64,000 nt of DNA from a virus. Under the pieces are notes generated by a model. The model did not search any database, had not been told where the DNA came from, and worked only from the letters and a program-made list of their open reading frames with translations. The number at the start of each line of letters is the position of its first letter. The stretch's first letter is position 1. Shown here one piece after another: positions 1-64,000 of the stretch. Position numbers and translations under genes: made by a program. The DNA is taken from IMG/VR virus record IMGVR_UViG_3300025789_000031, positions 1 to 64,000 of that record. One strand, written 5' to 3'.

Positions 1-7
1 ATTTTAT

Positions 8-83
8 GGTGGTTGAGGTGTTAATGGATACATGCTGGATTGTGAATCCGGAGTTGCGGGCTCGATACCCGTCAATCACCCCA
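8..83 (+). tRNA. tRNA-His (GTG)
   Basis: Cloverleaf with anticodon GTG in the loop TTGTGAA. The 7 bp acceptor is preceded by an extra 5' G opposite discriminator C, the G-1 feature of tRNA-His. CCA is encoded. It is the first tRNA of the cluster. Confidence 0.93.
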
Positions 84-90
84 GTTTTAT

Positions 91-191
91 GTGAGGTGAC
101 TGTCTAACGCGTAATGACAGTTCGTAGCGCACGGTGCGAGGCAGGTTTGAAATCCGGATGCCTGATGGTTCGAATCCATCCTCTCACACCA
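91..191 (+). tRNA. tRNA-like gene, anticodon unresolved
   Basis: A perfect T-arm (GATGG, loop TTCGAAT, CCATC), a 6-7 bp acceptor stem and an encoded ACCA 3' end mark this as a tRNA. The 66 nt between acceptor and T-arm do not fold into a normal D-arm and anticodon arm. Several short hairpins are visible instead (CTGTC/GACAG, CGCAC/GTGCG, AGGCA/TGCCT). It may carry an insertion or be a decayed gene. Confidence 0.5.
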
Positions 192-339
192 GTTTAAAAT
201 ATCGGAAATGTTGCTATAATCCGCATCTAGGATAACATGCATCATCTAAGGAGTAGTCCTCGAATAGCCAGTGCGTTGAAAAACGTGAAAAGATAGATGG
301 AGGCTAGGACTTTTGCCGAAAGGACATCTGATATATCAT

Positions 340-430
340 TGGCTTATACTCTAATGGTAAGAGGCGGCGCTGTTAACGCCGTGTATTCCCCGAAAGGGGT
401 ATGCAGGTTCGAGTCCTGCTAAGTCAGCCA
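340..430 (+). tRNA. tRNA-Asn (GTT) with long variable arm
   Basis: The acceptor TGGCTTA pairs with TAAGTCA, the anticodon loop is CTGTTAA and CCA is encoded. The variable region is 21 nt and forms a hairpin CCCC-GAAA-GGGG with a GNRA loop. That is odd for a class I tRNA. A normal tRNA-Asn follows at 7834. Confidence 0.82.
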
Positions 431-437
431 GTTTAAT

Positions 438-511
438 GTATTCTAAGTGTTACGGTAGCACGACTGGTTCCAACCCAGTTAGCGTGGGTTCGACTCCTAC
501 AGGGTACGCCA
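438..511 (+). tRNA. tRNA-Trp (CCA), copy 1
   Basis: Anticodon loop TTCCAAC inside stem ACTGG/CCAGT, discriminator G, encoded CCA. The acceptor has G-T wobbles. A second tRNA-Trp lies at 10515. Confidence 0.92.
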
Positions 512-526
512 AATTCAGTGCGTTAA

Positions 527-763
527 ATGATAAATAGTTTCATGATAGACTTTAATCTTATTAATCCGTATGGCAGAATGCTTGGCATAGCCCTGATCAT
601 TCTTGGTGTCTCCATCTTAGTTGCAGGTGCACTTGGTGGTTTGGGATTGTGGGTTCATTTTCTCGCAACCCACAATCAGATTCCACTTGCCATTTTGGTG
701 ACAGGTGTTACATGTATCGTCATCGGATTTATCATCAAATTTATTTTTCGTTTGCGCGCCTAA
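527..763 (+). CDS. Small membrane protein, 78 aa
   Basis: I do not recognise a family. Two hydrophobic segments, about residues 17-43 and 52-73, separated by a short polar turn, predict a two-pass inner-membrane protein with a basic C-terminus. No clear Shine-Dalgarno precedes the first ATG; an internal ATG at residue 6 is an alternative start. It sits between tRNA-Trp and tRNA-Val, and its stop codon lies one base before the tRNA-Val. Confidence 0.7.
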   Translation: MINSFMIDFNLINPYGRMLGIALIILGVSILVAGALGGLGLWVHFLATHNQIPLAILVTGVTCIVIGFIIKFIFRLRA

Positions 764-764
764 C

Positions 765-839
765 GCATCCTTAGCGCAGTGGTAGCGCATCTGCTCGACA
801 CGCAGAAGGTCGTTGGTTCGAAACCATCAGGATGCACCA
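765..839 (+). tRNA. tRNA-Val (GAC)
   Basis: Acceptor GCATCCT/AGGATGC, stem TCTGC/GCAGA, loop TCGACAC, encoded CCA. Position 33 reads C instead of the near-universal U. Confidence 0.88.
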
Positions 840-842
840 GTC

Positions 843-1087
843 TATGGCGGCGAGTGACACCAATATTTGGTGCACCAAATAGTGACGAATGAATCGTTGC
901 CGCTGCTTCATTTTGAAATCTATGTTTTCGTCGCAATGTGACATAGATATTATTATGCCGGGTACGGGCCATCGCGTATGCTGCGACGAACATACGGCTC
1001 CTCCTGGCTCCAATCTTATGGCTCCATCATGCTGGTTCTGACTTCCATAATCAGGAACAACGGAGAAAAACAAATGGAGCCGCCATA
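843..1087 (+). ncRNA. Structured RNA closed by a 9 bp helix
   Basis: There is no plausible gene on either strand. TATGGCGGC at 843 pairs perfectly with GCCGCCATA at 1079, closing about 245 nt. Inside are ATCTATG/CATAGAT, CACCAA/TTGGTG and a possible alternative pairing CGTCGCA/TGCGACG that crosses the first. It lies between two tRNAs and is probably cut from the same transcript. Function unknown. Confidence 0.55.
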
Positions 1088-1091
1088 TAAC

Positions 1092-1182
1092 GGAGTCGTG
1101 ACCGAGAGGCCGATGGTACTACATTGGAAATGTAGCGTACCCTAACAGGGTACCGTGGGTTCGAATCCCACCGACTCCGCCA
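1092..1182 (+). tRNA. tRNA-Ser (GGA)
   Basis: Class II tRNA with acceptor GGAGTCG/CGACTCC, loop TTGGAAA with anticodon GGA, a paired long variable arm, discriminator G and encoded CCA. Confidence 0.94.
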
Positions 1183-1186
1183 GAAT

Positions 1187-1337
1187 TATGCAGTTTAGAC
1201 GAAAGATACCGGTGGTGGAAAGGTATACACATCTGGCTAAAGGGAAATTGTCACTGATACCCTGAAACCGGATTTTTCAGAGTATGTGACTATCTCTGGC
1301 ATTTATGGGTTCGAGTCCCATCCACCTAAACTGCATA
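1187..1337 (+). ncRNA. tRNA-like RNA caged in a 12 bp helix
   Basis: TATGCAGTTTAG at 1187 pairs perfectly with CTAAACTGCATA at 1326. Inside is a canonical T-arm (ATGGG, TTCGAGT, CCCAT), a GGTGG/CCACC acceptor stub and a leucine-type D-arm. The anticodon region is replaced by a nested hairpin (GTCAC/GTGAC, CTGAA/TTCAG). No CCA is encoded. It could be a tRNA with an insertion or a tRNA-mimicking RNA. Confidence 0.5.
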
Positions 1338-1345
1338 TTTTTTAT

Positions 1346-1423
1346 CTAGGTGTGGGCTAATTGGTAAGCCACCTCGTTTGGGGCGAGGGCATCATGGGAG
1401 TTCAAGTCTCTTCACCTAGACCA
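1346..1423 (+). tRNA. tRNA-Pro (TGG), copy 1
   Basis: Acceptor CTAGGTG/CACCTAG with the C1-G72 pair typical of proline, anticodon stem CCTCG/CGAGG around TTTGGGG, encoded CCA. Confidence 0.93.
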
Positions 1424-1502
1424 TTATTGCTAATTACAATTGTTACACTTTTGTTAAAATGTGATATTTTTGTATAAATAATGTAATATAAAGGAGATTA
1501 TT

Positions 1503-1595
1503 ATGTATATTCTCACGGGCTTAATAATTTGTGTGGCAATGCTAACACCATTTGTTCTAAGCGAAATGCATTATGACAGAGACCATCATTTTTAA
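1503..1595 (+). CDS. Small hydrophobic peptide, 30 aa
   Basis: The reading frame starts at an ATG with a strong AAAGGAG site and ends 30 codons later. Residues 1-20 are hydrophobic and would span a membrane; the tail is His- and Asp-rich (HYDRDHHF). An ATAAATA late-promoter-like box lies about 25 bases upstream. No family recognised. Confidence 0.55.
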   Translation: MYILTGLIICVAMLTPFVLSEMHYDRDHHF

Positions 1596-1649
1596 ATTCT
1601 TGTAATTAAGATCAAATGTATAATAAATGATAATAGCTTCACCAAAAAC

Positions 1650-1788
1650 GGCAGGAATTTGGACTATACTAGTTAACATTGTCTAAACCCTTTATTTTAA
1701 AGGTAGTTCTAATGATACTTCATTCGTACTGAAGGACTTCGCGAGTCTGTATATGTCTAATTGAGGTTGAGGAGTTGTCCTGCCACCA
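1650..1788 (+). ncRNA. Atypical tRNA-like RNA ending in ACCA
   Basis: A perfect 7 bp acceptor-type stem GGCAGGA/TCCTGCC is followed by ACCA, as in a tRNA, but the enclosed 120 nt lack a T-arm. Visible hairpins are CCTTTA/TAAAGG, GGACT/AGTCT and a 17 nt arm CTTCA-TTCGTAC-TGAAG that looks like an anticodon arm (CGT). It may be a degenerate tRNA or a new tRNA-like RNA. Confidence 0.45.
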
Positions 1789-1802
1789 ATTTTACTAATA
1801 CT

Positions 1803-1835
1803 CTTTGATGAATATTGCACATCAATTCATCAAAG
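1803..1835 (+). other. Hairpin related to the GATGAAYA RNA family
   Basis: CTTTGATGAAT pairs perfectly with ATTCATCAAAG around about 11 nt. The left arm resembles the left arm of the helix-closed RNAs at 3582, 4196, 9274, 11346 and 27077, so this may be an internally deleted member. A second hairpin, GAGGGG/CCCCTC, follows at once. The bases to 2013 hold no convincing gene. Confidence 0.45.
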
Positions 1836-2013
1836 GAAGAGGGGAGTCAATCCCCTCGCGAGTTTAAAAGTGGAGGGACAGGATGAAAATACAGAGGACT
1901 GCATATGAGGTGCGGCCACTCACCCAACACGTTAGGTAGATGGAAAAAACGATGATCAAACCTGTATACGATCAGCAAACTACCAAATATTTACAAATCG
2001 TGATGGAAATTGT

Positions 2014-2103
2014 GGAAACGTGGTAGAGTCTGGTTTATTACACTACATTCGAAATGTAGCATACCGAAAGGTATCGTGAGTTCAAATCTCACCGTTTCCG
2101 CCA
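2014..2103 (+). tRNA. tRNA-Ser (CGA)
   Basis: Acceptor GGAAACG/CGTTTCC, anticodon arm CTACATTCGAAATGTAG, paired variable arm, discriminator G, encoded CCA. Confidence 0.94.
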
Positions 2104-2111
2104 TAATAATC

Positions 2112-2183
2112 GGGGATGCCGTTGGGACGGGGTTTGCGCTGGCAGTGCGGACTTTGTGAGTTCAATTCTCATCATCTCCACCA
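2112..2183 (+). tRNA. tRNA-Ala (GGC)
   Basis: The acceptor GGGGATG/CATCTCC contains the G3-U70 wobble that identifies tRNA-Ala. The anticodon loop CTGGCAG gives GGC. The anticodon stem is weak (several G-U pairs). CCA is encoded. Confidence 0.85.
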
Positions 2184-2191
2184 AGTTTAAT

Positions 2192-2268
2192 GGCCCCAGC
2201 GTCTGACATGGTTAGGACACTAGTCTCTCAAGCTGGAGAACCGGGTTCGAGTCCCGATGGGGCCACCA
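2192..2268 (+). tRNA. tRNA-Glu (CTC)
   Basis: Acceptor GGCCCCA/TGGGGCC, loop CTCTCAA, a D-arm like that of bacterial tRNA-Glu, encoded CCA. Confidence 0.87.
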
Positions 2269-2275
2269 AGTTTAT

Positions 2276-2461
2276 GAGGGCGTAGCGGAAATAAGGTATA
2301 CGCGTCGTTAAAGTAAGGAACGATTGGAGTAAAATCCGGGACTGTTCGTAAGTGACTAGGGGTATTTTTTGTAGACTCGCGGCAGTCTTTGAACCTGATG
2401 TCGGCTATTGGTAATGCTCTAGTAACAGCCTTTGCCAGTTCGAATCTGGTCGCCCTCACCA
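2276..2461 (+). tRNA. tRNA-Leu-like gene with about 100 nt insertion
   Basis: Ends are clear: acceptor GAGGGCG/CGCCCTC, a leucine-type D-arm, a T-arm with TTCGAAT, and ACCA. About 100 extra bases lie in the anticodon to variable region, with internal helices TCGTT/AACGA and GACTG/CAGTC. The anticodon could not be fixed. Compare the tRNA-Leu (TAA) at 11195, which also carries an insertion. Confidence 0.6.
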
Positions 2462-2481
2462 CATTATACAAAGGAAAAGTT

Positions 2482-2859
2482 ATGGGATGGAATGATACAC
2501 ACGTGAATGTTTCCGAAATGGTTGGACATTTATTTAAAAATGTATATTCTACTGGAACCGAAGTAATTTTTGAAAACGAAACAGTGCGATATACACTTTA
2601 TCATGATCAGGACTGTTGCGAAGACGTTCGTGTTGAAGAAATTATTGGTGACATTGAAGACCTTGAAGGGCTTCCGTTATTGATATCCCACGAAGAAAGC
2701 AATTTTGATGACCCCGGCACGTGTAGTGCTGAAAGTTATACTTGGACCTTTTACAAATTCGCAACTTTTAAGGGGTATGTGGATATTCGGTTCCTTGGTG
2801 AGTCAAATGGATATTACAGTGAAAGTGTATATTGCAGAAAAGAAAATTTACTAAACTGA
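2482..2859 (+). CDS. DUF7448-like phage protein, 125 aa
   Basis: The ATG has AAGGAAAAG 6 bases upstream. Residues 37-61 hold the signature YTLYHDQDCCE followed by EEIIGDIEDL, which I associate with the uncharacterised DUF7448 family common in large phages. The paired cysteines and acidic residues could bind metal, but that is inference. The ORF starts 20 bases after a tRNA, as many small genes in this cluster do. Confidence 0.8.
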   Translation: MGWNDTHVNVSEMVGHLFKNVYSTGTEVIFENETVRYTLYHDQDCCEDVRVEEIIGDIEDLEGLPLLISHEESNFDDPGTCSAESYTWTFYKFATFKGYVDIRFLGESNGYYSESVYCRKENLLN

Positions 2860-2938
2860 AATTTTATGCTTGACATTATCGTATATGGTAGGTAGAACAC
2901 TTTTCATAGAGAGCAACATTCCCAAAAAGGAACATGAA

Positions 2939-3379
2939 ATGATTGAATATACCGTTAACGTTTGGGCAGGTGGTTGTGAATGGTATCTGAAGAACAAACT
3001 CCATCGCGAAGATGGACCTGCTGCTGAATACTCAGATGGTTCCAAGTGGTGGTATCTAAATGACAATCTCCATCGCGAGGATGGACCTGCCATTGAATAT
3101 GCAGATGGTTCCAAGTGGTGGTATCTGAATGACAAGCTCCATCGCGAAGATGGACCTGCTATTGAACGTGCAGATGGTACCAAGGAATGGTGGCTGAATA
3201 ACAAACTCCATCGCGAAGATGGACCTGCTATTGAACGGGCAGATGGCTCCAAGTTCTGGTATCTGAATGATGTCCATGTGACACAAGCAGACCATAAACG
3301 CAGAACCACCGCTGTCCAAGAACTTACCATTGCAGAAATTGAAGCATTGCTTGGATATCAAGTAAAAATTGTAAAATAA
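2939..3379 (+). CDS. Repeat protein with WYLN..LHREDGPA repeats, 146 aa
   Basis: The protein consists of about four and a half copies of a 23-24 residue repeat (WYLNxKLHREDGPAIE.ADGSK), a MORN-like repeat predicted to form a stacked beta sheet, then a short charged C-terminal tail. The chosen ATG has AAGGA 8 bases upstream; a TTGACA box lies near 2871. A shorter paralogue is at 57403 on the other strand. Role unknown; such repeats usually act in binding. Confidence 0.85.
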   Translation: MIEYTVNVWAGGCEWYLKNKLHREDGPAAEYSDGSKWWYLNDNLHREDGPAIEYADGSKWWYLNDKLHREDGPAIERADGTKEWWLNNKLHREDGPAIERADGSKFWYLNDVHVTQADHKRRTTAVQELTIAEIEALLGYQVKIVK

Positions 3380-3392
3380 TAAAAAATAGTGC

Positions 3393-3470
3393 TTGACATA
3401 CCCCAATCATCACGCTATTGTGGGTTCATAGAGAGCGACGAAAGAGACTCTCTATTCTTTGACATTGTTG
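3393..3470 (+). promoter_or_regulatory. Promoter with hairpin and second TTGACA
   Basis: TTGACA (3393) is followed 17 bases later by TATTGT. Downstream comes a perfect TAGAGAG/CTCTCTA hairpin and then TTGACATTGTTG. A similar arrangement recurs at 10607-10682, so this may be a duplicated control element. It precedes the structured RNA at 3482. Confidence 0.55.
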
Positions 3471-3481
3471 ATTAGAAATTG

Positions 3482-3570
3482 TTTCAAGGGAGTTCCTGCG
3501 ACTCTAGACTTTGTGAGCTAGGACCTTACGGTACGGAGATATGGGCCGTATTCAAAGGACTCCCTTGAAA
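3482..3570 (+). ncRNA. Structured RNA closed by a 12 bp helix
   Basis: TTTCAAGGGAGT pairs perfectly with ACTCCCTTGAAA across 89 nt, with small inner pairings. There is no coding potential. A promoter lies just upstream and another helix-closed RNA starts 12 bases downstream. Function unknown. Confidence 0.55.
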
Positions 3571-3581
3571 TATAAGACTGT

Positions 3582-3693
3582 TTTGATGAATACTGAATAT
3601 TGAGAAGCATCGGTGACTTCCTGCCTGTGATGGCGAGCGATTGGTTCGAATCCAATAATATTAGGGAATGACGATTCCACAGTGTTCTTCAAA
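3582..3693 (+). ncRNA. GATGAAYA-family RNA, member 1 (with T-arm)
   Basis: TTTGATGAATACTG pairs with CAGTGTTCTTCAAA, with a T-T mismatch and a T-G wobble at the positions shared with the other members. Inside are a canonical T-arm (GGTTCGAATCC) and an AATATT/AATATT stem, but no CCA. It is followed by the spacer AGTTTAA. Confidence 0.55.
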
Positions 3694-3788
3694 GTAGTTT
3701 AAGAATTGGTCATTGGTCCTAAGAGCGCCAACTGACTGCTTGGGCGGAATACAGGTTATGCTGAAACCGTTCCCAAGATTGTTTAAAT

Positions 3789-3866
3789 GGCGCATACGGC
3801 TAAGTGGTTGGGTCAGCGGAACTTCACTCCGACATAAAGAGGGTTCGACTCCCTCATGCGTCACCA
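3789..3866 (+). tRNA. tRNA-Glu (TTC), copy 1
   Basis: Acceptor GGCGCAT/ATGCGTC, loop ACTTCAC giving TTC with C at position 33, encoded CCA. It aligns well with the canonical tRNA-Glu at 11705. The 27-43 pair is mismatched, so function may be reduced. Confidence 0.78.
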
Positions 3867-3951
3867 AGGTTAGAGCATTGTGAGTGGGCTGTAATTATTC
3901 GTTTTATGGAATAGTGACTGGTGAAACTCTCCGTTTAAAGAAAGAAAGATA

Positions 3952-4191
3952 ATGTTCTATGAAAAATGTGCCGAAATACTCGGTGCAACATATGAATGTA
4001 AATCTTTTCCTTATGGTTATCGTACTCGCTGGAACAATCGTTCTCCGGGTCATGGTAGATTTGAGGGTTTTGGAATAATAAGAAAGTTTGGTGATAATTA
4101 TCAGGTGGCGTTAACTCGTCCGGTATCTCATCATGCCATCTATCATTCCGAAGAAGAAGTATTTGCATTTCTGAAAAGTTTATCTATATGA
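3952..4191 (+). CDS. Hypothetical protein, 79 aa
   Basis: No family recognised. The ATG follows an AAGAAAGAAAGATA stretch. The middle is rich in Gly, Arg and aromatic residues (GHGRFEGFGIIRKFG) and the end is a short amphipathic helix, suggesting a small soluble beta domain. The stop codon is 4 bases before the helix-closed RNA at 4196. Confidence 0.7.
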   Translation: MFYEKCAEILGATYECKSFPYGYRTRWNNRSPGHGRFEGFGIIRKFGDNYQVALTRPVSHHAIYHSEEEVFAFLKSLSI

Positions 4192-4195
4192 TAGA

Positions 4196-4302
4196 CTTAT
4201 TAGATGAACACATTTAAAAAACAGGACGCTGGCTCAATGAAGTGGGTTAGGGAAATAGCTACCCTGATACATGGAGAGTAGTAAGTGTGTTCTTCTAATA
4301 AG
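4196..4302 (+). ncRNA. GATGAAYA-family RNA, member 2
   Basis: CTTATTAGATGAACACA pairs with TGTGTTCTTCTAATAAG: 17 positions with a single T-T mismatch. Inside is a GGGT(T)AG/CTACCC hairpin. Member 3 at 9274 shares the helix, the mismatch and a GGGTTA element. It is followed by AGTTTAA and a tRNA. Confidence 0.65.
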
Positions 4303-4308
4303 TTTAAC

Positions 4309-4384
<76 letters not shown>

Positions 4385-4530
4385 GAACTATTCGTGTGTG
4401 TACAGTATGCCGTATGTGATAGGGGACATTCTCAATTCTCTCCTATGTACCCGAAGGCTGTAGCAGTCCTTGTGTCAAGGATCAGCAACTTTATTTGAGA
4501 TAAGAGTTGCGGCGAGTAAATATATTTAAC
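4385..4530 (+). ncRNA. Structured spacer RNA
   Basis: There is no gene in these bases. They hold consecutive perfect hairpins: ATAGG/CCTAT, TCCTT/AAGGA and GCAACT/AGTTGC. It lies between tRNA-Phe and tRNA-Leu. It may be a processed RNA or a pair of decayed tRNAs. Confidence 0.35.
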
Positions 4531-4532
4531 AT

Positions 4533-4617
4533 GCGGATGTGGCGGAATTGGTAGACGCACCAGGTTTAGGTCCTGGCGATTCACATCGTGGGGGTTCGAG
4601 TCCCTTCATCCGTACCA
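4533..4617 (+). tRNA. tRNA-Leu (TAG)
   Basis: Acceptor GCGGATG/CATCCGT, loop TTTAGGT in stem CCAGG/CCTGG, class II variable arm, encoded CCA. Confidence 0.94.
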
Positions 4618-4621
4618 AGTT

Positions 4622-4820
4622 TTGCTCAAGTGTGATTAGCTTGAGAACAGAGTAGACGATTCATGTCGCGCAAGGCAACTCTTATCAGGTTGTTAGTTGT
4701 GGCACAGGATGGGGACGGTCTCTATAAAAACGTGTATCCAGCTATTTTACTATGGAAAACGTTTCACGAGTATCGTGAAAGGGAAAACGAGAAACATTCT
4801 GACTAGCCCGAGCGGTGCAG
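4622..4820 (+). other. Non-coding structured stretch
   Basis: About 200 bases without a supported gene. Perfect hairpins CTCAAG/CTTGAG and TTTCACG-agtat-CGTGAAA are visible. It may be a further processed RNA; no closing helix was found. Confidence 0.3.
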
Positions 4821-4845
4821 ATCGTTTTCATCCATTTTATATCGC

Positions 4846-4873
4846 GATAAATACTCTCATAATAGGAGAGTAT
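4846..4873 (+). promoter_or_regulatory. Late promoter inside an RBS-occluding hairpin
   Basis: GATAAATA is overlapped by an 8 bp perfect stem ATACTCTC/GAGAGTAT whose right arm contains the GGAG ribosome-binding site of the gene at 4875. Read-through RNA would be closed. RNA started from the late promoter would lack the left arm. Confidence 0.65.
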
Positions 4874-4874
4874 A

Positions 4875-5048
4875 ATGGACCCAAAATTACAAGCACAAAT
4901 TAAAGAATATCTGAGCAACAATCTATCAATGTCATTTGATATTCAGTCAGATATTTATAACCTACATCCAGATCAGACCACAATTAATTTACTTCTTGAA
5001 GGTGAAGTAATTAATACTATCGTTCTGAACGACTTTAATAGTAACTAA
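4875..5048 (+). CDS. Hypothetical protein, 57 aa
   Basis: The ATG has AGGAG 5 bases upstream and a late promoter with hairpin before it. The 57-residue product is acidic, with a helix at residues 3-20 and a short hydrophobic beta-like segment near the end. No family recognised. The control region argues that it is real. Confidence 0.72.
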   Translation: MDPKLQAQIKEYLSNNLSMSFDIQSDIYNLHPDQTTINLLLEGEVINTIVLNDFNSN

Positions 5049-5054
5049 TTTAAT

Positions 5055-5140
5055 GCCCCGATGGTGGAATCGGTAGACGCGAGATGCTCAAACCATCTTG
5101 CCCAAAAGGCGTGGGGGTTCAAGTCCCTCTCGGGGCACCA
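5055..5140 (+). tRNA. tRNA-Leu (CAA)
   Basis: Acceptor GCCCCGA/TCGGGGC, loop CTCAAAC in AGATG/CATCT, class II variable arm, encoded CCA. Confidence 0.94.
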
Positions 5141-5141
5141 G

Positions 5142-5618
5142 TTATCTTTGTGGTCCAGTAAACTTTACGTAGCGTTTCTCGCCAGTTTCAAAGTTTATAA
5201 GTTTGTCCAAGTTATGACTTCCTTCCTCATAGTCGCCATTTGTATCTTCTCTTCTGAGAATTACCAATGGAGTATAGAATCCGTCTTCGGTTTGTAAAAA
5301 ATAGGCAGGACCAAATCCACGTTCTTTTCGGAAATTTGCTGAAAGTGTGCTTTCTTTTCCAGTTTTTGAACGCGTAACAAGATGACGAATGACTTTGTAA
5401 CTTCCGCCTTTTGGTAGACGAATCCTACTTCCGACAGGAAGATCATCAAAAAGTCCTTGTTCGTTCATTGCTGCCATCGCAGCATGGGCACCTCTTACGC
5501 CAGTTTGGACTTTATTCATAAAATCTTTATGAAATCCACGCAGTTCTTTGTCTTTTTTTGCAGAATCAAAATCAACAATATTTGATTCTATTATGTTAAT
5601 AAGGTCTCTCATGTTCAT
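5142..5618 (-). CDS. Putative internal virion protein with CTS-like N-terminus, 158 aa
   Basis: The ATG at 5618 is one base after the stop of the upstream gene, implying coupling. The N-terminus MNMRDLINIIES ends in I-I-E-S, matching the (I/L)xE cleavage logic of T4 capsid-targeting sequences. The C-terminal half (FDDLPVGSRIRLPKGG onward) reads as a small beta-rich domain, perhaps SH3-like. Function unknown. The gene is convergent with tRNA-Leu. Confidence 0.75.
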   Translation of the reverse strand: MNMRDLINIIESNIVDFDSAKKDKELRGFHKDFMNKVQTGVRGAHAAMAAMNEQGLFDDLPVGSRIRLPKGGSYKVIRHLVTRSKTGKESTLSANFRKERGFGPAYFLQTEDGFYTPLVILRREDTNGDYEEGSHNLDKLINFETGEKRYVKFTGPQR

Positions 5619-5619
5619 G

Positions 5620-6198
5620 TTATAAATTCGCTTCTGCTTTAAGAGCATCAAGTTTATTGTCATATCCTTTAGCCCAAGAATAGACTGCTTGCTTGAGACG
5701 GGCAAAAATGCTCCCAATAGCACCTTCGGTTACTGGTTTCACCGATAACGCAGGACTTTTTTGAGTTTTAGTAAGCATTTCTTCTTGATTTTTGATGCCT
5801 TCTAATACTTTGATAAGTTGAGGTGTTAGATGTTGTTCAAGTTCATTAAGAATATCTTTGTATTTTGGAGTTTCTGTTACTTTAGGGTCTTTGGTGAGAT
5901 TAAAAATGAAACTAACAGTTTCAATGACACGAGTACGAGCAGCATCTTCTGCATCAAACAAATCAGCAACATCTTCTCTAGTATGTTGTTTTATTTCGTC
6001 TTTGAGTTGCTTCATTTCCTCAGTGAGTGCTTCCATCCGTTGGAGTTTCTGAGCGAGTTTAGTGTATGTCTGACTCTTATAACTATAAAGTTTTGCAATA
6101 ACCTTGCTTGGTGATACATCCTCATATTCAATATTAGGATTATTTAGATCACGGTTTTCGCAGATCATCATTAGTTTTTTGAATTGATCAATATCCAT
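5620..6198 (-). CDS. Conserved phage structural-type protein, 192 aa
   Basis: Mostly helical. There is a coiled-coil stretch at about residues 40-75, a central segment containing DLFDAEDAARTRVIETVSFIF, and a C-terminal amphipathic tail ending in YDNKLDALKAEANL. I recall related proteins in T4-like phages, often called core or head proteins, but cannot confirm this. A late box (ATAAATAC read on this strand, 6221-6228) and GAGG precede the ATG. Confidence 0.75.
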   Translation of the reverse strand: MDIDQFKKLMMICENRDLNNPNIEYEDVSPSKVIAKLYSYKSQTYTKLAQKLQRMEALTEEMKQLKDEIKQHTREDVADLFDAEDAARTRVIETVSFIFNLTKDPKVTETPKYKDILNELEQHLTPQLIKVLEGIKNQEEMLTKTQKSPALSVKPVTEGAIGSIFARLKQAVYSWAKGYDNKLDALKAEANL

Positions 6199-6239
6199 TG
6201 GTATTTACCTCGTTAGTAGAGTATTTATCTAATTCAAGT

Positions 6240-6447
6240 TTTGTAGTGGACGTAGGAAGTAAGAGTCACTGTGTCATAGTTGGCCAAGCGAAGCACAGTA
6301 ACGGATGACGGTTTGAGTACGCAACATGAAAACCATTTGACAACGACTTCAACTACGTACCCAAAGGATAGTTTACTATCCATACGCGGAGGCGCTAATA
6401 AATTCCGCATAATGCCCTTTATGTTGTGGTAAGGGGTCCACTACAAA
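6240..6447 (+). ncRNA. Structured RNA closed by a 12 bp helix, 208 nt
   Basis: TTTGTAGTGGAC pairs perfectly with GTCCACTACAAA 208 nt away, with no gene inside on either strand. Inner complementarity is also visible. It fills the gap between the divergent gene at 6198 and tRNA-Thr. Function unknown. Confidence 0.6.
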
Positions 6448-6457
6448 TTCAATTCGT

Positions 6458-6531
6458 GCTGATATAGTATAGTGGTATTACTACGGATTCGTAACCCGTT
6501 GACAGGAGTTCAATTCTTCTTATCAGCACCA
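6458..6531 (+). tRNA. tRNA-Thr (CGT)
   Basis: Acceptor GCTGATA/TATCAGC, loop TTCGTAA with anticodon CGT, T-arm with TTCAATT, encoded CCA. Confidence 0.9.
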
Positions 6532-6561
6532 GAAATATATTCACTAATACTTATCAAGTTT

Positions 6562-6652
6562 GCTTCTGTAGTGTAAGGTAGCACGACCGGATTTATATCC
6601 CGGATGCCCAGATTAGGGGTTGGTTCGAGTTCAAGTCTCGACGGAAGCACCA
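6562..6652 (+). tRNA. tRNA, probable Ile (TAT), long variable arm
   Basis: Acceptor GCTTCTG/CGGAAGC, T-arm TCGAG-TTCAAGT-CTCGA, encoded CCA. The anticodon loop read as TTTATAT gives TAT (Ile AUA), with a weak 31-39 pair. The variable region is about 21 nt, unusual for tRNA-Ile; a shifted anticodon cannot be excluded. Confidence 0.7.
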
Positions 6653-6660
6653 AATTTAAT

Positions 6661-6707
6661 CCCCAGATTACCGAACGGTTGGGGGTTCAAGTCCCTCCGG
6701 GTGCACC
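6661..6707 (+). pseudogene. tRNA 3' half without a 5' half
   Basis: A good T-arm (GGGGG-TTCAAGT-CCCTC), acceptor strand CGGGTGC and ACCA are present, but no adjacent 5' half exists. The only GCACC nearby is the 3' end of the preceding tRNA. A CCCCA/TGGGG hairpin occupies the rest. Probably a decayed or recombined tRNA. Confidence 0.5.
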
Positions 6708-6742
6708 AACTTTTAATAGTCAAGTAACAAAGGAAAATTGAC

Positions 6743-7012
6743 ATGACACAAAAGCGTAAAGGTTCTCGCACTATCAACGTGAATGGCGTGGAATATTCTT
6801 GGTTTCGCGGTAAGTCTGTTACTGAGATTCGCAATCTTGAGACACGCAAAACAAAGCGTATTCCTAATGAACAGATTGACAAATCTGTTGATATTGTAGT
6901 ACATTGTGATTGTTGCAATGAGCCAGTATATCATGATGGTATTTTGGTCACGCATCCGGGAGTTTCTACGACTCCTTCTGCAATTCGTGAGTATATTCTA
7001 GAACAGTTTTAA
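6743..7012 (+). CDS. Hypothetical protein, 89 aa
   Basis: The AAGGA site is in the loop of a small GTCAA/TTGAC hairpin that ends at the ATG. The protein is basic at the start, with an NVNGVEYSWFRGKS beta-like region and a CDCC pair near residue 55 that could bind zinc. No family recognised. Confidence 0.75.
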   Translation: MTQKRKGSRTINVNGVEYSWFRGKSVTEIRNLETRKTKRIPNEQIDKSVDIVVHCDCCNEPVYHDGILVTHPGVSTTPSAIREYILEQF

Positions 7013-7018
7013 AATAAT

Positions 7019-7103
7019 GCCTGTGTGGTGGAATGCATACACACCATCTTGAGGGGGTGGCGACTGAAAGGTCATGGAGGTTCAAGTCCTCTCATAGGCA
7101 CCA
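7019..7103 (+). tRNA. tRNA-Leu (GAG)
   Basis: Acceptor GCCTGTG/CATAGGC, loop TTGAGGG in CCATC/GGTGG, class II variable arm, encoded CCA. Confidence 0.92.
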
Positions 7104-7216
7104 AATAAATTCAAAAAAGTTGTTATCTATTTATAGATTTCGCTTGCACAAAGAAACATTGTAGACTAAGAAGGAAACACAGTCTAAATAACTAAAGAAA
7201 GCAAACAGGAGTTTTT

Positions 7217-7783
7217 ATGGCAGTACTAGCACTAGACATTTCGGGTGTCCCTCGCACGTGGGTCACCCACGACGAAGCAATTTCGTATTATGCGAAGGAC
7301 CTCGTGGCATGGGCTATGGGTGATGTAGTTGCCAAGTATCGTGGTGGTACTCGTCGCGACGGTTCACAAAGTTATCTTGAAGCGGCAAGTATCATTGCTG
7401 TTAAAGGTCATGGATTTGATTTTAACAAGCACAACAAAGTCGTTCTCACGAACCGAACGCTGTTCGCTCGTGACCGTAACATTTGTGCTTATTGTGGTAA
7501 TCATTTCGCAAACCACCGTGAACTTAGCCGTGATCACATTCTTCCTCGCTACCATGGTGGTCAGGATGAGTGGTCCAACGTAGTCACTGCATGTTTGCCA
7601 TGTAACCAAAAGAAAGGTTGTAAGTCACTTAGAGAAGCCCGTATGGAACTTCTTTATATTCCTTATGTCCCAAATCACTTTGAAAATTTGATTCTCCAAA
7701 ATCGCAACATTCTCGGATGTCAGATGGAGTATCTACTTTCTGGTGTTCCGAAGCACAGTCGGATTATTGATCTATCAGTGTAG
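7217..7783 (+). CDS. HNH endonuclease, 188 aa
   Basis: The C-terminal half is an HNH nuclease with zinc ligands CAYC (residue 92 region) and CLPC (132 region), around LSRDHILPRYHGG (catalytic D-H) and WSNVV. It then runs into the conserved ELLYIPYVPN tail seen in a widespread bacterial HNH family. The N-terminal 80 residues are family-specific. The start has an AGGAG site. Unlike the other HNH genes here it lacks a DNA-binding repeat, so it may be a resident nuclease, not a homing enzyme. Confidence 0.88.
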   Translation: MAVLALDISGVPRTWVTHDEAISYYAKDLVAWAMGDVVAKYRGGTRRDGSQSYLEAASIIAVKGHGFDFNKHNKVVLTNRTLFARDRNICAYCGNHFANHRELSRDHILPRYHGGQDEWSNVVTACLPCNQKKGCKSLREARMELLYIPYVPNHFENLILQNRNILGCQMEYLLSGVPKHSRIIDLSV

Positions 7784-7833
7784 AAAAATAATCCGACACT
7801 GCTAAACACGATTAAATATTACTAAGAGTTCAT

Positions 7834-7909
7834 TCCTCAGTAGCACAGTGGTAGTTGCATCGGTCTGTTAAACCGAATGTCGTTGGTTCGAGTCCAACCT
7901 GAGGAGCCA
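7834..7909 (+). tRNA. tRNA-Asn (GTT), canonical copy
   Basis: Acceptor TCCTCAG/CTGAGGA, anticodon stem TCGGT/ACCGA around CTGTTAA, normal 5 nt variable loop, discriminator G, encoded CCA. Confidence 0.95.
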
Positions 7910-7915
7910 AATTTC

Positions 7916-7991
7916 GCCCGTATGGCACAGTTGGTAGCGCAATTCACTTGTAATGAATAGGTCCGGGGTTCGAATCCTCGTGCGGGCACCA
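7916..7991 (+). tRNA. tRNA-Thr (TGT)
   Basis: Acceptor GCCCGTA/TGCGGGC, stem ATTCA/TGAAT around CTTGTAA, encoded CCA. Confidence 0.95.
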
Positions 7992-8002
7992 TAATTTATA
8001 GT

Positions 8003-8055
8003 GTCAGTTTTCCTTTACTAAATAATGGATAAGTTATAAGTAAAGGAAAACTGAC
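8003..8055 (+). promoter_or_regulatory. 17 bp RBS-occluding hairpin with late box in loop
   Basis: GTCAGTTTTCCTTTACT pairs perfectly with AGTAAAGGAAAACTGAC, which contains the AAAGGA site and ends at the ATG of the next gene. The 19 nt loop begins with a TAAATA-like late box. A late transcript would start in the loop and free the site. Confidence 0.7.
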
Positions 8056-8388
8056 ATGGGATTGTTTTCAAATATCGAAACACTCTGGAATAAAACAGAA
8101 TCTGCAGTAGATGATGCTGTTCAAGAAGCCGAACAGGTTGTCATCAAAGATGCCAAGAGTATCTACGAGCAGGCACATAAAGATGCACTTGCTGCGAATG
8201 AAGAAGTAACACGCATCAAAGGCATGTTACAAGACGCACTAGTTAAGTCTCGTGATTTGCATCAAGTAGCAATTGATGCTGCTCAGGAAGCAAGCAATGC
8301 TGCTGAAATTGAATTTAATAAGTTTAAACAGGCAATCGTTGCGCATACGGTAGATTTTAACACTCAGTCATCGCAACTTCCAAACTAA
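8056..8388 (+). CDS. Helical coiled-coil protein, 110 aa
   Basis: After a short amphipathic start (MGLFSNIETLW), residues 15-95 are one long Ala/Glu-rich heptad-like helix. No family recognised; it resembles phasin- or structural-type coiled coils. Its ribosome-binding site is locked in a 17 bp hairpin, implying late-only translation. Confidence 0.75.
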   Translation: MGLFSNIETLWNKTESAVDDAVQEAEQVVIKDAKSIYEQAHKDALAANEEVTRIKGMLQDALVKSRDLHQVAIDAAQEASNAAEIEFNKFKQAIVAHTVDFNTQSSQLPN

Positions 8389-8402
8389 ATGTAACAAAGT
8401 GC

Positions 8403-8430
8403 TTGACAATAGCATTATTCGTGCTATATT
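8403..8430 (+). promoter_or_regulatory. Sigma70-like promoter
   Basis: TTGACA and TATATT are separated by 16 bases, 22 bases before tRNA-Arg. The preceding base gives the form CTTGACA, seen at many non-late promoters in this window. Confidence 0.7.
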
Positions 8431-8451
8431 CGGGACATGTTAAAGATAACT

Positions 8452-8528
8452 GGTTCCGTCGTCTAACTGGATAAGGCCCCCGACTTCTAATCGGGTAAGT
8501 GCAGGTTCGAATCCTGCCGGGACCGCCA
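8452..8528 (+). tRNA. tRNA-Arg (TCT), copy 1
   Basis: Acceptor GGTTCCG/CGGGACC, loop CTTCTAA, T-arm GCAGG-TTCGAAT-CCTGC, discriminator G, encoded CCA. Confidence 0.95.
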
Positions 8529-8620
8529 TTTTTTACTTGACACAGTAATTTTTCTGTGTTATTGTCAATGTATAAATAGTTTCATGGGGAGATATAATTA
8601 ATTGCACCTTTATGCAAAGC

Positions 8621-8642
8621 ATAAATACTCCTATAGGAGTAT
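8621..8642 (+). promoter_or_regulatory. Late promoter overlapping RBS-occluding palindrome
   Basis: ATAAATAC overlaps the perfect palindrome ATACTCCTATAGGAGTAT, whose right half carries the GGAG site of the HNH gene at 8645. Same logic as the hairpins at 4846 and 8003. Confidence 0.65.
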
Positions 8643-8644
8643 AT

Positions 8645-9187
8645 ATGTGGAATTGTAAGCATTGCAACTTAGAATTTAATTTTGATAGGAACACTGATAA
8701 AGCGAATCATTCCCGTCATTGTGACAAGAATCCTTCCAAAAATAATTCCTATAAAAATTTAAAAAAAGCACAGAATTCTAGGATTGATGAAAAATTAGGA
8801 AAACTTAGTGATTATGAGGTAGTATGCGATAACTGTAATAAAACGTTTACTGTGAATGAGCGTGAAAAACGCTTCCCCAGCAAAGAAAAATATTTTTGCA
8901 GCAGATCATGTGCCAACTCAATTGGAGGTAAGGCAAAATCGAAAAATTATTACGATGATGATTCTCTGTCATATAGGACAATTGCTTGGCGAAATCATAT
9001 TAAAGAGTGTGTGGTATGTGGAGAGGATAAAGTAGTAGCAGTTCATCACGTGAATGAGAACCACTATGATAACGATCCTAAGAATTTAGTTCCTTTATGT
9101 CCTACTCATCACCATTATATGCACAGTAAACATAAAATTTTGATACAAGACAAGATTGATAAATACATAAAAGATAAATGGGGATAG
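8645..9187 (+). CDS. HNH homing endonuclease with zinc fingers, 180 aa
   Basis: The start is the ATG after the GGAG palindrome. An N-terminal C-C-H-H finger (WNCKHCNLEF..H..HC) and a second Cys cluster (CDNCNKTF..FCSRSC) precede the nuclease: CVVCGEDK, VAVHHVNENHYDNDPKNL, LCPTHHHYMHS. It is a free-standing homing-type endonuclease. The last codons overlap the acceptor strand of tRNA-Ala (9180), so the gene end and the tRNA share 8 bases. Confidence 0.88.
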   Translation: MWNCKHCNLEFNFDRNTDKANHSRHCDKNPSKNNSYKNLKKAQNSRIDEKLGKLSDYEVVCDNCNKTFTVNEREKRFPSKEKYFCSRSCANSIGGKAKSKNYYDDDSLSYRTIAWRNHIKECVVCGEDKVVAVHHVNENHYDNDPKNLVPLCPTHHHYMHSKHKILIQDKIDKYIKDKWG

Positions 9188-9259
9188 GGTCTGCTAGGGG
9201 TGGACGCCTCGCTTGCACCGAGGATATTCAGGTCGGTTCGAATCCGACTATCTCCACCA
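9180..9259 (+). tRNA. tRNA-Ala (TGC)
   Basis: Acceptor GGGGATA/TATCTCC with G3-U70, anticodon arm CCTCG-CTTGCAC-CGAGG, T-arm with TTCGAAT, encoded CCA. The 5' end overlaps the HNH gene's final codons. Confidence 0.92.
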
Positions 9260-9273
9260 AACAACATAGAATT

Positions 9274-9366
9274 TTTAGATGAACACACTTCACCCATTAG
9301 GTAAGGGTTATGGCTTCCCGCTGATCGAAGGTTAGAATGTAGTGTCAGTAAGTGTGTTCTTCTAAA
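9274..9366 (+). ncRNA. GATGAAYA-family RNA, member 3
   Basis: TTTAGATGAACACACTT pairs with AAGTGTGTTCTTCTAAA, 17 positions with one T-T mismatch at the same place as member 2. The interior shares GGGTTA and a CTGA/TCAG stem. It is followed by AGTTTAA and tRNA-Pro. Confidence 0.65.
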
Positions 9367-9375
9367 TAGTTTAAT

Positions 9376-9452
<77 letters not shown>

Positions 9453-9465
9453 TAAATTACAATTC

Positions 9466-9499
9466 AGTAGACCTAGACTAAATAAAGTAGAGGTCTACT
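9466..9499 (+). promoter_or_regulatory. RBS-occluding hairpin with late box in loop
   Basis: AGTAGACCT pairs perfectly with AGGTCTACT, which directly abuts the ATG at 9500 and includes its AGAGG site. The loop carries CTAAATAA. Confidence 0.62.
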
Positions 9500-9919
9500 A
9501 TGAAAGTATTTTATTGTTTAGCATGTGGTAAAGAAAATAGATGGAGTCGCAGTACTCATAATAAGTATTGTAACAACATTTGTCAAGGTAAGCATAAGTG
9601 GGAAACGCAGACTGTTCCTAGAATTGAAGAAGGTGGAGGGGTTGATCCTTCTACGCTTAAGAAATATTTAGTTGAGAAGCGCAGAGAAACTTGTGAAGAC
9701 TGTGGATTAGGTAATAGCTGGAACGGAAAGTCATTAACATTACATCTTGACCATATAGATGGAAATAGCGATAACAATCTCCCAGCAAACTTGAGACTTC
9801 TATGTCCCAATTGTCATTCTCAGACTGACAATCACGGTAGTAAAGGTCAAGGGTCAAGATACAAAAAGATTACTAAACGTAACACGTACTTGAGAGAGTA
9901 CAAACATAATATTAGTTAA
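9500..9919 (+). CDS. HNH endonuclease, 139 aa
   Basis: An N-terminal zinc finger (YCLACG..YCNNIC) is followed by CEDCGLGNSWNGKSLTLHLDHIDGN and LRLLCPNCHSQTDN, a complete HNH core with metal-binding Cys pairs. The same core is found in the genes at 10751 and 12261. The stop lies one base before tRNA-Val. It is probably a free-standing homing endonuclease expressed late. Confidence 0.9.
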   Translation: MKVFYCLACGKENRWSRSTHNKYCNNICQGKHKWETQTVPRIEEGGGVDPSTLKKYLVEKRRETCEDCGLGNSWNGKSLTLHLDHIDGNSDNNLPANLRLLCPNCHSQTDNHGSKGQGSRYKKITKRNTYLREYKHNIS

Positions 9920-9920
9920 T

Positions 9921-9995
9921 GCCCGAGTAACTCAGTGGTAGAGTGTCTGCTTTACACGCAGAATGTCGTCAGTTCAATCCTGGCCTCGGGTACCA
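9921..9995 (+). tRNA. tRNA-Val (TAC)
   Basis: Acceptor GCCCGAG/CTCGGGT, stem TCTGC/GCAGA around TTTACAC, encoded CCA. Confidence 0.94.
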
Positions 9996-10019
9996 TCTTT
10001 CACCAGGTACCACATTCAG

Positions 10020-10053
10020 CAAAAACTACAGACTAAGTGTCTGTAGTTTTTCA
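10020..10053. terminator. Rho-independent terminator, likely bidirectional
   Basis: AAAAACTACAGAC and GTCTGTAGTTTTT pair perfectly around TAAGT, giving an 8 bp stem with A and T tracts on either side. Confidence 0.85.
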
Positions 10054-10110
10054 TTTTATGATAAATATATAACTGTCTGACAGTAGAATTGAGAAGAAAG
10101 GTTTTATGAG

Positions 10111-10503
10111 TTGGCACAAGTTAACAAGCACATCCTCGTTACAGGATACCTAGCAGAAGCCCCAGCGGCAGAGTATATTACATTCCTTGCGGATTGGTTC
10201 AGCCGTTTGGTTGAAGCAGTTGATATGAAAGTATTAATTGACCCAATTTGTGTATGGTGTGACGATGAAGGAAATGAAGGAGTAACTGGTATAGTAGGAA
10301 TTACCACCAGCCATTCGACCATTCATTTTTGGTCAGGTGAGCCTTCTTATTACAAATTTGATTTGTATTCATGCAAAGATTTCTCTCTTGACGCGGTAGC
10401 AGAAATGCTTAAAGAACTTGGCACTTATAAATTTACTTATACTATGGTTGATCGCACAGATGATGAACATCCTGTGATTGATTCCGGTGTTGTCACTTTT
10501 TGA
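10111..10503 (+). CDS. speD: S-adenosylmethionine decarboxylase-like protein, 130 aa
   Basis: Residues 64-85 (ITTSHSTIHFW and YYKFDLYSC) match the SpeD core, where the serine of the SH motif becomes the pyruvoyl group after self-cleavage. SpeD makes decarboxylated AdoMet for spermidine synthesis, which would fit DNA charge balance in a large phage. The usual Glu before Ser is Thr here, so activity is uncertain. The only in-frame start after a TGA is TTG, with AGG 9 bases upstream; an out-of-frame ATG overlaps it. Confidence 0.72.
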   Translation: MAQVNKHILVTGYLAEAPAAEYITFLADWFSRLVEAVDMKVLIDPICVWCDDEGNEGVTGIVGITTSHSTIHFWSGEPSYYKFDLYSCKDFSLDAVAEMLKELGTYKFTYTMVDRTDDEHPVIDSGVVTF

Positions 10504-10514
10504 TTAAATACCAT

Positions 10515-10588
10515 GCGTTCTAAGTGTTACGGCAGCACGGCTGGCTCCAACCCAGCAAGCGTGGGTTCGACTCCTACAGAACGTGCCA
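10515..10588 (+). tRNA. tRNA-Trp (CCA), copy 2
   Basis: Acceptor GCGTTCT/AGAACGT, loop CTCCAAC, discriminator G, encoded CCA. Close relative of copy 1. Confidence 0.92.
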
Positions 10589-10606
10589 AATTGTTTGAAA
10601 AACTTC

Positions 10607-10682
10607 TTGACAATACCCCAACAATGTCATATAACGGTAAGACAGAGAGTGGAAACGCTTTCTAGTTCTTTGACATTGTTGG
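10607..10682 (+). promoter_or_regulatory. Promoter embraced by a 12 bp inverted repeat
   Basis: TTGACA (10607), 17 bases, TATAAC. The inverted repeat CCAACAATGTCA / TGACATTGTTGG has its left arm in the promoter spacer and its right arm 40 bases downstream, where it forms a second TTGACA. RNA from this promoter would lack the left arm; read-through RNA would fold. Confidence 0.55.
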
Positions 10683-10708
10683 AAAATAATAGTATTTGTG
10701 TATTACAG

Positions 10709-10747
10709 ATAAATAGACACGAGAGATAAACAATCTTTGGAGTCTAT
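10709..10747 (+). promoter_or_regulatory. Late promoter with hairpin before HNH gene
   Basis: GATAAATA overlaps ATAGAC, which pairs with GTCTAT just downstream of the GGAG site of the gene at 10751. Weaker version (6 bp) of the occlusion hairpins at 8003 and 9466. Confidence 0.5.
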
Positions 10748-10750
10748 GTA

Positions 10751-11263
10751 ATGGGTGCACGAATAAAAAGAACTGATGAAGAAATCATTGAGGCGGCGAC
10801 TACTGCATCTTCGGTTACTAAAGCCGCCGCCTCACTTGGAATGCAATATGGTACATTTAGGATACATGCCAAAAGATTGGGAGTATTCAATCCAAACCAA
10901 GCTGGGAAGGGAACTACAAAAAAGAACCCAGCTATTCCTTTGGTGGAAATATTGGAAGGAAACCATCCCCAATATCAGAGTAATAAGCTGAGAAAGCGTC
11001 TCCTACTAGAACACGTTAAAGAACATCGTTGTGAATCTTGTGGACTTACTGAGTGGCTAGGTGATCCTATACCATTAGAAGTTGATCACGTTAATGGAAT
11101 CCCACATGATCATAGGTTGGAAAACTTAAAAATGTTATGCCCGAACTGTCATGCTAAAACTGACACGTATCGTGGAAAGAATACCAAAATTAATGCGGAT
11201 GTGGCGGAATTGGTAGACGCCCGAGACCGAGGAAAGCGTGAAAACGTAGAACAGGAAGACTGA
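10751..11263 (+). CDS. HTH-HNH homing endonuclease running into tRNA-Leu, 170 aa
   Basis: An N-terminal helix-turn-helix (about residues 8-42) and the HNH core (CESCGLTEWLG, LEVDHVNGIPHDHRLENLKMLCPNCHAKTD) make it a homing endonuclease related to that at 12261. The relative stops just after the HNH core. This one continues 24 residues through the 5' exon of tRNA-Leu and ends inside the tRNA's insertion, so the original stop codon seems lost. Confidence 0.88.
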   Translation: MGARIKRTDEEIIEAATTASSVTKAAASLGMQYGTFRIHAKRLGVFNPNQAGKGTTKKNPAIPLVEILEGNHPQYQSNKLRKRLLLEHVKEHRCESCGLTEWLGDPIPLEVDHVNGIPHDHRLENLKMLCPNCHAKTDTYRGKNTKINADVAELVDARDRGKRENVEQED

Positions 11264-11343
11264 CGGTGCGAATCCGGAATCCTCGCCTATTAAAATCTTG
11301 TGGTCTTTTGACCGTGCGGGTTCGAGTCCCGCCATCCGCACCA
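11195..11343 (+). tRNA. tRNA-Leu (TAA) with 62 nt anticodon-loop insertion
   Basis: Acceptor GCGGATG/CATCCGC, leucine D-arm, T-arm GCGGG-TTCGAGT-CCCGC and CCA are all normal. The anticodon stem CGAGA (11222) pairs with TCTTG (11296) only if the bases 11227-11288 are removed, leaving the loop ATTAAAA (anticodon TAA). The insertion's ends pair (CGAGG/CCTCG) and it contains a CGG-TGCGAAT-CCG arm. It may be a small intron or a nested tRNA-like element. Confidence 0.75.
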
Positions 11344-11345
11344 AA

Positions 11346-11449
11346 CTGATTAGATGAATGCTGTAACCTATAGTAGCTACTAGGTCCGTGGTGGATATGT
11401 GGTATAGCACGAAAGCCGGTTCGATTCCGGACAGCTTTCTTCTAATCAG
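11346..11449 (+). ncRNA. GATGAAYA-family RNA, member 4 (with T-arm)
   Basis: CTGATTAGATGAATGCTGT pairs with ACAGCTTTCTTCTAATCAG, 19 positions with two T-T mismatches, one at the family position. Inside are CCTA/TAGG and a T-arm CCGG-TTCGATT-CCGG placed where a tRNA T-arm would be, but there is no CCA. Confidence 0.6.
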
Positions 11450-11457
11450 TTTAGACT

Positions 11458-11610
11458 TGTTATGCTATTACTGCGACCTACGATTGCAAGCGTTGAAAGT
11501 AGATGTAGTATAATCCGGTAGTGCGCTGCCCGACAATAACCTTTTCGGGGGAAGATAGGGCGGAGGTTTTGGTTCAAATCCAAACTCTACGTTGCAGTAA
11601 TAGCGTAACA
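11458..11610 (+). ncRNA. tRNA-like RNA caged in a 17 bp helix
   Basis: TGTTATGCTATTACTGC pairs with GCAGTAATAGCGTAACA with one wobble. Inside is a T-arm TTTGG-TTCAAAT-CCAAA, an acceptor stub GTAGA/TCTAC and a CCCGA/TCGGG hairpin. No CCA. Same design as the RNA at 1187. Confidence 0.55.
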
Positions 11611-11704
11611 GGTTTAATAAATTCAATACATGGAAATGAACGGCCAAAATCCACCGGACTGATAAACCGGAACCCTTCTGTGTATTGGATATTGATAGTA
11701 TAAT

Positions 11705-11782
11705 GGAGCATACGGCTAACGGGTTGGGTCACCTGATTTTCAGTCAGGAATAAAGTCGGTTCGAGTCCGACATGCTTCACCA
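11705..11782 (+). tRNA. tRNA-Glu (TTC), copy 2
   Basis: Acceptor GGAGCAT/ATGCTTC, stem CCTGA/TCAGG around TTTTCAG, T-arm GTCGG-TTCGAGT-CCGAC, encoded CCA. Confidence 0.93.
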
Positions 11783-11791
11783 TTTATTCAT

Positions 11792-11866
11792 TGCCCTTTC
11801 CTCTAATCGGTAAGAGAGCGGATTCTGATTCCGTCAATTAAGGTTCGATTCCTTAAGGGGCATCCA
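11792..11866 (+). tRNA. tRNA-Gln (CTG)
   Basis: Acceptor TGCCCTT/AGGGGCA, loop TTCTGAT with anticodon CTG, T-arm TAAGG-TTCGATT-CCTTA, encoded CCA. The discriminator is T rather than the usual G. Confidence 0.88.
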
Positions 11867-11891
11867 TTTTATAATAATTCAAGGAAAAAAT

Positions 11892-12122
11892 ATGAATAAT
11901 GTTATTACTGTAGACTTTAGTAAGAGGAACGTGAAAGAACAACAGGTAAATCCATCTATAGGAGATGGACTGACTACTTATCTAAACGGTCTACGGGAAT
12001 CAGGGATTGATGAAGACGACATCTTGGATACGCTTGATGCAATCAATGATATGAAACTTTATTTAAATGCTGATCCAGAGGTTCAAAAGTTTGCTGATGG
12101 ATGGCTAAAGCAGTTTCTGTGA
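11892..12122 (+). CDS. Hypothetical protein, 76 aa
   Basis: Good AAGGA site before the ATG. Short beta start (NVITVDFSKR) followed by acidic helices through residue 75. No family recognised; size and composition suggest a small regulatory or adaptor protein. Confidence 0.75.
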   Translation: MNNVITVDFSKRNVKEQQVNPSIGDGLTTYLNGLRESGIDEDDILDTLDAINDMKLYLNADPEVQKFADGWLKQFL

Positions 12123-12260
12123 GTTAATGGGAAGGTAAAGCCGATAGTTTGTAAATATGTGGACCGCGAATCATGTATCCAGAGTTTCAACTTCCTCCAC
12201 GTGTGTTAATTGTTGGTTTTGAAAACCGTTTTGTATAAATAACTTTGAAGGAGTTTTTAT

Positions 12261-12692
12261 ATGAAACAAAAACATAATGAACATAAATTTACTGATGCTG
12301 AACTGATTGATGCGTACAATCATGATCCATATCTTGGCAGATTGGCAGTTAAATTTGGCGTGCCTATTATAACAATTTTTAGGCGCGCCCAAAGACTTAA
12401 TTTAACGTTTAAAAACGGTGGCAACAACAATGGTAAATTTATTCTCGATGATATTTTACAGGACAAACATCCTCAATATCCCACTATTAAGTTAAAAAAA
12501 AGATTACTGAAAGAAAGAATTTTTGAGAACAAATGCCAAAACTGCGGTATCGTAGAATGGAATGGCAACCCTTTAGTTATGCATTTGGATCACATTGATG
12601 GAAATTCTCATAATCATAAATTAGAGAATCTTCGCATGTTATGTCCCAATTGTCATTCTCAAACAGACACTTACTGTGGTAAAAATAAATAA
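12261..12692 (+). CDS. HTH-HNH homing endonuclease, 143 aa
   Basis: Residues 10-45 form a helix-turn-helix (FTDAELIDAYNHDPYLGRLA). The nuclease core follows: CQNCGIVEWNGNPLVMHLDHIDGNSHNHKLENLRMLCPNCHSQTDT. A TATAAATA late promoter and AAGGAG precede the ATG. The stop codon abuts the first base of tRNA-Tyr. Paralogue of the gene at 10751. Confidence 0.9.
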   Translation: MKQKHNEHKFTDAELIDAYNHDPYLGRLAVKFGVPIITIFRRAQRLNLTFKNGGNNNGKFILDDILQDKHPQYPTIKLKKRLLKERIFENKCQNCGIVEWNGNPLVMHLDHIDGNSHNHKLENLRMLCPNCHSQTDTYCGKNK

Positions 12693-12785
12693 GGGTGAGT
12701 TGCAGATATGGTATGTTCTGCTCCCGACTGTAAATCGGGTCCCGTGTGGTAAACATTGTAGGTTCGAATCCTACCTCACCCACCA
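12693..12785 (+). tRNA. tRNA-Tyr (GTA)
   Basis: Acceptor GGGTGAG/CTCACCC, stem CCCGA/TCGGG around CTGTAAA, class II variable arm, encoded CCA. Confidence 0.94.
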
Positions 12786-12906
12786 AAATAAAAAATGAAA
12801 AAAAATGAAAAAAACGAAAAAAAGTTATTGACAGCACCCATTCAATGAATTAATAAGAGTCCATCAGCAAGGCAATGTCGCTTCGCTAAACAAATGGAGA
12901 TTTACA

Positions 12907-13113
12907 ATGGATATCGGTGAAATGTATACTTTCAAGCGCACTGCTGGTCGTGGTCGTCCCTTCGTTGGCGAAGTGGTTCGCAAGGCTGGTCTCTTCACGT
13001 ACATGAAGATGAAGGATGGCAATGTCGTCCCGGTCTATACCAATCGTATTCTGAACAAGTACGAGTTCACTCCGTATAACACGAAGGCTCGCCGCGAACT
13101 GGTAAGCGAATAA
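12907..13113 (+). CDS. Hypothetical protein, 68 aa
   Basis: GGAG 8 bases before the ATG; a TTGACA box near 12829. Small basic protein with beta-rich KRTAGRGRPFVGEVV start, consistent with a nucleic-acid-binding SH3-like fold. Codon use is richer in C at third positions than its neighbours. A terminator follows directly. Confidence 0.78.
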   Translation: MDIGEMYTFKRTAGRGRPFVGEVVRKAGLFTYMKMKDGNVVPVYTNRILNKYEFTPYNTKARRELVSE

Positions 13114-13127
13114 CAAAATCCTGATGA

Positions 13128-13165
13128 GATTATGGTCTTGGTAGTTCTGAGACCATAATCTTTTT
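13128..13165 (+). terminator. Rho-independent terminator
   Basis: GATTATGGTCT pairs perfectly with AGACCATAATC (11 bp) followed by TTTTT. Confidence 0.88.
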
Positions 13166-13173
13166 AAAATAAT

Positions 13174-13206
13174 GCTCCTGTAGATCAATTGGTTAGATTG
13201 TATAAT
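13174..13206 (+). pseudogene. tRNA 5' half fragment
   Basis: GCTCCTG followed by a D-arm-like TAGATCAATTGGTTAGAT reads as the first third of a tRNA, but no matching anticodon arm, T-arm or CAGGAGC follows. tRNA-Met begins at once. Probably a remnant of recombination. Confidence 0.45.
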
Positions 13207-13211
13207 AGTGC

Positions 13212-13290
13212 GGGCGAGTAGCTCAGTCTGGTTAGTAGCTATCTCCTCATAAGAGACAGGTCGGGGGTTCAAATCCCTCCTCGCCCACCA
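13212..13290 (+). tRNA. tRNA-Met or tRNA-Ile2 (CAT)
   Basis: Acceptor GGGCGAG/CTCGCCC, loop CTCATAA, T-arm GGGGG-TTCAAAT-CCCTC, encoded CCA. It has a normal 1-72 pair, so it is an elongator type; C34 modification to read AUA cannot be judged. Confidence 0.9.
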
Positions 13291-14087
13291 CATAAACAAT
13301 TCAATTTATCTTTCCACAGTAACAAATTGTTTAAATTGAAATCACCATTATTTATTTGAGTTATCTCACTTTTCATTAGAAGGAATAATGGTTTATCGCT
13401 TGCGTTCCATTTGAAATAATCTTTGTCTCTGATGAATCCTTTTACTTCAACATATTCGTTTGTTTCTGTTAATAAAAAATCTGGGAAATATTGACGAGTT
13501 TTTCCATTAGCATCAATGTATGGTATGGATAAAGGTTGTATAAATGGTATATTATTAGATACCAGATATTTGGCGAACGCGAGTTCCCATGTTCCTTTGA
13601 AGGTCATCCCATTAAACACATAACTTTTTACTCTGCCACCTATATTTTTTGATGAATATGATTCTGGATTATTAAGCACTGCTAATCGCATGGCATTTGC
13701 AGTTTTTTCTCGTGCGAGCGGATCAGTGTAGTACGCCAATGAATTTTGTCTTTGTTTTTCTATAAATGCAGAATCTTCGTATATGTAACTATTTTTGAGT
13801 CTTATTTGGCGTTGTGATTCCCGATATTCTTCCGTGCGATGTATTGGTGATGCTGTTCTGAACGGTTTATCACTGCGATTTGGGTTACGCACACAGTATG
13901 GTTGATGTTTACTGATTGCAAGTTTATTTTTGTAAATTTTACCACAGAACATGCAACTATTATCTTTGTTAAATTCAGACTGAATTTTGGGAGCGATACA
14001 CACTTTAGAGTTGTGGTGATTTTTTATATTATTTGCTGTGATTTCTTTTCTACATAATACACAACATACTTTATTTTTTGTTGCCAT
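13269..14087 (-). CDS. Vsr-like (PD-(D/E)xK) homing endonuclease with zinc fingers, 272 aa
   Basis: N-terminal zinc-finger motifs (CCVLCRKEI..H..H; CMFCGKIYKN..H..YC) precede a central linker and a nuclease domain at about residues 165-260. The nuclease motifs are TWELAFAKYL, a conserved PDF (RQYFPDFLL) and EVKGF, the pattern of Vsr/EDxHD homing enzymes. The gene is antisense to the tRNAs and its last residues are encoded by the complement of tRNA-Met. A related gene at 28534 ends at a tRNA-Gly in the same orientation. Confidence 0.85.
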   Translation of the reverse strand: MATKNKVCCVLCRKEITANNIKNHHNSKVCIAPKIQSEFNKDNSCMFCGKIYKNKLAISKHQPYCVRNPNRSDKPFRTASPIHRTEEYRESQRQIRLKNSYIYEDSAFIEKQRQNSLAYYTDPLAREKTANAMRLAVLNNPESYSSKNIGGRVKSYVFNGMTFKGTWELAFAKYLVSNNIPFIQPLSIPYIDANGKTRQYFPDFLLTETNEYVEVKGFIRDKDYFKWNASDKPLFLLMKSEITQINNGDFNLNNLLLWKDKLNCLCGGRGGI

Positions 14088-14236
14088 TGGCTTGTTCCTC
14101 TATAAATAACTTTGTGGGACAGCCTAAGTTTTCCTCTATAGACTGGGTTTCAAAGAGCGGGAATTCTTTGATTACCACTTGTATTTATTATTTTGTGATA
14201 ATAAATGAAATTAAAAATATTATTTTCAAATTTAAT

Positions 14237-14344
14237 GGGCGTAGCATTGGGTTGGGTCGTAGCCAACGTATCGAATGGGTGTCGAGATGTAATAGGGACG
14301 GTCCTGCGCAAGCCTTACTGGTTCGAACCCAGTTGCGTCCACCA
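14237..14344 (+). tRNA. tRNA-like gene with enlarged core, anticodon uncertain
   Basis: Acceptor GGGCGTA/TGCGTCC (with G-U), T-arm ACTGG-TTCGAAC-CCAGT and ACCA are clear. At 108 nt it is too long. A 17 nt arm ATCGA-ATGGGTG-TCGAG would give GGG, but the first pair is not that of tRNA-Pro. An insertion like that in tRNA-Leu (TAA) is possible. Confidence 0.5.
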
Positions 14345-14360
14345 TATTTAAGGATGTATC

Positions 14361-14735
14361 ATGACTAAGAAAATTATTACTTGCCCCGTTGGTGAGCCTG
14401 TTATTCGGGAAACAAACTGGGGATCGTCAATTATTTCATATACAAGAACTCGTACAGTTTACGTTGAAACTCATATTGATAGTCTGATTGATACTCTTAA
14501 ACGAATCAAGAAAGATTATCCCGAGTTTACTGATCTTCGTCTGAATGCAGTTAACGATTGTGGTTGTTACCATGATTGTTCTTGCCCTCCCTCGTATCAG
14601 GTTTACGGTGATCGGCTTGAAACTGATTTGGAATACGATCATCGCCTTAAACAAGAAAATGAGAAAAAGATGCAACAAGAAGAGCATGATCGCAAGGAAT
14701 ATGAAAAACTGAAGGCAAAGTTCGGACAAGTTTAA
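14361..14735 (+). CDS. Hypothetical protein with Cys cluster and coiled coil, 124 aa
   Basis: AAGGATG precedes the ATG. A cysteine cluster near residues 68-77 (CGCYHDCSC) may bind metal, and residues 85-122 form a charged coiled coil. No family recognised. Confidence 0.78.
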   Translation: MTKKIITCPVGEPVIRETNWGSSIISYTRTRTVYVETHIDSLIDTLKRIKKDYPEFTDLRLNAVNDCGCYHDCSCPPSYQVYGDRLETDLEYDHRLKQENEKKMQQEEHDRKEYEKLKAKFGQV

Positions 14736-14738
14736 AGA

Positions 14739-14900
14739 ATGCGAAAGCCCCCTATACCCATGAACCCAGTCGCGAGGGTAGGTAATGACATGGTGATAGT
14801 GCATCAACTGCGGGGGACTAGGGGTGGTGATTGAACCCTAATCTGGGTGGGAGTCTCAGAGACAAAATATTTTGATAACAGCTATTGCAGTTAAATACGT
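14739..14900 (+). other. Non-coding structured stretch
   Basis: No supported gene. GC-richer than its surroundings, with long-range CCCCTA/TAGGGG complementarity and a CGCGAGGG segment. It may be another structured RNA before tRNA-Ser. Confidence 0.3.
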
Positions 14901-14904
14901 ATAC

Positions 14905-14994
<90 letters not shown>

Positions 14995-15013
14995 TCAATA
15001 GGAAACGACTGCA

Positions 15014-16075
15014 ATGAAAGTTTTATTTGTCCTGAAACGTAAGGATAATTACAATGAAGATCGCGATGGTAAGCACGTTGGATTAAGCACCGGGTTATAT
15101 AACTCCGCCTCTTTTGTAAGCGATATGCTTAATGATATTGGCATTGAATCTGCAATGGAAGTTGCGATTGACAATAACTGTATTGATAGTCTCGTAAACA
15201 GACATAAACCTACTCACGTAATTATTGAGGCTCTCTGGGTTGTTCCAAGTAAGTTTGAAATCCTGCAAAAGCTACATCCAGATGTAACTTGGATTCTTCG
15301 TCTACATAGTGAAATGCCATTTATGGCTGGTGAAGGCATTGCGATGAACTGGATCGGTGAATACTCAAAAATCAGAAATATGTTGATTTCAGTAAATGCA
15401 CCAAGAATGTTCAGAGAAGTTAAAATTTTCTTAAAAACAATGCATCATTGGACAGATAGAGAAGTAAATGAGAAAGTTCTCTACCTTCCAAATTTCTACC
15501 CACAAAATTACGCAAGTCCAAAGAAAATTGATCAATCAAGTCATTATATTAATGTAGGCTGTTTTGGTGCAATTCGCCCGCTCAAGAATCATCTGGTGCA
15601 AGCAATTGCTGCCGTAGACTTTGCGGAAAGCCTCGGTAAGAGAGTACGCTTTCATGTCAATGCGGGTCGCGTAGAAATGCAAGGTCAGCCAGTGGCAAGT
15701 AATATAGAACATCTGTTTGCGCATTTATATGAGCGTGGTCATAGACTGGTTAACCACGTATGGACACCAAGAGAAGAATTTCTGAAAGTTTGTGCATCCA
15801 TGGATATTGGTATGCAGTGCAATTTTTCAGAAACTTTTAATATTGTAGGTGCTGATCTGATCAGTCAGGGAGTCCCAATAATTGGGACGAGTGAAATTCC
15901 TTGGTTGAGGACAGGAAAAGCAGACCCGAATAGTAGTAAAGATATTGCCCATGCTCTAACTCATGTTTACCGTCACCCATGGTTGAATGTTAAATTTAAT
16001 CAGTGGTCTTTGAATAAATACACATGTAAAACTGCTAAAGTTTGGAAATCAGTATTTAAAAAGTTGGGAAAATAA
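15014..16075 (+). CDS. GT-B glycosyltransferase, 353 aa
   Basis: The N-terminal Rossmann half begins MKVLFVLKRKDNYNE. The C-terminal half has VGCFGAIRPLKNH (donor-binding loop), VWTPREEF and SETFNIVGADLISQGVPIIG, the E-x7-E type signature of family 1/4-like retaining glycosyltransferases. It could glucosylate phage DNA or modify host surface sugars. The start is 19 bases after tRNA-Ser. A small gene follows with a one-base gap, so they are co-transcribed. Confidence 0.85.
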   Translation: MKVLFVLKRKDNYNEDRDGKHVGLSTGLYNSASFVSDMLNDIGIESAMEVAIDNNCIDSLVNRHKPTHVIIEALWVVPSKFEILQKLHPDVTWILRLHSEMPFMAGEGIAMNWIGEYSKIRNMLISVNAPRMFREVKIFLKTMHHWTDREVNEKVLYLPNFYPQNYASPKKIDQSSHYINVGCFGAIRPLKNHLVQAIAAVDFAESLGKRVRFHVNAGRVEMQGQPVASNIEHLFAHLYERGHRLVNHVWTPREEFLKVCASMDIGMQCNFSETFNIVGADLISQGVPIIGTSEIPWLRTGKADPNSSKDIAHALTHVYRHPWLNVKFNQWSLNKYTCKTAKVWKSVFKKLGK

Positions 16076-16076
16076 C

Positions 16077-16289
16077 ATGTACAATAGGCATACACATAAA
16101 GTACGTATCCATGGATGGGAAAATGGAGAATTGATCGTAGGGCTGTTAACGTTTACATCAGAAAAAGAAGCATATGATTTTGCAACGGAAAAAAGCAAAA
16201 CTTATGGACATTTGGTGAAAATTTATAATGAGTTCAATGAACTTGTTCATGAATTTGCAAGTACAGTATATAAAACTACATACGCATAA
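16077..16289 (+). CDS. Hypothetical protein, 70 aa
   Basis: Starts one base after the glycosyltransferase stop, implying translational coupling. Small alpha-beta protein (KVRIHGWENGELIVG, then EKEAYDFATEKSKTYG), perhaps an accessory of its neighbour. No family recognised. Confidence 0.75.
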   Translation: MYNRHTHKVRIHGWENGELIVGLLTFTSEKEAYDFATEKSKTYGHLVKIYNEFNELVHEFASTVYKTTYA

Positions 16290-16350
16290 CATACGGTCAC
16301 AGTTTACCCATTCTTTAGTTATTTGGGAAAAGAAAGAATTAAAAAATATA

Positions 16351-16440
16351 GGAGTGGTGCCGTAATGGTATCGGAGCGGATTGCTAATCCGTCATACGCG
16401 TCGAAACGTATTCTGGGTTCGAGTCCCAGTCACTCCGCCA
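16351..16440 (+). tRNA. tRNA-Ser (GCT)
   Basis: Acceptor GGAGTGG/TCACTCC, stem CGGAT..ATCCG region with loop TTGCTAA, variable arm ACGCG/CGT, discriminator G, encoded CCA. Confidence 0.94.
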
Positions 16441-16524
16441 AATTTTTTTAAAATAAGTGTTGACAGATAAAGTAGCTCACATTATACCGATGTCATCAAC
16501 TGATGATAACAAGGATTTTTTAAA

Positions 16525-16767
16525 ATGAGTCGTACTAAGCGCACTGGTTGGACTGCTATTACTGGTTCCGACGAAGATAATCGTGGCATTCGCCATCATG
16601 CAACCAATGACTGGTTTTCTAAGAAGAATGCTTGTCGCGGTTCTTCGGATGACGACTGGGATGAATATTGGGGCCGTGATAAGCGCGGCGTGAAGCAGAT
16701 CACCCGCCGCCGCACCCGTCGCCAACAGAACGAAGATTTTTCGTTTGATGAATATGATTTTGATTGA
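16525..16767 (+). CDS. Charged low-complexity protein, 80 aa
   Basis: Promoter-like TTGACA lies near 16460. The protein mixes acidic stretches (SSDDDWDEYWGRD) with an arginine run (RRRTRRQQ), suggesting an unfolded, nucleic-acid-contacting protein. No family recognised. Confidence 0.72.
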   Translation: MSRTKRTGWTAITGSDEDNRGIRHHATNDWFSKKNACRGSSDDDWDEYWGRDKRGVKQITRRRTRRQQNEDFSFDEYDFD

Positions 16768-16823
16768 CAATTGTTCTATTCCTGATTATAAAGAATCATC
16801 AACGAAACAAATGGAGTTGCAAA

Positions 16824-17015
16824 ATGTTTATCACACTGAATGCTGTGTCCACGGGTAAGCCCGTGATCATCAACACTGCTCATATTATTGGTGTTGTTCA
16901 GGACGGTGATGACGTTTGGGTAGCTAGTTACAAAGGTCAGGACGCGCTCAAGGTAATTGAAACGATTGATCAGATTCAACAGATGCTGACGCGGGCAGAG
17001 TTGCTCGTTATTTAA
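16824..17015 (+). CDS. Small FlbD-like beta protein, 63 aa
   Basis: The start is the ATG after GGAGTTGCAAA, not the longer frame. The pattern FITLNAVSTGKPVIINTAHIIGVV, then a turn and WVASYKG, resembles the short beta fold of FlbD-like proteins, though similarity is loose. Function in a phage is unknown. Confidence 0.7.
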   Translation: MFITLNAVSTGKPVIINTAHIIGVVQDGDDVWVASYKGQDALKVIETIDQIQQMLTRAELLVI

Positions 17016-17026
17016 TAAAGTTTAAT

Positions 17027-17101
17027 GCGACGGTGGCAGAGTGGCCCAATGCAAACGCCTGCAAAGCGTTAAGGTCGTGTGTTCGAATCACACCCGTCGC
17101 T
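17027..17101 (+). tRNA. tRNA-Cys (GCA), copy 1, no CCA
   Basis: Acceptor GCGACGG/CCGTCGC, stem AACGC/GCGTT around CTGCAAA, U73 discriminator typical of tRNA-Cys. CCA is not encoded and must be added by a nucleotidyltransferase. Confidence 0.92.
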
Positions 17102-17412
17102 CATAGAGTCCTCTAGGCATAAATAGATGCTATCCCAGATGGATGGGAACGCGGTAGAGTGGTTAAAAAATAAGTAGTCTCGCGGTTTTCCGAGGGGCAG
17201 GGAAAACCTAGTTCCGCCCGAAACTCACTGTTAAAAAGACTTGTGCAACTTACACAAGACACTATTATTACGTTAGGGAGGAATTAGGTACAATAGTTGT
17301 AAACCGAGAAAACGCCGAGCCTGTGAGTTAGAGGAAGAAGTTCCCGAAACAAAGAGGCGGAGTAAGTATCCCGCTATTGTGGTAAGTTTTCCTGTCACGC
17401 GGTAAATCGCGA
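17102..17412 (+). ncRNA. Large structured RNA, about 310 nt
   Basis: No gene fits. Perfect helices include GGTTTTCC/GGAAAACC, TCCGCC (about 17213)/GGCGGA (about 17353), nested AACTCAC/GTGAGTT, CTTGTG/CACAAG, ACTATT/AATAGT and CGCG-gtaaat-CGCG. An ATAAATA box lies at the 5' side. It does not match RNase P or tmRNA motifs that I know. A tRNA 5' half starts at its end. Confidence 0.5.
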
Positions 17413-17429
17413 ATAATGCACCTGTAGCT

Positions 17430-17583
17430 CAGTGGGAGAGCAAAGGGCTGGGCTAAAAATGACTTTCTTGCTAAAAAAGATGCACATAAAATAGCTTGTG
17501 TATGTGAACAAAATAGTGTAGAAGTAGTTATACTAACACATGATTGCTTAAATGAAGAATATATAAAGAATTTGGTTCTGTAG
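17430..17583 (+). pseudogene. C-terminal gene fragment inside the split tRNA
   Basis: One frame is open without a start codon: it includes WAKNDFLAKKDAHKIACV and EVVILTHDCLNEEYIKNLVL, then stops in tRNA-Ile. It looks like the tail of a protein carried in by recombination. No family recognised. Confidence 0.35.
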
Positions 17584-17647
17584 TTAAACGGTATAACGAC
17601 CGACTGATAATCGGTCATTGGAAGTTCGATTCTTCCCGGAACCACCA
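17574..17647 (+). tRNA. tRNA-Ile (GAT)
   Basis: Acceptor GGTTCTG/CGGAACC, stem ACCGA/TCGGT around CTGATAA, T-arm with TTCGATT, encoded CCA. It lies between the halves of another tRNA. Confidence 0.94.
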
Positions 17648-17708
17648 TTGATATGTGGCAGGGTTTCAACTCTTGCCAGGTGCACCAATTTTAAACTCAA
17701 GGTATATA

Positions 17709-18089
17709 ATGTCAGAATTGATTAATAGAACCAGACAGCCAGTAAGAATTCTTACTGCAATGCCAACAGATACCAATCCAGATGGTGACATTTTTGGCGG
17801 CTGGTTAATGTCGCACATGGACCTTGCTGCAGGCGCTCTTTGCAAGCGTAGAGCAGGAGGAAGAGTTGTTACCGTAGCAGTAGAAGGCTTTAAATTTCTT
17901 GCCCCAGTCAAGGTCGGTGATGAAGTTGTAATCTACGTTGATATTATGAAGACGGGCACATCATCAATGCATTGTAAAGTTTGCACATATGCAATGGCAG
18001 GATGCACTGGTGAAGAAACCAAAGTCTGTGAGGCGGTATATGTCTTTGTATATATTGACAAGGACGGAAAGCCCACACCACTTCCTTAA
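17709..18089 (+). CDS. yciA: YciA-type acyl-CoA thioesterase, 126 aa
   Basis: Hot-dog fold signature: TAMPTDTNPDGDIFGGWLMSHMDLAAG with the conserved N-x-x-G-D and G-G-W, then VVTVAVEGFKFLAPVKVGDEV. It is close to bacterial YciA in length and motif order. These enzymes hydrolyse acyl-CoAs. In a phage it would touch host lipid or CoA pools, but its role is not known. The chosen ATG has AAGG 9 bases upstream and follows a tRNA 3' end. Confidence 0.88.
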   Translation: MSELINRTRQPVRILTAMPTDTNPDGDIFGGWLMSHMDLAAGALCKRRAGGRVVTVAVEGFKFLAPVKVGDEVVIYVDIMKTGTSSMHCKVCTYAMAGCTGEETKVCEAVYVFVYIDKDGKPTPLP

Positions 18090-18094
18090 GACAC

Positions 18095-18171
18095 GGACCC
18101 TTAGCTCAGTAGGTTAGAGCATCGCACTTTTAATGCGGTTGTCCTGGGTTCGAGTCCCAGAGGGTCCACCA
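18095..18171 (+). tRNA. tRNA-Lys (TTT)
   Basis: Acceptor GGACCCT/AGGGTCC, loop CTTTTAA, T-arm CTGGG-TTCGAGT-CCCAG, encoded CCA. Confidence 0.95.
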
Positions 18172-18173
18172 TC

Positions 18174-18202
18174 TTATTTGCATAAATACATAATGCAAAT
18201 AA
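18174..18202 (+). promoter_or_regulatory. Late promoter in a start-codon-occluding hairpin
   Basis: TTATTTGCAT pairs perfectly with ATGCAAATAA, whose first three bases are the start codon of the next gene. CATAAATA spans the left arm and loop, so late RNA would begin near the ATG with almost no leader. No Shine-Dalgarno is present. Confidence 0.62.
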
Positions 18203-19551
18203 AACATCTTCTTGAAGCAATTGATCAAACCAGTTTGTTGGCACAGGACACATATAGCCTGTTGTCCAAAGATATTGATCGCTTTATCCGTGCAAATGCA
18301 GAACGTATTTTTAACTCGGTGGGCGAGGATGACTATCTGAAAAAGATGGATGTGATAGATAAGCAAAAACAAGAAGTTCGTGATCAATCCCTTGATTGGA
18401 AAGAAGAAGACAAACTTCTATCAAGATTATCTGATAAAGAACAAACACTAAGTGGACAGGTTCAGAGCAAACTGTATGACAGTGATCCAGACCCTGAAAT
18501 TATAGAAGATTTCATTGATACGCTTGAGCTACATCTACAGGATTTGGCTCGTGATTACATGGAAGCGCAATTCGGCAAGGTTGAAAAATATAATAAAGAT
18601 GAACCTTACGATGAAATAAAAAATAAAAATCTATACTGGCTGCAACATATTATCGTGCAGATTGACACAAAAAGTAAAGATAAAATGACTGGACAACCAA
18701 AAACTGGCGGCGGATATTTTAGTAAGTATCCCCGAAGGGATAACGTTCATAGCAGATCATCACAGAACATAGATTTAAGTAGTGAAATAAGCAACCATAT
18801 TAATATCTATTCATCTGTTGCAAGTCTCTGGGAAGTATTGATTCATAGACTATTAGAGCAGGACTCAATTAATCGTTATGGTGATTCTGGATTTGATAAC
18901 CCCATTCCTGCCTTCATAAAACCGATAATTAGCGTGTTTGTTCATGAAGTTGTGCATATGGAACAGTTTGCTCGTGCCAGTATGAAGCAGCAAAAAACCG
19001 ATAAGGGTTTCAGACGGGGAGATTACTCAATGATTCCGAATCCTGATCAGCCTCGCCCAAAGTTAAAATCATATGACAAATCAGACACTCGTGGGCCTGA
19101 AAAACAAAAAGGTGGCTACTATAGAAACTATCGCGGCGGCAGGCGCGGCAATGAAACTTATGATATTGAAAACTATAGACACAATTTAGATCGCTGGGCA
19201 GCATATCTTGGTTCAGTAAACGAAATTGAGGCACACGCTGCTCACTTGGCAACTGAATTATATACGGACTTCATGTCAAATAATCCATTTCGTTATGCAT
19301 ATTATTCAGCAGATGAAAAACAGAGCAGAATTAATGATTTTATTGATCATGCAATTGAGAATGTTAAGTGGGGCTATATGCCTAAAAACTCTTATGAACA
19401 GATAATAGCAACAACAGCACGAGAAGCCGCAAAGAATCCAAATCCAACCCCAAGAGAAAAACAGTTTCTCAAGGTTTGGAAATTGTATCTCAAAAAAGTT
19501 ATTAAACATTTGGAAAGCTACAAGAAACCGATTCCTCAGGAAAAACTCTGA
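18193..19551 (+). CDS. Zinc metallopeptidase-like internal protein with CTS, 452 aa
   Basis: The N-terminus MQIKHLLEA resembles a T4 capsid-targeting sequence ending L-L-E-A. A helical region follows. The HExxH zinc motif is in SVFVHEVVHMEQF (about residue 262), and NEIEAHAAHLATEL about 100 residues later could give the third ligand. Together these predict a metalloprotease packaged in the head. The ATG sits 3 bases after ATAAATAC and inside a hairpin arm. Confidence 0.8.
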   Translation: MQIKHLLEAIDQTSLLAQDTYSLLSKDIDRFIRANAERIFNSVGEDDYLKKMDVIDKQKQEVRDQSLDWKEEDKLLSRLSDKEQTLSGQVQSKLYDSDPDPEIIEDFIDTLELHLQDLARDYMEAQFGKVEKYNKDEPYDEIKNKNLYWLQHIIVQIDTKSKDKMTGQPKTGGGYFSKYPRRDNVHSRSSQNIDLSSEISNHINIYSSVASLWEVLIHRLLEQDSINRYGDSGFDNPIPAFIKPIISVFVHEVVHMEQFARASMKQQKTDKGFRRGDYSMIPNPDQPRPKLKSYDKSDTRGPEKQKGGYYRNYRGGRRGNETYDIENYRHNLDRWAAYLGSVNEIEAHAAHLATELYTDFMSNNPFRYAYYSADEKQSRINDFIDHAIENVKWGYMPKNSYEQIIATTAREAAKNPNPTPREKQFLKVWKLYLKKVIKHLESYKKPIPQEKL

Positions 19552-19657
19552 TATAAGATTTCATTTTGTGCTTGACATGTGTTTCAAGTTACAGTAGAGT
19601 GGTCTCAACAGGACAGAAACAAGTTGCTGTCTAGAAAAAGTAGTGATATTGATTAAC

Positions 19658-19733
19658 GGACAATTAGCTCAGTAGGTAGAGCAAACGCCTCTTAAGCGTT
19701 AGGTCCTCGGTTCAAGCCCGAGATTGTCCACCA
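19658..19733 (+). tRNA. tRNA-Lys (CTT)
   Basis: Acceptor GGACAAT/ATTGTCC, stem AACGC/GCGTT around CTCTTAA, encoded CCA. TTGACA lies near 19573. Confidence 0.94.
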
Positions 19734-19737
19734 AAAA

Positions 19738-20040
19738 CGAGAGGTAGTAGACAATCTGGTCTCTATTACCTCTCGGCTTGTTGTTACCCATTTATGAATT
19801 GATTAGGCAGAACCAGACTGTGATGATTGATTTGGGTAGGTATTCGCGGACAAAGCCGACTGCGGAAGGCGAGACGGACAAGCAACCGAAGACGATCCGT
19901 GTGGGCTTCGGTGAACATTTTAAAGACCCTGCGTAATGCGCGCGTGAAACAGGGGAGTAACTGAGCATCGGAAGTGGTTGCGCCGATTAGATGACGGGGT
20001 AAAAAGCCCAAGTTGACCACGAATTTGAAAAATTAATAAA
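19738..20040 (+). ncRNA. Structured non-coding region
   Basis: About 300 bases with no supported gene. A 9 bp hairpin CGAGAGGTA/TACCTCTCG follows the tRNA. Further on, CCGAAG/CTTCGG and several GC-rich pairings suggest one more structured RNA before the small gene at 20052. Confidence 0.4.
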
Positions 20041-20051
20041 GGAGATAAACA

Positions 20052-20216
20052 ATGTCAGGAATGACTTTAGCCAAAACAGGAAAACGATATACCAGACTTG
20101 AATGGATGGCAATGAGTTCAGAGGAACGTGATCAGTTGCTTGCAAAATCAGGGCCAGCGTATACCGATGAAGCATGGCAAAAACATCATGGTGTCGTTAA
20201 AAACCGAAAGCGATAA
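20052..20216 (+). CDS. Hypothetical protein, 54 aa
   Basis: AAAGGAG 7 bases before the ATG. Basic ends with a central SSEERDQLLAKSG helix. The next gene's ATG follows the stop by one base. No family recognised. Confidence 0.7.
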   Translation: MSGMTLAKTGKRYTRLEWMAMSSEERDQLLAKSGPAYTDEAWQKHHGVVKNRKR

Positions 20217-20217
20217 T

Positions 20218-20376
20218 ATGAAAAATGATGATGTTTATAGTGATCTTGTAATTGACTTGGTGTCGAATTGCGGTATGAATATGTTTGACGCACGTAAGGT
20301 AGTTAATTATCTTCGTGGAGAAGGTATTTTAGATTCCGACACACTGAAAAAATATTACTTTGAGGCGCGGCGATAA
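20218..20376 (+). CDS. Hypothetical protein, 52 aa
   Basis: Start chosen because it follows the upstream stop by one base, so coupled translation is likely. Helical acidic protein (YSDLVIDLVSNCGMN, then VNYLRGEGILDSDTL). No family recognised. Confidence 0.68.
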   Translation: MKNDDVYSDLVIDLVSNCGMNMFDARKVVNYLRGEGILDSDTLKKYYFEARR

Positions 20377-20378
20377 CA

Positions 20379-20582
20379 ATGAATAGTAGTCACACCGTGA
20401 TCATTGATCGCCAGTTGTGGCGAACGCTGGCATTAACATATTGTCCTATGGACAATATGACTAAGGTAATGTATAATCAATATGGTTTGGTCCGAAAACC
20501 AATTACCCGCATTAGTGATCCATTTCTTTATGATGTTATTGATGAACAAAAATACTTGATATTCTTATTGAGGTGGAAATAG
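20379..20582 (+). CDS. Hypothetical protein, 67 aa
   Basis: Third gene of a tight cluster, directly followed by the Pth2 gene (stop TAG abuts its ATG). Mixed alpha-beta composition; no family recognised. Confidence 0.7.
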   Translation: MNSSHTVIIDRQLWRTLALTYCPMDNMTKVMYNQYGLVRKPITRISDPFLYDVIDEQKYLIFLLRWK

Positions 20583-20978
20583 ATGAAACACAAACTCTAC
20601 TGTATCTTTGCTCGTGAAAGCGTAGAGAAGATGAATGGCATTCGTGGTAAGATGTGCACCCAAGCAGGTCATGCCTATCTTCATGCTTATTGGGATTCGT
20701 TGAATCCTGAGAAGTGCTTTATAGATCAAGTGCGAGCGTACATGACTAGCGACCATGCTTACAAGATCACGTTGATCGTAGATACGGTTGATGAACTTCG
20801 CGCTATCCAAGAGAAGTATAAGGATATCTGCGGTACGAGTCTTGTAACGGATGCTGGATTCACGGTGTTCAAGGATGAAGCCGGTAACCCCCTTCCCACA
20901 GTAACATGCTTAGGGGTTGGTCCAGTCAGCGAAGACAACATTGGGGATGATCTTAAAGCATTAAAGACTTTTACTTGA
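20583..20978 (+). CDS. Peptidyl-tRNA hydrolase type 2-like, 131 aa
   Basis: The Pth2 fold is recognisable. GKMCTQAGHAYLHAYW corresponds to the GKxxAQCxHAA segment, KITLIVDTVDELRAIQEKY to the next strand and helix, then SLVTDAGFTVF and VTCLGVGPVSEDNIGDDL for the conserved D-A-G and G-I/V-G-P motifs. It frees tRNAs from stalled peptidyl-tRNAs. Placement within the tRNA cluster supports a role in phage translation. Length is normal for the family. Confidence 0.88.
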   Translation: MKHKLYCIFARESVEKMNGIRGKMCTQAGHAYLHAYWDSLNPEKCFIDQVRAYMTSDHAYKITLIVDTVDELRAIQEKYKDICGTSLVTDAGFTVFKDEAGNPLPTVTCLGVGPVSEDNIGDDLKALKTFT

Positions 20979-21005
20979 GCGTTAGACTAAAAAGAAAGTG
21001 AAAAC

Positions 21006-21389
21006 ATGAAAAAAACTGCCATTAAAGTGCGCAAGTACGAATCATCAGATGTTAGGCGTCTAAAACAGCGAATCAAGGATATCGAATTAGAAAATGCCGA
21101 TCTTCGCAACAGGTGTTCTAGAATGTATCATGCATGTGTTACTGCCGAGAAAGCACTGTATGACATGTCAATTCGTGAAGGAACAGTACAGATCGCCTGC
21201 AATAATTTAATTGATGCTGTTAGAAACTCTTCAGTTTATCACGCAGAAAAACCCAGAATGGCAATCAGCGCCGCTCTTGCAGCCGAAGCTGAAAATTTCA
21301 GAGATAAATCTAGATATGTTGCTGACAGAAACTATGCCAATGGCAGATCAGATTTAAATTACACCCAAGGATATATCCCATATGCCTAA
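21006..21389 (+). CDS. Coiled-coil hypothetical protein, 127 aa
   Basis: Residues 10-60 are a charged coiled coil (RRLKQRIKDIELENADLRNR). The C-terminus is polar and Tyr/Asn-rich. The stop codon lies inside the 8 bp target site of the transposon, so the insertion left this gene intact. Confidence 0.78.
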   Translation: MKKTAIKVRKYESSDVRRLKQRIKDIELENADLRNRCSRMYHACVTAEKALYDMSIREGTVQIACNNLIDAVRNSSVYHAEKPRMAISAALAAEAENFRDKSRYVADRNYANGRSDLNYTQGYIPYA

Positions 21390-21394
21390 AATTT
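21387..21394 (+). repeat. Target-site duplication, left copy
   Basis: TAAAATTT, repeated exactly at 24492-24499 on the other side of the element. Eight bases is the usual duplication of IS1595-family elements. Confidence 0.9.
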
Positions 21395-21418
21395 CGCGCT
21401 AATCTACTTGGGTGTGTA
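21395..21418 (+). repeat. Terminal inverted repeat, left
   Basis: Begins CGCGCTAATCTACTT and matches the complement of 24468-24491 with one mismatch. Confidence 0.9.
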
Positions 21419-21568
21419 TTCCCTATTTGTTCTCACGCCACTCATTCACGATCTACATCATCAAACCCGATCATAGCCCTAAACCAATCCCCACTGAGTC
21501 ACCGACACGATTGACACGCTGGAGTGCGATTGCCAAGGTCTGATCAACGACGAATGGAGTGGTGGTTA

Positions 21569-22702
21569 ATGTCAGACGGGTTGCCTGAAGAGCCTCAAAC
21601 CAGTGAAACGCTTACGTATCTTACGCTGGCAGAAAAGGTCTTGAAGGAAGCAGGCAAGCCGCTCACAGCAAAAGAAATTTGGCGAAGGGCTTATGAGGCT
21701 GGCTATCATAAATTGCTGAGCCAGTTTGCCAGCCGTGGAGTGCCTGCAACACCAATAAATAGCCTACAGGCGCAACTTGGCGGTAATATAAAGAATGATT
21801 CGAATACAGCATTCTACCAAGTTCCTAATGTTAGCCCGCTACAATATTGGCTTACGTCATCGGATGCGCCAGAGACAATATTAGAAATAAACAAAAAGGC
21901 AGAAGAAGAGTCTCTTGCAGTTGAAATTGAATCCGATTCCACTGATGTGAGTGCCGATGATGATGCTATTGGCTATACAGAGAAGGACATTCATCCATTC
22001 TTAGTATGGTATGCCGAAACATACATGAAAATTAAATGCAAAACTATAGATCATACAAAAAGCAAAAAGAACATAACTACGTCTGAATGGAAGCACCCTG
22101 ATATAGTCGGGTGCTATTCTCCATTTAGCAAATATAAAACCGGAAAGGTTAAGCAATTTGGTCGCGTAAATAGCGCAGACATAATGCTACTTTGCTCATT
22201 TGAGCTGAAGACATATATAACAAAAAATGATATAGCCCAGTATTTTTTTCAAGCCGTATCAAATTCTTCTTGGGCTAATGAAGGTTATCTTGTCGCTGCT
22301 GAAATAGATGAGGATGTTCGTGATGAATTGATCGTTTTGTCACGATCATTTGGTATCGGCATTATGCTAATTGATATGAAATCACCCGGAGACTCAGAAA
22401 TTATTTCTCCAGCAAGGAGAAAATCAGAAATTGACTGGGATCGCCTTGATGAAATTTCCGCTATCAACGTGGATGTTGAGCGATTTGTTGAAGCCTGCCA
22501 TGAAATAATGACGGTTGATGAGAGGCTTCTTAATGCTCAGTGGTATAGAGAGCACTTTGATGAAGTGAAGCCATCTTCCGAGGCGCTTGTGAAGGGGTGG
22601 GAAGATGCACATAATGAGCGCATAAAGAACGGAAAGGTGGTTGTTGGGCGCAAGTCAAAGCGAACCAAGAAAGGTGCCAAAGATGATCCTGATCAAAGAT
22701 AG
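21569..22702 (+). CDS. HARE-HTH protein with PD-(D/E)xK-like domain, 377 aa
   Basis: Residues 13-85 are a HARE-HTH (LAEKVLKEAGKPLTAKEIWRRA and TPINSLQAQLGG), a winged-helix domain found in restriction enzymes and chromatin proteins. The second half contains HPDIVGC then FELKTYIT, with spacing like PD-(D/E)xK nucleases, and an SNSSWANEGYLVAAE segment typical of restriction-like folds. A DNA-targeting nuclease cargo, perhaps defensive, is the likely reading. The start is uncertain: ATG at 21569 has GGAG upstream; ATG at 21554 and GTG at 21524 are in frame. Confidence 0.78.
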   Translation: MSDGLPEEPQTSETLTYLTLAEKVLKEAGKPLTAKEIWRRAYEAGYHKLLSQFASRGVPATPINSLQAQLGGNIKNDSNTAFYQVPNVSPLQYWLTSSDAPETILEINKKAEEESLAVEIESDSTDVSADDDAIGYTEKDIHPFLVWYAETYMKIKCKTIDHTKSKKNITTSEWKHPDIVGCYSPFSKYKTGKVKQFGRVNSADIMLLCSFELKTYITKNDIAQYFFQAVSNSSWANEGYLVAAEIDEDVRDELIVLSRSFGIGIMLIDMKSPGDSEIISPARRKSEIDWDRLDEISAINVDVERFVEACHEIMTVDERLLNAQWYREHFDEVKPSSEALVKGWEDAHNERIKNGKVVVGRKSKRTKKGAKDDPDQR

Positions 22703-23040
22703 CGCTTGTAGCGACCAGTCGTCCACAATTTCCTAATGGAAAAGCGCAGAGGTTCGTAATTTCCGTGATGATCAAACACCATCATATACGGGTTGAGGCT
22801 TATTTGCTTCAGTAGCGCCTCTATGTATTCCTCATCATTATCGCCAAGAACTATATCATCATTTTGTAAAGCATCGTCTAATTGTTCAAATATTTTTTTT
22901 ATTTCAGGATATTTACCGATAAGATCAGTTATACGCCAAGTGCCATCATCGTCGCCATCATCCCACCCATCATCTTCGGGCGGTTCCAAAAACTCATTAA
23001 GCCCTGATAATTTCCTAATTCTATTCAATTCATCTGACAT
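22693..23040 (-). CDS. Phage-type late gene carried by the transposon, 115 aa
   Basis: The protein starts MSDELNRIRKLSGLNEF, like the short helical leader peptides of many large-phage virion proteins, and is very acidic in the middle (DDGWDDGDDDGTW). Its promoter CATAAATA and an 11 bp hairpin holding AAGGAG lie directly upstream, the same design as phage late genes here. Function unknown. It overlaps the end of the HARE-HTH gene by 10 bases. Confidence 0.72.
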   Translation of the reverse strand: MSDELNRIRKLSGLNEFLEPPEDDGWDDGDDDGTWRITDLIGKYPEIKKIFEQLDDALQNDDIVLGDNDEEYIEALLKQISLNPYMMVFDHHGNYEPLRFSIRKLWTTGRYKRYL

Positions 23041-23041
23041 G

Positions 23042-23075
23042 ATAAACGTATCTCCTTATGATACGTTTATTTATG
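23042..23075 (-). promoter_or_regulatory. Late promoter and RBS hairpin inside the transposon
   Basis: On the minus strand CATAAATA (23075-23068) runs into ATAAACGTATC, which pairs perfectly with GATACGTTTAT. AAGGAG lies in and next to the loop, and the ATG follows at 23040. Confidence 0.62.
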
Positions 23076-23079
23076 CTTA

Positions 23080-24045
23080 TCAGAACGAAAGCGCGTTTTT
23101 CAGAACCGCTTCGCCATTGACGCTTTGAGCGATGGCACGAACCCAGCCCATGTAGTTTGCAAGGTATTTGCTGGAAACACCGCGACAGCGGATGTTGATC
23201 AGAGCCTTCGCCTGCCCGTGATATGCGTTCACGCGACCAAGCCCGATAGCACCCTTGTTGATGGGCTTGTCACAGAAGCCCTTGCGAGGGGCAATGACGC
23301 GATGCTCTGCACCAGCCGCTACCGCGACATTGTGGTAGGCAGGAAGCCCGTCAGAGCAGAGCAGCGATCCCTCAGCAATGGTCCCCGCCAGTGCCGCTTC
23401 AATCTGACTCCGATTACGCAGGACCGATTGAACAATGGTGCCGGTGTTATCCAGAGCCGTCACAACCGGCACCTGTTCATTTGACAACCCGCGCTTACTG
23501 ACGCCACCACGGACACGAGCCTTGCGACCAGCAATTGACCTCTTGCCCTTCTGGCTGTCACGGAAGAAGGTTTCGTCGGCTTCAATGATGCCAGAGAGGC
23601 TCGCGCCTGCATTGCCCGTCATTGCCGACAGGAAGCGATGACGCCAGCGGAATGCCGTTTGATGGGCGATCTTGATCTTCTTGGTGATCTTTGCAAGCGG
23701 AGCATGACCAGCCAGAAACTGGATATACGACATCCAATGCTCCGATTTACGGGCACGAGCCATCGGAGTTTTAGTCAAGACATTGAATGACTTACGGCAA
23801 TCCATGTTGCGGCAGCGGAAACGCTGGCGCTTGTTCTTGTCATAGCCATTCTTGACGATATCATCAATGTTGCAATGCGGGCAATGGCGATCAGAAGCGG
23901 TCTTCTCGGTGCGCTTAGCTAGAAGAACCGAAACGGCATTGACGGACGAAGCCTTCTTGATGGCGGATTCCAACTCAAGGAGTTCTGCGCCATTAAGTTC
24001 GCAATCAATAAGTTTGATCAGTTCTTGAAGTGATACGGCTTTCAT
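23080..24045 (-). CDS. IS1595-family transposase, 321 aa
   Basis: An N-terminal zinc ribbon (CPHCNIDDIVKNGYDKNKRQ then CRNMDC) is followed by the ISXO2-like catalytic domain: IIEADETFF (first Asp), LLCSDGLPAYH (second Asp) and GRVNAYHGQAKALI (third motif). Full length for the family, with no frameshift. GC content is higher than in surrounding phage genes, which supports recent acquisition. Confidence 0.93.
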   Translation of the reverse strand: MKAVSLQELIKLIDCELNGAELLELESAIKKASSVNAVSVLLAKRTEKTASDRHCPHCNIDDIVKNGYDKNKRQRFRCRNMDCRKSFNVLTKTPMARARKSEHWMSYIQFLAGHAPLAKITKKIKIAHQTAFRWRHRFLSAMTGNAGASLSGIIEADETFFRDSQKGKRSIAGRKARVRGGVSKRGLSNEQVPVVTALDNTGTIVQSVLRNRSQIEAALAGTIAEGSLLCSDGLPAYHNVAVAAGAEHRVIAPRKGFCDKPINKGAIGLGRVNAYHGQAKALINIRCRGVSSKYLANYMGWVRAIAQSVNGEAVLKNALSF

Positions 24046-24119
24046 GCCGTATTATATAGATCAATACTTCAGGTATTGCAAGTAGTATTTCAATTAAATG
24101 TGATTATTATGGAGGATGT

Positions 24120-24326
24120 ATGCCAATTCCTGTAGTATCAGATGCATTCATCATTGGTAATTTGGTAATGAAGGCGGAAAATGCCGTAAACAAAATGACT
24201 TATGAGTCAGTCATAATCGTAACGATATACGACATGGAAAAGCAATCCATTGTCAATGTATATCAATTCCATGATCTGCAAGAATACGAAGAGTTTGTTG
24301 AAGGTATATTGCGGGGTCCAGAATGA
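24120..24326 (+). CDS. Hypothetical transposon-borne protein, 68 aa
   Basis: GGAGG lies 4 bases before the ATG. Beta-rich (ESVIIVTIYDMEKQSIVNVYQF) with an acidic end. It overlaps the gene on the other strand by about 70 bases, tail to tail. No family recognised. Confidence 0.5.
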   Translation: MPIPVVSDAFIIGNLVMKAENAVNKMTYESVIIVTIYDMEKQSIVNVYQFHDLQEYEEFVEGILRGPE

Positions 24327-24411
24327 ATATCCGCTTCCGTAGCCCACCAAGCGCTTCAATTTCATCCTCTGTCAGCGCGCGCCATTCTTCATTAAATTCA
24401 TCAAGTGTCAT
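24253..24411 (-). CDS. Small phage-type late gene in the transposon, 52 aa
   Basis: Begins MTLDEFNEEWRALTEDEIEALGG, an acidic helical protein. It was accepted because GGAG and a CATAAATA box enclosed in a 7 bp CTTAGTC/GACTAAG hairpin directly precede the ATG. Function unknown. Confidence 0.6.
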   Translation of the reverse strand: MTLDEFNEEWRALTEDEIEALGGLRKRIFILDPAIYLQQTLRILADHGIDIH

Positions 24412-24449
24412 CTTAGTCTCCTATCACGTATTTATGATGGGGGACTAAG
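24412..24449 (-). promoter_or_regulatory. Hairpin with late promoter in its loop
   Basis: CTTAGTC (24412) pairs with GACTAAG (24443) and the loop contains the minus-strand CATAAATA and the GGAG site. The right arm abuts the ATG at 24411. Confidence 0.6.
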
Positions 24450-24467
24450 ATGCTGATTTTTATGACT

Positions 24468-24491
24468 TACACACCTAAGTAGATTAGCGCG
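24468..24491 (-). repeat. Terminal inverted repeat, right
   Basis: Ends TAAGTAGATTAGCGCG; followed by the second TAAAATTT. Confidence 0.9.
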
Positions 24492-24679
24492 TAAAATTTT
24501 CTCCAGTAAACGAAATATTTCTATAGAATATTCCGCCAAGGAGAGACAAAAAATACTTGACTTAAAAGCAAAAATCAGTAAGTATCTAGGATGCCGAGCT
24601 AGTTGGCGCGATGTTGTAGAATATTGAAAAAAAAATTAAATGACAGGATTTGGTTGAAAACTTTACACAAAGGTGATCT

Positions 24680-24892
24680 ATGACAGACAATAGACCAGTT
24701 AGAATCGGAGATACTGTTCGGTTGATTGCAGAGCGAAAGGCTTTTGCTGTTGGAACTCTTTGCAAAGTTACTGGTATTGATGTACTCAGCAACAAAGTAA
24801 CGATGACCAACAAAAAAGGTTATCCTTGCAATGTAAAGTTTGAGGATATTGAAATTGTTAGTAGTCTAGAATGGCAACTTAAACTACTTTAA
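24680..24892 (+). CDS. Small KOW/SH3-like protein, 70 aa
   Basis: Pattern RIGDTVRLIAERKAFAVGTL, then KVTGIDVLSNKVTMTNKKG, is that of small SH3-like beta barrels that bind nucleic acid or protein. AAGGTG precedes the ATG. No specific family. Confidence 0.72.
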   Translation: MTDNRPVRIGDTVRLIAERKAFAVGTLCKVTGIDVLSNKVTMTNKKGYPCNVKFEDIEIVSSLEWQLKLL

Positions 24893-24901
24893 ATTAGATT
24901 G

Positions 24902-24977
24902 GCCCTTATAGCTTAACTGGATAGAGCAAGACACTCCTAAGGTCGAGGCCCCTGTTCGAGTCGGGGTGAGGGCACCA
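24902..24977 (+). tRNA. tRNA-Arg (CCT)
   Basis: Acceptor GCCCTTA/TGAGGGC, loop CTCCTAA, T-arm CCCTG-TTCGAGT-CGGGG, encoded CCA. Confidence 0.9.
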
Positions 24978-24986
24978 AAATTTCGG

Positions 24987-25015
24987 TTGACATTGGTTTA
25001 AACTTGTAGTATAGA
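24987..25015 (+). promoter_or_regulatory. Sigma70-like promoter
   Basis: TTGACA, 17 bases, TATAGA, just before the tRNA-like element at 25024. Confidence 0.68.
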
Positions 25016-25023
25016 ATAAAAAT

Positions 25024-25112
25024 GGCAGTATAGCTCAGTTGGCTGGGGGTCAAGTGACCGGACTTCTCTCATAAGGAAGTTTAGATGGGGGCAGTACCCA
25101 TACCAGCTACCA
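25024..25112 (+). tRNA. Degenerate tRNA (CAT loop)
   Basis: A D-arm-like AGCTCAGTTGG, an anticodon arm CTTCT-CTCATAA-GGAAG (CAT) and a T-stem ATGGG/CCCAT are visible, ending in CCA. The T-loop reads GGCAGTA rather than TTCRANY and the acceptor is imperfect. It may be a decayed tRNA-Met or a divergent one. Confidence 0.45.
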
Positions 25113-25115
25113 GAT

Positions 25116-25242
25116 TTAAACAGTATGTTAGGCTAATCGCAACAAAAGACTGTGGGTTAAGCACTAAGTTCCCCGCCCATAGATTGAGAACCCATTCGGG
25201 AGAATCTGATTCTCATGATTAGAATTGGGGTGTGCTGTTTAA
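25116..25242 (+). ncRNA. Structured RNA closed by an 8 bp helix
   Basis: TTAAACAG pairs with CTGTTTAA across 127 nt. Inside are CTGTGGG/CCCATAG and GAGAA/TTCTC hairpins. Not coding. It lies between a tRNA-like element and a promoter. Confidence 0.5.
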
Positions 25243-25249
25243 TAAAGTG

Positions 25250-25277
25250 CTTGACATGCACTTTGATATAGAGTATA
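25250..25277 (+). promoter_or_regulatory. Sigma70-like promoter
   Basis: TTGACA followed by TATAGAG and TATAAG candidates at suitable spacing; precedes tRNA-Asp. Confidence 0.6.
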
Positions 25278-25299
25278 AGAAGATATACAAATAGTTTTC

Positions 25300-25374
25300 G
25301 GAGGTGTAGCTCAAAGGAAGAGCACTGGTCTGTCTAACCAGAGGTTGCGATGTCAGGATTCGTCATCTCCGCCA
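25300..25374 (+). tRNA. tRNA-Asp (GTC), altered T-arm
   Basis: Acceptor GGAGGTG/CATCTCC, stem CTGGT/ACCAG around CTGTCTA, discriminator G, encoded CCA. The T-arm is GCGA..TTCGT around TGTCAGGAT, lacking TTCRANY, so this copy may be impaired or specialised. Confidence 0.82.
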
Positions 25375-25443
25375 TACTATTTCTGTGAGGATTTCTTTGA
25401 TTTTCATGAGATTATTTATCACAATTTAAAATGAAAATAGTTC

Positions 25444-25472
25444 TTGACACCATGTTTGGTCTTTGATATAAG
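25444..25472 (+). promoter_or_regulatory. Sigma70-like promoter
   Basis: TTGACA, 17 bases, TATAAG, upstream of the gene at 25499. Confidence 0.75.
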
Positions 25473-25498
25473 GGGACATAAGCAAAGAGGATAACAAA

Positions 25499-25705
25499 AT
25501 GTCTACTGAACTTAAAGGAACGAACTCACTCAATGGTGAAGTTCTGCTGAATCGCTACTTTGGTGGTTCAGAGAATGGAACTTGCATTCAGGTTACTCCA
25601 ATGGGCGGAAATCCATATTTGTCTCTGAGCAAGACGCAAGCACTTGAATTGGCTGCTGCATTGATTGAATTTGTCAATGGAACTCGCGAAGAGAAGGGAG
25701 ATTGA
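25499..25705 (+). CDS. Hypothetical protein, 68 aa
   Basis: Driven by the promoter at 25444. Beta-rich centre (CIQVTPMGGNPYLSLSKTQA) and an Ala-rich helix. No family recognised. Confidence 0.75.
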   Translation: MSTELKGTNSLNGEVLLNRYFGGSENGTCIQVTPMGGNPYLSLSKTQALELAAALIEFVNGTREEKGD

Positions 25706-25708
25706 GAG

Positions 25709-25825
25709 ATGATTATTGGTATTAACTTTTCAACACTGATTGAAATCTTCTTTTGGGGATGGATCAGTGGCATTATCACTGTTGGTGCAGTGTGGTATCG
25801 CTTTCATAAAAAGAAGATTAAGTAA
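25709..25825 (+). CDS. Single-pass membrane peptide, 38 aa
   Basis: GGGAG lies upstream of the ATG, and the frame starts 4 bases after the preceding stop. Residues 8-30 are hydrophobic and aromatic (IEIFFWGWISGIITVGAVWY) with a basic HKKKIK tail, a typical inner-membrane micropeptide. Confidence 0.65.
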   Translation: MIIGINFSTLIEIFFWGWISGIITVGAVWYRFHKKKIK

Positions 25826-25833
25826 AAAAGTTC

Positions 25834-25862
25834 TTGACAACGGTTACGAACTTTGATATACT
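25834..25862 (+). promoter_or_regulatory. Sigma70-like promoter
   Basis: TTGACA, 17 bases, TATACT. It serves the gene at 25891 and probably the giant RNA that follows. Confidence 0.72.
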
Positions 25863-25890
25863 GAGTTTATCAAGACAGGAGAAAGAGATT

Positions 25891-26058
25891 ATGAATAATA
25901 TGTTCAATATGTTTCCAGCGAATCTTTCTAACAAGCAGATGCTTGAAGAACTGGCTAAGCGGACCGGTGGGATTCCTGACTTTGCGAAGGAAGCACTCAA
26001 GAAAGCAGGTGTTAACGCCAAAGACGTTGACGATGCTGATACTCTTGGTCGCAAGTAA
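25891..26058 (+). CDS. Hypothetical protein, 55 aa
   Basis: The start has CAGGAG upstream. Helical protein (LSNKQMLEELAKRTGGIPDF). No family recognised. The giant structured RNA begins right after its stop. Confidence 0.72.
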   Translation: MNNMFNMFPANLSNKQMLEELAKRTGGIPDFAKEALKKAGVNAKDVDDADTLGRK

Positions 26059-26061
26059 TAA

Positions 26062-26650
26062 CGGGCGAAAGACTGCCCCGGTATATGTTTAAAGGTGCTT
26101 AATGCCGCACTCGCAAGAGAATGTGGTTCAGGGATGCTCGCAAGGCAGACGAAGGATAGATGGTCGAGTAGACATATGCGACGAGTCAACCGTGCACTCA
26201 TCTGATAAGTATAAAAGAATTGGGGGCATAGCCTCATTATAGGGTAAGACCGAGCAATCGGTCCCAAAGCAAGGTTTCCTATAAACTTGCGCCAGTAAAA
26301 TGGTCCATCTATGCAAGCACGAACTACCCGAAAGGGCTGTCTGTAGAATGGCAGTAGGTAGTAAGTCAGGTGTATCGTCCTGAAAGGGATAGTCTACAGA
26401 GCCACATCGGTGAGTAGGCAAGAGGGTTGGCGCTCTCGCGGTATACAGCCAAACTGACGAATACTGAAGGTTAACGTGTAGTTATTGAGTCTGACCCTGC
26501 AAGGAAAGGCAAGATAGCAATACAAGTGAGGAAGGGATAACCGGAATCGTGAAGTATGATTGAGTATCCCGCAAGGAGAAAGATACTAGGTGTGTGGTAT
26601 TCCGTATCTAACAAGGTATGGAGCAACTGGAGCAGCACATCTTCGTAGGT
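26062..26650 (+). ncRNA. Giant ornate RNA, copy A, about 590 nt
   Basis: No gene fits. The stretch is full of short GC helices capped by GNRA-type loops (CTC-GCAA-GAG, CCC-GAAA-GGG, CCT-GAAA-GGG) and GGGC/GCCC, CGGTAT/ATGCCG pairings. It lies among tRNAs, the setting of GOLLD and ROOL RNAs of phages, which it resembles in size and style; family membership was not tested. Copy B at 26728 shares the 5' domain. Confidence 0.7.
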
Positions 26651-26724
26651 TCGCAAATAACTCAGCGGTAGAGTAATCCACTTCTAATGGATCGGCTTAG
26701 GTTCAAATCCTAATTTGATAAACA
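26651..26724 (+). tRNA. tRNA-Arg (TCT), copy 2, damaged acceptor
   Basis: Anticodon stem ATCCA/TGGAT around CTTCTAA and T-arm TTAGG-TTCAAAT-CCTAA are perfect. The acceptor TCGCAAA/TTTGATA has two mismatches and the 3' end reads ACA, not CCA. It sits between the two giant RNAs. Confidence 0.72.
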
Positions 26725-26727
26725 AAA

Positions 26728-27060
26728 GCGAAAGACTGCTCCGGTATATGTTTAAAGGTGCTTAATACCGCACTCGCAAGAGAATGTGGTTCAGGGATGC
26801 TCGCAAGGCGGAACTGATTGATCGGAAAGATAGCGTAGGTTCTTAGCGGAACCGAACTGCTCGCAAGGCAGACGAAGGATAGATGGTCGAGTAGACATAT
26901 GCGACGAGTCAACCGCCAGACTCTAAAAATGGCAGCATTGAGTGATACTAGATGACTGTAAAAGGCTCTAGTGGATAACGGTAGAACGCTCCTCGCAAGG
27001 GACGCGGTAATGACCAAAGGCACTCGTTCAATCCCGTAATCTCAGGGTTGGTATAACTAG
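26728..27060 (+). ncRNA. Giant ornate RNA, copy B, about 330 nt
   Basis: The first 90 bases repeat copy A almost exactly (GCGAAAGACTG, GTATATGTTTAAAGG, CTCGCAAGAGAATGTGG). Copy B then has about 60 bases that copy A lacks, between two copies of TGCTCGCAAGGC. It rejoins copy A (CAGACGAAGGATAGATGG) and finally diverges with its own 3' domain. Confidence 0.65.
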
Positions 27061-27076
27061 ACTAAATAATATTAGA

Positions 27077-27176
27077 CTATTTTGATGAATAATGATCTAT
27101 TACGAACTAGACGTAAGGCGCTAGATGGTATGAAAATCAGGCCCAGAACTTGAACGATCATTGTTCATCTAAATAG
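27077..27176 (+). ncRNA. GATGAAYA-family RNA, member 5
   Basis: A 21-position helix: CTATTTTGATGAATAATG.. pairs with ..CATTGTTCATCTAAATAG with one mismatch and one T-G wobble. Inside, TTACG-aactaga-CGTAA looks like an anticodon arm. It is followed directly by TTTAG. Confidence 0.6.
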
Positions 27177-27285
27177 TTTAGCAGTCCCTTAGCGGGGGAG
27201 CCAGTTGGAGCGGATCATTCTTCGGTAACCAACAAACGGTCACATAGCCCAAGAGTAAGAGAATGTGAGGGGCTATACTGTTAAA
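27177..27285 (+). ncRNA. Structured RNA closed by a 9 bp helix
   Basis: TTTAGCAGT pairs with ACTGTTAAA (one G-U); ATAGCCC/GGGCTAT and CACAT/ATGTG lie inside (the latter an alternative). Non-coding, between two other RNA genes. Confidence 0.45.
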
Positions 27286-27294
27286 AAGTTTAAT

Positions 27295-27369
27295 GCGTCG
27301 GTGGCAGAGTATTCATGCACTTGCCTGCAAAGTAAGGGGACGTTGGTGAAAATCCAACTCGGCGCTCCA
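27295..27369 (+). tRNA. tRNA-Cys (GCA), copy 2
   Basis: Acceptor GCGTCGG/TCGGCGC, loop CTGCAAA, U73, encoded CCA. The T-arm GTTGG-TGAAAAT-CCAAC has a non-canonical loop. Confidence 0.82.
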
Positions 27370-27380
27370 AAGTTTAATAT

Positions 27381-27459
27381 CGTGGGGTAGAGGAGTCTGG
27401 TCGTCCTCGCTGGTCTCATAAGCCGGAAATCGTCGGTTCAAATCCGACCCCCGCAACCA
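27381..27459 (+). tRNA. Initiator tRNA-fMet (CAT)
   Basis: The first base C faces A72 (CGTGGGG/CCCCGCA), the mismatch that marks initiator tRNAs. Loop CTCATAA, T-arm GTCGG-TTCAAAT-CCGAC, ACCA end; overall very like bacterial tRNA-fMet. Confidence 0.92.
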
Positions 27460-27471
27460 GTTTCTTAGGTG

Positions 27472-27543
27472 GCTACTGACCTCCTACTGATGCTTCGGGT
27501 CAGAGGTGACTTGCACAACTCGCAAGTCTGATAAATGAGTAGC
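27472..27543 (+). ncRNA. Three-way-junction RNA, 72 nt
   Basis: GCTACT/AGTAGC closes two hairpins, CTGACC/GGTCAG and GACTTGC-acaactc-GCAAGTC. All three are perfect. Non-coding, between tRNA-fMet and tRNA-Gly. Confidence 0.5.
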
Positions 27544-27551
27544 AAAATAGT

Positions 27552-27625
27552 GCGGGTATGGTATAGGGGTTGTGCCTCAGCCTTCCAAGCTGAAGAGACC
27601 GGTTCGAACCCGGTTACCCGCTCCA
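27552..27625 (+). tRNA. tRNA-Gly (TCC)
   Basis: Acceptor GCGGGTA/TACCCGC, stem TCAGC/GCTGA around CTTCCAA, U73, encoded CCA. Confidence 0.93.
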
Positions 27626-27636
27626 TCCCTTAAACA

Positions 27637-27697
27637 AATTCACATACTCAGCAATGAGCGAAAAAATAGACGAAAAAATGTGGGCGTTATGTGAATT
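27637..27697 (+). other. 9 bp inverted repeat
   Basis: AATTCACAT pairs with ATGTGAATT across 61 nt upstream of the outer-membrane protein gene. Possible mRNA structure; no terminator T-run. Confidence 0.35.
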
Positions 27698-27786
27698 GTG
27701 CATTGTGAACTGCTGTCAAAGACGATAAATGATGGACCCAATCTATTGCAGGACACATGCGTTTAAACTCTAAAATAGGAACTCTA

Positions 27787-28440
27787 ATGAAAAATTTGAT
27801 TATTCTTTTTGCAACATTGTTTGTATCTACTCCTGCATATGCGGACACTATTCAAGGTGCGGCGGGCGGGACCATTCTGAATGGGAGCAACACTGTAATC
27901 AATGCAACATTAGATTATGCATCAAAAACTCCAGACAGCAATTGGCAACGCTATCTAGATGTTGGGTATATATACAACGAGACTCACGGAATCCTACTAA
28001 AGGATCAGGTGGATGCTGACGCTAAATTGGATTACAATTTGGACAAGCATAATTATCTCCAAGGTGAAGTTCGTTATGCATTTAATCAACTTGGATTTAA
28101 TAAGAATAAGGCGGTGTTTGCTATAGGAAATGGCTACCGTCTCATTCATACCAAGAAAATGAAGTTGAGTTTTGAAACGTCAATTGGTATGGCAGAAGCA
28201 ACGCACTTAAACGAATTTGTCGTTCGCGAAAGCGTATGGGCAAGTTATAATTTGAATTCAAAGACTCATATTGATGAAAAGTTTTTGATTGAGCATGGCT
28301 CTGTCCATGACTATATTCACAACACTGCCTCTGTTGTTTTTGATATTACTAATCATGTAAATTTAAGTGTAACTAATATTTACATTGATGATTATTCAAT
28401 CACAAAACTTACCACTTTTAATATTGGTGTCAAGTTTTAA
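27787..28440 (+). CDS. DUF481-like outer-membrane beta-barrel protein, 217 aa
   Basis: The chosen ATG has AGGA upstream and gives a clear signal peptide, MKNLIILFATLFVSTPAYA, cleaved before DTIQG. Alternating strands follow (LDVGYIYNETHGILL, GEVRYAFNQLGF and others) and the last residue is Phe in FNIGVKF, the outer-membrane insertion signal. The pattern fits the DUF481 family. A phage-encoded outer-membrane protein may alter receptors or exclude superinfection; that is inference. Confidence 0.82.
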   Translation: MKNLIILFATLFVSTPAYADTIQGAAGGTILNGSNTVINATLDYASKTPDSNWQRYLDVGYIYNETHGILLKDQVDADAKLDYNLDKHNYLQGEVRYAFNQLGFNKNKAVFAIGNGYRLIHTKKMKLSFETSIGMAEATHLNEFVVRESVWASYNLNSKTHIDEKFLIEHGSVHDYIHNTASVVFDITNHVNLSVTNIYIDDYSITKLTTFNIGVKF

Positions 28441-28457
28441 GAATAAATAAAGTTAAT

Positions 28458-28533
28458 GCGGGTGTCGTATATAGGTATTACAGAACATTGCCAATGTTCA
28501 GAAATGGGATCGTCTGGCCCATCACCCGCTCCA
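28458..28533 (+). tRNA. tRNA-Gly (GCC), altered T-loop
   Basis: Acceptor GCGGGTG/CACCCGC, stem GAACA/TGTTC around TTGCCAA, U73, encoded CCA. The T-arm ATGGG/CCCAT has a 9 nt loop ATCGTCTGG instead of TTCRANY. Confidence 0.82.
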
Positions 28534-29394
28534 TCAAGAGCGATGGTTATCTACTAATAACATTGTTTGAACATGATACCATTGCAACAATCTCTTGTCA
28601 GTAATTACTAAACATCTGGTGTTAAATTCCGACTCAAATAGTTCTATCTTGAGTATAGATTTTCTATAATAATTTGGGCGTTTAGCTTTAGGATCAATGT
28701 ATACATTGTATTCTGGTAGGTAAAAATCCGGAGTATATGATCGACCGTTAGATAGTAAAAATTTATCCGGTCGTGCCCATTTTATACCGTTCTCATCAAA
28801 AGATTTAGATAATAATATCTCCCAATTAGAATCAAAATAAAAATGTTTGCCAAACGAGTCGATGCCGGGAAGATTGCAGTCCCTGTTGCCTCCATTTTTC
28901 CCCCTCACGACATTTGATACATGGGATGCCATGCATTTTGATGAGCAAGTTTTGCCTTGTCTAATGTGTCTGGTATTGCATATTACACACACTTTAATCT
29001 CTTTAGGGGTTTTTGGATAGTTATATATTTTTCTGTTTGACAGGGTAACAATTAGTGATGCTGCTTGTTGCGATCTCCCTTCATCCGTGATGAGATGTTT
29101 ATTGGTGTATACACCTGAGCATTTACGTGAACAGAAGATGTTTTCTCGCTGTTCATATTCAATAGTAATATTACACTCTTTGCATTTTTGAGGGGAAATC
29201 ATGTATTTTTCAATATTTGTTTCCTTATTAAGATTTGCTAATGCCACGGATGCTTGTGTTGCTCTCTGTTGAGAACTTCTCGCCCCATCTCCCGCTTTTT
29301 TGGCATAATCCGGCTTGTGCCAGTTTTTGTGGCTACGTAGACTTCGTTCAGTCTTGAAAGATTTTGCACACTCGGTGCAGGTATAAATATTCAT
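28534..29394 (-). CDS. Vsr-like homing endonuclease with zinc fingers, 286 aa
   Basis: An N-terminal C2H2 finger (YTCTECAKSFKTERSLRSHKNWH) and two further Cys clusters precede the nuclease. There, SNWEILLSKSFDENG, SYTPDFYLPEYNVYID and the following PKAKRP match the W-E, PDF and K motifs of Vsr/EDxHD homing enzymes. AAGGAG lies upstream of the ATG and a minus-strand ATAAATAC farther up. Its stop abuts the CCA of tRNA-Gly on the opposite strand. Confidence 0.85.
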   Translation of the reverse strand: MNIYTCTECAKSFKTERSLRSHKNWHKPDYAKKAGDGARSSQQRATQASVALANLNKETNIEKYMISPQKCKECNITIEYEQRENIFCSRKCSGVYTNKHLITDEGRSQQAASLIVTLSNRKIYNYPKTPKEIKVCVICNTRHIRQGKTCSSKCMASHVSNVVRGKNGGNRDCNLPGIDSFGKHFYFDSNWEILLSKSFDENGIKWARPDKFLLSNGRSYTPDFYLPEYNVYIDPKAKRPNYYRKSILKIELFESEFNTRCLVITDKRLLQWYHVQTMLLVDNHRS

Positions 29395-29489
29395 GCTGAT
29401 TGCTCCTTCTAAGCGTTAGAGTAGTTGGAGACGCCAATCTCGTGAACTACACTTGTATTTATCAAAAAATATTAAAAGTATTTTTTTCC

Positions 29490-29502
29490 GCTACCCGCTC
29501 CA
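29490..29502 (+). pseudogene. tRNA-Gly 3' end remnant
   Basis: GCTACCCGCTCCA equals the 3' acceptor strand and CCA of tRNA-Gly (TCC). It lies beyond the homing endonuclease with no T-arm. It may mark the far side of the endonuclease insertion. Confidence 0.4.
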
Positions 29503-29515
29503 AAATAACAAATTA

Positions 29516-29546
29516 CCGTCATCAGTTTTCTGATGACGGTTTTTTT
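29516..29546 (+). terminator. Rho-independent terminator
   Basis: CCGTCATCAG pairs perfectly with CTGATGACGG around TTTT, followed by seven T. It closes the RNA-rich region. Confidence 0.9.
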
Positions 29547-29558
29547 GTGCCTAAAATC

Positions 29559-29587
29559 TTGACATTACTTATGGGCTATGGTATAAC
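29559..29587 (+). promoter_or_regulatory. Sigma70-like promoter giving leaderless mRNA
   Basis: TTGACA, 17 bases, TATAAC, only 5 bases before the ATG at 29593. The expected start site falls at the start codon. Confidence 0.65.
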
Positions 29588-29592
29588 AAAGT

Positions 29593-30084
29593 ATGAAAAA
29601 CGAAAATGAATTTGATAAAATCACTGAAACTTGGGATGAGCGTAAGCGAAGAGACCTTGCTCCAGAAGTTATCACGGGCAACACGGTGATTAAACACACA
29701 GTTGAACTTTGTGATAGATGTAAGGGCTTTGGGTTTATAGAACGAGAAGAACTCGTTGACTATCACAAACGAGATTATGCTACTTTTCGCGAAAAGTGTA
29801 AAACGTGCGAAGGCGATGGAAAAATGATATTTATTCAGGAATATCTCACTTTCAATCACAGCGAAAAAAAGTATGATAGACGAATCCCTTATATTTCTGG
29901 GAAAAATGATATTGATCCTCACTTACATGAATCGCGTTGGTTTCGTCTGAGACCAGACCGGCGCGATACCCAACTGGAAGCAAAATATCCAGAATTGGCA
30001 GCAATGTCGTATGACAAGTATGATGATCTTGTTGAGAAATATCGTCTATTAGAGATATTGAAAAAGGAAGAAAATAGAGATTGA
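29593..30084 (+). CDS. DnaJ-type zinc-finger-like protein, 163 aa
   Basis: Residues 39-76 contain CDRCKGFGF and CKTCEGDGK, two CxxCxGxG knuckles as in the DnaJ central domain but only one pair. The C-terminus is helical. No ribosome-binding site is present; the promoter position suggests leaderless translation. It may be a small zinc-binding chaperone-like or RNA-binding protein. Confidence 0.78.
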   Translation: MKNENEFDKITETWDERKRRDLAPEVITGNTVIKHTVELCDRCKGFGFIEREELVDYHKRDYATFREKCKTCEGDGKMIFIQEYLTFNHSEKKYDRRIPYISGKNDIDPHLHESRWFRLRPDRRDTQLEAKYPELAAMSYDKYDDLVEKYRLLEILKKEENRD

Positions 30085-30131
30085 CAATGTGTTTTTATCT
30101 ATGTATTCAACTGAATTGAAGGAGAAAGAAT

Positions 30132-30752
30132 ATGGGTAATCGTTTCGTAATCAGTGATACACATTTTGGTCACACCAACTCGTGGGAAAAGTTCAAGCTG
30201 CCTAACGGTGATCCATTGCGCCCGTTCACTTCCACTGAGGAAATGGATGAAGCTATGGTTGAGCGTTGGAACGCTAAGGTCGGTCCCAATGACACCGTGT
30301 ATCATCTGGGTGATGTCGTCATCAACAAGAAGTCGCTGCATCATGTCAAGCGCCTGAACGGTAAGAAGCGTCTGGTTCGTGGCAACCATGATATCTTCAA
30401 AGATCAGGACTATCGTGATGTTGGTTTTGATTCGCTGTATGGTGTTCGCGTGTTTGTTGATCAGTGGATTCTGAGCCATATTCCGCTGCATCCTGACTGT
30501 GTTACCGAACGTTTCCGTGTCAACGTTCATGGGCATCTTCATGCGAATGAGGTGCAGTGGCGTCCACTAAATGCCATGAATACGCTGGCGCGTGAACCTG
30601 ATCCCCGCTATCTGTGTGTCTCGGTTGAACACACTAACTATGAACCGCTGTCTTTTGAAGAAGTGGAAGCACGTATTCAGAAGCGTTGGGAAGAAACTGG
30701 TTATACTCCACCTGTGAAGTCAGGTTGGGGTAATGGAAGTGGACCCAACTGA
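30132..30752 (+). CDS. Calcineurin-like metallophosphoesterase, 206 aa
   Basis: All metal motifs are visible: ISDTHFGH (DxH), YHLGDVV (GD), RGNHDIF (GNHD), LSHIPLH and NVHGHLH. Full length for phage enzymes of this type, which cleave phosphomono- or diesters. GAAGGAG precedes the ATG. It is better translated-looking (C-rich third positions) than its neighbours. Confidence 0.92.
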   Translation: MGNRFVISDTHFGHTNSWEKFKLPNGDPLRPFTSTEEMDEAMVERWNAKVGPNDTVYHLGDVVINKKSLHHVKRLNGKKRLVRGNHDIFKDQDYRDVGFDSLYGVRVFVDQWILSHIPLHPDCVTERFRVNVHGHLHANEVQWRPLNAMNTLAREPDPRYLCVSVEHTNYEPLSFEEVEARIQKRWEETGYTPPVKSGWGNGSGPN

Positions 30753-30816
30753 AAAAGTTGTTGACATGGGTTTGTGACTCTGTTACTATAATCAGATGAA
30801 ACAAAAGGAACAGAAT

Positions 30817-31263
30817 ATGAAAAAGGGCACAATGCTTGCTAACATGCTGCATATCGCTACTACCGCTCATCACGGTCAGTTCGATAAAGGCGGAGCACCT
30901 TATATTCTGCATCCTCTTGCCGTTATGCAAATGACCAAGAGCAATGACGAAGAGATTCAGTGCATTGCTCTTGGTCATGATGTAATTGAAGATACTAAGA
31001 TTACGTTCCAAGACCTTCGTGAACAAGGAATGTCTGAGCGTATCATTGAAGGTATCCGGGCGCTTACTAAGATGCCGGGTCAGACCTACGATGAATACAA
31101 GCAGGTGGTGTTCGCTAATCGCGATGCGATGATCGTTAAGATGGCTGATCTTCGTCACAATACTGATATTCGCCGCCTTAAGGGAGTCACTGAAAAGGAC
31201 CTTACTCGTATGGCAAAGTATCAGATGTTTTACCTTGAATTGAAAGAACGGTTGGAGGCATGA
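30817..31263 (+). CDS. SpoT/Mesh1-like HD hydrolase, 148 aa
   Basis: AHHGQFDKGGAPYILHPLAVM, the HD motif in ALGHDVIEDT, then IRALTKMPGQTYDEYKQ and VKMADLRHN match the stand-alone (p)ppGpp hydrolase family in order and spacing. It may clear ppGpp to keep the host's translation running. The ATG at 30817 has AAGGA upstream; one at 30796 is in frame. Confidence 0.88.
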   Translation: MKKGTMLANMLHIATTAHHGQFDKGGAPYILHPLAVMQMTKSNDEEIQCIALGHDVIEDTKITFQDLREQGMSERIIEGIRALTKMPGQTYDEYKQVVFANRDAMIVKMADLRHNTDIRRLKGVTEKDLTRMAKYQMFYLELKERLEA

Positions 31264-31689
31264 ATGTACGATGATATTGATTGGTTAAGCATTGATTCCT
31301 TCATTTGGGAAAATGATTTTCTTAAAGACATCAAAAACGCAGTTAAAATTACAAAAGCGAAGGACAAGAAGATGACATATGGGTGGCATAATCCAGAAGA
31401 ACTTGACAGAGCAAACAAAGTTGCTGAAATAGCTTTGGATGCCCTCGAAAAAGGAATTACTGCTGAGCAGCTTCTCAAGCGAAACCCAGCGGTTCGCGCA
31501 TTCTACGCCGATATGAAGGTTCGCAGAGAAAATGCGGCAAAGGAAGCACTGCGCGAGGCTGAACGCAAACAGAAAGCACTGGAACAGAAGGCTGCTAAAG
31601 AAGCAGCAAAGGCTGAAATCATGTCCAGACTGACTCCGGAAGAATTGGAAGCATTTGGACTCAATAAACCAACTCGGAAAAGAAAATAA
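31264..31689 (+). CDS. Ala/Lys-rich coiled-coil protein, 141 aa
   Basis: Starts directly after the previous stop (TGAATG). Residues 85-120 are a long Ala/Glu/Lys coil. The tail LTPEELEAFGLNKPTRKRK resembles the tails of the genes at 31692 and 61333, a possible shared docking motif. Confidence 0.75.
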   Translation: MYDDIDWLSIDSFIWENDFLKDIKNAVKITKAKDKKMTYGWHNPEELDRANKVAEIALDALEKGITAEQLLKRNPAVRAFYADMKVRRENAAKEALREAERKQKALEQKAAKEAAKAEIMSRLTPEELEAFGLNKPTRKRK

Positions 31690-31691
31690 TA

Positions 31692-32030
31692 ATGCGTGAC
31701 GAAGAAGGCGAAACCCTCATTTCACAGGATGTATATGATGAAATCCTGAAGGGCACCGATAGAAAAGCAACATATTATGTCAAGAGTGAACACATGGCCA
31801 AAAAGGCTATGGTTGAACTTGTCAAATCTGGCTATGCATCCTTTTTCTTCCTCCGCGACGAGGAAGCACGTGACTGGTGGAGTAAATTGGTAAAGGATGC
31901 CACTACCAAGGTTGAAGAACGCAAGCAGAAAATAGCAGAATATGAAATCAAAATGCGTGTTTGGAATAGATTGTCTATTGATGAACGCAAAACTCTTGGT
32001 ATTCGTAAACCGGCAAAACCAAAGCCATGA
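31692..32030 (+). CDS. Hypothetical protein, 112 aa
   Basis: Two bases after the previous stop, so same operon. Ends LSIDERKTLGIRKPAKPKP, like its neighbour's tail. Helical; no family recognised. Confidence 0.75.
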   Translation: MRDEEGETLISQDVYDEILKGTDRKATYYVKSEHMAKKAMVELVKSGYASFFFLRDEEARDWWSKLVKDATTKVEERKQKIAEYEIKMRVWNRLSIDERKTLGIRKPAKPKP

Positions 32031-32263
32031 GTAATGTGAAGAAGGAACACGCGATTCCGGAACACCGTGACATACTCGGAGACCTGCTTTCAGTGGGTGA
32101 TTATGTGGCCTATCCAGATGCGAATCATCTTAGGATTGGAGTAATTGAAAAACTCAACCCTAAGATGATTCGGATCAAGGGAAAGTACGTTTTACAAAAA
32201 TATCCAGATGACGTTGTAAAACTGGATGGTCCTATGTTAACCGCTTACTTACTAAAAAGATAA
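32027..32263 (+). CDS. SH3-like hypothetical protein, 78 aa
   Basis: Start overlaps the previous stop (ATGA). GDLLSVGDYVAYPDANHLRIG and the KYVLQKYPDDVVKL end suggest a small beta barrel. Part of the 30.8-32.7 kb operon. Confidence 0.78.
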   Translation: MSNVKKEHAIPEHRDILGDLLSVGDYVAYPDANHLRIGVIEKLNPKMIRIKGKYVLQKYPDDVVKLDGPMLTAYLLKR

Positions 32264-32272
32264 GGAATTAAT

Positions 32273-32734
32273 ATGAATATTATGAATACTGTAGTATTAG
32301 AGGAAGACCCAGCCAGTGGTGAAATTTTTCTACCATTGACCAATGATATGCTTTCTGTTCTGAACTGCAAAGAAAATGATACGGTAAACATCGTTGACAA
32401 TGGGGACGGGTCATTCAATATTTCTAAGGCGTCTACGGATATTACTATGCCATCAGAAGATTGGTCGGATATTCAACGCGAATGTTTTAAGAACTGGTTA
32501 AATAATGTTCTTATTAATAATGTGATCACTGTTATCTTTACCAAAAAAGATGGAACAGAGCGCGTAATGAAATGCACCCTCAAGTCAAGTCTTCTTCCTA
32601 AAAAAGAAGTAAAGGAAGCAAAAGTAGTGCGCAAACAATCTGATAATATTCTTTCTGTATATGATCTAGAAGCACATGACTGGCGTAGTTTTACGGTAAG
32701 TTCGGTGAAGAGTGTATCATTTACGTTAGACTGA
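32273..32734 (+). CDS. AbrB-like plus DUF2693-like protein, 153 aa
   Basis: Residues 8-45 (GEIFLPLTNDMLSVL..ENDTVNIVD) look like a SpoVT/AbrB swapped-hairpin domain. Residues 78-150 (ITVIFTKKDGTERVMKCTL, VYDLEAHDWRSFTVSSVKSV) match the DUF2693 SH3-like domain common in T4-like phages. Likely DNA- or protein-binding. Confidence 0.8.
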   Translation: MNIMNTVVLEEDPASGEIFLPLTNDMLSVLNCKENDTVNIVDNGDGSFNISKASTDITMPSEDWSDIQRECFKNWLNNVLINNVITVIFTKKDGTERVMKCTLKSSLLPKKEVKEAKVVRKQSDNILSVYDLEAHDWRSFTVSSVKSVSFTLD

Positions 32735-32870
32735 GTTGAAATACTCATATAGAAGCAGTTTAATCTGAATTATGTGCTTTAAATAGTATAGTCAGTTTCA
32801 TGACTGACTATAATGAAAGTATAATATGCTTTCATAAATGCTGAGCGATAGCATAGAATTGATATTATGG

Positions 32871-32904
32871 GTTGTATATAGCAATATATACAACTTTTCT
32901 TTTC
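32871..32904 (+). terminator. Rho-independent terminator
   Basis: GTTGTATATA pairs perfectly with TATATACAAC around GCAA, then TTTTCTTTT. A further 10 bp hairpin TATAGTCAGT/ACTGACTATA lies about 80 bases upstream. It ends the preceding operon. Confidence 0.85.
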
Positions 32905-33008
32905 TGATTATCGGCGGAAGTGCTACTTTTGGCAGATTACCAAGCGTTTTACTTAGTAAGACCGAGTGTTCTTGGAGAATCGTAAAGCGGCCCTAATAAG
33001 GAAATACG

Positions 33009-33632
33009 ATGTATAGTTCACCATCAAAAATGATGAACAAAAATTGGAAATTAATTGTTGCCATATTTTCCATGATATTTATTTGGCAATCGCTATCCCT
33101 GCAACCATTCATTGGGACTGTCAAGGCACAGTCGGTAGCAGGAACTCCACCCACGGTTAAACCGATTATAACAAAAGAACAAAAAACTTATACTGAATAT
33201 CAGCAGGCAAAGTTCTTGGCGGTGGTGAATACTAATGAAAAAATCCCACATGATAAGATGGACCTATTTTGTCTTGCAAAAAATATATATCATGAAGCGG
33301 GTAATCAACCTGCTGTAGGTAAACTTGCTGTGGCACAGGTAACCATTAATCGCACCAAAGACCCCAAATTTGCTGGTCACGTATGCGATGTTGTTTTTGC
33401 AAACAAACAATTTTCATGGGCAAATAATCACCATATAAGATGGAAACGTCCATCTGGAGAACAATGGGAAGAATGTGTGAGAATCGCACAAGCAACTCTT
33501 GAAAGGGGCACACGTATCAAAGGCATGGAGCATGTCTTGTATTATCATGCAAATTATGTGAATCCTCATTGGCACAATGTTCACCGCCTTGCTCAAATAG
33601 GCGCGCATATTTTTTATGTTAGAAATGTATAA
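33009..33632 (+). CDS. SleB-type cell-wall hydrolase (endolysin), 207 aa
   Basis: An N-terminal hydrophobic segment (residues 14-40) is a signal anchor. The C-terminal domain has FCLAKNIYHEAGNQP, VAQVTINRT and CDVVFANKQFSW, the signature of SleB/CwlJ hydrolases (Hydrolase_2), with the catalytic Glu in YHEA. With a signal-anchor start it can reach the periplasm without a classic holin; no holin is obvious next to it. Confidence 0.9.
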   Translation: MYSSPSKMMNKNWKLIVAIFSMIFIWQSLSLQPFIGTVKAQSVAGTPPTVKPIITKEQKTYTEYQQAKFLAVVNTNEKIPHDKMDLFCLAKNIYHEAGNQPAVGKLAVAQVTINRTKDPKFAGHVCDVVFANKQFSWANNHHIRWKRPSGEQWEECVRIAQATLERGTRIKGMEHVLYYHANYVNPHWHNVHRLAQIGAHIFYVRNV

Positions 33633-33648
33633 TTTTTAAATTTAAGTG

Positions 33649-33705
33649 TTGACATCCCTTCGTTTCTGACTTATATAAGGTTCATCAAGACGGAAACGAA
33701 GGGAT
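33649..33705 (+). promoter_or_regulatory. Promoter within a 13 bp RBS-occluding inverted repeat
   Basis: TTGACA is followed by ATCCCTTCGTTTC (33655), which pairs perfectly with GAAACGAAGGGAT (33693), the latter holding the AAGGG site of the next gene. The -10 (TATATA) lies between the arms. The promoter's own RNA lacks the left arm, while read-through RNA would be closed. Confidence 0.62.
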
Positions 33706-33712
33706 TTATATC

Positions 33713-34099
33713 ATGGCTTACGTATCGCAGACTATGAAAGCAGAACTCGCTCCCAACATTAAGGCTATTCTGAAGAAGTATGGCATTAAGGGATCGCTGG
33801 CAGTTCAAAATCATTCCACTCTGGTTCTCAATATTAAGTCGGGCCAGATTAACTTCATCAAGAACTATAACGAAACACAGGGCACTCATGTTGCTAAGGA
33901 TAGCATTGATGTGAACCCTTACTGGTTTCATGAACATTTCAGCGGTAAAGCAAAGTCGTTTCTGACCGAAATTATCGCTGCAATGAAGGGTCCGAAATAT
34001 TTTGATCATTCGGACGCTCAATCGGATTATTTTCACTGTTCACATTACATTGATGTGAACATCGGCAAGTGGAATAAGCCGTATGTATTTGGCGTGTAA
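33713..34099 (+). CDS. LPD29-like protein, 128 aa
   Basis: ELAPNIKAILKKYGIKGSLA followed by NHSTLVLNIKSGQINF is the pattern I associate with the LPD29 domain of large polyvalent proteins and phages. Function is unknown. Its start region is controlled by the inverted repeat at 33655. Confidence 0.78.
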   Translation: MAYVSQTMKAELAPNIKAILKKYGIKGSLAVQNHSTLVLNIKSGQINFIKNYNETQGTHVAKDSIDVNPYWFHEHFSGKAKSFLTEIIAAMKGPKYFDHSDAQSDYFHCSHYIDVNIGKWNKPYVFGV

Positions 34100-34122
34100 C
34101 TTTAACTGGAAAGAAAAATGCA

Positions 34123-34275
34123 ATGAATAAATATTGGTTTCACGTTCGTGATTCTCGTGGATACATGATTAAAATCGTGGTTGAGGCACCAACACCGTAC
34201 ATCGCAACTGAACAGGTTCGTGCAATGTGGGGTAGCCAAAATATGATTTCAGAATACGGAGCATTAGTGCCATAA
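34123..34275 (+). CDS. Hypothetical protein, 50 aa
   Basis: Short protein (KYWFHVRDSRGYMIKIVVEA..) without a strong ribosome-binding site. It is paralogous to the next gene (both W-x-x-V-R-x then M-I-x-V-x-V), which argues that both are real. Confidence 0.62.
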   Translation: MNKYWFHVRDSRGYMIKIVVEAPTPYIATEQVRAMWGSQNMISEYGALVP

Positions 34276-34302
34276 TACCAAGAGAAATTATCCTCAAAAT
34301 TG

Positions 34303-34461
34303 ATGAGAAATAATATGCGTACTTGGTGGCTTTTGGTTCGTAACGATGGTGGTGCAATGATTCGCGTTACGGTGCAGGCAAATGACGGGCATTCTGCCCA
34401 TCAGATTGCTAAACGTTTGTATGGTCCTGCACTCTTCTCTGAGAGCGCAAATCTTTGTTAA
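34303..34461 (+). CDS. Hypothetical protein, about 52 aa, paralogue of 34123
   Basis: WWLLVRNDGGAMIRVTVQA aligns with the previous gene. Start at 34303 or at the in-frame ATG at 34315. No family recognised. Confidence 0.62.
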   Translation: MRNNMRTWWLLVRNDGGAMIRVTVQANDGHSAHQIAKRLYGPALFSESANLC

Positions 34462-34564
34462 ACATGTTTAACTGATATTGGTGAAAAAGGGCTTGACTTC
34501 AGGCCCTTTTTTGCTATAGTGGTGTTGTGTTACACAAGTTTCAACTTATAAATATGGATAATTA

Positions 34565-34900
34565 ATGACTTCACAAACATTTAGTGTGATCGGTATCACT
34601 GACTATAAAAATGGATATAAAGTTAGATTCACCAATAATATGTGCAGACGATTAAAGCGATATGCAAAAGATGGTGCTACCCGTTTAGACTTTATTGATC
34701 TTCCTCAACCAATGACAAAGGTTGATGCGCTCAAATATATGCTTGCACACCCTCTATTTAAAAGTGATCATGCAATCATTGAAGATGCACTAGCGAGTAG
34801 AGAAACACGAAATGATGAAATTAAAGTAAGGAAACGACCGGGACGAAAACCTCGTCCCATTACAACAATCAAAGATATTTTGGAGGCTATTAATGACTAA
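34565..34900 (+). CDS. Hypothetical basic protein, 111 aa
   Basis: TATAAATA lies just upstream. N-terminal beta segment, then helices, then a basic KVRKRPGRKPRP tract that could contact nucleic acid. Overlaps the next start by 8 bases. Confidence 0.75.
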   Translation: MTSQTFSVIGITDYKNGYKVRFTNNMCRRLKRYAKDGATRLDFIDLPQPMTKVDALKYMLAHPLFKSDHAIIEDALASRETRNDEIKVRKRPGRKPRPITTIKDILEAIND

Positions 34901-35099
34901 GCAAATTTTAAAAATTTCTGATAAACTCAAAAAAGTAAGCGAAAACGCATCAGTATACTTTTATGACAACGGATACATGGTTGAAATCGGTGGACGCAAT
35001 CACGATGATGATTGGGCGACGGTAAAGTTGATGTGTAAATCACTTGACGAAGTTTACACGGTCCTTAATGAAATTGATGGACTTCCACGAGACAATTAA
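34893..35099 (+). CDS. Hypothetical protein, 68 aa
   Basis: GGAGG upstream, overlapping the previous gene. Small alpha-beta protein; no family recognised. Last gene before the minus-strand late block. Confidence 0.75.
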   Translation: MTKQILKISDKLKKVSENASVYFYDNGYMVEIGGRNHDDDWATVKLMCKSLDEVYTVLNEIDGLPRDN

Positions 35100-35105
35100 A
35101 TTGGG

Positions 35106-35942
35106 TTAAGGATTACTAACTAAGTTGATAGTCCAAAAATCACTACTCATGTTAGTATCCCGAATTACTTGATATGGCATATAAAAATATCCATGATCAC
35201 CCCAATTTGGTCCCCAACTATTTCTGGCGATAAACCAGTTGTGTGCGTCATCATAGCCAACCAAACAGACAGCATGACCACCTAGTAACTGTTCTTTAGC
35301 AACATTTGGATATGGCATAATTCCAGTTCTTGCTACTGCTACAGACTCAAAACTAGAGTAAACTTGGAATCCTACTACAACTGGTGTTCCAGCCGCCAAT
35401 GCATTCTTTACAGCATTAAAGTCTTCACATTTTGCATAACTTACCACTTTGCGTTTGGCAGCATCTGCATACGCCACTGAACTTGGAGTTCGTGAGAACT
35501 TAGTTATGTCATATGGCCAAGTGCTTTCTAGTGGCGCACCAACAGTATAACATGCTTTGATGCCATCTCGAATATAAGCACCTCTGTCTTGTGATATAGT
35601 CCCTTCAAGAAGCCGTTCTTGATAATAGATAAACAAACGGCTTACGCGCAACGATCTGTTTTGGTTCTTTTTGTCTATTAAGTCAATCGCTCCCGCAATG
35701 GCATTTCCTGTACAGGACCCAAGGTTACCCTGATCATCAATAGGACTTGCATATGGTCGCAAATCAACTTTAGATGGCATACTGGGAATGCTTGATAATT
35801 GATATACGAAATCGCGATTATCAAACGGGTCTGCTACCCAATGATAGCGCGGTAGAGGCTTTGGTAGGTTTGTTTTCGTAATGCTTTTTGGTGGATTGAA
35901 TGCAGGGTCTTGACTGGTGTCAACTATTGGTTGTTTCATCAT
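35106..35942 (-). CDS. Papain-like (C1A) cysteine protease, 278 aa
   Basis: The three catalytic segments are intact: DDQGNLGSCTGNA (Cys), GGHAVCLVGYDD (His) and ARNSWGPNWGDHGYF (Asn and the NSWG motif). There is no signal peptide. It directly follows the fibre genes, so it may be a virion-associated protease or act on host surface proteins. Confidence 0.9.
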   Translation of the reverse strand: MMKQPIVDTSQDPAFNPPKSITKTNLPKPLPRYHWVADPFDNRDFVYQLSSIPSMPSKVDLRPYASPIDDQGNLGSCTGNAIAGAIDLIDKKNQNRSLRVSRLFIYYQERLLEGTISQDRGAYIRDGIKACYTVGAPLESTWPYDITKFSRTPSSVAYADAAKRKVVSYAKCEDFNAVKNALAAGTPVVVGFQVYSSFESVAVARTGIMPYPNVAKEQLLGGHAVCLVGYDDAHNWFIARNSWGPNWGDHGYFYMPYQVIRDTNMSSDFWTINLVSNP

Positions 35943-35968
35943 ATCTTAATCTTTCTTTCATTCAAATT

Positions 35969-37291
35969 TTAAATGGGAATTCCATATAATCGGAATCTTC
36001 CACCATTGATGTTTCCAGTTCGTGATAATAAACGAACGGCATTATATGGGGTAGTGCTTCTATAGCGACCTGCTCCCACTTGAGCATAATTATTTCCATC
36101 TACCGATGAACATGATCCTGTGTAGTCTACTTGTTTATAATTTATGGAACTGTTTGGATCATATAAATTAATTGTAGCCCCAAATGCACTTGGTGATGTG
36201 GAACCACCTGCTGGAAGTTGAATAGATACGGCGTTATTGCCGTGGACGGTATTATTATACCCACCTGAACCAAATACGGTTTCAGACCAATCATAATTTC
36301 CACCAGTATCATATGTAGCACCACCATTGGTTGACATTTGAATTTGAAATTCTGCATCGGAAAGTCCACCAGTAATAACAATAATGTAATTTAGATAGAT
36401 TGAGTTATTAAATGCAGTTAGCGGAACGGCTGATTGCGTCGATGAAACAGTTACATCTTGAAGTAAAACGCGATCACTAGTAATAGTAACTGTAACATTC
36501 CCCGTGCCAGTAACGTTAACGGTTGCACCATTGAATTTAATAGAATTAATATTAGTATAAGTATTAGTAGAATCTGCTACCGTAAGATGGCTATTAACAT
36601 TTGAAATGTTACTACCATCTCCATATAAATAGTTTCCAGTAACTATGTTGGAAACTACTGATCCAGATGCGATAAGATTTCCGCCGCGAATATTACCCGT
36701 TACTGATAGAGAAGTCAATGTGCCAAGAGAAGTGATGTTTGGTTGGGCATTTGATGTTAAGTTTCCACTTAATATTGTGGCACTAATGTTACTTGCAAAA
36801 ATATTACTGGTAGTAAGAGTATTTGATGTAGAATTAAATGTGAGTCCAGCCGACCCCGCAAAAGTCCCTGCATTATTATATTGAATTTGTGTATTTAAGC
36901 CTCCCGGAGAAGTGTTACCGCCGCTTCCCGCAGCAGCCCACGAAACATTCCCATTACCGTTGGTACGTAAATAATACCCATTGCTTCCACCGGGAATATT
37001 CAAAACACTTACATCGGTGACACTAAGGTTGTTTAAAACTCCGACACTTGTAATGTTCGGTTGTGCAGCATTGGTTACTGTCTGGGCAAGAAAGGCTTGA
37101 GCAACAGGCGGGAAATATGTGCCGCCAGCACCATTAAGAATTAAATTACCCACAATTTGTAAATTGGCCTTGTCGGTAATTGGATTGCTAAGGTTGCTCG
37201 TATCAACAATAGGAATCAACGATGTAGCAGAAATATTTGCTCCTATATCGCTAAGTTGCGTAATCTTAATTGCTGTTAAATTTCCACTCAT
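35969..37291 (-). CDS. Tail-fibre-type structural protein, 440 aa
   Basis: Low-complexity Asn/Ser/Gly/Thr repeats (AQPNITSVGVLNNLSVT, AQPNITSLGTLTSLSVTGN) form the beta-helical shaft pattern of phage fibres, with a globular C-terminal domain (from about residue 275) ending YGIPI. A minus-strand ATAAATA box is 25 bases upstream. First of a fibre cluster with 37313, 39402, 41498 and 42067. Confidence 0.85.
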   Translation of the reverse strand: MSGNLTAIKITQLSDIGANISATSLIPIVDTSNLSNPITDKANLQIVGNLILNGAGGTYFPPVAQAFLAQTVTNAAQPNITSVGVLNNLSVTDVSVLNIPGGSNGYYLRTNGNGNVSWAAAGSGGNTSPGGLNTQIQYNNAGTFAGSAGLTFNSTSNTLTTSNIFASNISATILSGNLTSNAQPNITSLGTLTSLSVTGNIRGGNLIASGSVVSNIVTGNYLYGDGSNISNVNSHLTVADSTNTYTNINSIKFNGATVNVTGTGNVTVTITSDRVLLQDVTVSSTQSAVPLTAFNNSIYLNYIIVITGGLSDAEFQIQMSTNGGATYDTGGNYDWSETVFGSGGYNNTVHGNNAVSIQLPAGGSTSPSAFGATINLYDPNSSINYKQVDYTGSCSSVDGNNYAQVGAGRYRSTTPYNAVRLLSRTGNINGGRFRLYGIPI

Positions 37292-37312
37292 TTGTTTTTC
37301 CCGTGATGTTAT

Positions 37313-39400
37313 TTATGATGTTGGTAGTCCTAAAACGGCTGCAAGAACTTGATTGTACGAACTGGTTAATGGTCCACCTGCTGATCCATAATCTCTCCAA
37401 ACTACCATTCCGGCCATTCCTCTTTGCATGTAATTGTTGATGATCGCACATTCTGATGGGGTGAATTGTCCCGGATTTTTGAAAGTTATATTTTTATGTT
37501 CATAAGTTGGAAATCCAATTCCCACGGTCATCAGAATATTTGCATAATTTATTGGATTATTTTCGGTACCGGATGGTCCTTTTGTTATTAATGCCAATTG
37601 GTTATCTAAGGACTGAGTTATATTCTGTTCAGCATTACCTTTCCATGCAACAAGGCATAACTTTAAATTCGGAGTATTGTTCAGTTCCAATAAAATGTCA
37701 CTGACTGTTCCATATGAGTATCCTGTATTTTGTGCACCACTGCCATTCCATGCATTTGGGTACGCAACAAACTCTAAACCGACACTAGCACAAAGTGCCG
37801 CATATAATTGAAGTTGTTGTAACAAATCACTGGAACTTCTTCCATCCTGTGCCTCAGAATCTAATATAACTCCGGTTGCCACATTAGAGTCAATTAATCG
37901 TGCAGAAGAAAGTATAATCTGATCAATGCCAACATAATATGGCCCACCCAATACCCCAGTCAAGTAGGTAGGAAATACTGTGTTTATATTATCATATGCA
38001 TCCTGAAAAAACATAACAGAACTATCAGGTATTCCAGCATTATTGGCAACATCTAAATATCCATACTGCATTGGGTCTGTGCTATCACTATGTGCTGGAA
38101 ATCCTAAAGTATATCTCAGTAACGTCTCAGTTGCCGCATTGGCAGTTTCTAAACTGCTATACTGCATTCTACATTGTAGCATAGGGCTTCCAGATACAGT
38201 TGGATCATTGCGCACGAGAGTATACGATGTTGTTGTTCCTGCGAGATAGTCAGGTGCCAAATTGTTAGGACGAGTATTATAGGGTGCTGATGCCAATGCT
38301 CTCATCTGCCAAATCCAATGATGACCGCCTATTGTAGTTTCTGAAGTTACAGAAGGCTGTAAACTTGCCACTACCTGTGTTCCAGAATCTGATTCCGGAT
38401 AATATGCATATCCCGGATTGGTTGGTGGGTTGTTGATCTGATTAGTTTGGTTGTCAACAACCGGGGGTGGAATATTCTGATATACACGAAAATCAGGGCC
38501 GTTAATTGTGCGTACTTGTGTTATGCTATTTGGAGAAAAATAAGCAGGAAATGTGGGAGCATCAATAGGATAATCATTATTAATAGTCCCACATGCGCTC
38601 AAATAAGCCAAGCATGCCCCATACAATGAATCCAGTTGTGCTTGCGTTAATCCGCCACCGAACCCAAATAATGGACATTGAATGCTAGAAAACCCTTCCT
38701 GTACATATGGTTGATTTACGTTTAAATTAAACATTGTTAACTGATTTACGTAAGGTACACCTACCGCAGTGCTAGGAAAACTTACTGCACCGCCAGAGTT
38801 ATATCCAATAACATTGTTAAAATCATTATTTCGGCTCCAAGCAAAAAACCCACCTTGGGAGGCTGCACCAACAGTCATATTGACAGCATAAGTACTATTT
38901 GCATAGAACGAAAATGTGTTTTTATTGTGGCAACAGATTGCCGCTCTAGTCAAAGGATTATTGCTCTGACATCCCATGTCATAAGTGGTGCTGGAGTAAT
39001 TTTGTGACAATGACCACATAAACATAGATGCACTGGAAAGAGTATATTTAGTAGTATCCGTAAATAAATTACAGTTAGTATTCAATTTCACATTTGTGCC
39101 ATTTCCCTGAAATCCCACATTAGGAAGAAATCCGGAAACGCCGTATGGTATATATAAATCAAATTGTGGCTGTATTAAATTATAAGGCGTTGTTCCATAA
39201 TCATTTTGGTTTAATAGATATAATGCCTCTAGCTGCTGCCATACACCAGATGATTTTAATTCAGAAATTAAATTATCAGTATATGTTACATAATTATATG
39301 GTGGTTTAACTGCACATCGGGAATACCAAGTTACTGTTTCTGGTTGTAATATGCCTTGAGGTAACCCCTGCTGTAAAGATGTTCCTGTGTATAAACCCAT
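37313..39400 (-). CDS. Large virion protein with TIM-barrel-like C-terminus, 695 aa
   Basis: The start MGLYTGTSLQQGLP follows the stop of the upstream gene by one base and has GGGG upstream. The N-terminal half is Gly/Asn-rich. The C-terminal 300 residues (VGIDQIILSSARL, ILDSEAQDGRSSSDLLQQLQ, FVAYPNAWNG, MTVGIGFPTYEH) read like a glycoside-hydrolase-type barrel, perhaps a polysaccharide-degrading tail protein. Catalytic residues were not assigned. Confidence 0.78.
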   Translation of the reverse strand: MGLYTGTSLQQGLPQGILQPETVTWYSRCAVKPPYNYVTYTDNLISELKSSGVWQQLEALYLLNQNDYGTTPYNLIQPQFDLYIPYGVSGFLPNVGFQGNGTNVKLNTNCNLFTDTTKYTLSSASMFMWSLSQNYSSTTYDMGCQSNNPLTRAAICCHNKNTFSFYANSTYAVNMTVGAASQGGFFAWSRNNDFNNVIGYNSGGAVSFPSTAVGVPYVNQLTMFNLNVNQPYVQEGFSSIQCPLFGFGGGLTQAQLDSLYGACLAYLSACGTINNDYPIDAPTFPAYFSPNSITQVRTINGPDFRVYQNIPPPVVDNQTNQINNPPTNPGYAYYPESDSGTQVVASLQPSVTSETTIGGHHWIWQMRALASAPYNTRPNNLAPDYLAGTTTSYTLVRNDPTVSGSPMLQCRMQYSSLETANAATETLLRYTLGFPAHSDSTDPMQYGYLDVANNAGIPDSSVMFFQDAYDNINTVFPTYLTGVLGGPYYVGIDQIILSSARLIDSNVATGVILDSEAQDGRSSSDLLQQLQLYAALCASVGLEFVAYPNAWNGSGAQNTGYSYGTVSDILLELNNTPNLKLCLVAWKGNAEQNITQSLDNQLALITKGPSGTENNPINYANILMTVGIGFPTYEHKNITFKNPGQFTPSECAIINNYMQRGMAGMVVWRDYGSAGGPLTSSYNQVLAAVLGLPTS

Positions 39401-39401
39401 C

Positions 39402-41498
39402 TTAATATCCCCAATATAATCCTGAATCTTCCCATCCCATTGTCCAACATGACAGTGTTCCACCACCAATTCCGGAAACAAACTGAATTTGTCCGCTTGT
39501 GTTGGTAAGTAAATATCTTGATAATGAGGTTGCAGAAGTTGCTATATCAAATCCAGCAGTTCCAGTAACATTAAACGATCCCGCAGGAGCACAAGTTTCA
39601 TCTGTTGATGCCACGGTTGTATAATATGCCGATCCATTGAATCTGCTTATAGGCTTAACTCTGATACCGGTAGGAACACTTAATGTTAGTAGTTGCGGAA
39701 CAGTTGATGTAATTACTTGGTTTGCATCATGTGCTGCGTTAGTTAAATAAAATATATTTCCGACACGGTGAGTAAAATTAACAAATTGTGTGCTGGCATT
39801 TACTGGAATTGATGCAATTCTTATATAATATCCACCAATATAACTACTTGGTAGAGTTGGGGAAGACGCCGATATAGACCCAATATAATCGCCTCCAGTT
39901 CCATCACTCTTACAGATAGCATAAATGTGATAGGTTCTGGAAGAACCAACTGTTCCGGTATCCAATAGCCCACCATTAGAACCTGCTGTCCAACTTGATG
40001 CGATTGATTTATTGGTTATAGCACCCGCTACAATTGTAAATGATCCTGTGCTATCTGGCATGGTATATGCAGTAAAACTAAGTGCTGGTGAAGATGTCGC
40101 ATAATTACTAATTGTTCCCGGTCTCGGAGCACTTGCCCCACCTGCAGGTCCTCTTGACCCAGTTGCACCCGTAACACCAGAAAATGTAACATTAGCACCA
40201 GAATTCAACTGAGTCCCGGTTGCAGTTGCAACGTTTACGGATAATGAGGTTGTTCCCCCACCAGAAGTAATTCTTCCCTGAATTGAATTTCCACTATCAG
40301 TTGCAAATACATATGAACCGTTTGGAAATGCGGTTCCGTTAGATACTGGCAATACAGTTGTGCTGGCAATGGTAGCATTAGCTGTGGTGGTAGTGGCACC
40401 TGGCCCTATAGGACCTGCTCCACCTTTTATGTTTGCAATCTGGTTCCAATAATCATTATCACTGTTCTGTGTCCACTGAAACACATTTGAGGTTGTGGTA
40501 TTAAGATACAAGTCCCCATAATTTCCATAATATGGTGTGGTAGGATTGGAACTGCCAGTTGTCCATATGGTGCCGGGTGTTCCTGTTGGAATTAAATACG
40601 TTCCACTAAAAGCCGTTACGGCATATGGCGATAAATTAATTACTTCAAGTACGCCGGAAGATGGGTTACTAAGAATTTTTACCAAGAGATTTAAACCACC
40701 ATCAACAACAATACCATAACTTCCAGCAGGAAACTGACTAGAATTGGCAACATTCATTGTTGATATGTTATAAAAGTAGCCAGAAGACCACGTGGAAGTC
40801 AATGTAGTATATGCATTAATTCCCGGAACACCAGCAACTATAATTGATGAATTTACTGCCGCTATTTGTCCATATGTATTATTAGAATATAAATTTTGGA
40901 GGGTTAAGGTATTGGTTCCACCACCAGCAGTAATTAATCCATACATTGGTGGGGAACTATTTAATAACACACATGTTCCATTTGTATACTGACTGCCATT
41001 TGCAACAACCACATTTGCGGTATTATTCAATACTGGAACGGTAAATGATGATGTCAATGTTGTAGCGCCGGGTGGAGATAAATTCACCCCATTACTGACG
41101 CGAACTACAGCAAGAGTATTACTTAATACCGCAATTGAAACAATGTCCACTGCTCCAGTTATTGAACTTAAAGAAGAGCCGGGTGGAACCGTATAATAGG
41201 TATCAAACACGAGATTATACCCGCCGCCTTGAGTTATGAATAAGTCAATTTGCACGCCCGGTGTAAAAGATGAACCCCAATTTGGAAGGGTAATATTACC
41301 ACTTGTAGTAAGTTCATATCTTCCATTAGTAGTGAATGAAATTGCACTCAATAGACCACTAACTGTGCCAAGATTAATCGGAGTTATAGTTCCGAGAGCG
41401 TTTTGTGCGATAGTGGCAGAAGTATTAGCACTCGTGTTTGCAGAAATTGCCAGTTGTTCTGCCGCAACTGCCAGTGATTGGGCAATAATATCTGACAT
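39402..41498 (-). CDS. Tail-fibre-type protein with collagen-like segments, 698 aa
   Basis: An Ala/Ser/Thr-rich helical N-terminus is followed by beta-repeat shaft sequence. Two short G-x-y tracts (GAGPIGPG and GVTGATGSRGPAGG) are typical of phage fibres. The C-terminal domain from about residue 480 is globular and would be the receptor-binding end. Confidence 0.82.
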   Translation of the reverse strand: MSDIIAQSLAVAAEQLAISANTSANTSATIAQNALGTITPINLGTVSGLLSAISFTTNGRYELTTSGNITLPNWGSSFTPGVQIDLFITQGGGYNLVFDTYYTVPPGSSLSSITGAVDIVSIAVLSNTLAVVRVSNGVNLSPPGATTLTSSFTVPVLNNTANVVVANGSQYTNGTCVLLNSSPPMYGLITAGGGTNTLTLQNLYSNNTYGQIAAVNSSIIVAGVPGINAYTTLTSTWSSGYFYNISTMNVANSSQFPAGSYGIVVDGGLNLLVKILSNPSSGVLEVINLSPYAVTAFSGTYLIPTGTPGTIWTTGSSNPTTPYYGNYGDLYLNTTTSNVFQWTQNSDNDYWNQIANIKGGAGPIGPGATTTTANATIASTTVLPVSNGTAFPNGSYVFATDSGNSIQGRITSGGGTTSLSVNVATATGTQLNSGANVTFSGVTGATGSRGPAGGASAPRPGTISNYATSSPALSFTAYTMPDSTGSFTIVAGAITNKSIASSWTAGSNGGLLDTGTVGSSRTYHIYAICKSDGTGGDYIGSISASSPTLPSSYIGGYYIRIASIPVNASTQFVNFTHRVGNIFYLTNAAHDANQVITSTVPQLLTLSVPTGIRVKPISRFNGSAYYTTVASTDETCAPAGSFNVTGTAGFDIATSATSLSRYLLTNTSGQIQFVSGIGGGTLSCWTMGWEDSGLYWGY

Positions 41499-42052
41499 TA
41501 TTGACCTCCAGCAATGAAAAATGTTCCAGTTGAACCACCGGTCAATTGAACAAATTGACGACCAGAAAGAGAAAACGTGCCAGTAGTGCTGATTGTATTC
41601 GTAGTAGTGATTCCTGATGAATTGTTAACCACTACAGTTTGTGGAATAAAGTCTGAATTATTGTCTGGGCTTACAGTAATCTGATATGGAGTAGCAGGAG
41701 CAACGGTGCAAGTAATAATTACAGTTGAATATTTTCGCATGTCATATGCGGTGATCCCATTCCACGATAAAGGCGCTAAGTAATACGGAGTAACTATTCC
41801 AATATTGTTTGTTCCAGCGCCTAATACTGGATTGTTTGTTACAGAAACATTTGGTGTTCCTGTTATAGTTACACTTAAAGTTGATGCGAGTCTGGAATAG
41901 ATTCCAGAAAGGAATCCTAAAATTCCAGAACCACCAGAAGGAGGTGAAATTCCGGTTCCGCCCGTTCCGAGTCCTGAAGCAATCGCAGCAAGATTTCCGC
42001 CACTTTCCTGTGCAGCATTTGTTGGAAGATTAGGTGTTTCAATATATGCCAT
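41498..42052 (-). CDS. Structural protein, fibre cluster, 184 aa
   Basis: Overlaps the next gene by one base. Gly-rich N-terminal third (SGLGTGGTGISPPSGG), then a beta-sandwich-like part with many V/T/N strands. Probably a fibre or baseplate-associated protein. Confidence 0.78.
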   Translation of the reverse strand: MAYIETPNLPTNAAQESGGNLAAIASGLGTGGTGISPPSGGSGILGFLSGIYSRLASTLSVTITGTPNVSVTNNPVLGAGTNNIGIVTPYYLAPLSWNGITAYDMRKYSTVIITCTVAPATPYQITVSPDNNSDFIPQTVVVNNSSGITTTNTISTTGTFSLSGRQFVQLTGGSTGTFFIAGGQ

Positions 42053-42066
42053 TTAATTAGTTCCTA

Positions 42067-42846
42067 TTAAAAAATAACCCATGATGTGCCAGTGGACAAA
42101 AATCCAAACAAACTATTTTTGTTAGTAAAAATAACATTAGCATATCCATTTATTAAGTCTGTTCCGGATGGTAATACAGTTACCGTAACACCAGTTCCAT
42201 TATTTTGTATTTGAATGGGCACACCTACCATAGTGCTTGCTGATGGTAGAAAAATAGTTGATGTGCTATTTACCATTATTAAATTATCAGTAGGAGTGAC
42301 AGTAGTATTGCCAATAATAGTTCTAACAGCAAGTGATGGAGCCTGTGCTCTTGGTAATGATCCGGAAGTGACATTACTTGCATTAATTGAACTAATATTA
42401 TAACCGTTTCCGATTAGGTTAGTCGCTAAAACATTTCCAGTTATTGTAAGATTTCCGGTTGATTGGTTAAACGTAAAATTTGGAGACCCTCCAAATAATC
42501 CAGCATTATTAAATTGAACCTGTGCATTGGAACCACCGGGTATACCGTTGCCACTACCACCCCCAGTTGAGGAAATAGTAACATTTCCGTTTGATTGGTC
42601 AATGGTAATATTGGTTCCAGCAATAATATTTGTGACACCCGTATTCGTTATTGTTGCAATTCCAGTGGTTGTATTGGAGGTAACGTTAATGCCGTTACCA
42701 GAAACAAATCCAGTAGAAGAGAACGAACATGCAAACAGAGTGTTAAAATTTTGCTGCGTTTTTGTAAATGCAGTGTATAATGAGTCGCTTCCAGCAGACT
42801 CATTTGGCAAGCCAATGTTGATGTTTTGTTGTCCGGATATACTCAT
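42067..42846 (-). CDS. Structural protein, fibre cluster, 259 aa
   Basis: Same style as the gene at 35969, sharing PGGSNAQVQFNNAGLFGGSP and related repeats. A minus-strand ATAAATAC box, a weak CTTAT/ATAAG hairpin and AAGGA precede the ATG. Likely fibre or trimeric spike. Confidence 0.82.
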   Translation of the reverse strand: MSISGQQNINIGLPNESAGSDSLYTAFTKTQQNFNTLFACSFSSTGFVSGNGINVTSNTTTGIATITNTGVTNIIAGTNITIDQSNGNVTISSTGGGSGNGIPGGSNAQVQFNNAGLFGGSPNFTFNQSTGNLTITGNVLATNLIGNGYNISSINASNVTSGSLPRAQAPSLAVRTIIGNTTVTPTDNLIMVNSTSTIFLPSASTMVGVPIQIQNNGTGVTVTVLPSGTDLINGYANVIFTNKNSLFGFLSTGTSWVIF

Positions 42847-42879
42847 CTTTAGTCCTTATGATGTATTTATCAATAAGAA

Positions 42880-44604
42880 TTAGGATTTATTGATCGCATT
42901 CCATTTTTCAGCCATGGCATTAACAAACTCTGCGATATTAGACAATTTGTGTTGCTTCATATAATTGATTATCTTGATTGCATTTTTTCTGTCAGGTCCG
43001 GAACTTGGTTTTCTGGCGTTGGATAAATCATTTGCCAATCCTTGCGTCGTTTCTTTTTGGTAGTAATTGCTATCAAGATTACGAATAATATCTTTGGCTT
43101 TTGAACTTAGCTGAGACCGATCTGTAACCTGCATTACTTCAAGCCAAGGAATAAGCCAACCACGGTGTCTACTGAATGATCTACTAAACGATTGTTGTCC
43201 AGTAAGTGCGTTAACTTGAGATGTTTTGGATGTATCAAGATTTCTCCAAGCAGATAGATCATTATAATAGTAAGCGGGAATATTACGCTTTTTTGCTTCT
43301 AATAGAGTTTTTCTTGCATGTGCCTTAGTATTTGGTTCTGCATCATCATTGATAAACACATGAATAGCAGTAACGCCATTAATAGGAATAGATGGTTCTT
43401 TGCTAAACAACCTATCTTCTGCCTCATGTCTTCTATGATGAGATTTTGCTGGATCGCGGTTTTGCCAATAGTCTACTGGCTTTGATGGATATTTGCTGTT
43501 ATAATAATTACCATCTAACACAAACATAACAGCAGATGAACCAACGTAATCATGATATCCACCTTTTGAAGTTCGGGTAGTGCTTAAAAAGTAGTGATAT
43601 CCTTTTGGCATATATTGTTGTTCAATGCTGCCCAATGCACTGCTCAGTTCAAAGTTTCCAGTTGCAAGAATATTTGAAGCAGCATATATGTTGGTATAGT
43701 GATATACGATTCTGCTTAGACTCTCATCAAGTTGCTGTGTATTTTCAGTATCCTTAGTGATGAGATATCGTTCACCGACTTCCTTCATGCTATAGCCGGG
43801 TATCGCCGCGAGTTTTTTCCATACCTCCTGCATCGCCTCAGATTGTATTTTATCTGACATGAGATTATATTGACTTAATAGCATCTTATAAAATGCCATA
43901 GCAAGCCCCTGTCTTCTATATTCAGAATTTAAATAAAACATAGTAACGGTTCTATATTCTGGGGCATGTTTTTTGGATACCATTACCAACCCAACTGGCT
44001 TATCACCATCCATAAAGAAATATGCATCACTATACCCAAATGGACCAACCAAAAGATTTAAATTTCCCAACGATCCCGCTTCACTAAGTTTTCCAGCATC
44101 ACTGAGCGACTTGAATTTATTTTGCATTTGTTCTTGCCAAAACTTGTCATCATCTTTACTGTGGGAAATTGTCTGCACTTCATTAACGGGTTCCCAGTGC
44201 ATATTTTTGGATTTACCGATGTGATGGAATCCGTGTTTTTTGTAAAACTTGATCAGCTTGGCTTGTGATACTGCACCTTTATCCCAAGGGAACAGCGTAA
44301 GTGTAATATCATCTTGTTGTGCTAAATTCTGCAATATCTTCATCGCCTTTGAGCCCGCGCCAGAACGCAGCGGAGTTGCCTGAATCCATTTTAGTTCTAC
44401 TTTGTTTCCCTGTTTAGGGGTAAGTTCAAACTGCACAATCTGCATGTCATCGCCCTTACCAAAAGTCATCAGACGATTACTACGACTGAGGGGACTTTCA
44501 GGAAACTTTTCATAGACCTTAACAACCCATTCTTTAGTCTTCTCTGAAGGCCCAAAGCCACTGAGTTTGATTGACTCTTCGGTTATGAATTCTGCTGCCC
44601 TCAA
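42880..44604 (-). CDS. Internal polyprotein: CTS, two GNAT-like and one ADP-ribosyltransferase-like domain, 574 aa
   Basis: The N-terminus MRAAEFITEE resembles the T4 internal-protein targeting peptide. GNAT-like domain 1 (about 70-150: LRSGAGSKAMKIL, KLIKFYKKHGFHHIGKS) and domain 2 (about 185-285: MVSKKHAPEYRTVTMFYLN, YRRQGLAMAFYKML) are followed after QQLDESL by RIVYHYTNIYAASNILATG, like the start of ADP-ribosyltransferase folds. T4 Alt is an injected ADP-ribosyltransferase with such a peptide. Start is TTG, overlapping the upstream TGA. Confidence 0.75.
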   Translation of the reverse strand: MRAAEFITEESIKLSGFGPSEKTKEWVVKVYEKFPESPLSRSNRLMTFGKGDDMQIVQFELTPKQGNKVELKWIQATPLRSGAGSKAMKILQNLAQQDDITLTLFPWDKGAVSQAKLIKFYKKHGFHHIGKSKNMHWEPVNEVQTISHSKDDDKFWQEQMQNKFKSLSDAGKLSEAGSLGNLNLLVGPFGYSDAYFFMDGDKPVGLVMVSKKHAPEYRTVTMFYLNSEYRRQGLAMAFYKMLLSQYNLMSDKIQSEAMQEVWKKLAAIPGYSMKEVGERYLITKDTENTQQLDESLSRIVYHYTNIYAASNILATGNFELSSALGSIEQQYMPKGYHYFLSTTRTSKGGYHDYVGSSAVMFVLDGNYYNSKYPSKPVDYWQNRDPAKSHHRRHEAEDRLFSKEPSIPINGVTAIHVFINDDAEPNTKAHARKTLLEAKKRNIPAYYYNDLSAWRNLDTSKTSQVNALTGQQSFSRSFSRHRGWLIPWLEVMQVTDRSQLSSKAKDIIRNLDSNYYQKETTQGLANDLSNARKPSSGPDRKNAIKIINYMKQHKLSNIAEFVNAMAEKWNAINKS

Positions 44605-45011
44605 CGTTTGTATCCCTTGAACGGTCTGATGGGAGAGACATATTCAACATCCGATTCTTCTTGACTGACCGGAGTGCTTACTGATTTCTTACCTTTTAAG
44701 TGAACTAACTTTAGTGCTTTGTCTATTACTGCACCAATATCGGGATCAAAAGAGGATACTACTTCATGTTCGCCCCATTCACTTTCTGCTTCAAATGGTT
44801 CTTGATATTTGAGATTTTGAACCCCATCTTCTCTGCCACCATCTCCTCTGACAGCAGCAATACTTAAACCAAATCTATAAATTTTATAGAAATCTTGGTT
44901 AGTTAACTCGGGGATAATATAAGTATGCGGAAGTGGACGCCTTGCCAACTGTAAACCATTTTCTCTATCATCTGGATCAAATGATTCAGTTATGAATTCG
45001 TGTGCTCTCAC
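44601..45011 (-). CDS. Conserved phage protein with CTS-like N-terminus, 136 aa
   Basis: Starts MRAHEFITES at a GTG with AAAGGA upstream and a minus-strand AATAAATAC box about 25 bases before. The body (LARRPLPHTYIIPELTNQDF, RFGLSIAAVRG, VSSFDPDIGAVIDKALK, SPIRPFKGYKR) is a recurrent protein of T4-like marine and soil phages; function unknown. The peptide suggests head packaging. Confidence 0.82.
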   Translation of the reverse strand: MRAHEFITESFDPDDRENGLQLARRPLPHTYIIPELTNQDFYKIYRFGLSIAAVRGDGGREDGVQNLKYQEPFEAESEWGEHEVVSSFDPDIGAVIDKALKLVHLKGKKSVSTPVSQEESDVEYVSPIRPFKGYKR

Positions 45012-45044
45012 TATTTTTCCTTTATCTGTTGTATTTATTCCACA

Positions 45045-46382
45045 TCACATCACAAAAATTTTGCCAACAGAATTTGACAAGACATCATCAAACATATATT
45101 CCATATCCCTCGCCAATACTGAAGTAGCCTCTGTCCTATCGCTATCGTCACGATATTCTGGCTTAAGATTTAGATATTTGCTTGGATTCCCCCAATTTTG
45201 GCGACCGTATCCCAAATTAGTTGGTAGTGGATTAAGTGTTACTTGTCCGGTCCCTAAATACTGAGCAAACAATTCATACAGGAATTCATATGGACGACGA
45301 ATTTGGCCAGTCCGACTGCTACGTTGAGTGCCAATTGCGTTAAACAAGGCATTATATTCTGGTGTCATGTCCCACTTAACTGCTGAGCGGTTTGCAAAAT
45401 CAAGATTTTTGTTACGAAGTTTTCCATAATATTGTTCAAGCATGTTATTAACGGAACTAAAGAAGTGCTTTTCCGCTTCAGTCCAAACGTTCCAGTTTCT
45501 ATTATTTCTGCTTCCTGCCTGAACAGCATGCCCGAATCTATGTGCCATAATCCATGGTGTCATCATTACTTTCGCATCACCACTGTTACCTACAAACACC
45601 ACAGTGATAGCATCAACACTCCCATCTAAGATTGGTTGCGCTTGGTCGCCAAACATTTTCTTTAGCTGTTCGGGGCTTACTGAGCCAATTTCAGCATATT
45701 TACCAGTTCCGGGAATATTACTAAAGAATAGTCTGAAATCATAAGGAGTTTTCTCAAAAAACTTAACAGCTTTCAATTGATTTTTTGGATGAGGAACTAA
45801 ACGCTTATCAACGCCTCTGAATGGTCCCGGCTTTTCAAAGTCACCTAACGGAGTAAACTGCTGTAACGCCATTTCATCAAGCTCTGGCGATTCTTTAATA
45901 AAGTCATTTTTGTTTTTCAAAAATATTTCTGAAATCCTCATACAAATTTCCCTGATTTTTCTGTTTCCAGTTTCTAACTGTGTAAATTTACGTTGATTTT
46001 TAGTTTGTGTTGGATCAGTGTATCCACAGTATACTTTTTTAACAGGACTCGCATTAATTAGATCAGTGCAACTTTCACTATATCTATCATGCATAGTATC
46101 ATTGCATGGGCTTAATGTGGTAACAATAATGCTACCTTCTGGAACTTTGCCATATTTGGCTTCATATTTATTTAAGGCTTCACGTTCAGCATGAATCCAC
46201 TTGTCATCTGATTTAGTGCTTATGCCAGTGACGATGTTGTTTTTTGGATCAAGGACGGCTGCACCAACAAGACCATCCATCTCGGGATTATCATGGTGTT
46301 CCTCTATGACCATCTCACACAATTTGAGAAGGATTTTGTCCAGCTTTTTGTAGTTGTGGATTTCAAAGTCGGATGCTCTCAT
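45045..46382 (-). CDS. Fusion of cytidine-deaminase-like and HRxGH domains, 445 aa
   Basis: Residues 15-170 are a zinc deaminase: KWIHAEREALNKYEAKYG (HAE) and TLSPCNDTMHDRYSESC (PC..C). After a linker with SPELDEMALQQF comes a second domain with WIMAHRFGHAVQ, a HxxxH arrangement where the usual HExxH Glu is Arg, so protease activity is doubtful. The N-terminus MRASDFEIHNYK is a weaker targeting peptide. LDE in the linker could be a prohead-protease site. Confidence 0.8.
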   Translation of the reverse strand: MRASDFEIHNYKKLDKILLKLCEMVIEEHHDNPEMDGLVGAAVLDPKNNIVTGISTKSDDKWIHAEREALNKYEAKYGKVPEGSIIVTTLSPCNDTMHDRYSESCTDLINASPVKKVYCGYTDPTQTKNQRKFTQLETGNRKIREICMRISEIFLKNKNDFIKESPELDEMALQQFTPLGDFEKPGPFRGVDKRLVPHPKNQLKAVKFFEKTPYDFRLFFSNIPGTGKYAEIGSVSPEQLKKMFGDQAQPILDGSVDAITVVFVGNSGDAKVMMTPWIMAHRFGHAVQAGSRNNRNWNVWTEAEKHFFSSVNNMLEQYYGKLRNKNLDFANRSAVKWDMTPEYNALFNAIGTQRSSRTGQIRRPYEFLYELFAQYLGTGQVTLNPLPTNLGYGRQNWGNPSKYLNLKPEYRDDSDRTEATSVLARDMEYMFDDVLSNSVGKIFVM

Positions 46383-46385
46383 TGT

Positions 46386-46946
46386 TTATGAACTCCAAGA
46401 CTTTCCAAGCCTTGTTGACATCACATTCCAGTTGATAATCTTCCAAAGTTCTTTGAGATATTTCTTCTTATCTGACCCATAATCTAATAAAAATGCGTGT
46501 TCCCACCAGTCAACAAGAAGCAGTATATCGTCTCGGACTTCATGGTTTTTGATTGTTTTAATTTTGCCGTCATAGGCAAGATATACCCAGCCTGACCCCT
46601 GAACCTTCATTGCTTCTTCAAGAAAATCATTTTTGAATTTATCAAAATTACCAAAGTGCTTATTTATAAAGGTATACATTGGTCCATTTGGTTTGTTGTT
46701 TTCTCTGACTTCTCTAAATTGTGGAAACCACATATTATGCAGGAATGCACCAGCATAGTTAAAGTCAGGATCACCTTCACCATCATTGTAGCGTTGTGCA
46801 TATCCTTTTGCTAACTTATTATAGTGAAGATCAAGCGTATCTTTACCCATAACAGGATTAACTTCACGTTCAGTGAAGTTAAGTGGGATGATTTCAATGT
46901 CTTGAGGCTTTGATTTTGCCTCCAAAAGGTTTATTATTTCGCGCAT
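46386..46946 (-). CDS. Fe/Mn superoxide dismutase-like internal protein, 186 aa
   Basis: After the CTS-like MREIINLLEAK, the family's landmarks appear in order: DLHYNKLAKGY (first His), YAGAFLHNMWF (second His), GSGWVYLAYDGK, and LLLVDWWEHAFLLDYG (Asp and third His), then YLKELWKIINW. All four metal ligands are present. A virion-packaged superoxide dismutase could protect injected DNA or proteins. The ATG lies in a hairpin arm with ATAAATAC in the loop. Confidence 0.85.
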   Translation of the reverse strand: MREIINLLEAKSKPQDIEIIPLNFTEREVNPVMGKDTLDLHYNKLAKGYAQRYNDGEGDPDFNYAGAFLHNMWFPQFREVRENNKPNGPMYTFINKHFGNFDKFKNDFLEEAMKVQGSGWVYLAYDGKIKTIKNHEVRDDILLLVDWWEHAFLLDYGSDKKKYLKELWKIINWNVMSTRLGKSWSS

Positions 46947-46967
46947 ACTGTATTTATTCAAGCATGC
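46943..46967 (-). promoter_or_regulatory. Late promoter in start-codon hairpin
   Basis: On the minus strand GCATGC pairs with GTATGC (one G-U), the latter containing the ATG of the gene at 46946; GAATAAATAC fills the loop. Late RNA would start near the ATG. Same design as 18174. Confidence 0.5.
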
Positions 46968-46991
46968 ACAAATGTGTTTTGAAATATATCT

Positions 46992-47207
46992 TTACAGTCT
47001 TCTGACTATTCGTCCTTTTGAAACATCATAGGCGCTGATTTCAATTGATACCTTATCACCCATAAGAATACGAATCTCATGTTGACGCATCTTACCGGCA
47101 AGATATGCTAAAATAGTCATATCATTTTCGAGTTTAACTTTGAAGGTAGTATTTGGCAAAACATCAATGATTTCGCCCTCTACTTTAATTGTGTCTTCTT
47201 TAGACAT
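46992..47207 (-). CDS. infA: Translation initiation factor IF-1, 71 aa
   Basis: Near full-length IF-1: [19 protein letters not shown], then [32 protein letters not shown] and [11 protein letters not shown] follow the bacterial protein in order with its OB-fold motifs. IF-1 binds the ribosomal A site during initiation. It is rare in phages; with the initiator tRNA at 27381 it suggests control of initiation. It lies among late genes. Confidence 0.93.
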
Positions 47208-47219
47208 ATTAATTCTTAA

Positions 47220-47792
47220 TCACTTTTTTAGCAAATCCCATATTTCTTCTTTTTCTTTAATTTCTTTTTCAAGTTCGCGATATCTATCACCAAGTTCTTT
47301 TAATTCATCCCAGCGTTCTTCTAACTTAGTGTTTGGTCTCAGAATACCAAGACGTTCTTCAATTTTGTCCAACCTATCAGATAGTTTAACGCCCTTGACG
47401 GTAAGTTCTCCATTAATTGTTGTATCACCAGACACATTTAATGATGAACCGATTTGCGCAATAGATGGTGTGGACCAAATTGGACTGTTATAAGGAGAAG
47501 CTGCAGTTATTGCATGATTTGCCCATGTTGCGGAACTGCCAACGCCACCGCTATATCCACCGCCACTTCCAACAGTATAAACAGTGCCCCCACCTCCAGA
47601 AAGAATTCCATTGCTTATACCATAAGATGTCTGGTGATTATATATGCTGTTTGAAATGCTCATGCTATTTGCCAAACCGCTAATGACATTCCAGTCAATA
47701 GAATTCTGTTCTGTTTTGTCTTCTTCTTTAATATCACCATCATCATTTGTCATATAAATTTCTTCGTCATCAATAATAATAGAATCAATCAT
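47220..47792 (-). CDS. Conserved phage protein with C-terminal coil, 190 aa
   Basis: An acidic N-terminus, a Gly-rich middle (SGGGGTVYTVGSGGGYSGG) and a conserved end: SLNVSGDTTINGELTVKGVK, LSDRLDKIEERLGILRPN and a coiled coil. I recall this ending in many T4-like phages, function unknown. It abuts the AbrB-like gene. Confidence 0.8.
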   Translation of the reverse strand: MIDSIIIDDEEIYMTNDDGDIKEEDKTEQNSIDWNVISGLANSMSISNSIYNHQTSYGISNGILSGGGGTVYTVGSGGGYSGGVGSSATWANHAITAASPYNSPIWSTPSIAQIGSSLNVSGDTTINGELTVKGVKLSDRLDKIEERLGILRPNTKLEERWDELKELGDRYRELEKEIKEKEEIWDLLKK

Positions 47793-47974
47793 TAATTTGC
47801 CTTTTTTAAAAATAATTCACCATGCTCATCAATGCCTATTTCAACGGCATCACCCTCTTTCCAGCCTAAATATTTTAGAAGTGGAATGGGCACAGGTATG
47901 ATCATGTCACCATTGGAATCTTCCTGAGTGATGACCTCATATCTCGTTTTGCTTCTTTTGGATTTGGATGACAT
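47792..47974 (-). CDS. AbrB/SpoVT-type small regulator, 60 aa
   Basis: DGDMIIPVPIPLLKYLGWKEGD.VEI is the swapped-hairpin DNA-binding pattern, with a basic KSKRSKTR start. It overlaps the next gene's start by one base. Confidence 0.82.
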   Translation of the reverse strand: MSSKSKRSKTRYEVITQEDSNGDMIIPVPIPLLKYLGWKEGDAVEIGIDEHGELFLKKAN

Positions 47975-48011
47975 ATTAATATTTAGTTAGAATACTAATC
48001 ACCGATTTGTT

Positions 48012-49097
48012 TTACCAAGCACGGCATGACCAATAGCGCGCTTTCCATTTAGGTCCAGGATTTTCACAGTGATGTCTTGCTCTGAATGATTTACGATGAC
48101 CTGGGCTATTTTTCTTTATACGCATATTTGGATCGCCAAAATTGACCTTTACTACTTTACCGTTTGGCTTTTTAACATAGACTTTACTTTTGGCGACATC
48201 ACCTGCCATTGGCTTATTAAGCGTAACTTTACGTCCTTGATACTCTGCTTCATACATGGGATCAACAGGTTTTCCGGTTTCGTCACGAATTTCATCGCCA
48301 GTGGTTGAATAATGATCATATGTTTTTTGTAGACGATCTTTTAGTTCTTTGATTTTATATTCGTCGCCGCTTTTAATTGCACGTTCCAAATACGAATTGA
48401 GTTTAGCTAACTGCGGATCAGATTTAATAGCATTTTCATATTCCATGTGACTAATGCCAAGCATTGCTGCAATTGCTGCAGCACCACCGAGTGCCCAAGT
48501 CTTCCAGCCTTCTTCCAACTCTTCTTCATTTTTTCCATGAGCAAGTTTTTTAATTTCATTAAGTTCATCGTTATCAGCATCGGAGTCTAAATGATCATAG
48601 TTACCAGATTCAAGGGCATGAACAACTTCTTTCACCCAACCACTAACATCTGAACTTCCAATTTCTTCAACGTCACCCACCTCATGTGCTACGTCTTCAA
48701 TTGCTGCCATAATTCTTACCGGACCATACTTACCAACTAATTCTGGGTGCTGACGAAGAATTCTCCAACGAATAGCGCCTTCTGCAGGATGACTGTCATT
48801 ACTGTCTTCACCCATCATGTATGAACCGGCAGATGATGCATCGGAGTCTGCACCCATTTTCATGTATTCATCAACATTTTCTGATTCATTCAAAATACCA
48901 TGGAAACCAAGAAACTCAGCAGCGTCTTCATCTAGATGAAGAATGATTCCATCTTCTGTAAAGCCCACTACTCCCGTTTCAATGACAAAATTTTCATTGA
49001 GTTCAATATCAACACGGTCATGAAGCTGAATAGTATCACTCTCATGGTTTTCTTCCATGCTGCGGATAAGTCTGTATAGGTCTCTGGTATCAGTCAT
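48012..49097 (-). CDS. Virion-type protein with conserved Arg/Cys-rich tail, 361 aa
   Basis: The start (MTDTRDLYRLIRSMEENHE) was chosen for its GGAG and upstream minus-strand ATAAATA box. Acidic N-terminal half, a short hydrophobic segment (TWALGGAAAIAAMLGIS), then a conserved end with NFGDPNMRIKK, FRARHHCENPGPK and ARYWSCRAW seen in many large phages. Likely head-associated, possibly processed before the tail domain. Confidence 0.78.
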   Translation of the reverse strand: MTDTRDLYRLIRSMEENHESDTIQLHDRVDIELNENFVIETGVVGFTEDGIILHLDEDAAEFLGFHGILNESENVDEYMKMGADSDASSAGSYMMGEDSNDSHPAEGAIRWRILRQHPELVGKYGPVRIMAAIEDVAHEVGDVEEIGSSDVSGWVKEVVHALESGNYDHLDSDADNDELNEIKKLAHGKNEEELEEGWKTWALGGAAAIAAMLGISHMEYENAIKSDPQLAKLNSYLERAIKSGDEYKIKELKDRLQKTYDHYSTTGDEIRDETGKPVDPMYEAEYQGRKVTLNKPMAGDVAKSKVYVKKPNGKVVKVNFGDPNMRIKKNSPGHRKSFRARHHCENPGPKWKARYWSCRAW

Positions 49098-49119
49098 TGT
49101 AATCTCCGAAATATATCTA

Positions 49120-49662
49120 TTATTTATCACAGAAAACATTTTGTAACACATTCGTTACTTTATCCAGAGAATCCTCATCCGCTTGATATTTGATAGCAAC
49201 ACCACCGTGATTGCTCCAAGGAATAGTATTTCCCTTCCAATCATCAATTAAGACATTTGGTGTTCCGTCAGGCTGAACTGCGTATTTGTATTTTTCGCGC
49301 TCAAAAATAACATTATCAGGCTTGATGATCACATGTTTTTGTAGCCATTCACGCTTACCTTTGATGCTTCCGCCTTCATCAAATCTTAGAGGGCTGCTTA
49401 AAATGGTATATCCACCAGCATATTTCTTCACGAGTTGGATAAGTGCGTTCGCTGTGGAAAAGGGCTTTACATCGCGAAACAAATGATACGCATCTGAATC
49501 CTTAAAGAAGCGTTCCCATTGATCATTAGTCATATCATTATAGTGTTCCACATCACTAAATTCTGCGGCATCAGAATACAAATCTGCAAGAACGCCATCC
49601 ATATCAACATAGCAAATAGGCTTGCCTATTTGTTCGGATTCTATTAAATCGTTTATTTTCAT
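49120..49662 (-). CDS. 5'(3')-deoxyribonucleotidase-like HAD enzyme with CTS, 180 aa
   Basis: After MKINDLIESE (targeting-peptide-like) comes CYVDMDGVLADLYSDAAEF, the HAD DxD motif in the form used by 5'(3')-deoxynucleotidases. Next are YTILSSPLRF (motif II), KREWLQKH and VLIDDWKGN (motif IV). A perfect minus-strand promoter (TTGACA, 17, TATAAT) lies at about 49697-49669, so it may be made early despite the peptide. Confidence 0.85.
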   Translation of the reverse strand: MKINDLIESEQIGKPICYVDMDGVLADLYSDAAEFSDVEHYNDMTNDQWERFFKDSDAYHLFRDVKPFSTANALIQLVKKYAGGYTILSSPLRFDEGGSIKGKREWLQKHVIIKPDNVIFEREKYKYAVQPDGTPNVLIDDWKGNTIPWSNHGGVAIKYQADEDSLDKVTNVLQNVFCDK

Positions 49663-49693
49663 AAGATTATTATATCAAAAAACGTCGCTATTG

Positions 49694-49963
49694 TCAAGAT
49701 TTGCGGCGACGGTTAGTCATTTTTTTGACAGGAATATAATCTTTGTTCATAACGGGACTGCGATCAGGAATGATATGACTAAAATTAATCATATCATCGC
49801 CATATTTCAGTGTGAATAGTGACTGCATATCATCTTTGTTGTTCTCAAAACCGACAATCAAATGGTTATGAAACCGTATTTTATAACCAATTTTATTGGT
49901 CTTGATGTCCTGTAGGATGTCATCAAAGTTGTTTGATTCACGATTAAAAATTAAAAACTTCAT
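49694..49963 (-). CDS. Hypothetical protein, 89 aa
   Basis: Alternating hydrophobic strands (MKFLIFNRES, YKIRFHNHLIVGF) and a basic end NRRRKS. One base from the next gene. No family recognised. Confidence 0.72.
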   Translation of the reverse strand: MKFLIFNRESNNFDDILQDIKTNKIGYKIRFHNHLIVGFENNKDDMQSLFTLKYGDDMINFSHIIPDRSPVMNKDYIPVKKMTNRRRKS

Positions 49964-49964
49964 A

Positions 49965-50165
49965 TCATTTGTTCCAGATTAAAAATGCTACGTAGTCACG
50001 TTCGGATTCAAATAGAAAATCAAAACCGTTAAATTGATCTTCAACGTTTTCCATAAACCGCCAGTCTCCAGTGCAATTACGTTCACACCATTCTACAATG
50101 GGCTGTAATTGTCCGTAAGGGAGAGTAATGTTGGCTCTATGGGCAGTCGGTATACTTATGGACAT
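49965..50165 (-). CDS. Hypothetical protein, 66 aa
   Basis: Overlaps the end of the dCMP deaminase gene. Ends FLFESERDYVAFLIWNK, similar in style to the short proteins at 55482 and 55658 (E..DA.W...), a recurrent early-phage pattern. No family recognised. Confidence 0.72.
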   Translation of the reverse strand: MSISIPTAHRANITLPYGQLQPIVEWCERNCTGDWRFMENVEDQFNGFDFLFESERDYVAFLIWNK

Positions 50166-50658
50166 TAATCCCCCCTTGTGTCAAAAATCGCAATCCAGCA
50201 TCGTCGCGATACTGTTCTTGGTAATATACTGTTGAGATTCCTGCTTGATAGATAAGTTTGGCACAGTCAATGCATGGTGCATGAGTGCAAAACAAAGTAG
50301 CACCTTCGGATGACTCCGTGCTTTTTGCCACCTTCATAAGTGCGTTACTTTCTGCATGTAGCACCTCGGGGCGAGTCTTTAATCCATATCTAACATTACA
50401 TCTGGATTGCTCATTCCACATTTCATATGGATATTGGGATTCAAACTCTTCAACAGAAAGCCATCCTCCTGCCCCATTGTCCCAAACTTTAAACTCACAG
50501 TCATTATCCCATCCACTCGGCATTCCATTATAGCCAGTGGCGATAATCTGAGTATCATTTTTTACAATAACTGCTCCAACTTTCAATCGTTTTGCATAAC
50601 TAAGTGTGCTAGTAAGTGCAGCAAATTTCATAAAGTAATCAATAAATTTAGGCTTCAT
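50137..50658 (-). CDS. cd: Deoxycytidylate deaminase, 173 aa
   Basis: ATGYNGMPSGWDNDC, EVLHAESNALMK (HAE zinc ligand and catalytic Glu) and CTHAPCIDCAKLIYQAGI (PCxxC) give a complete dCMP deaminase of the T4 cd type. It makes dUMP for dTMP synthesis. It heads a minus-strand early operon with small genes downstream. Confidence 0.92.
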   Translation of the reverse strand: MKPKFIDYFMKFAALTSTLSYAKRLKVGAVIVKNDTQIIATGYNGMPSGWDNDCEFKVWDNGAGGWLSVEEFESQYPYEMWNEQSRCNVRYGLKTRPEVLHAESNALMKVAKSTESSEGATLFCTHAPCIDCAKLIYQAGISTVYYQEQYRDDAGLRFLTQGGINVHKYTDCP

Positions 50659-50661
50659 TAA

Positions 50662-51201
50662 TTAATCCCATAAACTTCGGAAATAACGACCAAACAATTC
50701 AAGCCCTTCTTGGATACGTTCTTCATGTAATCTATGTCCCACATAATCATACCAGTGACCGTTTGGATTTTCATCCACCATTTCATAAGTCTCTTCATCC
50801 TTTCCTGTAATAGGATTAGGATATACTATCTCAGATTTTTTCCAATGAAGAACAAATTCACCATGGTGATAACGACTATCATAATCACCATCAACAATTT
50901 GCTGAAATGACCAAATCATCTTGTCAAACGTTTCTTCCCATTTTTCACAGTTTTTATCAAATACTGCGCGCTCATCCTCGTGTATGAAATCAAAAACATA
51001 ATTTCTATCCATGTCTCCGCCAATTGCAGATACAAATTCGCTTGGAACACCATGTTTAGATTGCTTAAGTTGAATGAGTGCAGGGAGAATGATCAGCGCA
51101 AGCGTGTTGTCCAAGCTCCATGTATCAAACTTCTCAATATTAATGTCTATCTTACGTTGGATACCGAATCCACTGGGATATCGTCCTAAATTAATCTTCA
51201 T
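50662..51201 (-). CDS. Conserved phage protein, 179 aa
   Basis: Soluble helical protein; the centre SWDNTLA-like region (WSLDNTLALIILPALIQLK), KMIWSFQQI and RYHHGEFVLHWKKS recur in large phages as a hypothetical protein. Function unknown. Three bases upstream of dCMP deaminase. Confidence 0.8.
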   Translation of the reverse strand: MKINLGRYPSGFGIQRKIDINIEKFDTWSLDNTLALIILPALIQLKQSKHGVPSEFVSAIGGDMDRNYVFDFIHEDERAVFDKNCEKWEETFDKMIWSFQQIVDGDYDSRYHHGEFVLHWKKSEIVYPNPITGKDEETYEMVDENPNGHWYDYVGHRLHEERIQEGLELFGRYFRSLWD

Positions 51202-51209
51202 CTTTTTCC

Positions 51210-51572
51210 TTAATTATTAATTTTTGGCAACATGGAGTTAGGTGAGGTAGGAGTTGCCTCTCCATCAGCAAACCAGAACATTTCAGTTTTAACGTCTTTG
51301 GATACGACAAAAGCCAATGAAATGTGCTTGTTATTCTTCAGGGTCTTGGCCAACTCTTCAATGGTGGGAGCTTGGCACAAAAAAGTTTGAGGCTTTTCTG
51401 TGTAGAGATAATAGTTGCCCTCCATATATTCTGCAATACATACAGGAAACATTTGTCTCTGCTTATCTTTACTGACCTGCTTGACCGCGTTCCCATAAAG
51501 GAAACGGGAAGCGATCATAAAGCCCAAACCAAAACTTAACAGATTAGTGATTAACACTGTGAGTTGGTGCAT
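51210..51572 (-). CDS. Membrane-anchored protein, 120 aa
   Basis: One N-terminal transmembrane segment (residues 4-24) then a soluble alpha-beta domain (TIEELAKTLKNNKHISLAF). No family recognised. Confidence 0.75.
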   Translation of the reverse strand: MHQLTVLITNLLSFGLGFMIASRFLYGNAVKQVSKDKQRQMFPVCIAEYMEGNYYLYTEKPQTFLCQAPTIEELAKTLKNNKHISLAFVVSKDVKTEMFWFADGEATPTSPNSMLPKINN

Positions 51573-51596
51573 AATTAAATCCTTTTATATTAATTA

Positions 51597-52478
51597 TCAA
51601 ATATCCAAAAACTTCAATTGAAACAGATCAGCATTGGGATCGTGCCCTTTATACCCACGCGGATTACACACAACACGAGTATCACCCATCATATAATCAA
51701 ATGGGTTATGAACATGTCCATGGAACCAATGAGTAATCTGAGGACGATCAAGAATAAATTCAGACAGATCACTATGATATCCACCATTCATATAGTAATC
51801 GTTTTTGTAGTTTGCATGAATGCTCAAGGGAGTAGGAGCCATATGTCCTATTACGACATATTGCTTGCTCGGATCAGCATCAACCGTCTGTCTGATATAT
51901 CCCAAAGTAGACGCATGATGTGCTACCGCGTCCACAGGAAGAAACTTTCGGTAGTTCTGCTGACTATTACGAATAATGTGAAAGTCATTCATCATGCCTT
52001 CAATCAACTGCAGCGTAGATGGATCGCGCTTGTTCATGTCGGTCCAAAGTGTGCCGCCAAGGAAAGTGATACCATCAATTTCAACTTTATCGTGATCAAG
52101 AAAATGAATGTTTGGATAGTTTTTCATTTCTTCACGAAGCCAGTCATATGCATCGGGATATTTACCATGATAAAACTCATGATTTCCAGCAACGTAAACT
52201 ACATGTTCATATTCAGCACTTACATGGTTAAAGAATTCACGAAAACGCATAGCCAATTGTTGGCCTTTACTTGGCTTCCAGATGACATGTTCTGCTGGAG
52301 GAATGATAGGGTGTGGGTTCTCATGAAGTGCATATGCAGTCACGATATCACCTGCAAGGATAAGAACCTTTGCTCCTTCTGTGTTTGGAAGAGTAATGGT
52401 TTCAAATTCCAAGTGGAGCTAAAGGTCGGAAGCAATTGCAACACGCAAACTTCCGACACCTTTTCCTTTCTGATTCAT
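51597..52478 (-). pseudogene. Metallophosphoesterase interrupted by an amber codon
   Basis: The frame reads MNQKGKGVGSLRVAIASDL, TAG, LHLEFETI and continues as a complete enzyme (LAGDIV, VAGNHEFYHGKYP, VIGHMAPTP, WFHGHVHNP). In normal enzymes the motif is SDLHLE; here six extra bases containing TAG separate D from H. A TTG three codons later could restart translation without the first metal ligand. Own promoter TTGACA, 17, TATAAT at about 52547-52519 on this strand. Confidence 0.75.
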
Positions 52479-52615
52479 AATTATGATTCCTTTGTTAAAT
52501 GATAGATTGATTATAACATCAAAATTAATTGATGTCAACGAAAAAGATAAATAAAAGTGAGGATCGCGGCACTCGCAATGCCCATCCCCTCTAATACTGT
52601 TAAGGAGTATCAGCA

Positions 52616-53263
52616 ATGACTATTTATTTGTACAAGAAGACCCATAACAAAACCGGTCTCAATTACCTCGGAAAAACTACACAAGACCCACATAAATATA
52701 AAGGTTCCGGCAAAAGATGGCAAAACCATATAAAAAAACATGGATATGATGTCACTACGGAAATCCTGCGAGAATGTCAAACTAACGAAGAAGTTAGGGA
52801 ATGGGGGCTATATTACAGTGCTTTGTGGAATGTAGTAGAAAGTAAAGAGTGGGCTAATCTTAAAGAAGAATACGGCGACGGTGGTGGCGCGCGAGGGGAG
52901 GGCAACGGTATGTACGGAAAAACTCACACAGATGAGGTGAAAGCGGCACAAGGAAAAGTTGCTACAGATAGGTTTAAAGGTAAATCATACGAAGAACTAT
53001 ATGGTAAAGAAAAAGCCGATGAACTTAAGAAGAAACGATCTGCAAACTTTAAAGGTAAAGATAACTCTGGAAAAAATAATCCCAGAGCAAGACGGATACT
53101 TATTGTTGATCCTTTAGGCAAAAAAATAGAATGTTTTGGGAATCTTAGACATACTTGTAAAGAATTGGGATTACCATTTCATCTAATATATGGTGTGTTG
53201 CGTGATGGAACAACATCCAAGCATCCTAAAATCAAAGGATATTCTGCGACATATGTCGGATAG
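52616..53263 (+). CDS. GIY-YIG homing endonuclease with NUMOD3 repeats, 215 aa
   Basis: The GIY-YIG core is IYLYKKTHNKTGLNYLGKT with RECQTNEEVREWGLYY downstream; NUMOD3-type motifs (NGMYGKTHTDE, GKDNSGKNNP) and a C-terminal DNA-binding segment (CKELGLPFHLIYGVLRDG) follow. T4 Seg-like and free-standing. It is the only + strand gene in this minus block, and stands between a minus-strand promoter (53300-53332) and the broken phosphoesterase. Confidence 0.9.
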   Translation: MTIYLYKKTHNKTGLNYLGKTTQDPHKYKGSGKRWQNHIKKHGYDVTTEILRECQTNEEVREWGLYYSALWNVVESKEWANLKEEYGDGGGARGEGNGMYGKTHTDEVKAAQGKVATDRFKGKSYEELYGKEKADELKKKRSANFKGKDNSGKNNPRARRILIVDPLGKKIECFGNLRHTCKELGLPFHLIYGVLRDGTTSKHPKIKGYSATYVG

Positions 53264-53303
53264 CGATACGGGTCATGTTATATCCTTTCTAAAGAACAAA
53301 TAT

Positions 53304-53332
53304 AACAAATAACCGATCTATTGTCAAGCAGA
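53304..53332 (-). promoter_or_regulatory. Minus-strand sigma70-like promoter, now facing the GIY-YIG gene
   Basis: TTGACA, 17 bases, TATATT on the minus strand. The first sense gene downstream is 800 bases away, past the GIY-YIG gene, suggesting that the endonuclease insertion separated it from its target. Confidence 0.6.
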
Positions 53333-53333
53333 T

Positions 53334-53525
53334 TCAATACCACTTTTCACAGATGACATGCTTATAAAATGACTTCCATAATTCTCTAACAAGAAGAATT
53401 GGCCACCAGACACCCATAAGAGGATGAATGTCCTCACCGGCATTTGTCAGTGTTGTAGAAAATGCTATGAATAAATAGACTACAACACTAATCACAACCA
53501 TGATAAATTTTTGATCTTCTGCCAT
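53334..53525 (-). CDS. Membrane protein, 63 aa
   Basis: Hydrophobic residues 8-29 and 36-48; probably one or two spans. Directly follows the gene at 53526. No family recognised. Confidence 0.7.
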   Translation of the reverse strand: MAEDQKFIMVVISVVVYLFIAFSTTLTNAGEDIHPLMGVWWPILLVRELWKSFYKHVICEKWY

Positions 53526-53852
53526 TTACTTGTCCTTAATTTTTTGGAGATTATTTTGGTATCTGTTCATTACTGTATCACCGAACATAATCCACAAAAA
53601 CCACGATATGCCCAAAACGTATACGAATACATTTGTGACATAACTACCCAAAAAGAAAGTAATAAGGTAACAAATACCAAGGAAGGCGGTCCCTACAGCA
53701 AGTATAACCGGGAGTGCGATCACCATCATGGCTATGCATAAAAGTGAAACTTGTCCAGCAAACTTAATATCTCGTTTTGATGGGATTAATGCTTTAAGTA
53801 GTACTCGTAAATTCATCTTGAATAAATCCTTGTTCTTCTGCATGTTTGTCAC
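53526..53852 (-). CDS. Membrane protein, 108 aa
   Basis: Two to three hydrophobic spans between residues 30 and 92. Overlaps the upstream gene's end by about 60 bases; internal Met 4 or 13 could be the true start. No family recognised. Confidence 0.7.
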   Translation of the reverse strand: MTNMQKNKDLFKMNLRVLLKALIPSKRDIKFAGQVSLLCIAMMVIALPVILAVGTAFLGICYLITFFLGSYVTNVFVYVLGISWFLWIMFGDTVMNRYQNNLQKIKDK

Positions 53853-54303
53853 AAAGTGTCAAAAACCAATGTTTTCTATTTCGTTTTTTACCGGGATGTC
53901 CACATTCTTCACATGTTAAGGCACTCATTGCTTCTGCCATACTGACGATCCCGCGAATATAATCGTCGCCACCCTGATAATAGAAACGAAAATTGCCAAA
54001 TTTTTCTTTGATCTGTGTGGCAACAACTTGTTCAACCGGCTCTGGAACTTTTCGTTCTTCTCTCTTGGTAAAAGAGCCTTTGTGTGCATCCCAATCAAAA
54101 TCAGGATCGTTCACTTGATTATTCCAATGAATAGCCATTACAATCAGTTGTTCAGTATAATCAATATGAGTTTGAATGCCACCACATGCATTGTCTACAA
54201 TGTCAAACCAGCCATCACCGATGCTCATTTCACATGAGTTCTGAAAGATAAGTGGATACTTCTCTCTAATATGTTGATCAAGTTCAGGACTCATAATCAT
54301 CAA
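53794..54303 (-). CDS. Conserved phage zinc-type protein, 169 aa
   Basis: CEMSIGDGWFDIVDNACGGIQ and KEKFGNFRFYYQGGDD lead to a C-terminal zinc cluster ALTCEECGHPGKKRNRKHWFLTLC. I recall it as a common hypothetical protein in phages and prophages. Two ATGs are close together at the start. Confidence 0.8.
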   Translation of the reverse strand: MMIMSPELDQHIREKYPLIFQNSCEMSIGDGWFDIVDNACGGIQTHIDYTEQLIVMAIHWNNQVNDPDFDWDAHKGSFTKREERKVPEPVEQVVATQIKEKFGNFRFYYQGGDDYIRGIVSMAEAMSALTCEECGHPGKKRNRKHWFLTLCDKHAEEQGFIQDEFTSTT

Positions 54304-54508
54304 TACCTAACAAAACATTACGTGCATCTTCTACTGCCATAGCAGGAACACGATTGATAAAGGTTCTACGCATCTGTGCTTCAATGGACATTCCACCTGC
54401 CCCAGATTCAAATTGAGGGCAACGGTCAAGAACTGAAATCAGTTTTTCCAGTGCAACTTTGTATTTGTCTTCGTTCATTTCATCGTGCTCTTTCCGCAGT
54501 TTTTGCAT
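54284..54508 (-). CDS. Hypothetical protein, 74 aa
   Basis: Acidic helical protein overlapping its downstream neighbour by 20 bases. Start may instead be the Met at residue 11 (MNEDKYKVAL). No family recognised. Confidence 0.7.
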   Translation of the reverse strand: MQKLRKEHDEMNEDKYKVALEKLISVLDRCPQFESGAGGMSIEAQMRRTFINRVPAMAVEDARNVLLGIDDYES

Positions 54509-54588
54509 CGGTAGGGATTGGTCATGCCAACACTATCAAGTATCACCCAACTATGAAATCCAATACGGCAAAGTATATTATACATCAT
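54475..54588 (-). CDS. Small zinc-ribbon-like protein, about 37 aa
   Basis: The 3' part of the frame reads YNILCRIGFHSWVILDSVGM..YRCKNCGKSTMK, a short CxxCG protein type common in phages. GGAG precedes a run of ATGs, so the exact start is uncertain. Overlaps its neighbours slightly. Confidence 0.5.
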   Translation of the reverse strand: MMYNILCRIGFHSWVILDSVGMTNPYRCKNCGKSTMK

Positions 54589-54772
54589 CATCTCCATCCA
54601 AGTCAAGTTTAATAATATTATTCTCGTGAAGTTCACGCAGGACATCGGCAGCATTACGCATAAGACGGGCAGCATTAAGCCACCCGTCTTTTTCAACATT
54701 TTGAGCCTGTTTTTCAAGACGGTTAGGAAGGTCTTTATATGCACTTCCATTTAAATCATATGGTTTATTCAT
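54578..54772 (-). CDS. Hypothetical protein, 64 aa
   Basis: The start (MNKPYDLNGSAYKD) was chosen because it lies just inside the end of the upstream gene. Helical, with KLDLDGDDDV end. No family recognised. Confidence 0.7.
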   Translation of the reverse strand: MNKPYDLNGSAYKDLPNRLEKQAQNVEKDGWLNAARLMRNAADVLRELHENNIIKLDLDGDDDV

Positions 54773-54989
54773 GATTATTTTCCAAAGAGGGAGGCTCGGG
54801 CATCGGCATCCAATGTGTGGGTTTCCAATATCCATTGTGATGTCCTACCGCAAGATCATACCAACATGGTCCACCCCTCGTATTCAACCATGCGCCCATT
54901 ACGGAAGAATTGTTTTTTCTTAAACCGGGCCAGCAGATTATTTCTGTCCCATCTTTTGGTGCAGTATCAATAAGTTGCCACTCAGACAT
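54765..54989 (-). CDS. DUF551-like protein, 74 aa
   Basis: WQLIDTAPKDGTEIICW and HWMPMPEPP are the two conserved ends of the DUF551 family, found across phages. Function unknown. Confidence 0.85.
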   Translation of the reverse strand: MSEWQLIDTAPKDGTEIICWPGLRKNNSSVMGAWLNTRGGPCWYDLAVGHHNGYWKPTHWMPMPEPPSLENNHE

Positions 54990-54991
54990 AA

Positions 54992-55255
54992 TTATTTCTT
55001 CAACATGTTGATAAGTTGCTCGGGCTTGATAACTTCATGAACACCCTTGACACTATTTTCAGTGATTTCATACTCAATAATGTCCCAAAGCGCAACATGA
55101 CCACGGGTATGATCATATCTTAGTATGTTGGCTAAAAAGGTACGAAGATTGCCAATAGTCGGAAAAATACGACCGTCCTTATCATAGCTGTGATATGTAG
55201 GAGTCCCCTTCAAAAACTTTCCAGTTTCTTTGTGGCGAATTTTATAGATAATCAT
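54992..55255 (-). CDS. Hypothetical phage protein, 87 aa
   Basis: Beta-rich start (IIYKIRHKETGKFLKG) and helical end; overlaps its upstream neighbour by 4 bases. Similar small proteins occur in T4-like phages. No function known. Confidence 0.75.
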   Translation of the reverse strand: MIIYKIRHKETGKFLKGTPTYHSYDKDGRIFPTIGNLRTFLANILRYDHTRGHVALWDIIEYEITENSVKGVHEVIKPEQLINMLKK

Positions 55256-55485
55256 ACCAAATATCCCATAATAAATGTAGTGGCTTCATAGCCCTTGTCA
55301 AAGATAAAATCGTAATCCCATTCATAAACGGACCGACCAGACCAGTGCTGTTTAATGTGATAGCTCATATTACGCTCATGACAGAAACCGAATGAATCGG
55401 TGGTATTCACCAATCCCTTGACGCGAACACACCACTTTTCACCACGGCGAACAAGTTTGTATTTTAGTATGATTTGTTTTGTCAT
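55252..55485 (-). CDS. Hypothetical protein, 77 aa
   Basis: GAGGT lies 5 bases before the chosen ATG. Contains CHERNMSYHIKQHWSGRS, with possible metal ligands. No family recognised. Confidence 0.72.
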   Translation of the reverse strand: MTKQIILKYKLVRRGEKWCVRVKGLVNTTDSFGFCHERNMSYHIKQHWSGRSVYEWDYDFIFDKGYEATTFIMGYLV

Positions 55486-55661
55486 AAATACCTCAATTGG
55501 AACCAAATTGCATCTTGTTCATTTTTAAACACCAATATAATTACGGCAATATTGGGTGATAATTTTGGGTATGCATTAAACTTTTTTTCAAATTCATCTG
55601 TGTCAAGGCTTGCATCGGCAAGACTAAAATATTTTGCCAGAGAAATATGAACCTCTATCAT
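55482..55661 (-). CDS. Hypothetical protein, 59 aa
   Basis: The start overlaps the previous stop (ATGA). The end KNEQDAIWFQLRYL parallels that of the next gene (EKDAIMWVLKYL), so the two are paralogues. Confidence 0.72.
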   Translation of the reverse strand: MIEVHISLAKYFSLADASLDTDEFEKKFNAYPKLSPNIAVIILVFKNEQDAIWFQLRYL

Positions 55662-55864
55662 AGATACTTCAAAACCCACATGATTGCATCTTTTTCAGTT
55701 TCAAACACAAGATAGTGATCGGTTCCGTCAGTGTTCAAACATTTGATTTCATCAGTCTCACAGTTATAATACTTATCAAATCCAGTATGTTGATTGTGTT
55801 CTGGAATACGATAATACATTTCATGCCACTGTTCAGAAGTAAGGCGAACGTGATATTTCATCAT
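55658..55864 (-). CDS. Hypothetical protein, 68 aa
   Basis: Paralogue of the preceding gene in its last 20 residues. Overlaps the L7/L12-like gene by 4 bases, consistent with one operon. Confidence 0.74.
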   Translation of the reverse strand: MMKYHVRLTSEQWHEMYYRIPEHNQHTGFDKYYNCETDEIKCLNTDGTDHYLVFETEKDAIMWVLKYL

Positions 55865-56244
55865 ACAATCATTCCGACAGCGCGAAGATGAAAAATGGCG
55901 TCATGAACTTTCTTAGGGTCACACGAGATAGTAACACCATACCCGCGCTCAGCATCTTCATAGGCAGTTTTTGCTTCATGAAGACCAAGACCGGAAATGG
56001 CACGAATCTCTTTGATGGCGGGAATTTTTTGAGTATTAAGTCCGACGCCTTTGAGAACGATACTATTTTGATAATCACCTCGCAGCATTGCGAAAAAGAT
56101 TTCGCCCTTTACCGAAGGATCAATGGTATCGATAATAGCATCCCACAGTTTCATACCATCTTCACTGCCATAACATTCCGTAATAGAACGCATGAAAGAA
56201 ATGCCACTTGTAATGATAGCTGCTTTATGCTCTTCAGGAATCAT
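55861..56244 (-). CDS. Ribosomal protein L7/L12 C-terminal-domain-like, 127 aa
   Basis: Residues 62-127 match the C-terminal domain of bL12: VVLK-like SIVLKGVGLNTQKIPAIKE, IRAISGLGLHEAKTAYEDAE (the GLGLKEAK motif) and the closing VHDAIFHLRAVG. The N-terminal 60 residues are helical and not the L12 dimer domain. Such domains recruit translation factors to the ribosome; related phage-encoded bL12 proteins are known. Confidence 0.85.
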   Translation of the reverse strand: MIPEEHKAAIITSGISFMRSITECYGSEDGMKLWDAIIDTIDPSVKGEIFFAMLRGDYQNSIVLKGVGLNTQKIPAIKEIRAISGLGLHEAKTAYEDAERGYGVTISCDPKKVHDAIFHLRAVGMIV

Positions 56245-56299
56245 ATTTCACCTATATTAAAAATCAATAAAGAGACTATGGGGATGGTTTGAGTGAATG

Positions 56300-56512
56300 T
56301 CAATTCTTATGTATGATGTTTTGTGCAATTATTCCGCAACAATCACAGTTGCGATATTGAACAAGATAGTCGTATGGAGTTCTTCGCTCTCTGCGAAGTT
56401 CACTATACTTGGTCCACCGATGCCAATTGACCCTACATAAGAAACGTGTAGCCAGCATAGGCTCATCCTTTAATGCTCTGAATGTATTTTCTTTTTCCGC
56501 CGCGTTAGCCAC
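56300..56512 (-). CDS. Hypothetical zinc-type protein, 70 aa
   Basis: RFLCRVNWHRWTKYSE and YRNCDCCGIIAQ form a short Cys/His arrangement like small phage zinc-ribbon proteins (compare 54475). No family recognised. Confidence 0.72.
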   Translation of the reverse strand: MANAAEKENTFRALKDEPMLATRFLCRVNWHRWTKYSELRRERRTPYDYLVQYRNCDCCGIIAQNIIHKN

Positions 56513-56515
56513 AAA

Positions 56516-56803
56516 TTACTCTCCATGATATTGCCAAAGCACAGCATTACATCTACTATGAACAGCACCTATTGTCAAGCCTGTTTTGTGATCATGATGT
56601 AAATGAATGGGGAATTTTAGAAAACCGATTCCACCCGGAAATAGGCTGAAATTAATTTTCATTTTTTGAATGAAATCGGCTGCATCTTCCATCAAATTAT
56701 TGTTACAATGACTGCACTTCCAGTCTTGTAGTTGGCAATACTGTTCTCTAACTGCCTTTCGTTGCTGAGGAGTTAGGTTATTGTAGTTAACTGGAAGTTT
56801 CAT
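56516..56803 (-). CDS. HNH/endonuclease VII-like protein, 95 aa
   Basis: WKCSHCNNNL and HLHHDHKTGLTIGAVHSRCNAVLWQ give the C-C..HHDH..C arrangement of small HNH proteins related to recombination endonuclease VII. Common in large phages; may process DNA junctions or be structural. Confidence 0.8.
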   Translation of the reverse strand: MKLPVNYNNLTPQQRKAVREQYCQLQDWKCSHCNNNLMEDAADFIQKMKINFSLFPGGIGFLKFPIHLHHDHKTGLTIGAVHSRCNAVLWQYHGE

Positions 56804-56991
56804 GTATTGGAATGGTCAATCAACAATCCGCCTATTACTCCTGCTGCCACAAATAACAATGCGACACCAAAATAAAGGAAAATTGCGGTTCCTTCCGAAT
56901 AATTTACAAACATCCATTTTCCGGGCTGGGCAACAACCGTGAAAACGAGAAACAAAATACTTCCTGTTACTGCACCAATCAAAGCATTCAT
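56800..56991 (-). CDS. Two-pass membrane protein, 63 aa
   Basis: Hydrophobic residues 5-22 and 34-58. Overlaps the next gene by 4 bases. No family recognised. Confidence 0.72.
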   Translation of the reverse strand: MNALIGAVTGSILFLVFTVVAQPGKWMFVNYSEGTAIFLYFGVALLFVAAGVIGGLLIDHSNT

Positions 56992-56992
56992 A

Positions 56993-57406
56993 TTAATTTC
57001 TCCTCATCTTAGCGATATCTTCAGCATCACTTTGTTCAAAAATAGGGATCGAATTGGACTTGTGCATCGTCCCAATACCAATCAGCTTTCGTTCACCGGA
57101 ATACGACATTGCGGGTTTAGCAGGAATATGTCCTACTTGATCACCAGATGATGGGACAACTGGACTCGGACGAATATATGTAGCCGCTTTCATTGGTTCT
57201 TTGATCATCTTGGGTTCGGTTTTAGATTTTCCTTGACGATACGAAACATATTCAGCAATAGTTTTTGTCTTAAGCCCAAGACGTTTCATTTGCTTATTGT
57301 AAGCATTGAACTCTTGTGTAAACTTAGCATTGACGTTTATGTTTTTTTTCTTTTGTTTCTTGTTGGAAATTGTAGAGAAAGCGGGGCCAAGAAGATGCAT
57401 AGTCAT
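56993..57406 (-). CDS. Conserved phage protein, 137 aa
   Basis: Starts MHLLGP after a short lead, has KRLGLKTKTIAEYVSYRQG in the middle and ends KLIGIGTMHKSNSIPIF..EDIAKMRRN, a pattern I recall in many phages and prophages. Basic; perhaps DNA-binding. Function unknown. Confidence 0.82.
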   Translation of the reverse strand: MTMHLLGPAFSTISNKKQKKKNINVNAKFTQEFNAYNKQMKRLGLKTKTIAEYVSYRQGKSKTEPKMIKEPMKAATYIRPSPVVPSSGDQVGHIPAKPAMSYSGERKLIGIGTMHKSNSIPIFEQSDAEDIAKMRRN

Positions 57407-57666
57407 GACACTTCCTCCATTCGCTCTTTAGTAGTAACCCAGAAAACCAATTGATCTATTTCTTTGCCATTTAGATACCAGAACTTGGAACCATCTGCAC
57501 GTTCAACAGCAGGACCATCTTCGCGATGGCGTTTGTCATTTAGGTACCATTCCTTGGTGCCATTTGCATATTCAATAGCAGGCCCATCTTCGCGATGAAT
57601 TTTTCCATTTAAATACCAACGCTTGTTGCCATCGTCGCGTTCATGCATAATTGGCTGTTCAGACAT
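57403..57666 (-). CDS. Repeat protein with WYLN..HREDGPA repeats, 87 aa
   Basis: Two and a half copies of the same 23 residue repeat as the gene at 2939 (RWYLNGKIHREDGPAIEYAN). Likely paralogues within one genome, here in the early block. Confidence 0.85.
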   Translation of the reverse strand: MSEQPIMHERDDGNKRWYLNGKIHREDGPAIEYANGTKEWYLNDKRHREDGPAVERADGSKFWYLNGKEIDQLVFWVTTKERMEEVS

Positions 57667-57677
57667 TTACAAAATCC

Positions 57678-57863
57678 TCAAAGTTTTCCAGCGAGACCGC
57701 AGTAACCATGTTCACTTGGTGTTACTACTGTCTTACCATTGGCGATGAAACTTGTCAACTCATCATGAACGAATCTATACGCAGCACAATCTGAGCCAAT
57801 ACACCTTGCTTCACGGTTTGGAATCTGTGGGCACCATTTTTTTCGTGCTTCATCTTCGGTCAT
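57678..57863 (-). CDS. Cys-rich hypothetical protein, 61 aa
   Basis: Four cysteines (WCPQ, RCIGSDCAAYRF and GYCGLAG) could bind zinc or an iron-sulphur cluster. A common small phage protein of unknown function. Confidence 0.78.
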   Translation of the reverse strand: MTEDEARKKWCPQIPNREARCIGSDCAAYRFVHDELTSFIANGKTVVTPSEHGYCGLAGKL

Positions 57864-57866
57864 GAT

Positions 57867-58124
57867 TTATCGCCGCAACGTATCAACAATCTTCTTTCGT
57901 TCCTCCATGAATTCTTTATGGTAATCAGAATAAAACTGACTAGTCAGTACTATAACAAAACAGACAAAAGCCCATACTGGAATCATCAATGGTCCAATAT
58001 TAAATGCTGACCAAATGATTGCAAAAATAATACCGACAATAGCGGCAATCGCCAAAAAAATAGAACCTACTATTAAGATTGCCTGCAGCAACGCCTTACG
58101 AAGTAAATGATACTCAATTTTCAT
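57867..58124 (-). CDS. Two-pass membrane protein, 85 aa
   Basis: Hydrophobic spans at about residues 12-38 and 45-64, charged C-terminus. Overlaps the next gene by 11 bases. Confidence 0.72.
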   Translation of the reverse strand: MKIEYHLLRKALLQAILIVGSIFLAIAAIVGIIFAIIWSAFNIGPLMIPVWAFVCFVIVLTSQFYSDYHKEFMEERKKIVDTLRR

Positions 58125-58365
58125 ATTCTCTTGCTTCCTTAAAAGTCATTTCATCAATAAGTTGAAGTTCTGCATCAGTTTCAAGCCAAGCACGAGCACC
58201 ACAACTCAAATGAGTGCTATTATACACTAAACGAGAAGGTCCGTCAATTACAACTTCTAGGGCATAACGGGTTTTGCCGCTATCCTTAATGGTATAGACA
58301 GGACGATTCCCACCATCTTTGGCATTCATGGCAACATGTTGCCTATTAACATGAATAATTTTCAT
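58114..58365 (-). CDS. Hypothetical protein, 83 aa
   Basis: Start at MKIIHVNRQHVAMN chosen over the longer frame, which overlaps a membrane gene. Beta-rich; no family, though similar proteins occur in T4-like phages. Confidence 0.74.
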   Translation of the reverse strand: MKIIHVNRQHVAMNAKDGGNRPVYTIKDSGKTRYALEVVIDGPSRLVYNSTHLSCGARAWLETDAELQLIDEMTFKEAREYEN

Positions 58366-58370
58366 TTTGC

Positions 58371-58538
58371 TTAATGCAGTAACAGAGCAGAGAATGCGGT
58401 AGACAAACAAAAACCAGCGGCCAAACCATTAATAAATCCCGCAATTTTTCCACCCCGTGTCGGAGTCTGTGGCAGGGTGAAAAATACAAAACAAATGGTA
58501 TTAATTGCTGCGAGAAACAGATTAAAAAAAATAAGCAT
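58371..58538 (-). CDS. Membrane peptide, 55 aa
   Basis: GAGGAG precedes the ATG at 58538. Hydrophobic residues 2-20 and 35-54. No family recognised. Confidence 0.68.
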   Translation of the reverse strand: MLIFFNLFLAAINTICFVFFTLPQTPTRGGKIAGFINGLAAGFCLSTAFSALLLH

Positions 58539-58553
58539 AATAAAACTCCTCAA

Positions 58554-58886
58554 TCAAAACGGAATATCATCCGATTCTTCATCATCATTTTTTTCCAATA
58601 CGGGGGCAACATACTGATCAGGCCGCATCATTACATATTCGGGATCGTCAATTTGTTCCTGAATCCAAGGTATAGCATGATTGTAGTTACTGGGAGCATT
58701 GCCAACCCACACAAGCATACCAGGATAAGTAGCCTTGGTATATTCTACGTAGATTTCACCGTTATTGTATCTACCTCTCCAAGCACCGTTGAAAACATAG
58801 AAGTCAATTGAACCATCTTCGTTGATACCAGTAACGTCACACCAAAGGCTAACCTTTCCATCTGGCGTTGCGATTGCAATTTGCAT
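58554..58886 (-). CDS. Hypothetical protein, 110 aa
   Basis: The start MQIAIATPDGKVSLWC lies just inside the end of the upstream gene. Beta-rich N-terminus, acidic tail EESDDIPF like that of single-strand-binding proteins, although no OB-fold motif was recognised. Confidence 0.76.
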   Translation of the reverse strand: MQIAIATPDGKVSLWCDVTGINEDGSIDFYVFNGAWRGRYNNGEIYVEYTKATYPGMLVWVGNAPSNYNHAIPWIQEQIDDPEYVMMRPDQYVAPVLEKNDDEESDDIPF

Positions 58887-58887
58887 G

Positions 58888-59199
58888 TTACACCTCAATC
58901 CAATAATCATCTTCGGAAAACACGATAGTTTCTGCACCACCGCATTCATTAATACGAAACACCGATCCTTCCGGAACCATTTCTACTTGCAGATCAGAAA
59001 TGCCACATTCAGAAATATCAGCGCCCGGATATGCACGAGACACATACGACTTGATTTCATCGCGACGATCATTGCGAACCATCTCAACAAGCACAGGATC
59101 AAAAATAAGGTCATCAATTCCGTGCCAAGAAAACCAACCAGTCCCGAATTCCGTGGAAATCAGAACTGCAACTTTTCCATTTTCAACAACGCGATCCAT
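58888..59199 (-). CDS. Hypothetical phage protein, 103 aa
   Basis: NGKVAVLISTEFGTGWFSWHG, then DPVLVEMVRNDRRDEI, recurs in large phages. Acidic, soluble. Function unknown. Confidence 0.78.
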   Translation of the reverse strand: MDRVVENGKVAVLISTEFGTGWFSWHGIDDLIFDPVLVEMVRNDRRDEIKSYVSRAYPGADISECGISDLQVEMVPEGSVFRINECGGAETIVFSEDDYWIEV

Positions 59200-59257
59200 C
59201 TTATTACTCCTTTTGGAAATTTCCGATGATTCACAATGCTTGATATTGAATGAAAAG

Positions 59258-59428
59258 TCAACTCTTTTTTTCGGAGTCGGTATCTACGATGTGAATAAGA
59301 TGTGGCGCTGTGGTGGCAGATAATGCTCTATCATATTGTGCGTTAATTGAATTAAAATCATCAGAGCACTGTCTGACCACAAATTCTGTTTTAGCTTCAT
59401 CAGTCCACCGTCTCAGTTCATATCTCAT
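59258..59428 (-). CDS. Hypothetical protein, 56 aa
   Basis: Begins MRYELRRWTDEAKTEF. The start overlaps the stop of the glycosyltransferase gene (TAATG), implying coupling. No family recognised. Confidence 0.62.
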   Translation of the reverse strand: MRYELRRWTDEAKTEFVVRQCSDDFNSINAQYDRALSATTAPHLIHIVDTDSEKKS

Positions 59429-60222
59429 TAATGAGCACCATGACTTTGTGTAGAAACTTTCTGAACTTCCTTAAGCGTATCAATAGGCAAATAACGCATG
59501 TTTCCGCCCAACTCAGTATTGATATAATGAATGAGTTTATTCGTTGATGTTAACACTGCAGTAAATGATGGCTGGTAATCATCTGAACATGGATTATCGG
59601 GTTGACCTTCGTTATAGCTTGTTATTGCTCTTTGAAAGGTCTCGTCATTGTTGTTTCCAGTAATGTCATAGCGATCATGTAATACATTGACAGGGACATC
59701 AACTACCCACAGATGCTTATTTTGCCAATCTATATTGCTGTTTACATTGTAAATAAAGCGATCAATATGTGAATATGAACTAAGAGTTCCAACAGTTTCA
59801 AACCACTTACGCTTCACAATTGGAAACAATGCAAATGGATGGCTCATTTTTTCTACCTGCATACGTAAGAGTGGCATAGGATGATTATCATACTTATCAA
59901 TGACAGTATCCCAATGTGGAGTCCGAATGAAGGCATCATCATTCCACAGCATAATCCAGTTTCCGACACTAAGCGCAGCAAGTGAATTGGCATATATATT
60001 CAGTTTTCCATAACCATATGATGGAAACATATATAACTTAATATTAGAATATCTCGGAAGAATTACTGACTTGACATACTCTACTGAATCTGTATCATCA
60101 TTGTCCATTCCCAAAAGAACTTCAATTTGGTCAGGGGTATCTGCTTGTTCAAGTAGACTTTGAATGGATTTTAATAGTAATTCTTTTCTACCACGCGTCG
60201 GTAATAGTACGCTAAATTTCAT
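59428..60222 (-). CDS. GT-A family glycosyltransferase, 264 aa
   Basis: MKFSVLLPTRGRKELLLKSI is the nucleotide-sugar-binding start; LLGMDNDDTDS and NWIMLWNDDAFIR provide the DxD-like metal site. FALFPIVKRKWF and HIDRFIYNV follow. The chosen ATG has AGGA upstream. It may glycosylate DNA or surface structures, in addition to the GT-B enzyme at 15014. Confidence 0.86.
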   Translation of the reverse strand: MKFSVLLPTRGRKELLLKSIQSLLEQADTPDQIEVLLGMDNDDTDSVEYVKSVILPRYSNIKLYMFPSYGYGKLNIYANSLAALSVGNWIMLWNDDAFIRTPHWDTVIDKYDNHPMPLLRMQVEKMSHPFALFPIVKRKWFETVGTLSSYSHIDRFIYNVNSNIDWQNKHLWVVDVPVNVLHDRYDITGNNNDETFQRAITSYNEGQPDNPCSDDYQPSFTAVLTSTNKLIHYINTELGGNMRYLPIDTLKEVQKVSTQSHGAH

Positions 60223-60244
60223 AACATTCCTCATTAAATAGCAA

Positions 60245-60270
60245 TAGGGATGTGATTAATCACATCCCTT
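60245..60270 (-). terminator. Possible terminator palindrome
   Basis: GGGATGTGATTAATCACATCCC is a perfect palindrome between two minus-strand genes; the T-run after it is weak. Confidence 0.45.
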
Positions 60271-60309
60271 ATGCATACTTATTCGCCAAAAAGTGAGAGA
60301 AAATAAACT

Positions 60310-60531
60310 TTACGCCTCTGTCTTTTGCGAAATGCTCTTATTGAAAAGAACACCAAACAGAATGTTCAAACCCCATGCCTGAAACAATCCAATCTGATGA
60401 AGGCCAGATACAGCATCCACAAGACAACTATTCCACAGAAAATATACAGGCAATGCGAACATTAGACCGGCAAGAGTAATGACAAAAATGCCGACCACAA
60501 TCTCACTAAAAACATTAACAATTTTATCCAT
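60310..60531 (-). CDS. Membrane protein, 73 aa
   Basis: Start chosen at MDKIVNVFSEIV after AAGGATAATCAA. Two hydrophobic spans (10-32, 47-65). No family recognised. Confidence 0.7.
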   Translation of the reverse strand: MDKIVNVFSEIVVGIFVITLAGLMFALPVYFLWNSCLVDAVSGLHQIGLFQAWGLNILFGVLFNKSISQKTEA

Positions 60532-60578
60532 TTGATTATCCTTTTGATTAGATGGGTTGTCGGGAATTATATAATTCA

Positions 60579-60809
60579 CTATACTTCAAATTCTTCCATA
60601 AAAGTTTCAATTAAATCATTCCCACTCATGGTAGGGTAAACCTCACCTGATGGAATGAAATACCAATGAACCCAGTCCGGATCGTCTGGATCAACCGTGA
60701 CGCCAAGAATATCATTTTGATCGTTTTTGTAGACCGAAGAAGTATAGGGACCATCTTCATGGGTCTTTTCTTCTGTGTAATCAAGTGTCCATCCAGAAAG
60801 AAGAGTCAC
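60579..60809 (-). CDS. Hypothetical protein, 76 aa
   Basis: Acidic; DPDDPDWVHWYFIPSGEV in the centre. Overlaps its upstream neighbour by 4 bases. No family recognised. Confidence 0.74.
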   Translation of the reverse strand: MTLLSGWTLDYTEEKTHEDGPYTSSVYKNDQNDILGVTVDPDDPDWVHWYFIPSGEVYPTMSGNDLIETFMEEFEV

Positions 60810-61039
60810 CGATTTTCCTCCAAAGCAAATTTGACTACTTTCTGAATTAGGCGAAGGTGATGAATTAGGCAGTCTGCTGCCGCGCCTTCAAGCCATTCAC
60901 CCTTCCAATGAACCCGATTAATGGGATTCTCGGTGTGAATAATATTGTTATCAATCACCTCATCAAGAAAACGTAACCCGTCTTCCATTCTCTTAATGCG
61001 GCTGGCGGTTCCAATAGGATGAACTTCAAAATCAGACAT
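60806..61039 (-). CDS. Hypothetical protein, 77 aa
   Basis: Start MSDFEVHPIGTASR with GGAG upstream. Helical end CLIHHLRLIQKVVKFALEE. No family recognised. Confidence 0.72.
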   Translation of the reverse strand: MSDFEVHPIGTASRIKRMEDGLRFLDEVIDNNIIHTENPINRVHWKGEWLEGAAADCLIHHLRLIQKVVKFALEENR

Positions 61040-61058
61040 TATTAAACTCCTTCTATGT

Positions 61059-61208
61059 TCATTTGAATAGCTTGCGCCACCAAGGAAGCATGGCGCGTTG
61101 GGCATCCCACGCTGCTTGACGCTTCTTCACATCATCTTCTTGCTCTTGCGGGTCCGTGTGTCCGTCCCAATCTTCTGGTCCGTAAAAATCTCTTGGTCTA
61201 TCGTGCAT
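61059..61208 (-). CDS. Hypothetical protein, 49 aa
   Basis: GAGGA about 9 bases before the ATG. Asp/Trp-rich (YGPEDWDGHTDPQEQEDD) then basic helix. No family recognised. Confidence 0.6.
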   Translation of the reverse strand: MHDRPRDFYGPEDWDGHTDPQEQEDDVKKRQAAWDAQRAMLPWWRKLFK

Positions 61209-61238
61209 ATGCAACCAATCCTCTTCCAAATCACCATC

Positions 61239-61349
61239 CTACCAAGAATCATTTTCCATTCCAGAGGTATGTTCTTTTGCCCATGCCAAATACGTCTCTG
61301 CACCTTGCTGATGATAGCCGCTTATAGCAGCATCATTTGATATGGTCAA
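61239..61349 (-). CDS. Possible small protein, 36 aa, TTG start
   Basis: An open frame begins at a TTG inside the end of the upstream gene: TISNDAAISGYHQQGAETY.. to NDSW. Only the absence of another gene in this gap supports it. Confidence 0.35.
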   Translation of the reverse strand: MTISNDAAISGYHQQGAETYLAWAKEHTSGMENDSW

Positions 61350-61740
61350 GTCCCAATGCAATTTTTTCTTCGGAAGTGAGTTTATTCAATGCCCGTTCGC
61401 GAAGTTTTTCCCGAGTGTTGTTCTCATAGTCTTCCACGGTGTCAAAGATGGTGGTGGATTTCTTCCACACACCTCGATACATGCTCCCGCCTGCCAGTTT
61501 CTTGGCCTCCTCCTCATTGGTGAAGTTGGCGATAGCAGTCATGTCCCGGTCATAGGACTCGTTGACTTCCCAGTATTCAATGGTGTTCATCCCCGTGCTC
61601 TTGTATGCGGGATGTTCAAGGGCATCATGGGCAATCCGCCTTACCTTTGAGATTGACATGATGAGATTATGATTAACAGTCTTGTCTTTGATTTCATCAA
61701 GAATGTCCGCCAGAGCCTGCCGAGCAATATCGGTCATCAT
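61333..61740 (-). CDS. Hypothetical helical protein, 135 aa
   Basis: Start at MMTDIARQALADIL, with GGAG upstream, overlapping the membrane gene's TGA. The tail LTSEEKIALGLDHIK resembles those of the genes at 31264 and 31692. No family recognised. Confidence 0.75.
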   Translation of the reverse strand: MMTDIARQALADILDEIKDKTVNHNLIMSISKVRRIAHDALEHPAYKSTGMNTIEYWEVNESYDRDMTAIANFTNEEEAKKLAGGSMYRGVWKKSTTIFDTVEDYENNTREKLRERALNKLTSEEKIALGLDHIK

Positions 61741-61892
61741 CGTTTCTCCATGGTCATACTGAACAGTGCATAGAATACCAGGATGTAGGCAAAGATAAAC
61801 GCTGCAAACGGATAGTGGAGGATAGGGGCTGGCCAAATATTCAGCCAGGCGCCCACAGCCACTCCGAACAGAAATGTGTTACGTTTGCTCAT
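61737..61892 (-). CDS. Membrane peptide, 51 aa
   Basis: GGAG 8 bases before the ATG and a TGATG overlap with the next gene. Hydrophobic through most of residues 6-46 (FLFGVAVGAWLNIW.., FAYILVFYALF). Confidence 0.65.
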   Translation of the reverse strand: MSKRNTFLFGVAVGAWLNIWPAPILHYPFAAFIFAYILVFYALFSMTMEKR

Positions 61893-61906
61893 TATCGATC
61901 TCCATT

Positions 61907-62164
61907 TTACTTAATAATACGTCGAGTGATTACAAAATAGTTGGTGTAATCAGACGAGTCATAGCGATCATAACCAACAGCCTCAGTATGGATATACTCA
62001 ATACCAACACGATAATCGTCAATTGTCAGTTCCAAACCAAAATGCTCATTAGCAGCATCAACGAGTTCGGTAAAGGTGTATTCTCCATATGCAGGAAAAT
62101 AGAACACGCTTTCCGTGTTGTCGGGTTTGAAGTTACGGATTCCGTCTTGTACATAATAACCCAT
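61907..62164 (-). CDS. Hypothetical protein, 85 aa
   Basis: Tyr-rich beta protein (YYVQDGIRNFKPDNTES). No family recognised. Confidence 0.74.
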   Translation of the reverse strand: MGYYVQDGIRNFKPDNTESVFYFPAYGEYTFTELVDAANEHFGLELTIDDYRVGIEYIHTEAVGYDRYDSSDYTNYFVITRRIIK

Positions 62165-62166
62165 GA

Positions 62167-62343
62167 TCAGTTCCCTTCAAGATTATCAATCAACATCTTA
62201 CATGCAGTATTTTCATCTGGCCAGAAATGCGAGCATTCACCGCCAACCTGATACTTGTTAAATTCAGCAAGAACCTTGTCAACGGTAGAAAACCGTTCCC
62301 TTACCATCTTATTGACGATGCGAGTTGCGCGGTCAAGGTCCAT
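62167..62343 (-). CDS. Hypothetical protein, 58 aa
   Basis: AAGGA upstream of the ATG. Begins MDLDRATRIVNKMVRERF and ends CKMLIDNLEGN. No family recognised. Confidence 0.66.
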   Translation of the reverse strand: MDLDRATRIVNKMVRERFSTVDKVLAEFNKYQVGGECSHFWPDENTACKMLIDNLEGN

Positions 62344-62358
62344 AACTTATATCCTTAT

Positions 62359-62481
62359 TCAAATGCAATGAACAATAGTAACACCAAATACAATCGCTGT
62401 CAAACAAATAAGAAAGACAGGAGTGATACCATAGTTATTTGTGTTACCTTCAATAGGAGGAAACTGGTCGTCGCTATGCAT
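62359..62481 (-). CDS. Membrane peptide, 40 aa
   Basis: AAGGA upstream. Polar start MHSDDQFPPIEG then one hydrophobic span (residues 19-40). Confidence 0.6.
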   Translation of the reverse strand: MHSDDQFPPIEGNTNNYGITPVFLICLTAIVFGVTIVHCI

Positions 62482-62482
62482 T

Positions 62483-62752
62483 TTAACGGTCCTTATCGTA
62501 GTTCAAGACGTATTCTTTGGCCTCGTCCTTGCTGACATACTTTCCATCCCAGTCAAGATAGATTTGATCAGTATCAACGGCATCAATGATTTTAAGAATC
62601 AGACGCTTTTGGTTTTCAGTATCGCGTTGAAACATTGCCGACATTGAGGACCCTTCATTGAGATACTGTTCCATAAGAACATGCACGGGACCACCCTCAT
62701 TGAGATTCCATCCCTTAATCGTTCCCCACTTCAATTCAAGTTCTTCCGACAT
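62483..62752 (-). CDS. Hypothetical protein, 89 aa
   Basis: Start MSEELELKWGTIKGW chosen over a longer overlapping frame. DAKEYVLNYDKDR-type end (DEAKEYVLNYD). No family recognised. Confidence 0.74.
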   Translation of the reverse strand: MSEELELKWGTIKGWNLNEGGPVHVLMEQYLNEGSSMSAMFQRDTENQKRLILKIIDAVDTDQIYLDWDGKYVSKDEAKEYVLNYDKDR

Positions 62753-62801
62753 GTTAATTTCCAATCTATCTGCGTATAGTTTCAAAAAGAATGCCAGCCG
62801 T

Positions 62802-63062
62802 TTACGCGCTCCAATAAGACTCACTCGAGGGCGAGCAGTAGTAGGGGGTGTTCACGCTCTCCATAAAGGTCTTGCCAGTCATGAGGTTCGTGCGTTCAAC
62901 CATCTGCTCAATTCCAGCGTAATAGACATCACTCGGGGCAATTGCAAACTTAACTTCGCCAGCCTTGTTGTTCAGGCGAGTGCGAGTCCGCTTTGCAGCG
63001 GTTTCATTTTCATAAGTTTCTTCAATACGAGTCGTTGCGATGTTGTAAACGATGTAAGCCAT
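62802..63062 (-). CDS. Conserved phage protein, 86 aa
   Basis: YIVYNIATTRIEETYENETAA followed by RTRLNNKAGEVKFAIA and TNLMTGKTFMESVNTPYYCSP recurs in T4-like phages with unknown function. Preceded by the minus-strand promoter TTGACA, 17, TATAAG (63090-63118). Confidence 0.82.
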   Translation of the reverse strand: MAYIVYNIATTRIEETYENETAAKRTRTRLNNKAGEVKFAIAPSDVYYAGIEQMVERTNLMTGKTFMESVNTPYYCSPSSESYWSA

Positions 63063-63089
63063 TTGAAGTCTCCTGTTCGTCTTGGTGTC

Positions 63090-63118
63090 CTCTTATACCG
63101 AGGCATAAAGATACTGTC
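63090..63118 (-). promoter_or_regulatory. Sigma70-like promoter
   Basis: TTGACA, 17 bases, TATAAG on the minus strand, with AGGAG before the gene at 63062. Confidence 0.75.
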
Positions 63119-63147
63119 AACAAGAAAAACACCTTCATCAAAAAAAA

Positions 63148-63597
63148 TTACCAAGAAGATCGGTAAGTAAAATCCCAGCTACCGGGAAGAGAAAGTGCAT
63201 TGTCAATAATTTTGATGGTATCATCAAGATCAGCAAAGTACCATTGATTATAATCTTTTCCGCCAAAGAAAAACCCATCAGTGGTAGGAAGCAGGAGTGG
63301 TGCTTTCGTATTGTCGGACAGCACTTCCCGACACGCCTCGCGCAGATCGACCAAGTTACCGCGCGCTACAGGACATTCTTGGCACTCATCCTTTCCATTC
63401 TGAACGTTGTCAACAAACCATTTATGAATGTGGTTTGCCTTTCTCCAGCGACCAGCTTCAAGACGAATGGTCTTAATTGGCATTGCAGTATTATTAACAC
63501 CAATCAACTGAGCAATGTCAATAGCCAGTGCTTTGTCGGCCTCTTCGCCAAAATTCCAGAAATAACGTTCAGCATAAAGCTGCATGTCGAGTCCCAT
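63148..63597 (-). CDS. Conserved phage protein, 149 aa
   Basis: MGLDMQLYAERYFWNF, HIHKWFVDNVQNG, CQECPV and LPTTDGFFFGGKDYNQWYF are recurrent in large phages and prophages. Function unknown; the Cys pair could bind metal. Confidence 0.84.
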   Translation of the reverse strand: MGLDMQLYAERYFWNFGEEADKALAIDIAQLIGVNNTAMPIKTIRLEAGRWRKANHIHKWFVDNVQNGKDECQECPVARGNLVDLREACREVLSDNTKAPLLLPTTDGFFFGGKDYNQWYFADLDDTIKIIDNALSLPGSWDFTYRSSW

Positions 63598-63608
63598 GCT
63601 AAATTCCT

Positions 63609-63986
63609 TTAAATAAGTTTTTCTTCATCAAATGGATCAAAGGAAACGATTGCCTTGCATTTCTGCATCTTTCCATTCTTGAAATATGCGCGCCAGATAT
63701 CCTCATTATCTTCTCCCTCTCCAGAAAGAATAAACAAGACATCAGGATACTTCTTGGAAAACTCCCGCATATCTTTTTCATGTTCATACCATTTGACACC
63801 ATCGCCAAACAGAGTGCCACGTTCATAGCCACAATCATTTGCCAATTCCCGCTGCATTTGATCCAGATCAATTGTACGCTTGACATACACCGTGGCTGGA
63901 TTTCCATTTTCATCTACTCCAGTCACGGGAGTAAATTCAGTGGCAGACTTGTCAATATCCAAAGAATAGTTCGTGTAATATCCCAT
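63609..63986 (-). CDS. Conserved phage protein, 125 aa
   Basis: MGYYTNYSLDI, GVKWYEHEKDMREFSKKYPD and FILSGEGEDNEDIWRAYFKNGK form a pattern common in T4-like phages. Function unknown. First gene at the window edge. Confidence 0.85.
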   Translation of the reverse strand: MGYYTNYSLDIDKSATEFTPVTGVDENGNPATVYVKRTIDLDQMQRELANDCGYERGTLFGDGVKWYEHEKDMREFSKKYPDVLFILSGEGEDNEDIWRAYFKNGKMQKCKAIVSFDPFDEEKLI

Positions 63987-64000
63987 TTTAAATTTCCTTA

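Follow-up and report, generated by a model that had tools for sequence, protein, structure and literature searches.

The GOLLD locus and its features

The DNA analysed here, referred to as the window, is a stretch of 64,000 nucleotides that belongs to an 85,755-base virus record, and 36 tRNA genes are predicted in the window. The locus under study, which we compared with GOLLD loci on other virus contigs (L and G numbers; these contigs are fragments), consists of the following features.

25834-25862, + strand: sigma-70-type promoter TTGACA-17-TATACT, the conserved GOLLD promoter (11/12 consensus match)
25892-26059, + strand: putative 55-codon ORF with AGGAG upstream (sequence)
26065-26192, + strand: copy A, a partial GOLLD post-linker core of 128 nt, minus 60 nt (GOLLD match, alignment to 26728-26915)
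26193-26210, + strand: orphan 3' strand of the 5'-terminal clamp helix (TGCACTCATCTGATAAGT), matching the clamp 3' strand of L047/L175/L178
26211-26586, + strand: GOLLD 5' domain (~376 nt; 74-87% identity, directly 5' of the 3' domain in relatives)
26587-27048, + strand: GOLLD 3' domain (full Rfam model 1-416, 191.3 bits)
26627-26635, + strand: 5' strand of a long-range helix (CTGGAGCAG), pairing with 26736-26744
26650-26723, + strand: linker tRNA-Arg(TCT) (Rfam tRNA 56.4 bits; ARAGORN)
26650-26654 / 26728-26732, + strand: short tRNA-grafting helix TTCGC / GCGAA (co-occurrence in relatives)
26728-26915, + strand: copy B, the intact GOLLD post-linker core (Rfam model match, alignment to A)
26736-26744, + strand: 3' strand of the long-range helix (CTGCTCCGG; covariation), with the counterpart CTGCCCCGG in copy A at 26073-26081
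26798-26857, + strand: 60-nt segment of B that is deleted in A (sequence alignment)

One GOLLD RNA with an internal tRNA

The first-pass annotation had read this region as two tandem RNAs of the GOLLD and ROOL style, separated by a damaged tRNA-Arg. We found that a GOLLD-type RNA does lie here within a phage tRNA array, as the full-length match to the GOLLD model is well above the gathering cut-off of 150 bits. The ROOL part of the proposal was dropped, since the Rfam ROOL model gave nothing at its gathering threshold in the window and nothing in 25000-27700 at E<=1. The sequence ahead of the model match represents the 5' domain of the same RNA: in more than 15 relatives, a counterpart of 26211-26586 is located directly ahead of the 3' domain, and the identity range listed above holds for L047, L175, L184, L166, L164, L018, L117, L046, and others. 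Taken as 26194-26586, this segment is 86% identical to L047 and 81% identical to L046/L090, in each case directly before the 3' domain. Both domains are moreover covered by single alignments of ~860-920 columns, starting at 26186-26219, in L175, L184, L166, L164, L179, L158, L018, and others. The ~64 nt preceding the linker tRNA correspond to the start of the Rfam GOLLD model, that is, the first hairpin of the 3' domain.

From the model match and the position of the 5' domain, we conclude that one complete GOLLD extends, by sequence, from about 26211 to 27048 and that the tRNA-Arg is part of its variable linker. The supposed copy A of about 590 nt thereby resolves into 128 nt of duplicated sequence, followed by the 5' domain and the ~64 nt of model start, and the tRNA does not separate two copies. 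The RNA has the features by which GOLLDs are recognized, namely the model score, an upstream region of ~400 nt that is less conserved, an origin in a virus record near tRNA genes, and a variable linker with a tRNA. PHROGs returned no informative phage-type assignment for ten window proteins, and a search for an intrinsic terminator after 27048 found none. Downstream of the GOLLD, the region 27060-27180 has a long inverted repeat (GATGAATAATGATC / GATCATTGTTCATC) and may be a further structured RNA.

In the cryo-EM structure of env-38 GOLLD, the 5' region (1-420) forms the cap and the 3' region (421-833) the ring of the cage, while the linker (497-538) is disordered and faces the cage interior; the closed 14-mer has been shown for env-38 only (Kretsch et al. 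2025, PMC12286853). Rising expression in the course of phage lysis also characterizes the family. The body of the window RNA (26211-27048) is probably transcribed as one from the promoter at 25834-25862. By analogy with env-38, it would, like other GOLLDs, fold as separate 5' and 3' domains and assemble into a multimeric cage.

Copy A is a truncated duplicate of the GOLLD core

The sequence sharing that gave rise to the reading of two RNAs is real: 26065-26192 equals 26728-26915 apart from two substitutions (C at 26077 in A versus T at 26740 in B, and G at 26104 versus A at 26767) and a 60-nt gap. BLAST E-values of 2e-37 and 5e-27 exclude a chance likeness. What the duplication represents is a truncated core copy in front of a single GOLLD. 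The gap is bounded by direct repeats of TGCTCGCAAGGC, just as the first-pass annotation had described. The GOLLD match of A (26065-26180, 49.1 bits) stays below the cut-off and covers only model positions 122-298, as opposed to a complete second match that includes a 5' and a 3' domain of its own. Homology of the left flank of A to the region left of B was considered and rejected as not significant (p about 0.3-0.4).

On the Rfam structure, the closing helix and the first hairpin are kept in A. Of the stem enclosing the next two hairpins, the deletion takes the 5' strands; one hairpin and half of a further stem go with them, so that two core stems are each short of one strand. One pair of the long-range helix is lost through the first substitution; the partner strand of this helix is missing from A anyway. 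These losses look like decay; two substitutions are too few to judge selection. The dense helices proposed initially are not borne out by folding free energy, which is unremarkable for A (z = 0.18) and for the B core (z = -0.30), and an unusual folding energy was thus rejected for both. Our structural evidence is accordingly the covariance-model match and the comparison of relatives, not free energy.

Among 126 loci with a core hit, the extra partial core was present only in the window, and family-model searches over about 125 virus and phage records agree. Neither self-comparison nor nhmmer revealed A-like modules in other GOLLD upstream regions.

Promoter, 5' leader, and clamp helix

The promoter is embedded in a 59-bp element (25824-25882) that also stands upstream of the GOLLD 5' domain in L184 (96.6% identity to L184:65-123), L018 (94.9%), and L176 (91.4%). 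The element is followed by the 5' domain after ~25 nt in L184, L176, and L180, compared to 328 nt in the window, where the interval holds the 55-codon ORF, A, and the 18 nt matching the clamp 3' strand. A is thus located between the GOLLD promoter and the 5' domain, at the place where relatives have ~25 nt or a clamped hairpin. A tblastn search with the ORF against phages and 16 relatives gave no significant match. The + strand between A and the GOLLD body is devoid of promoter-like sites.

A long clamp helix around differing inserts was identified in L047/L175/L178, L018, L158/L166/L179, L164, L147, L149, L154, and L156. The clamp score was reached in 10 of 33 distinct GOLLD loci but in no shuffle and in none of 154 shifted windows. 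The clamp immediately precedes the GOLLD 5' domain, and several of its inserts are tRNA-like; in L158, L166, and L179 the insert is a tRNA-Thr(CGT), the acceptor stem of which is continuous with the clamp. The window retains the 3' strand of this helix, but a search of the window for the 5' partner, allowing up to 3 mismatches, found none.

Further elements lie upstream. Three promoter-like repeats (CTTGACA ... TTTGATATA) at 25241, 25434, and 25824 precede small genes and the GOLLD. The segment 25106-25296 is 95.8% identical to L047:2389-2579, which makes it more conserved than GOLLD itself, and one part resembles a structured RNA that lacks annotation and is flanked by the inverted repeats TTTAAACAGTATG / GTGCTGTTTAA.

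Origin of copy A

We consider it most likely that A is a recombination remnant, presumably without function. At its 3' junction, the core sequence ending in GTCAACCG meets TGCACTC, where the clamp strand starts, and both sides have CCG in common; the counterpart in L047 reads CACCCG followed by TGCATTC. In the order of events that we infer, illegitimate recombination, through tandem duplication or otherwise, would have joined the core end to the GOLLD 5' clamp (CACCCG followed by TGCA), and a fragment of an additional core would have stayed behind in the 5' leader. The 5' domain and the tRNA of the first copy would have been lost after joining, and slippage between the TGCTCGCAAGGC repeats would then have removed the 60 nt from A. 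This scenario is supported by the relatives, which keep the 5' domain directly 5' of the 3' domain without A, by the missing clamp partner and the lost stem strands, and by the occurrence of tandem duplication elsewhere among GOLLDs (L105/G105). Counted against it are the presence of only two substitutions in 128 nt, which means that A is either recent or maintained, the 55-codon ORF of the leader, which the duplication model leaves unexplained, and the lack of a second assembly covering A.

An alternative reading of A is a functional extra module. The 5' leader of this GOLLD clade would in this case serve as a clamp-held slot for RNA cargo, here occupied by a trimmed version of the RNA's own core; this extra core might become part of the cage, or its cap, in the role of a variant subunit. 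The clamp statistics given above speak for such a slot, as do the variable and partly tRNA-like inserts, exemplified by the tRNA-Thr(CGT), and the fact that A occupies the insert position with closing helix and first hairpin retained. However, the slot is open in the window since the clamp 5' strand is gone, two core stems of A have each lost a strand, and A has been seen once. We therefore regard a functional module as unlikely. Slightly less credit still is due to the idea that A arose in assembly or as a chimera between two phage strains. The collection from which the record stems is of the metagenome type, contigs of this phage are broken in the region of A (L123 and L124, both near-identical, start at 26302 and 26721, respectively, which places A outside both), and the patterns of the A deletion junction and 3' junction occur in no other viral contig. 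Yet A has two substitutions of its own, a deletion junction, and a junction on either flank, and such unique sequence would not arise from a simple collapse or a repeat error; an artefact is accordingly rather improbable.

The initial reading, two independent GOLLD-like RNAs in tandem, is by far the least plausible explanation. A second GOLLD match does exist and L105 proves that true tandem pairs occur, but A consists of core only, the sequence following it is the 5' domain of the single GOLLD, and no promoter-like site lies between A and the GOLLD body on the + strand. Overall, a single GOLLD with a tethered linker tRNA-Arg, preceded by module A as a recombination remnant, is in our judgement the probable explanation. 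The best supported mechanism comprises an ordinary GOLLD, a covalently held tRNA body that would not be maturable, and a passenger remnant in the leader. From the partial self-copy it is evident that GOLLD genes undergo recombination and that large inserts are tolerated in their 5' leader; the copy matters less than the tRNA pattern described below.

The linker tRNA-Arg and its flanking helices

The description of the tRNA-Arg as damaged proved correct. All arms are intact, while the outer acceptor pairs are broken, leaving five of seven pairs with two mismatched, and CCA is missing. The tRNA is therefore without the 7-bp acceptor stem and the maturable 3' end of a functional tRNA. It is also not needed for decoding, since the window contains a free tRNA-Arg(TCT) at 8452-8528.

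The long-range helix that flanks the linker is left unpaired in the nested Rfam consensus. It reached a covariation score of 237.5 compared to a permuted maximum of 161.5, with 30 distinct strand pairs. The evidence for the short helix is weak in terms of its score (149.5 versus a permuted maximum of 144.5). TTCGC and GCGAA co-occur in close relatives, where the helix uses the outer acceptor strand, and are replaced elsewhere by TTGC/GCAA or TTTGC/GCAAA. The broken outer acceptor pairs of the tRNA-Arg are probably replaced by pairing with GOLLD sequence, and the tRNA body should consequently stay covalently attached and outside translation. The near-identical contig L124 starts exactly where L047-like linkers diverge (AACAAAAGCG), as would be expected if strains with different linker tRNAs were together in one sample.

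Linker tRNAs across GOLLD loci

A first set of loci was selected largely through a pattern at the 3' end to which the tRNA does not contribute. Seven acceptor pairs were present in none of the 24 linker tRNAs of this set, compared to 101 of 122 free tRNAs from the same stretches, and 22 of the 24 were without CCA. Two further patterns enlarged the set to 65 distinct linker tRNAs, among them those of L011, L018, L047, L148, L162, L164, and L166. A linker tRNA is also carried by the GOLLD of a culturable relative, Phaeobacter phage MD18. Seven acceptor pairs were then found in 2/65 linker versus 850/960 free tRNAs (Fisher p 6e-51), and CCA in 2/65 versus 906/960; these tests ignore phylogeny. 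The T-stem was complete in 62/65, a figure that is partly due to selection because the later patterns require the T-arm, and all five anticodon-stem pairs were present in 53 of 59.

Although the cores of L047, L164, and L166 are 93-95% identical to that of the window, their linker tRNAs are just 64-69% identical to it. Where the arms are at least 90% identical, the anticodon differs in 31 of 46 linker pairs as opposed to 1 of 57 free pairs, with the qualification that pairs are not independent and that ARAGORN favours standard loops. By sequence comparison, the linker tRNA is either exchanged or diversifying fast. The loss of acceptor pairs and CCA, together with the anticodon changes, suggests that linker tRNAs are tethered tRNA bodies that would not take part in translation.

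This pattern is a more interesting clue to the purpose of the cage than the partial self-copy. As the linker tRNA keeps its arms, has its acceptor end almost always disabled, and has an anticodon that turns over far more rapidly than in free phage tRNAs, it provides a testable hint to GOLLD function, namely that the cage presents the tRNA body and not a decoding role. An unusable acceptor end and a changing anticodon loop would fit a decoy, possibly directed against tRNA-attacking host defences. Relaxed constraint on a loop that is no longer decoding would also give the anticodon pattern. We put forward only tentatively, and with considerable doubt, the wider idea that GOLLD cages display tethered, unmaturable, and unchargeable tRNA bodies with fast-changing anticodon loops as decoys for host tRNA-cleaving or tRNA-modifying enzymes, and that RNA modules are taken up at the linker and at the clamped 5' slot, in the window a trimmed version of the own core.

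Comparison with known systems

With ROOL, the locus shares the character of a large ornate phage RNA near tRNAs (PMC12286853), although the window is without a ROOL match above threshold. Mycobacterial GOLLD resembles it in having a tRNA-like sequence inside the GOLLD and a large tRNA cluster; its internal pseudo-tRNA is not detectably expressed on its own. It belongs to another lineage, however, and no partial core copy has been reported there (PMC6582537).

The array of the IMG/VR contig L105/G105 likewise includes a pair of GOLLD-related units, and a linker tRNA-Arg(TCT) is present in the second. In contrast to A, both copies match the full model, the first at 164.4 bits and the second at 129.1 bits, which is below 150, and they are strongly diverged and lie 1.3 kb apart (L136 = G105:18500-23500). 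Two GOLLDs are also found in G030, about 16 kb apart, and phage XacN1 has two identical-scoring copies, consistent with its long terminal repeats. The novelty initially seen in a tandem arrangement therefore has to be narrowed: the RNA matches a described family strongly and L105/G105 has a full tandem pair, while a partial self-copy like A was found nowhere else.

GOLLD itself (RF02032), a giant RNA capable of forming hollow cages, of which 806 nonredundant sequences have been reported (PMC12286853), is the closest known system. The window RNA shares with it the full-length match above the cut-off, the 5' domain and universal 3' domain, the phage tRNA array, and the linker tRNA; tRNAs within GOLLD linkers have already been mentioned (PMC12286853). 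The window differs by the partial core copy and the 55-codon ORF between promoter and 5' domain.
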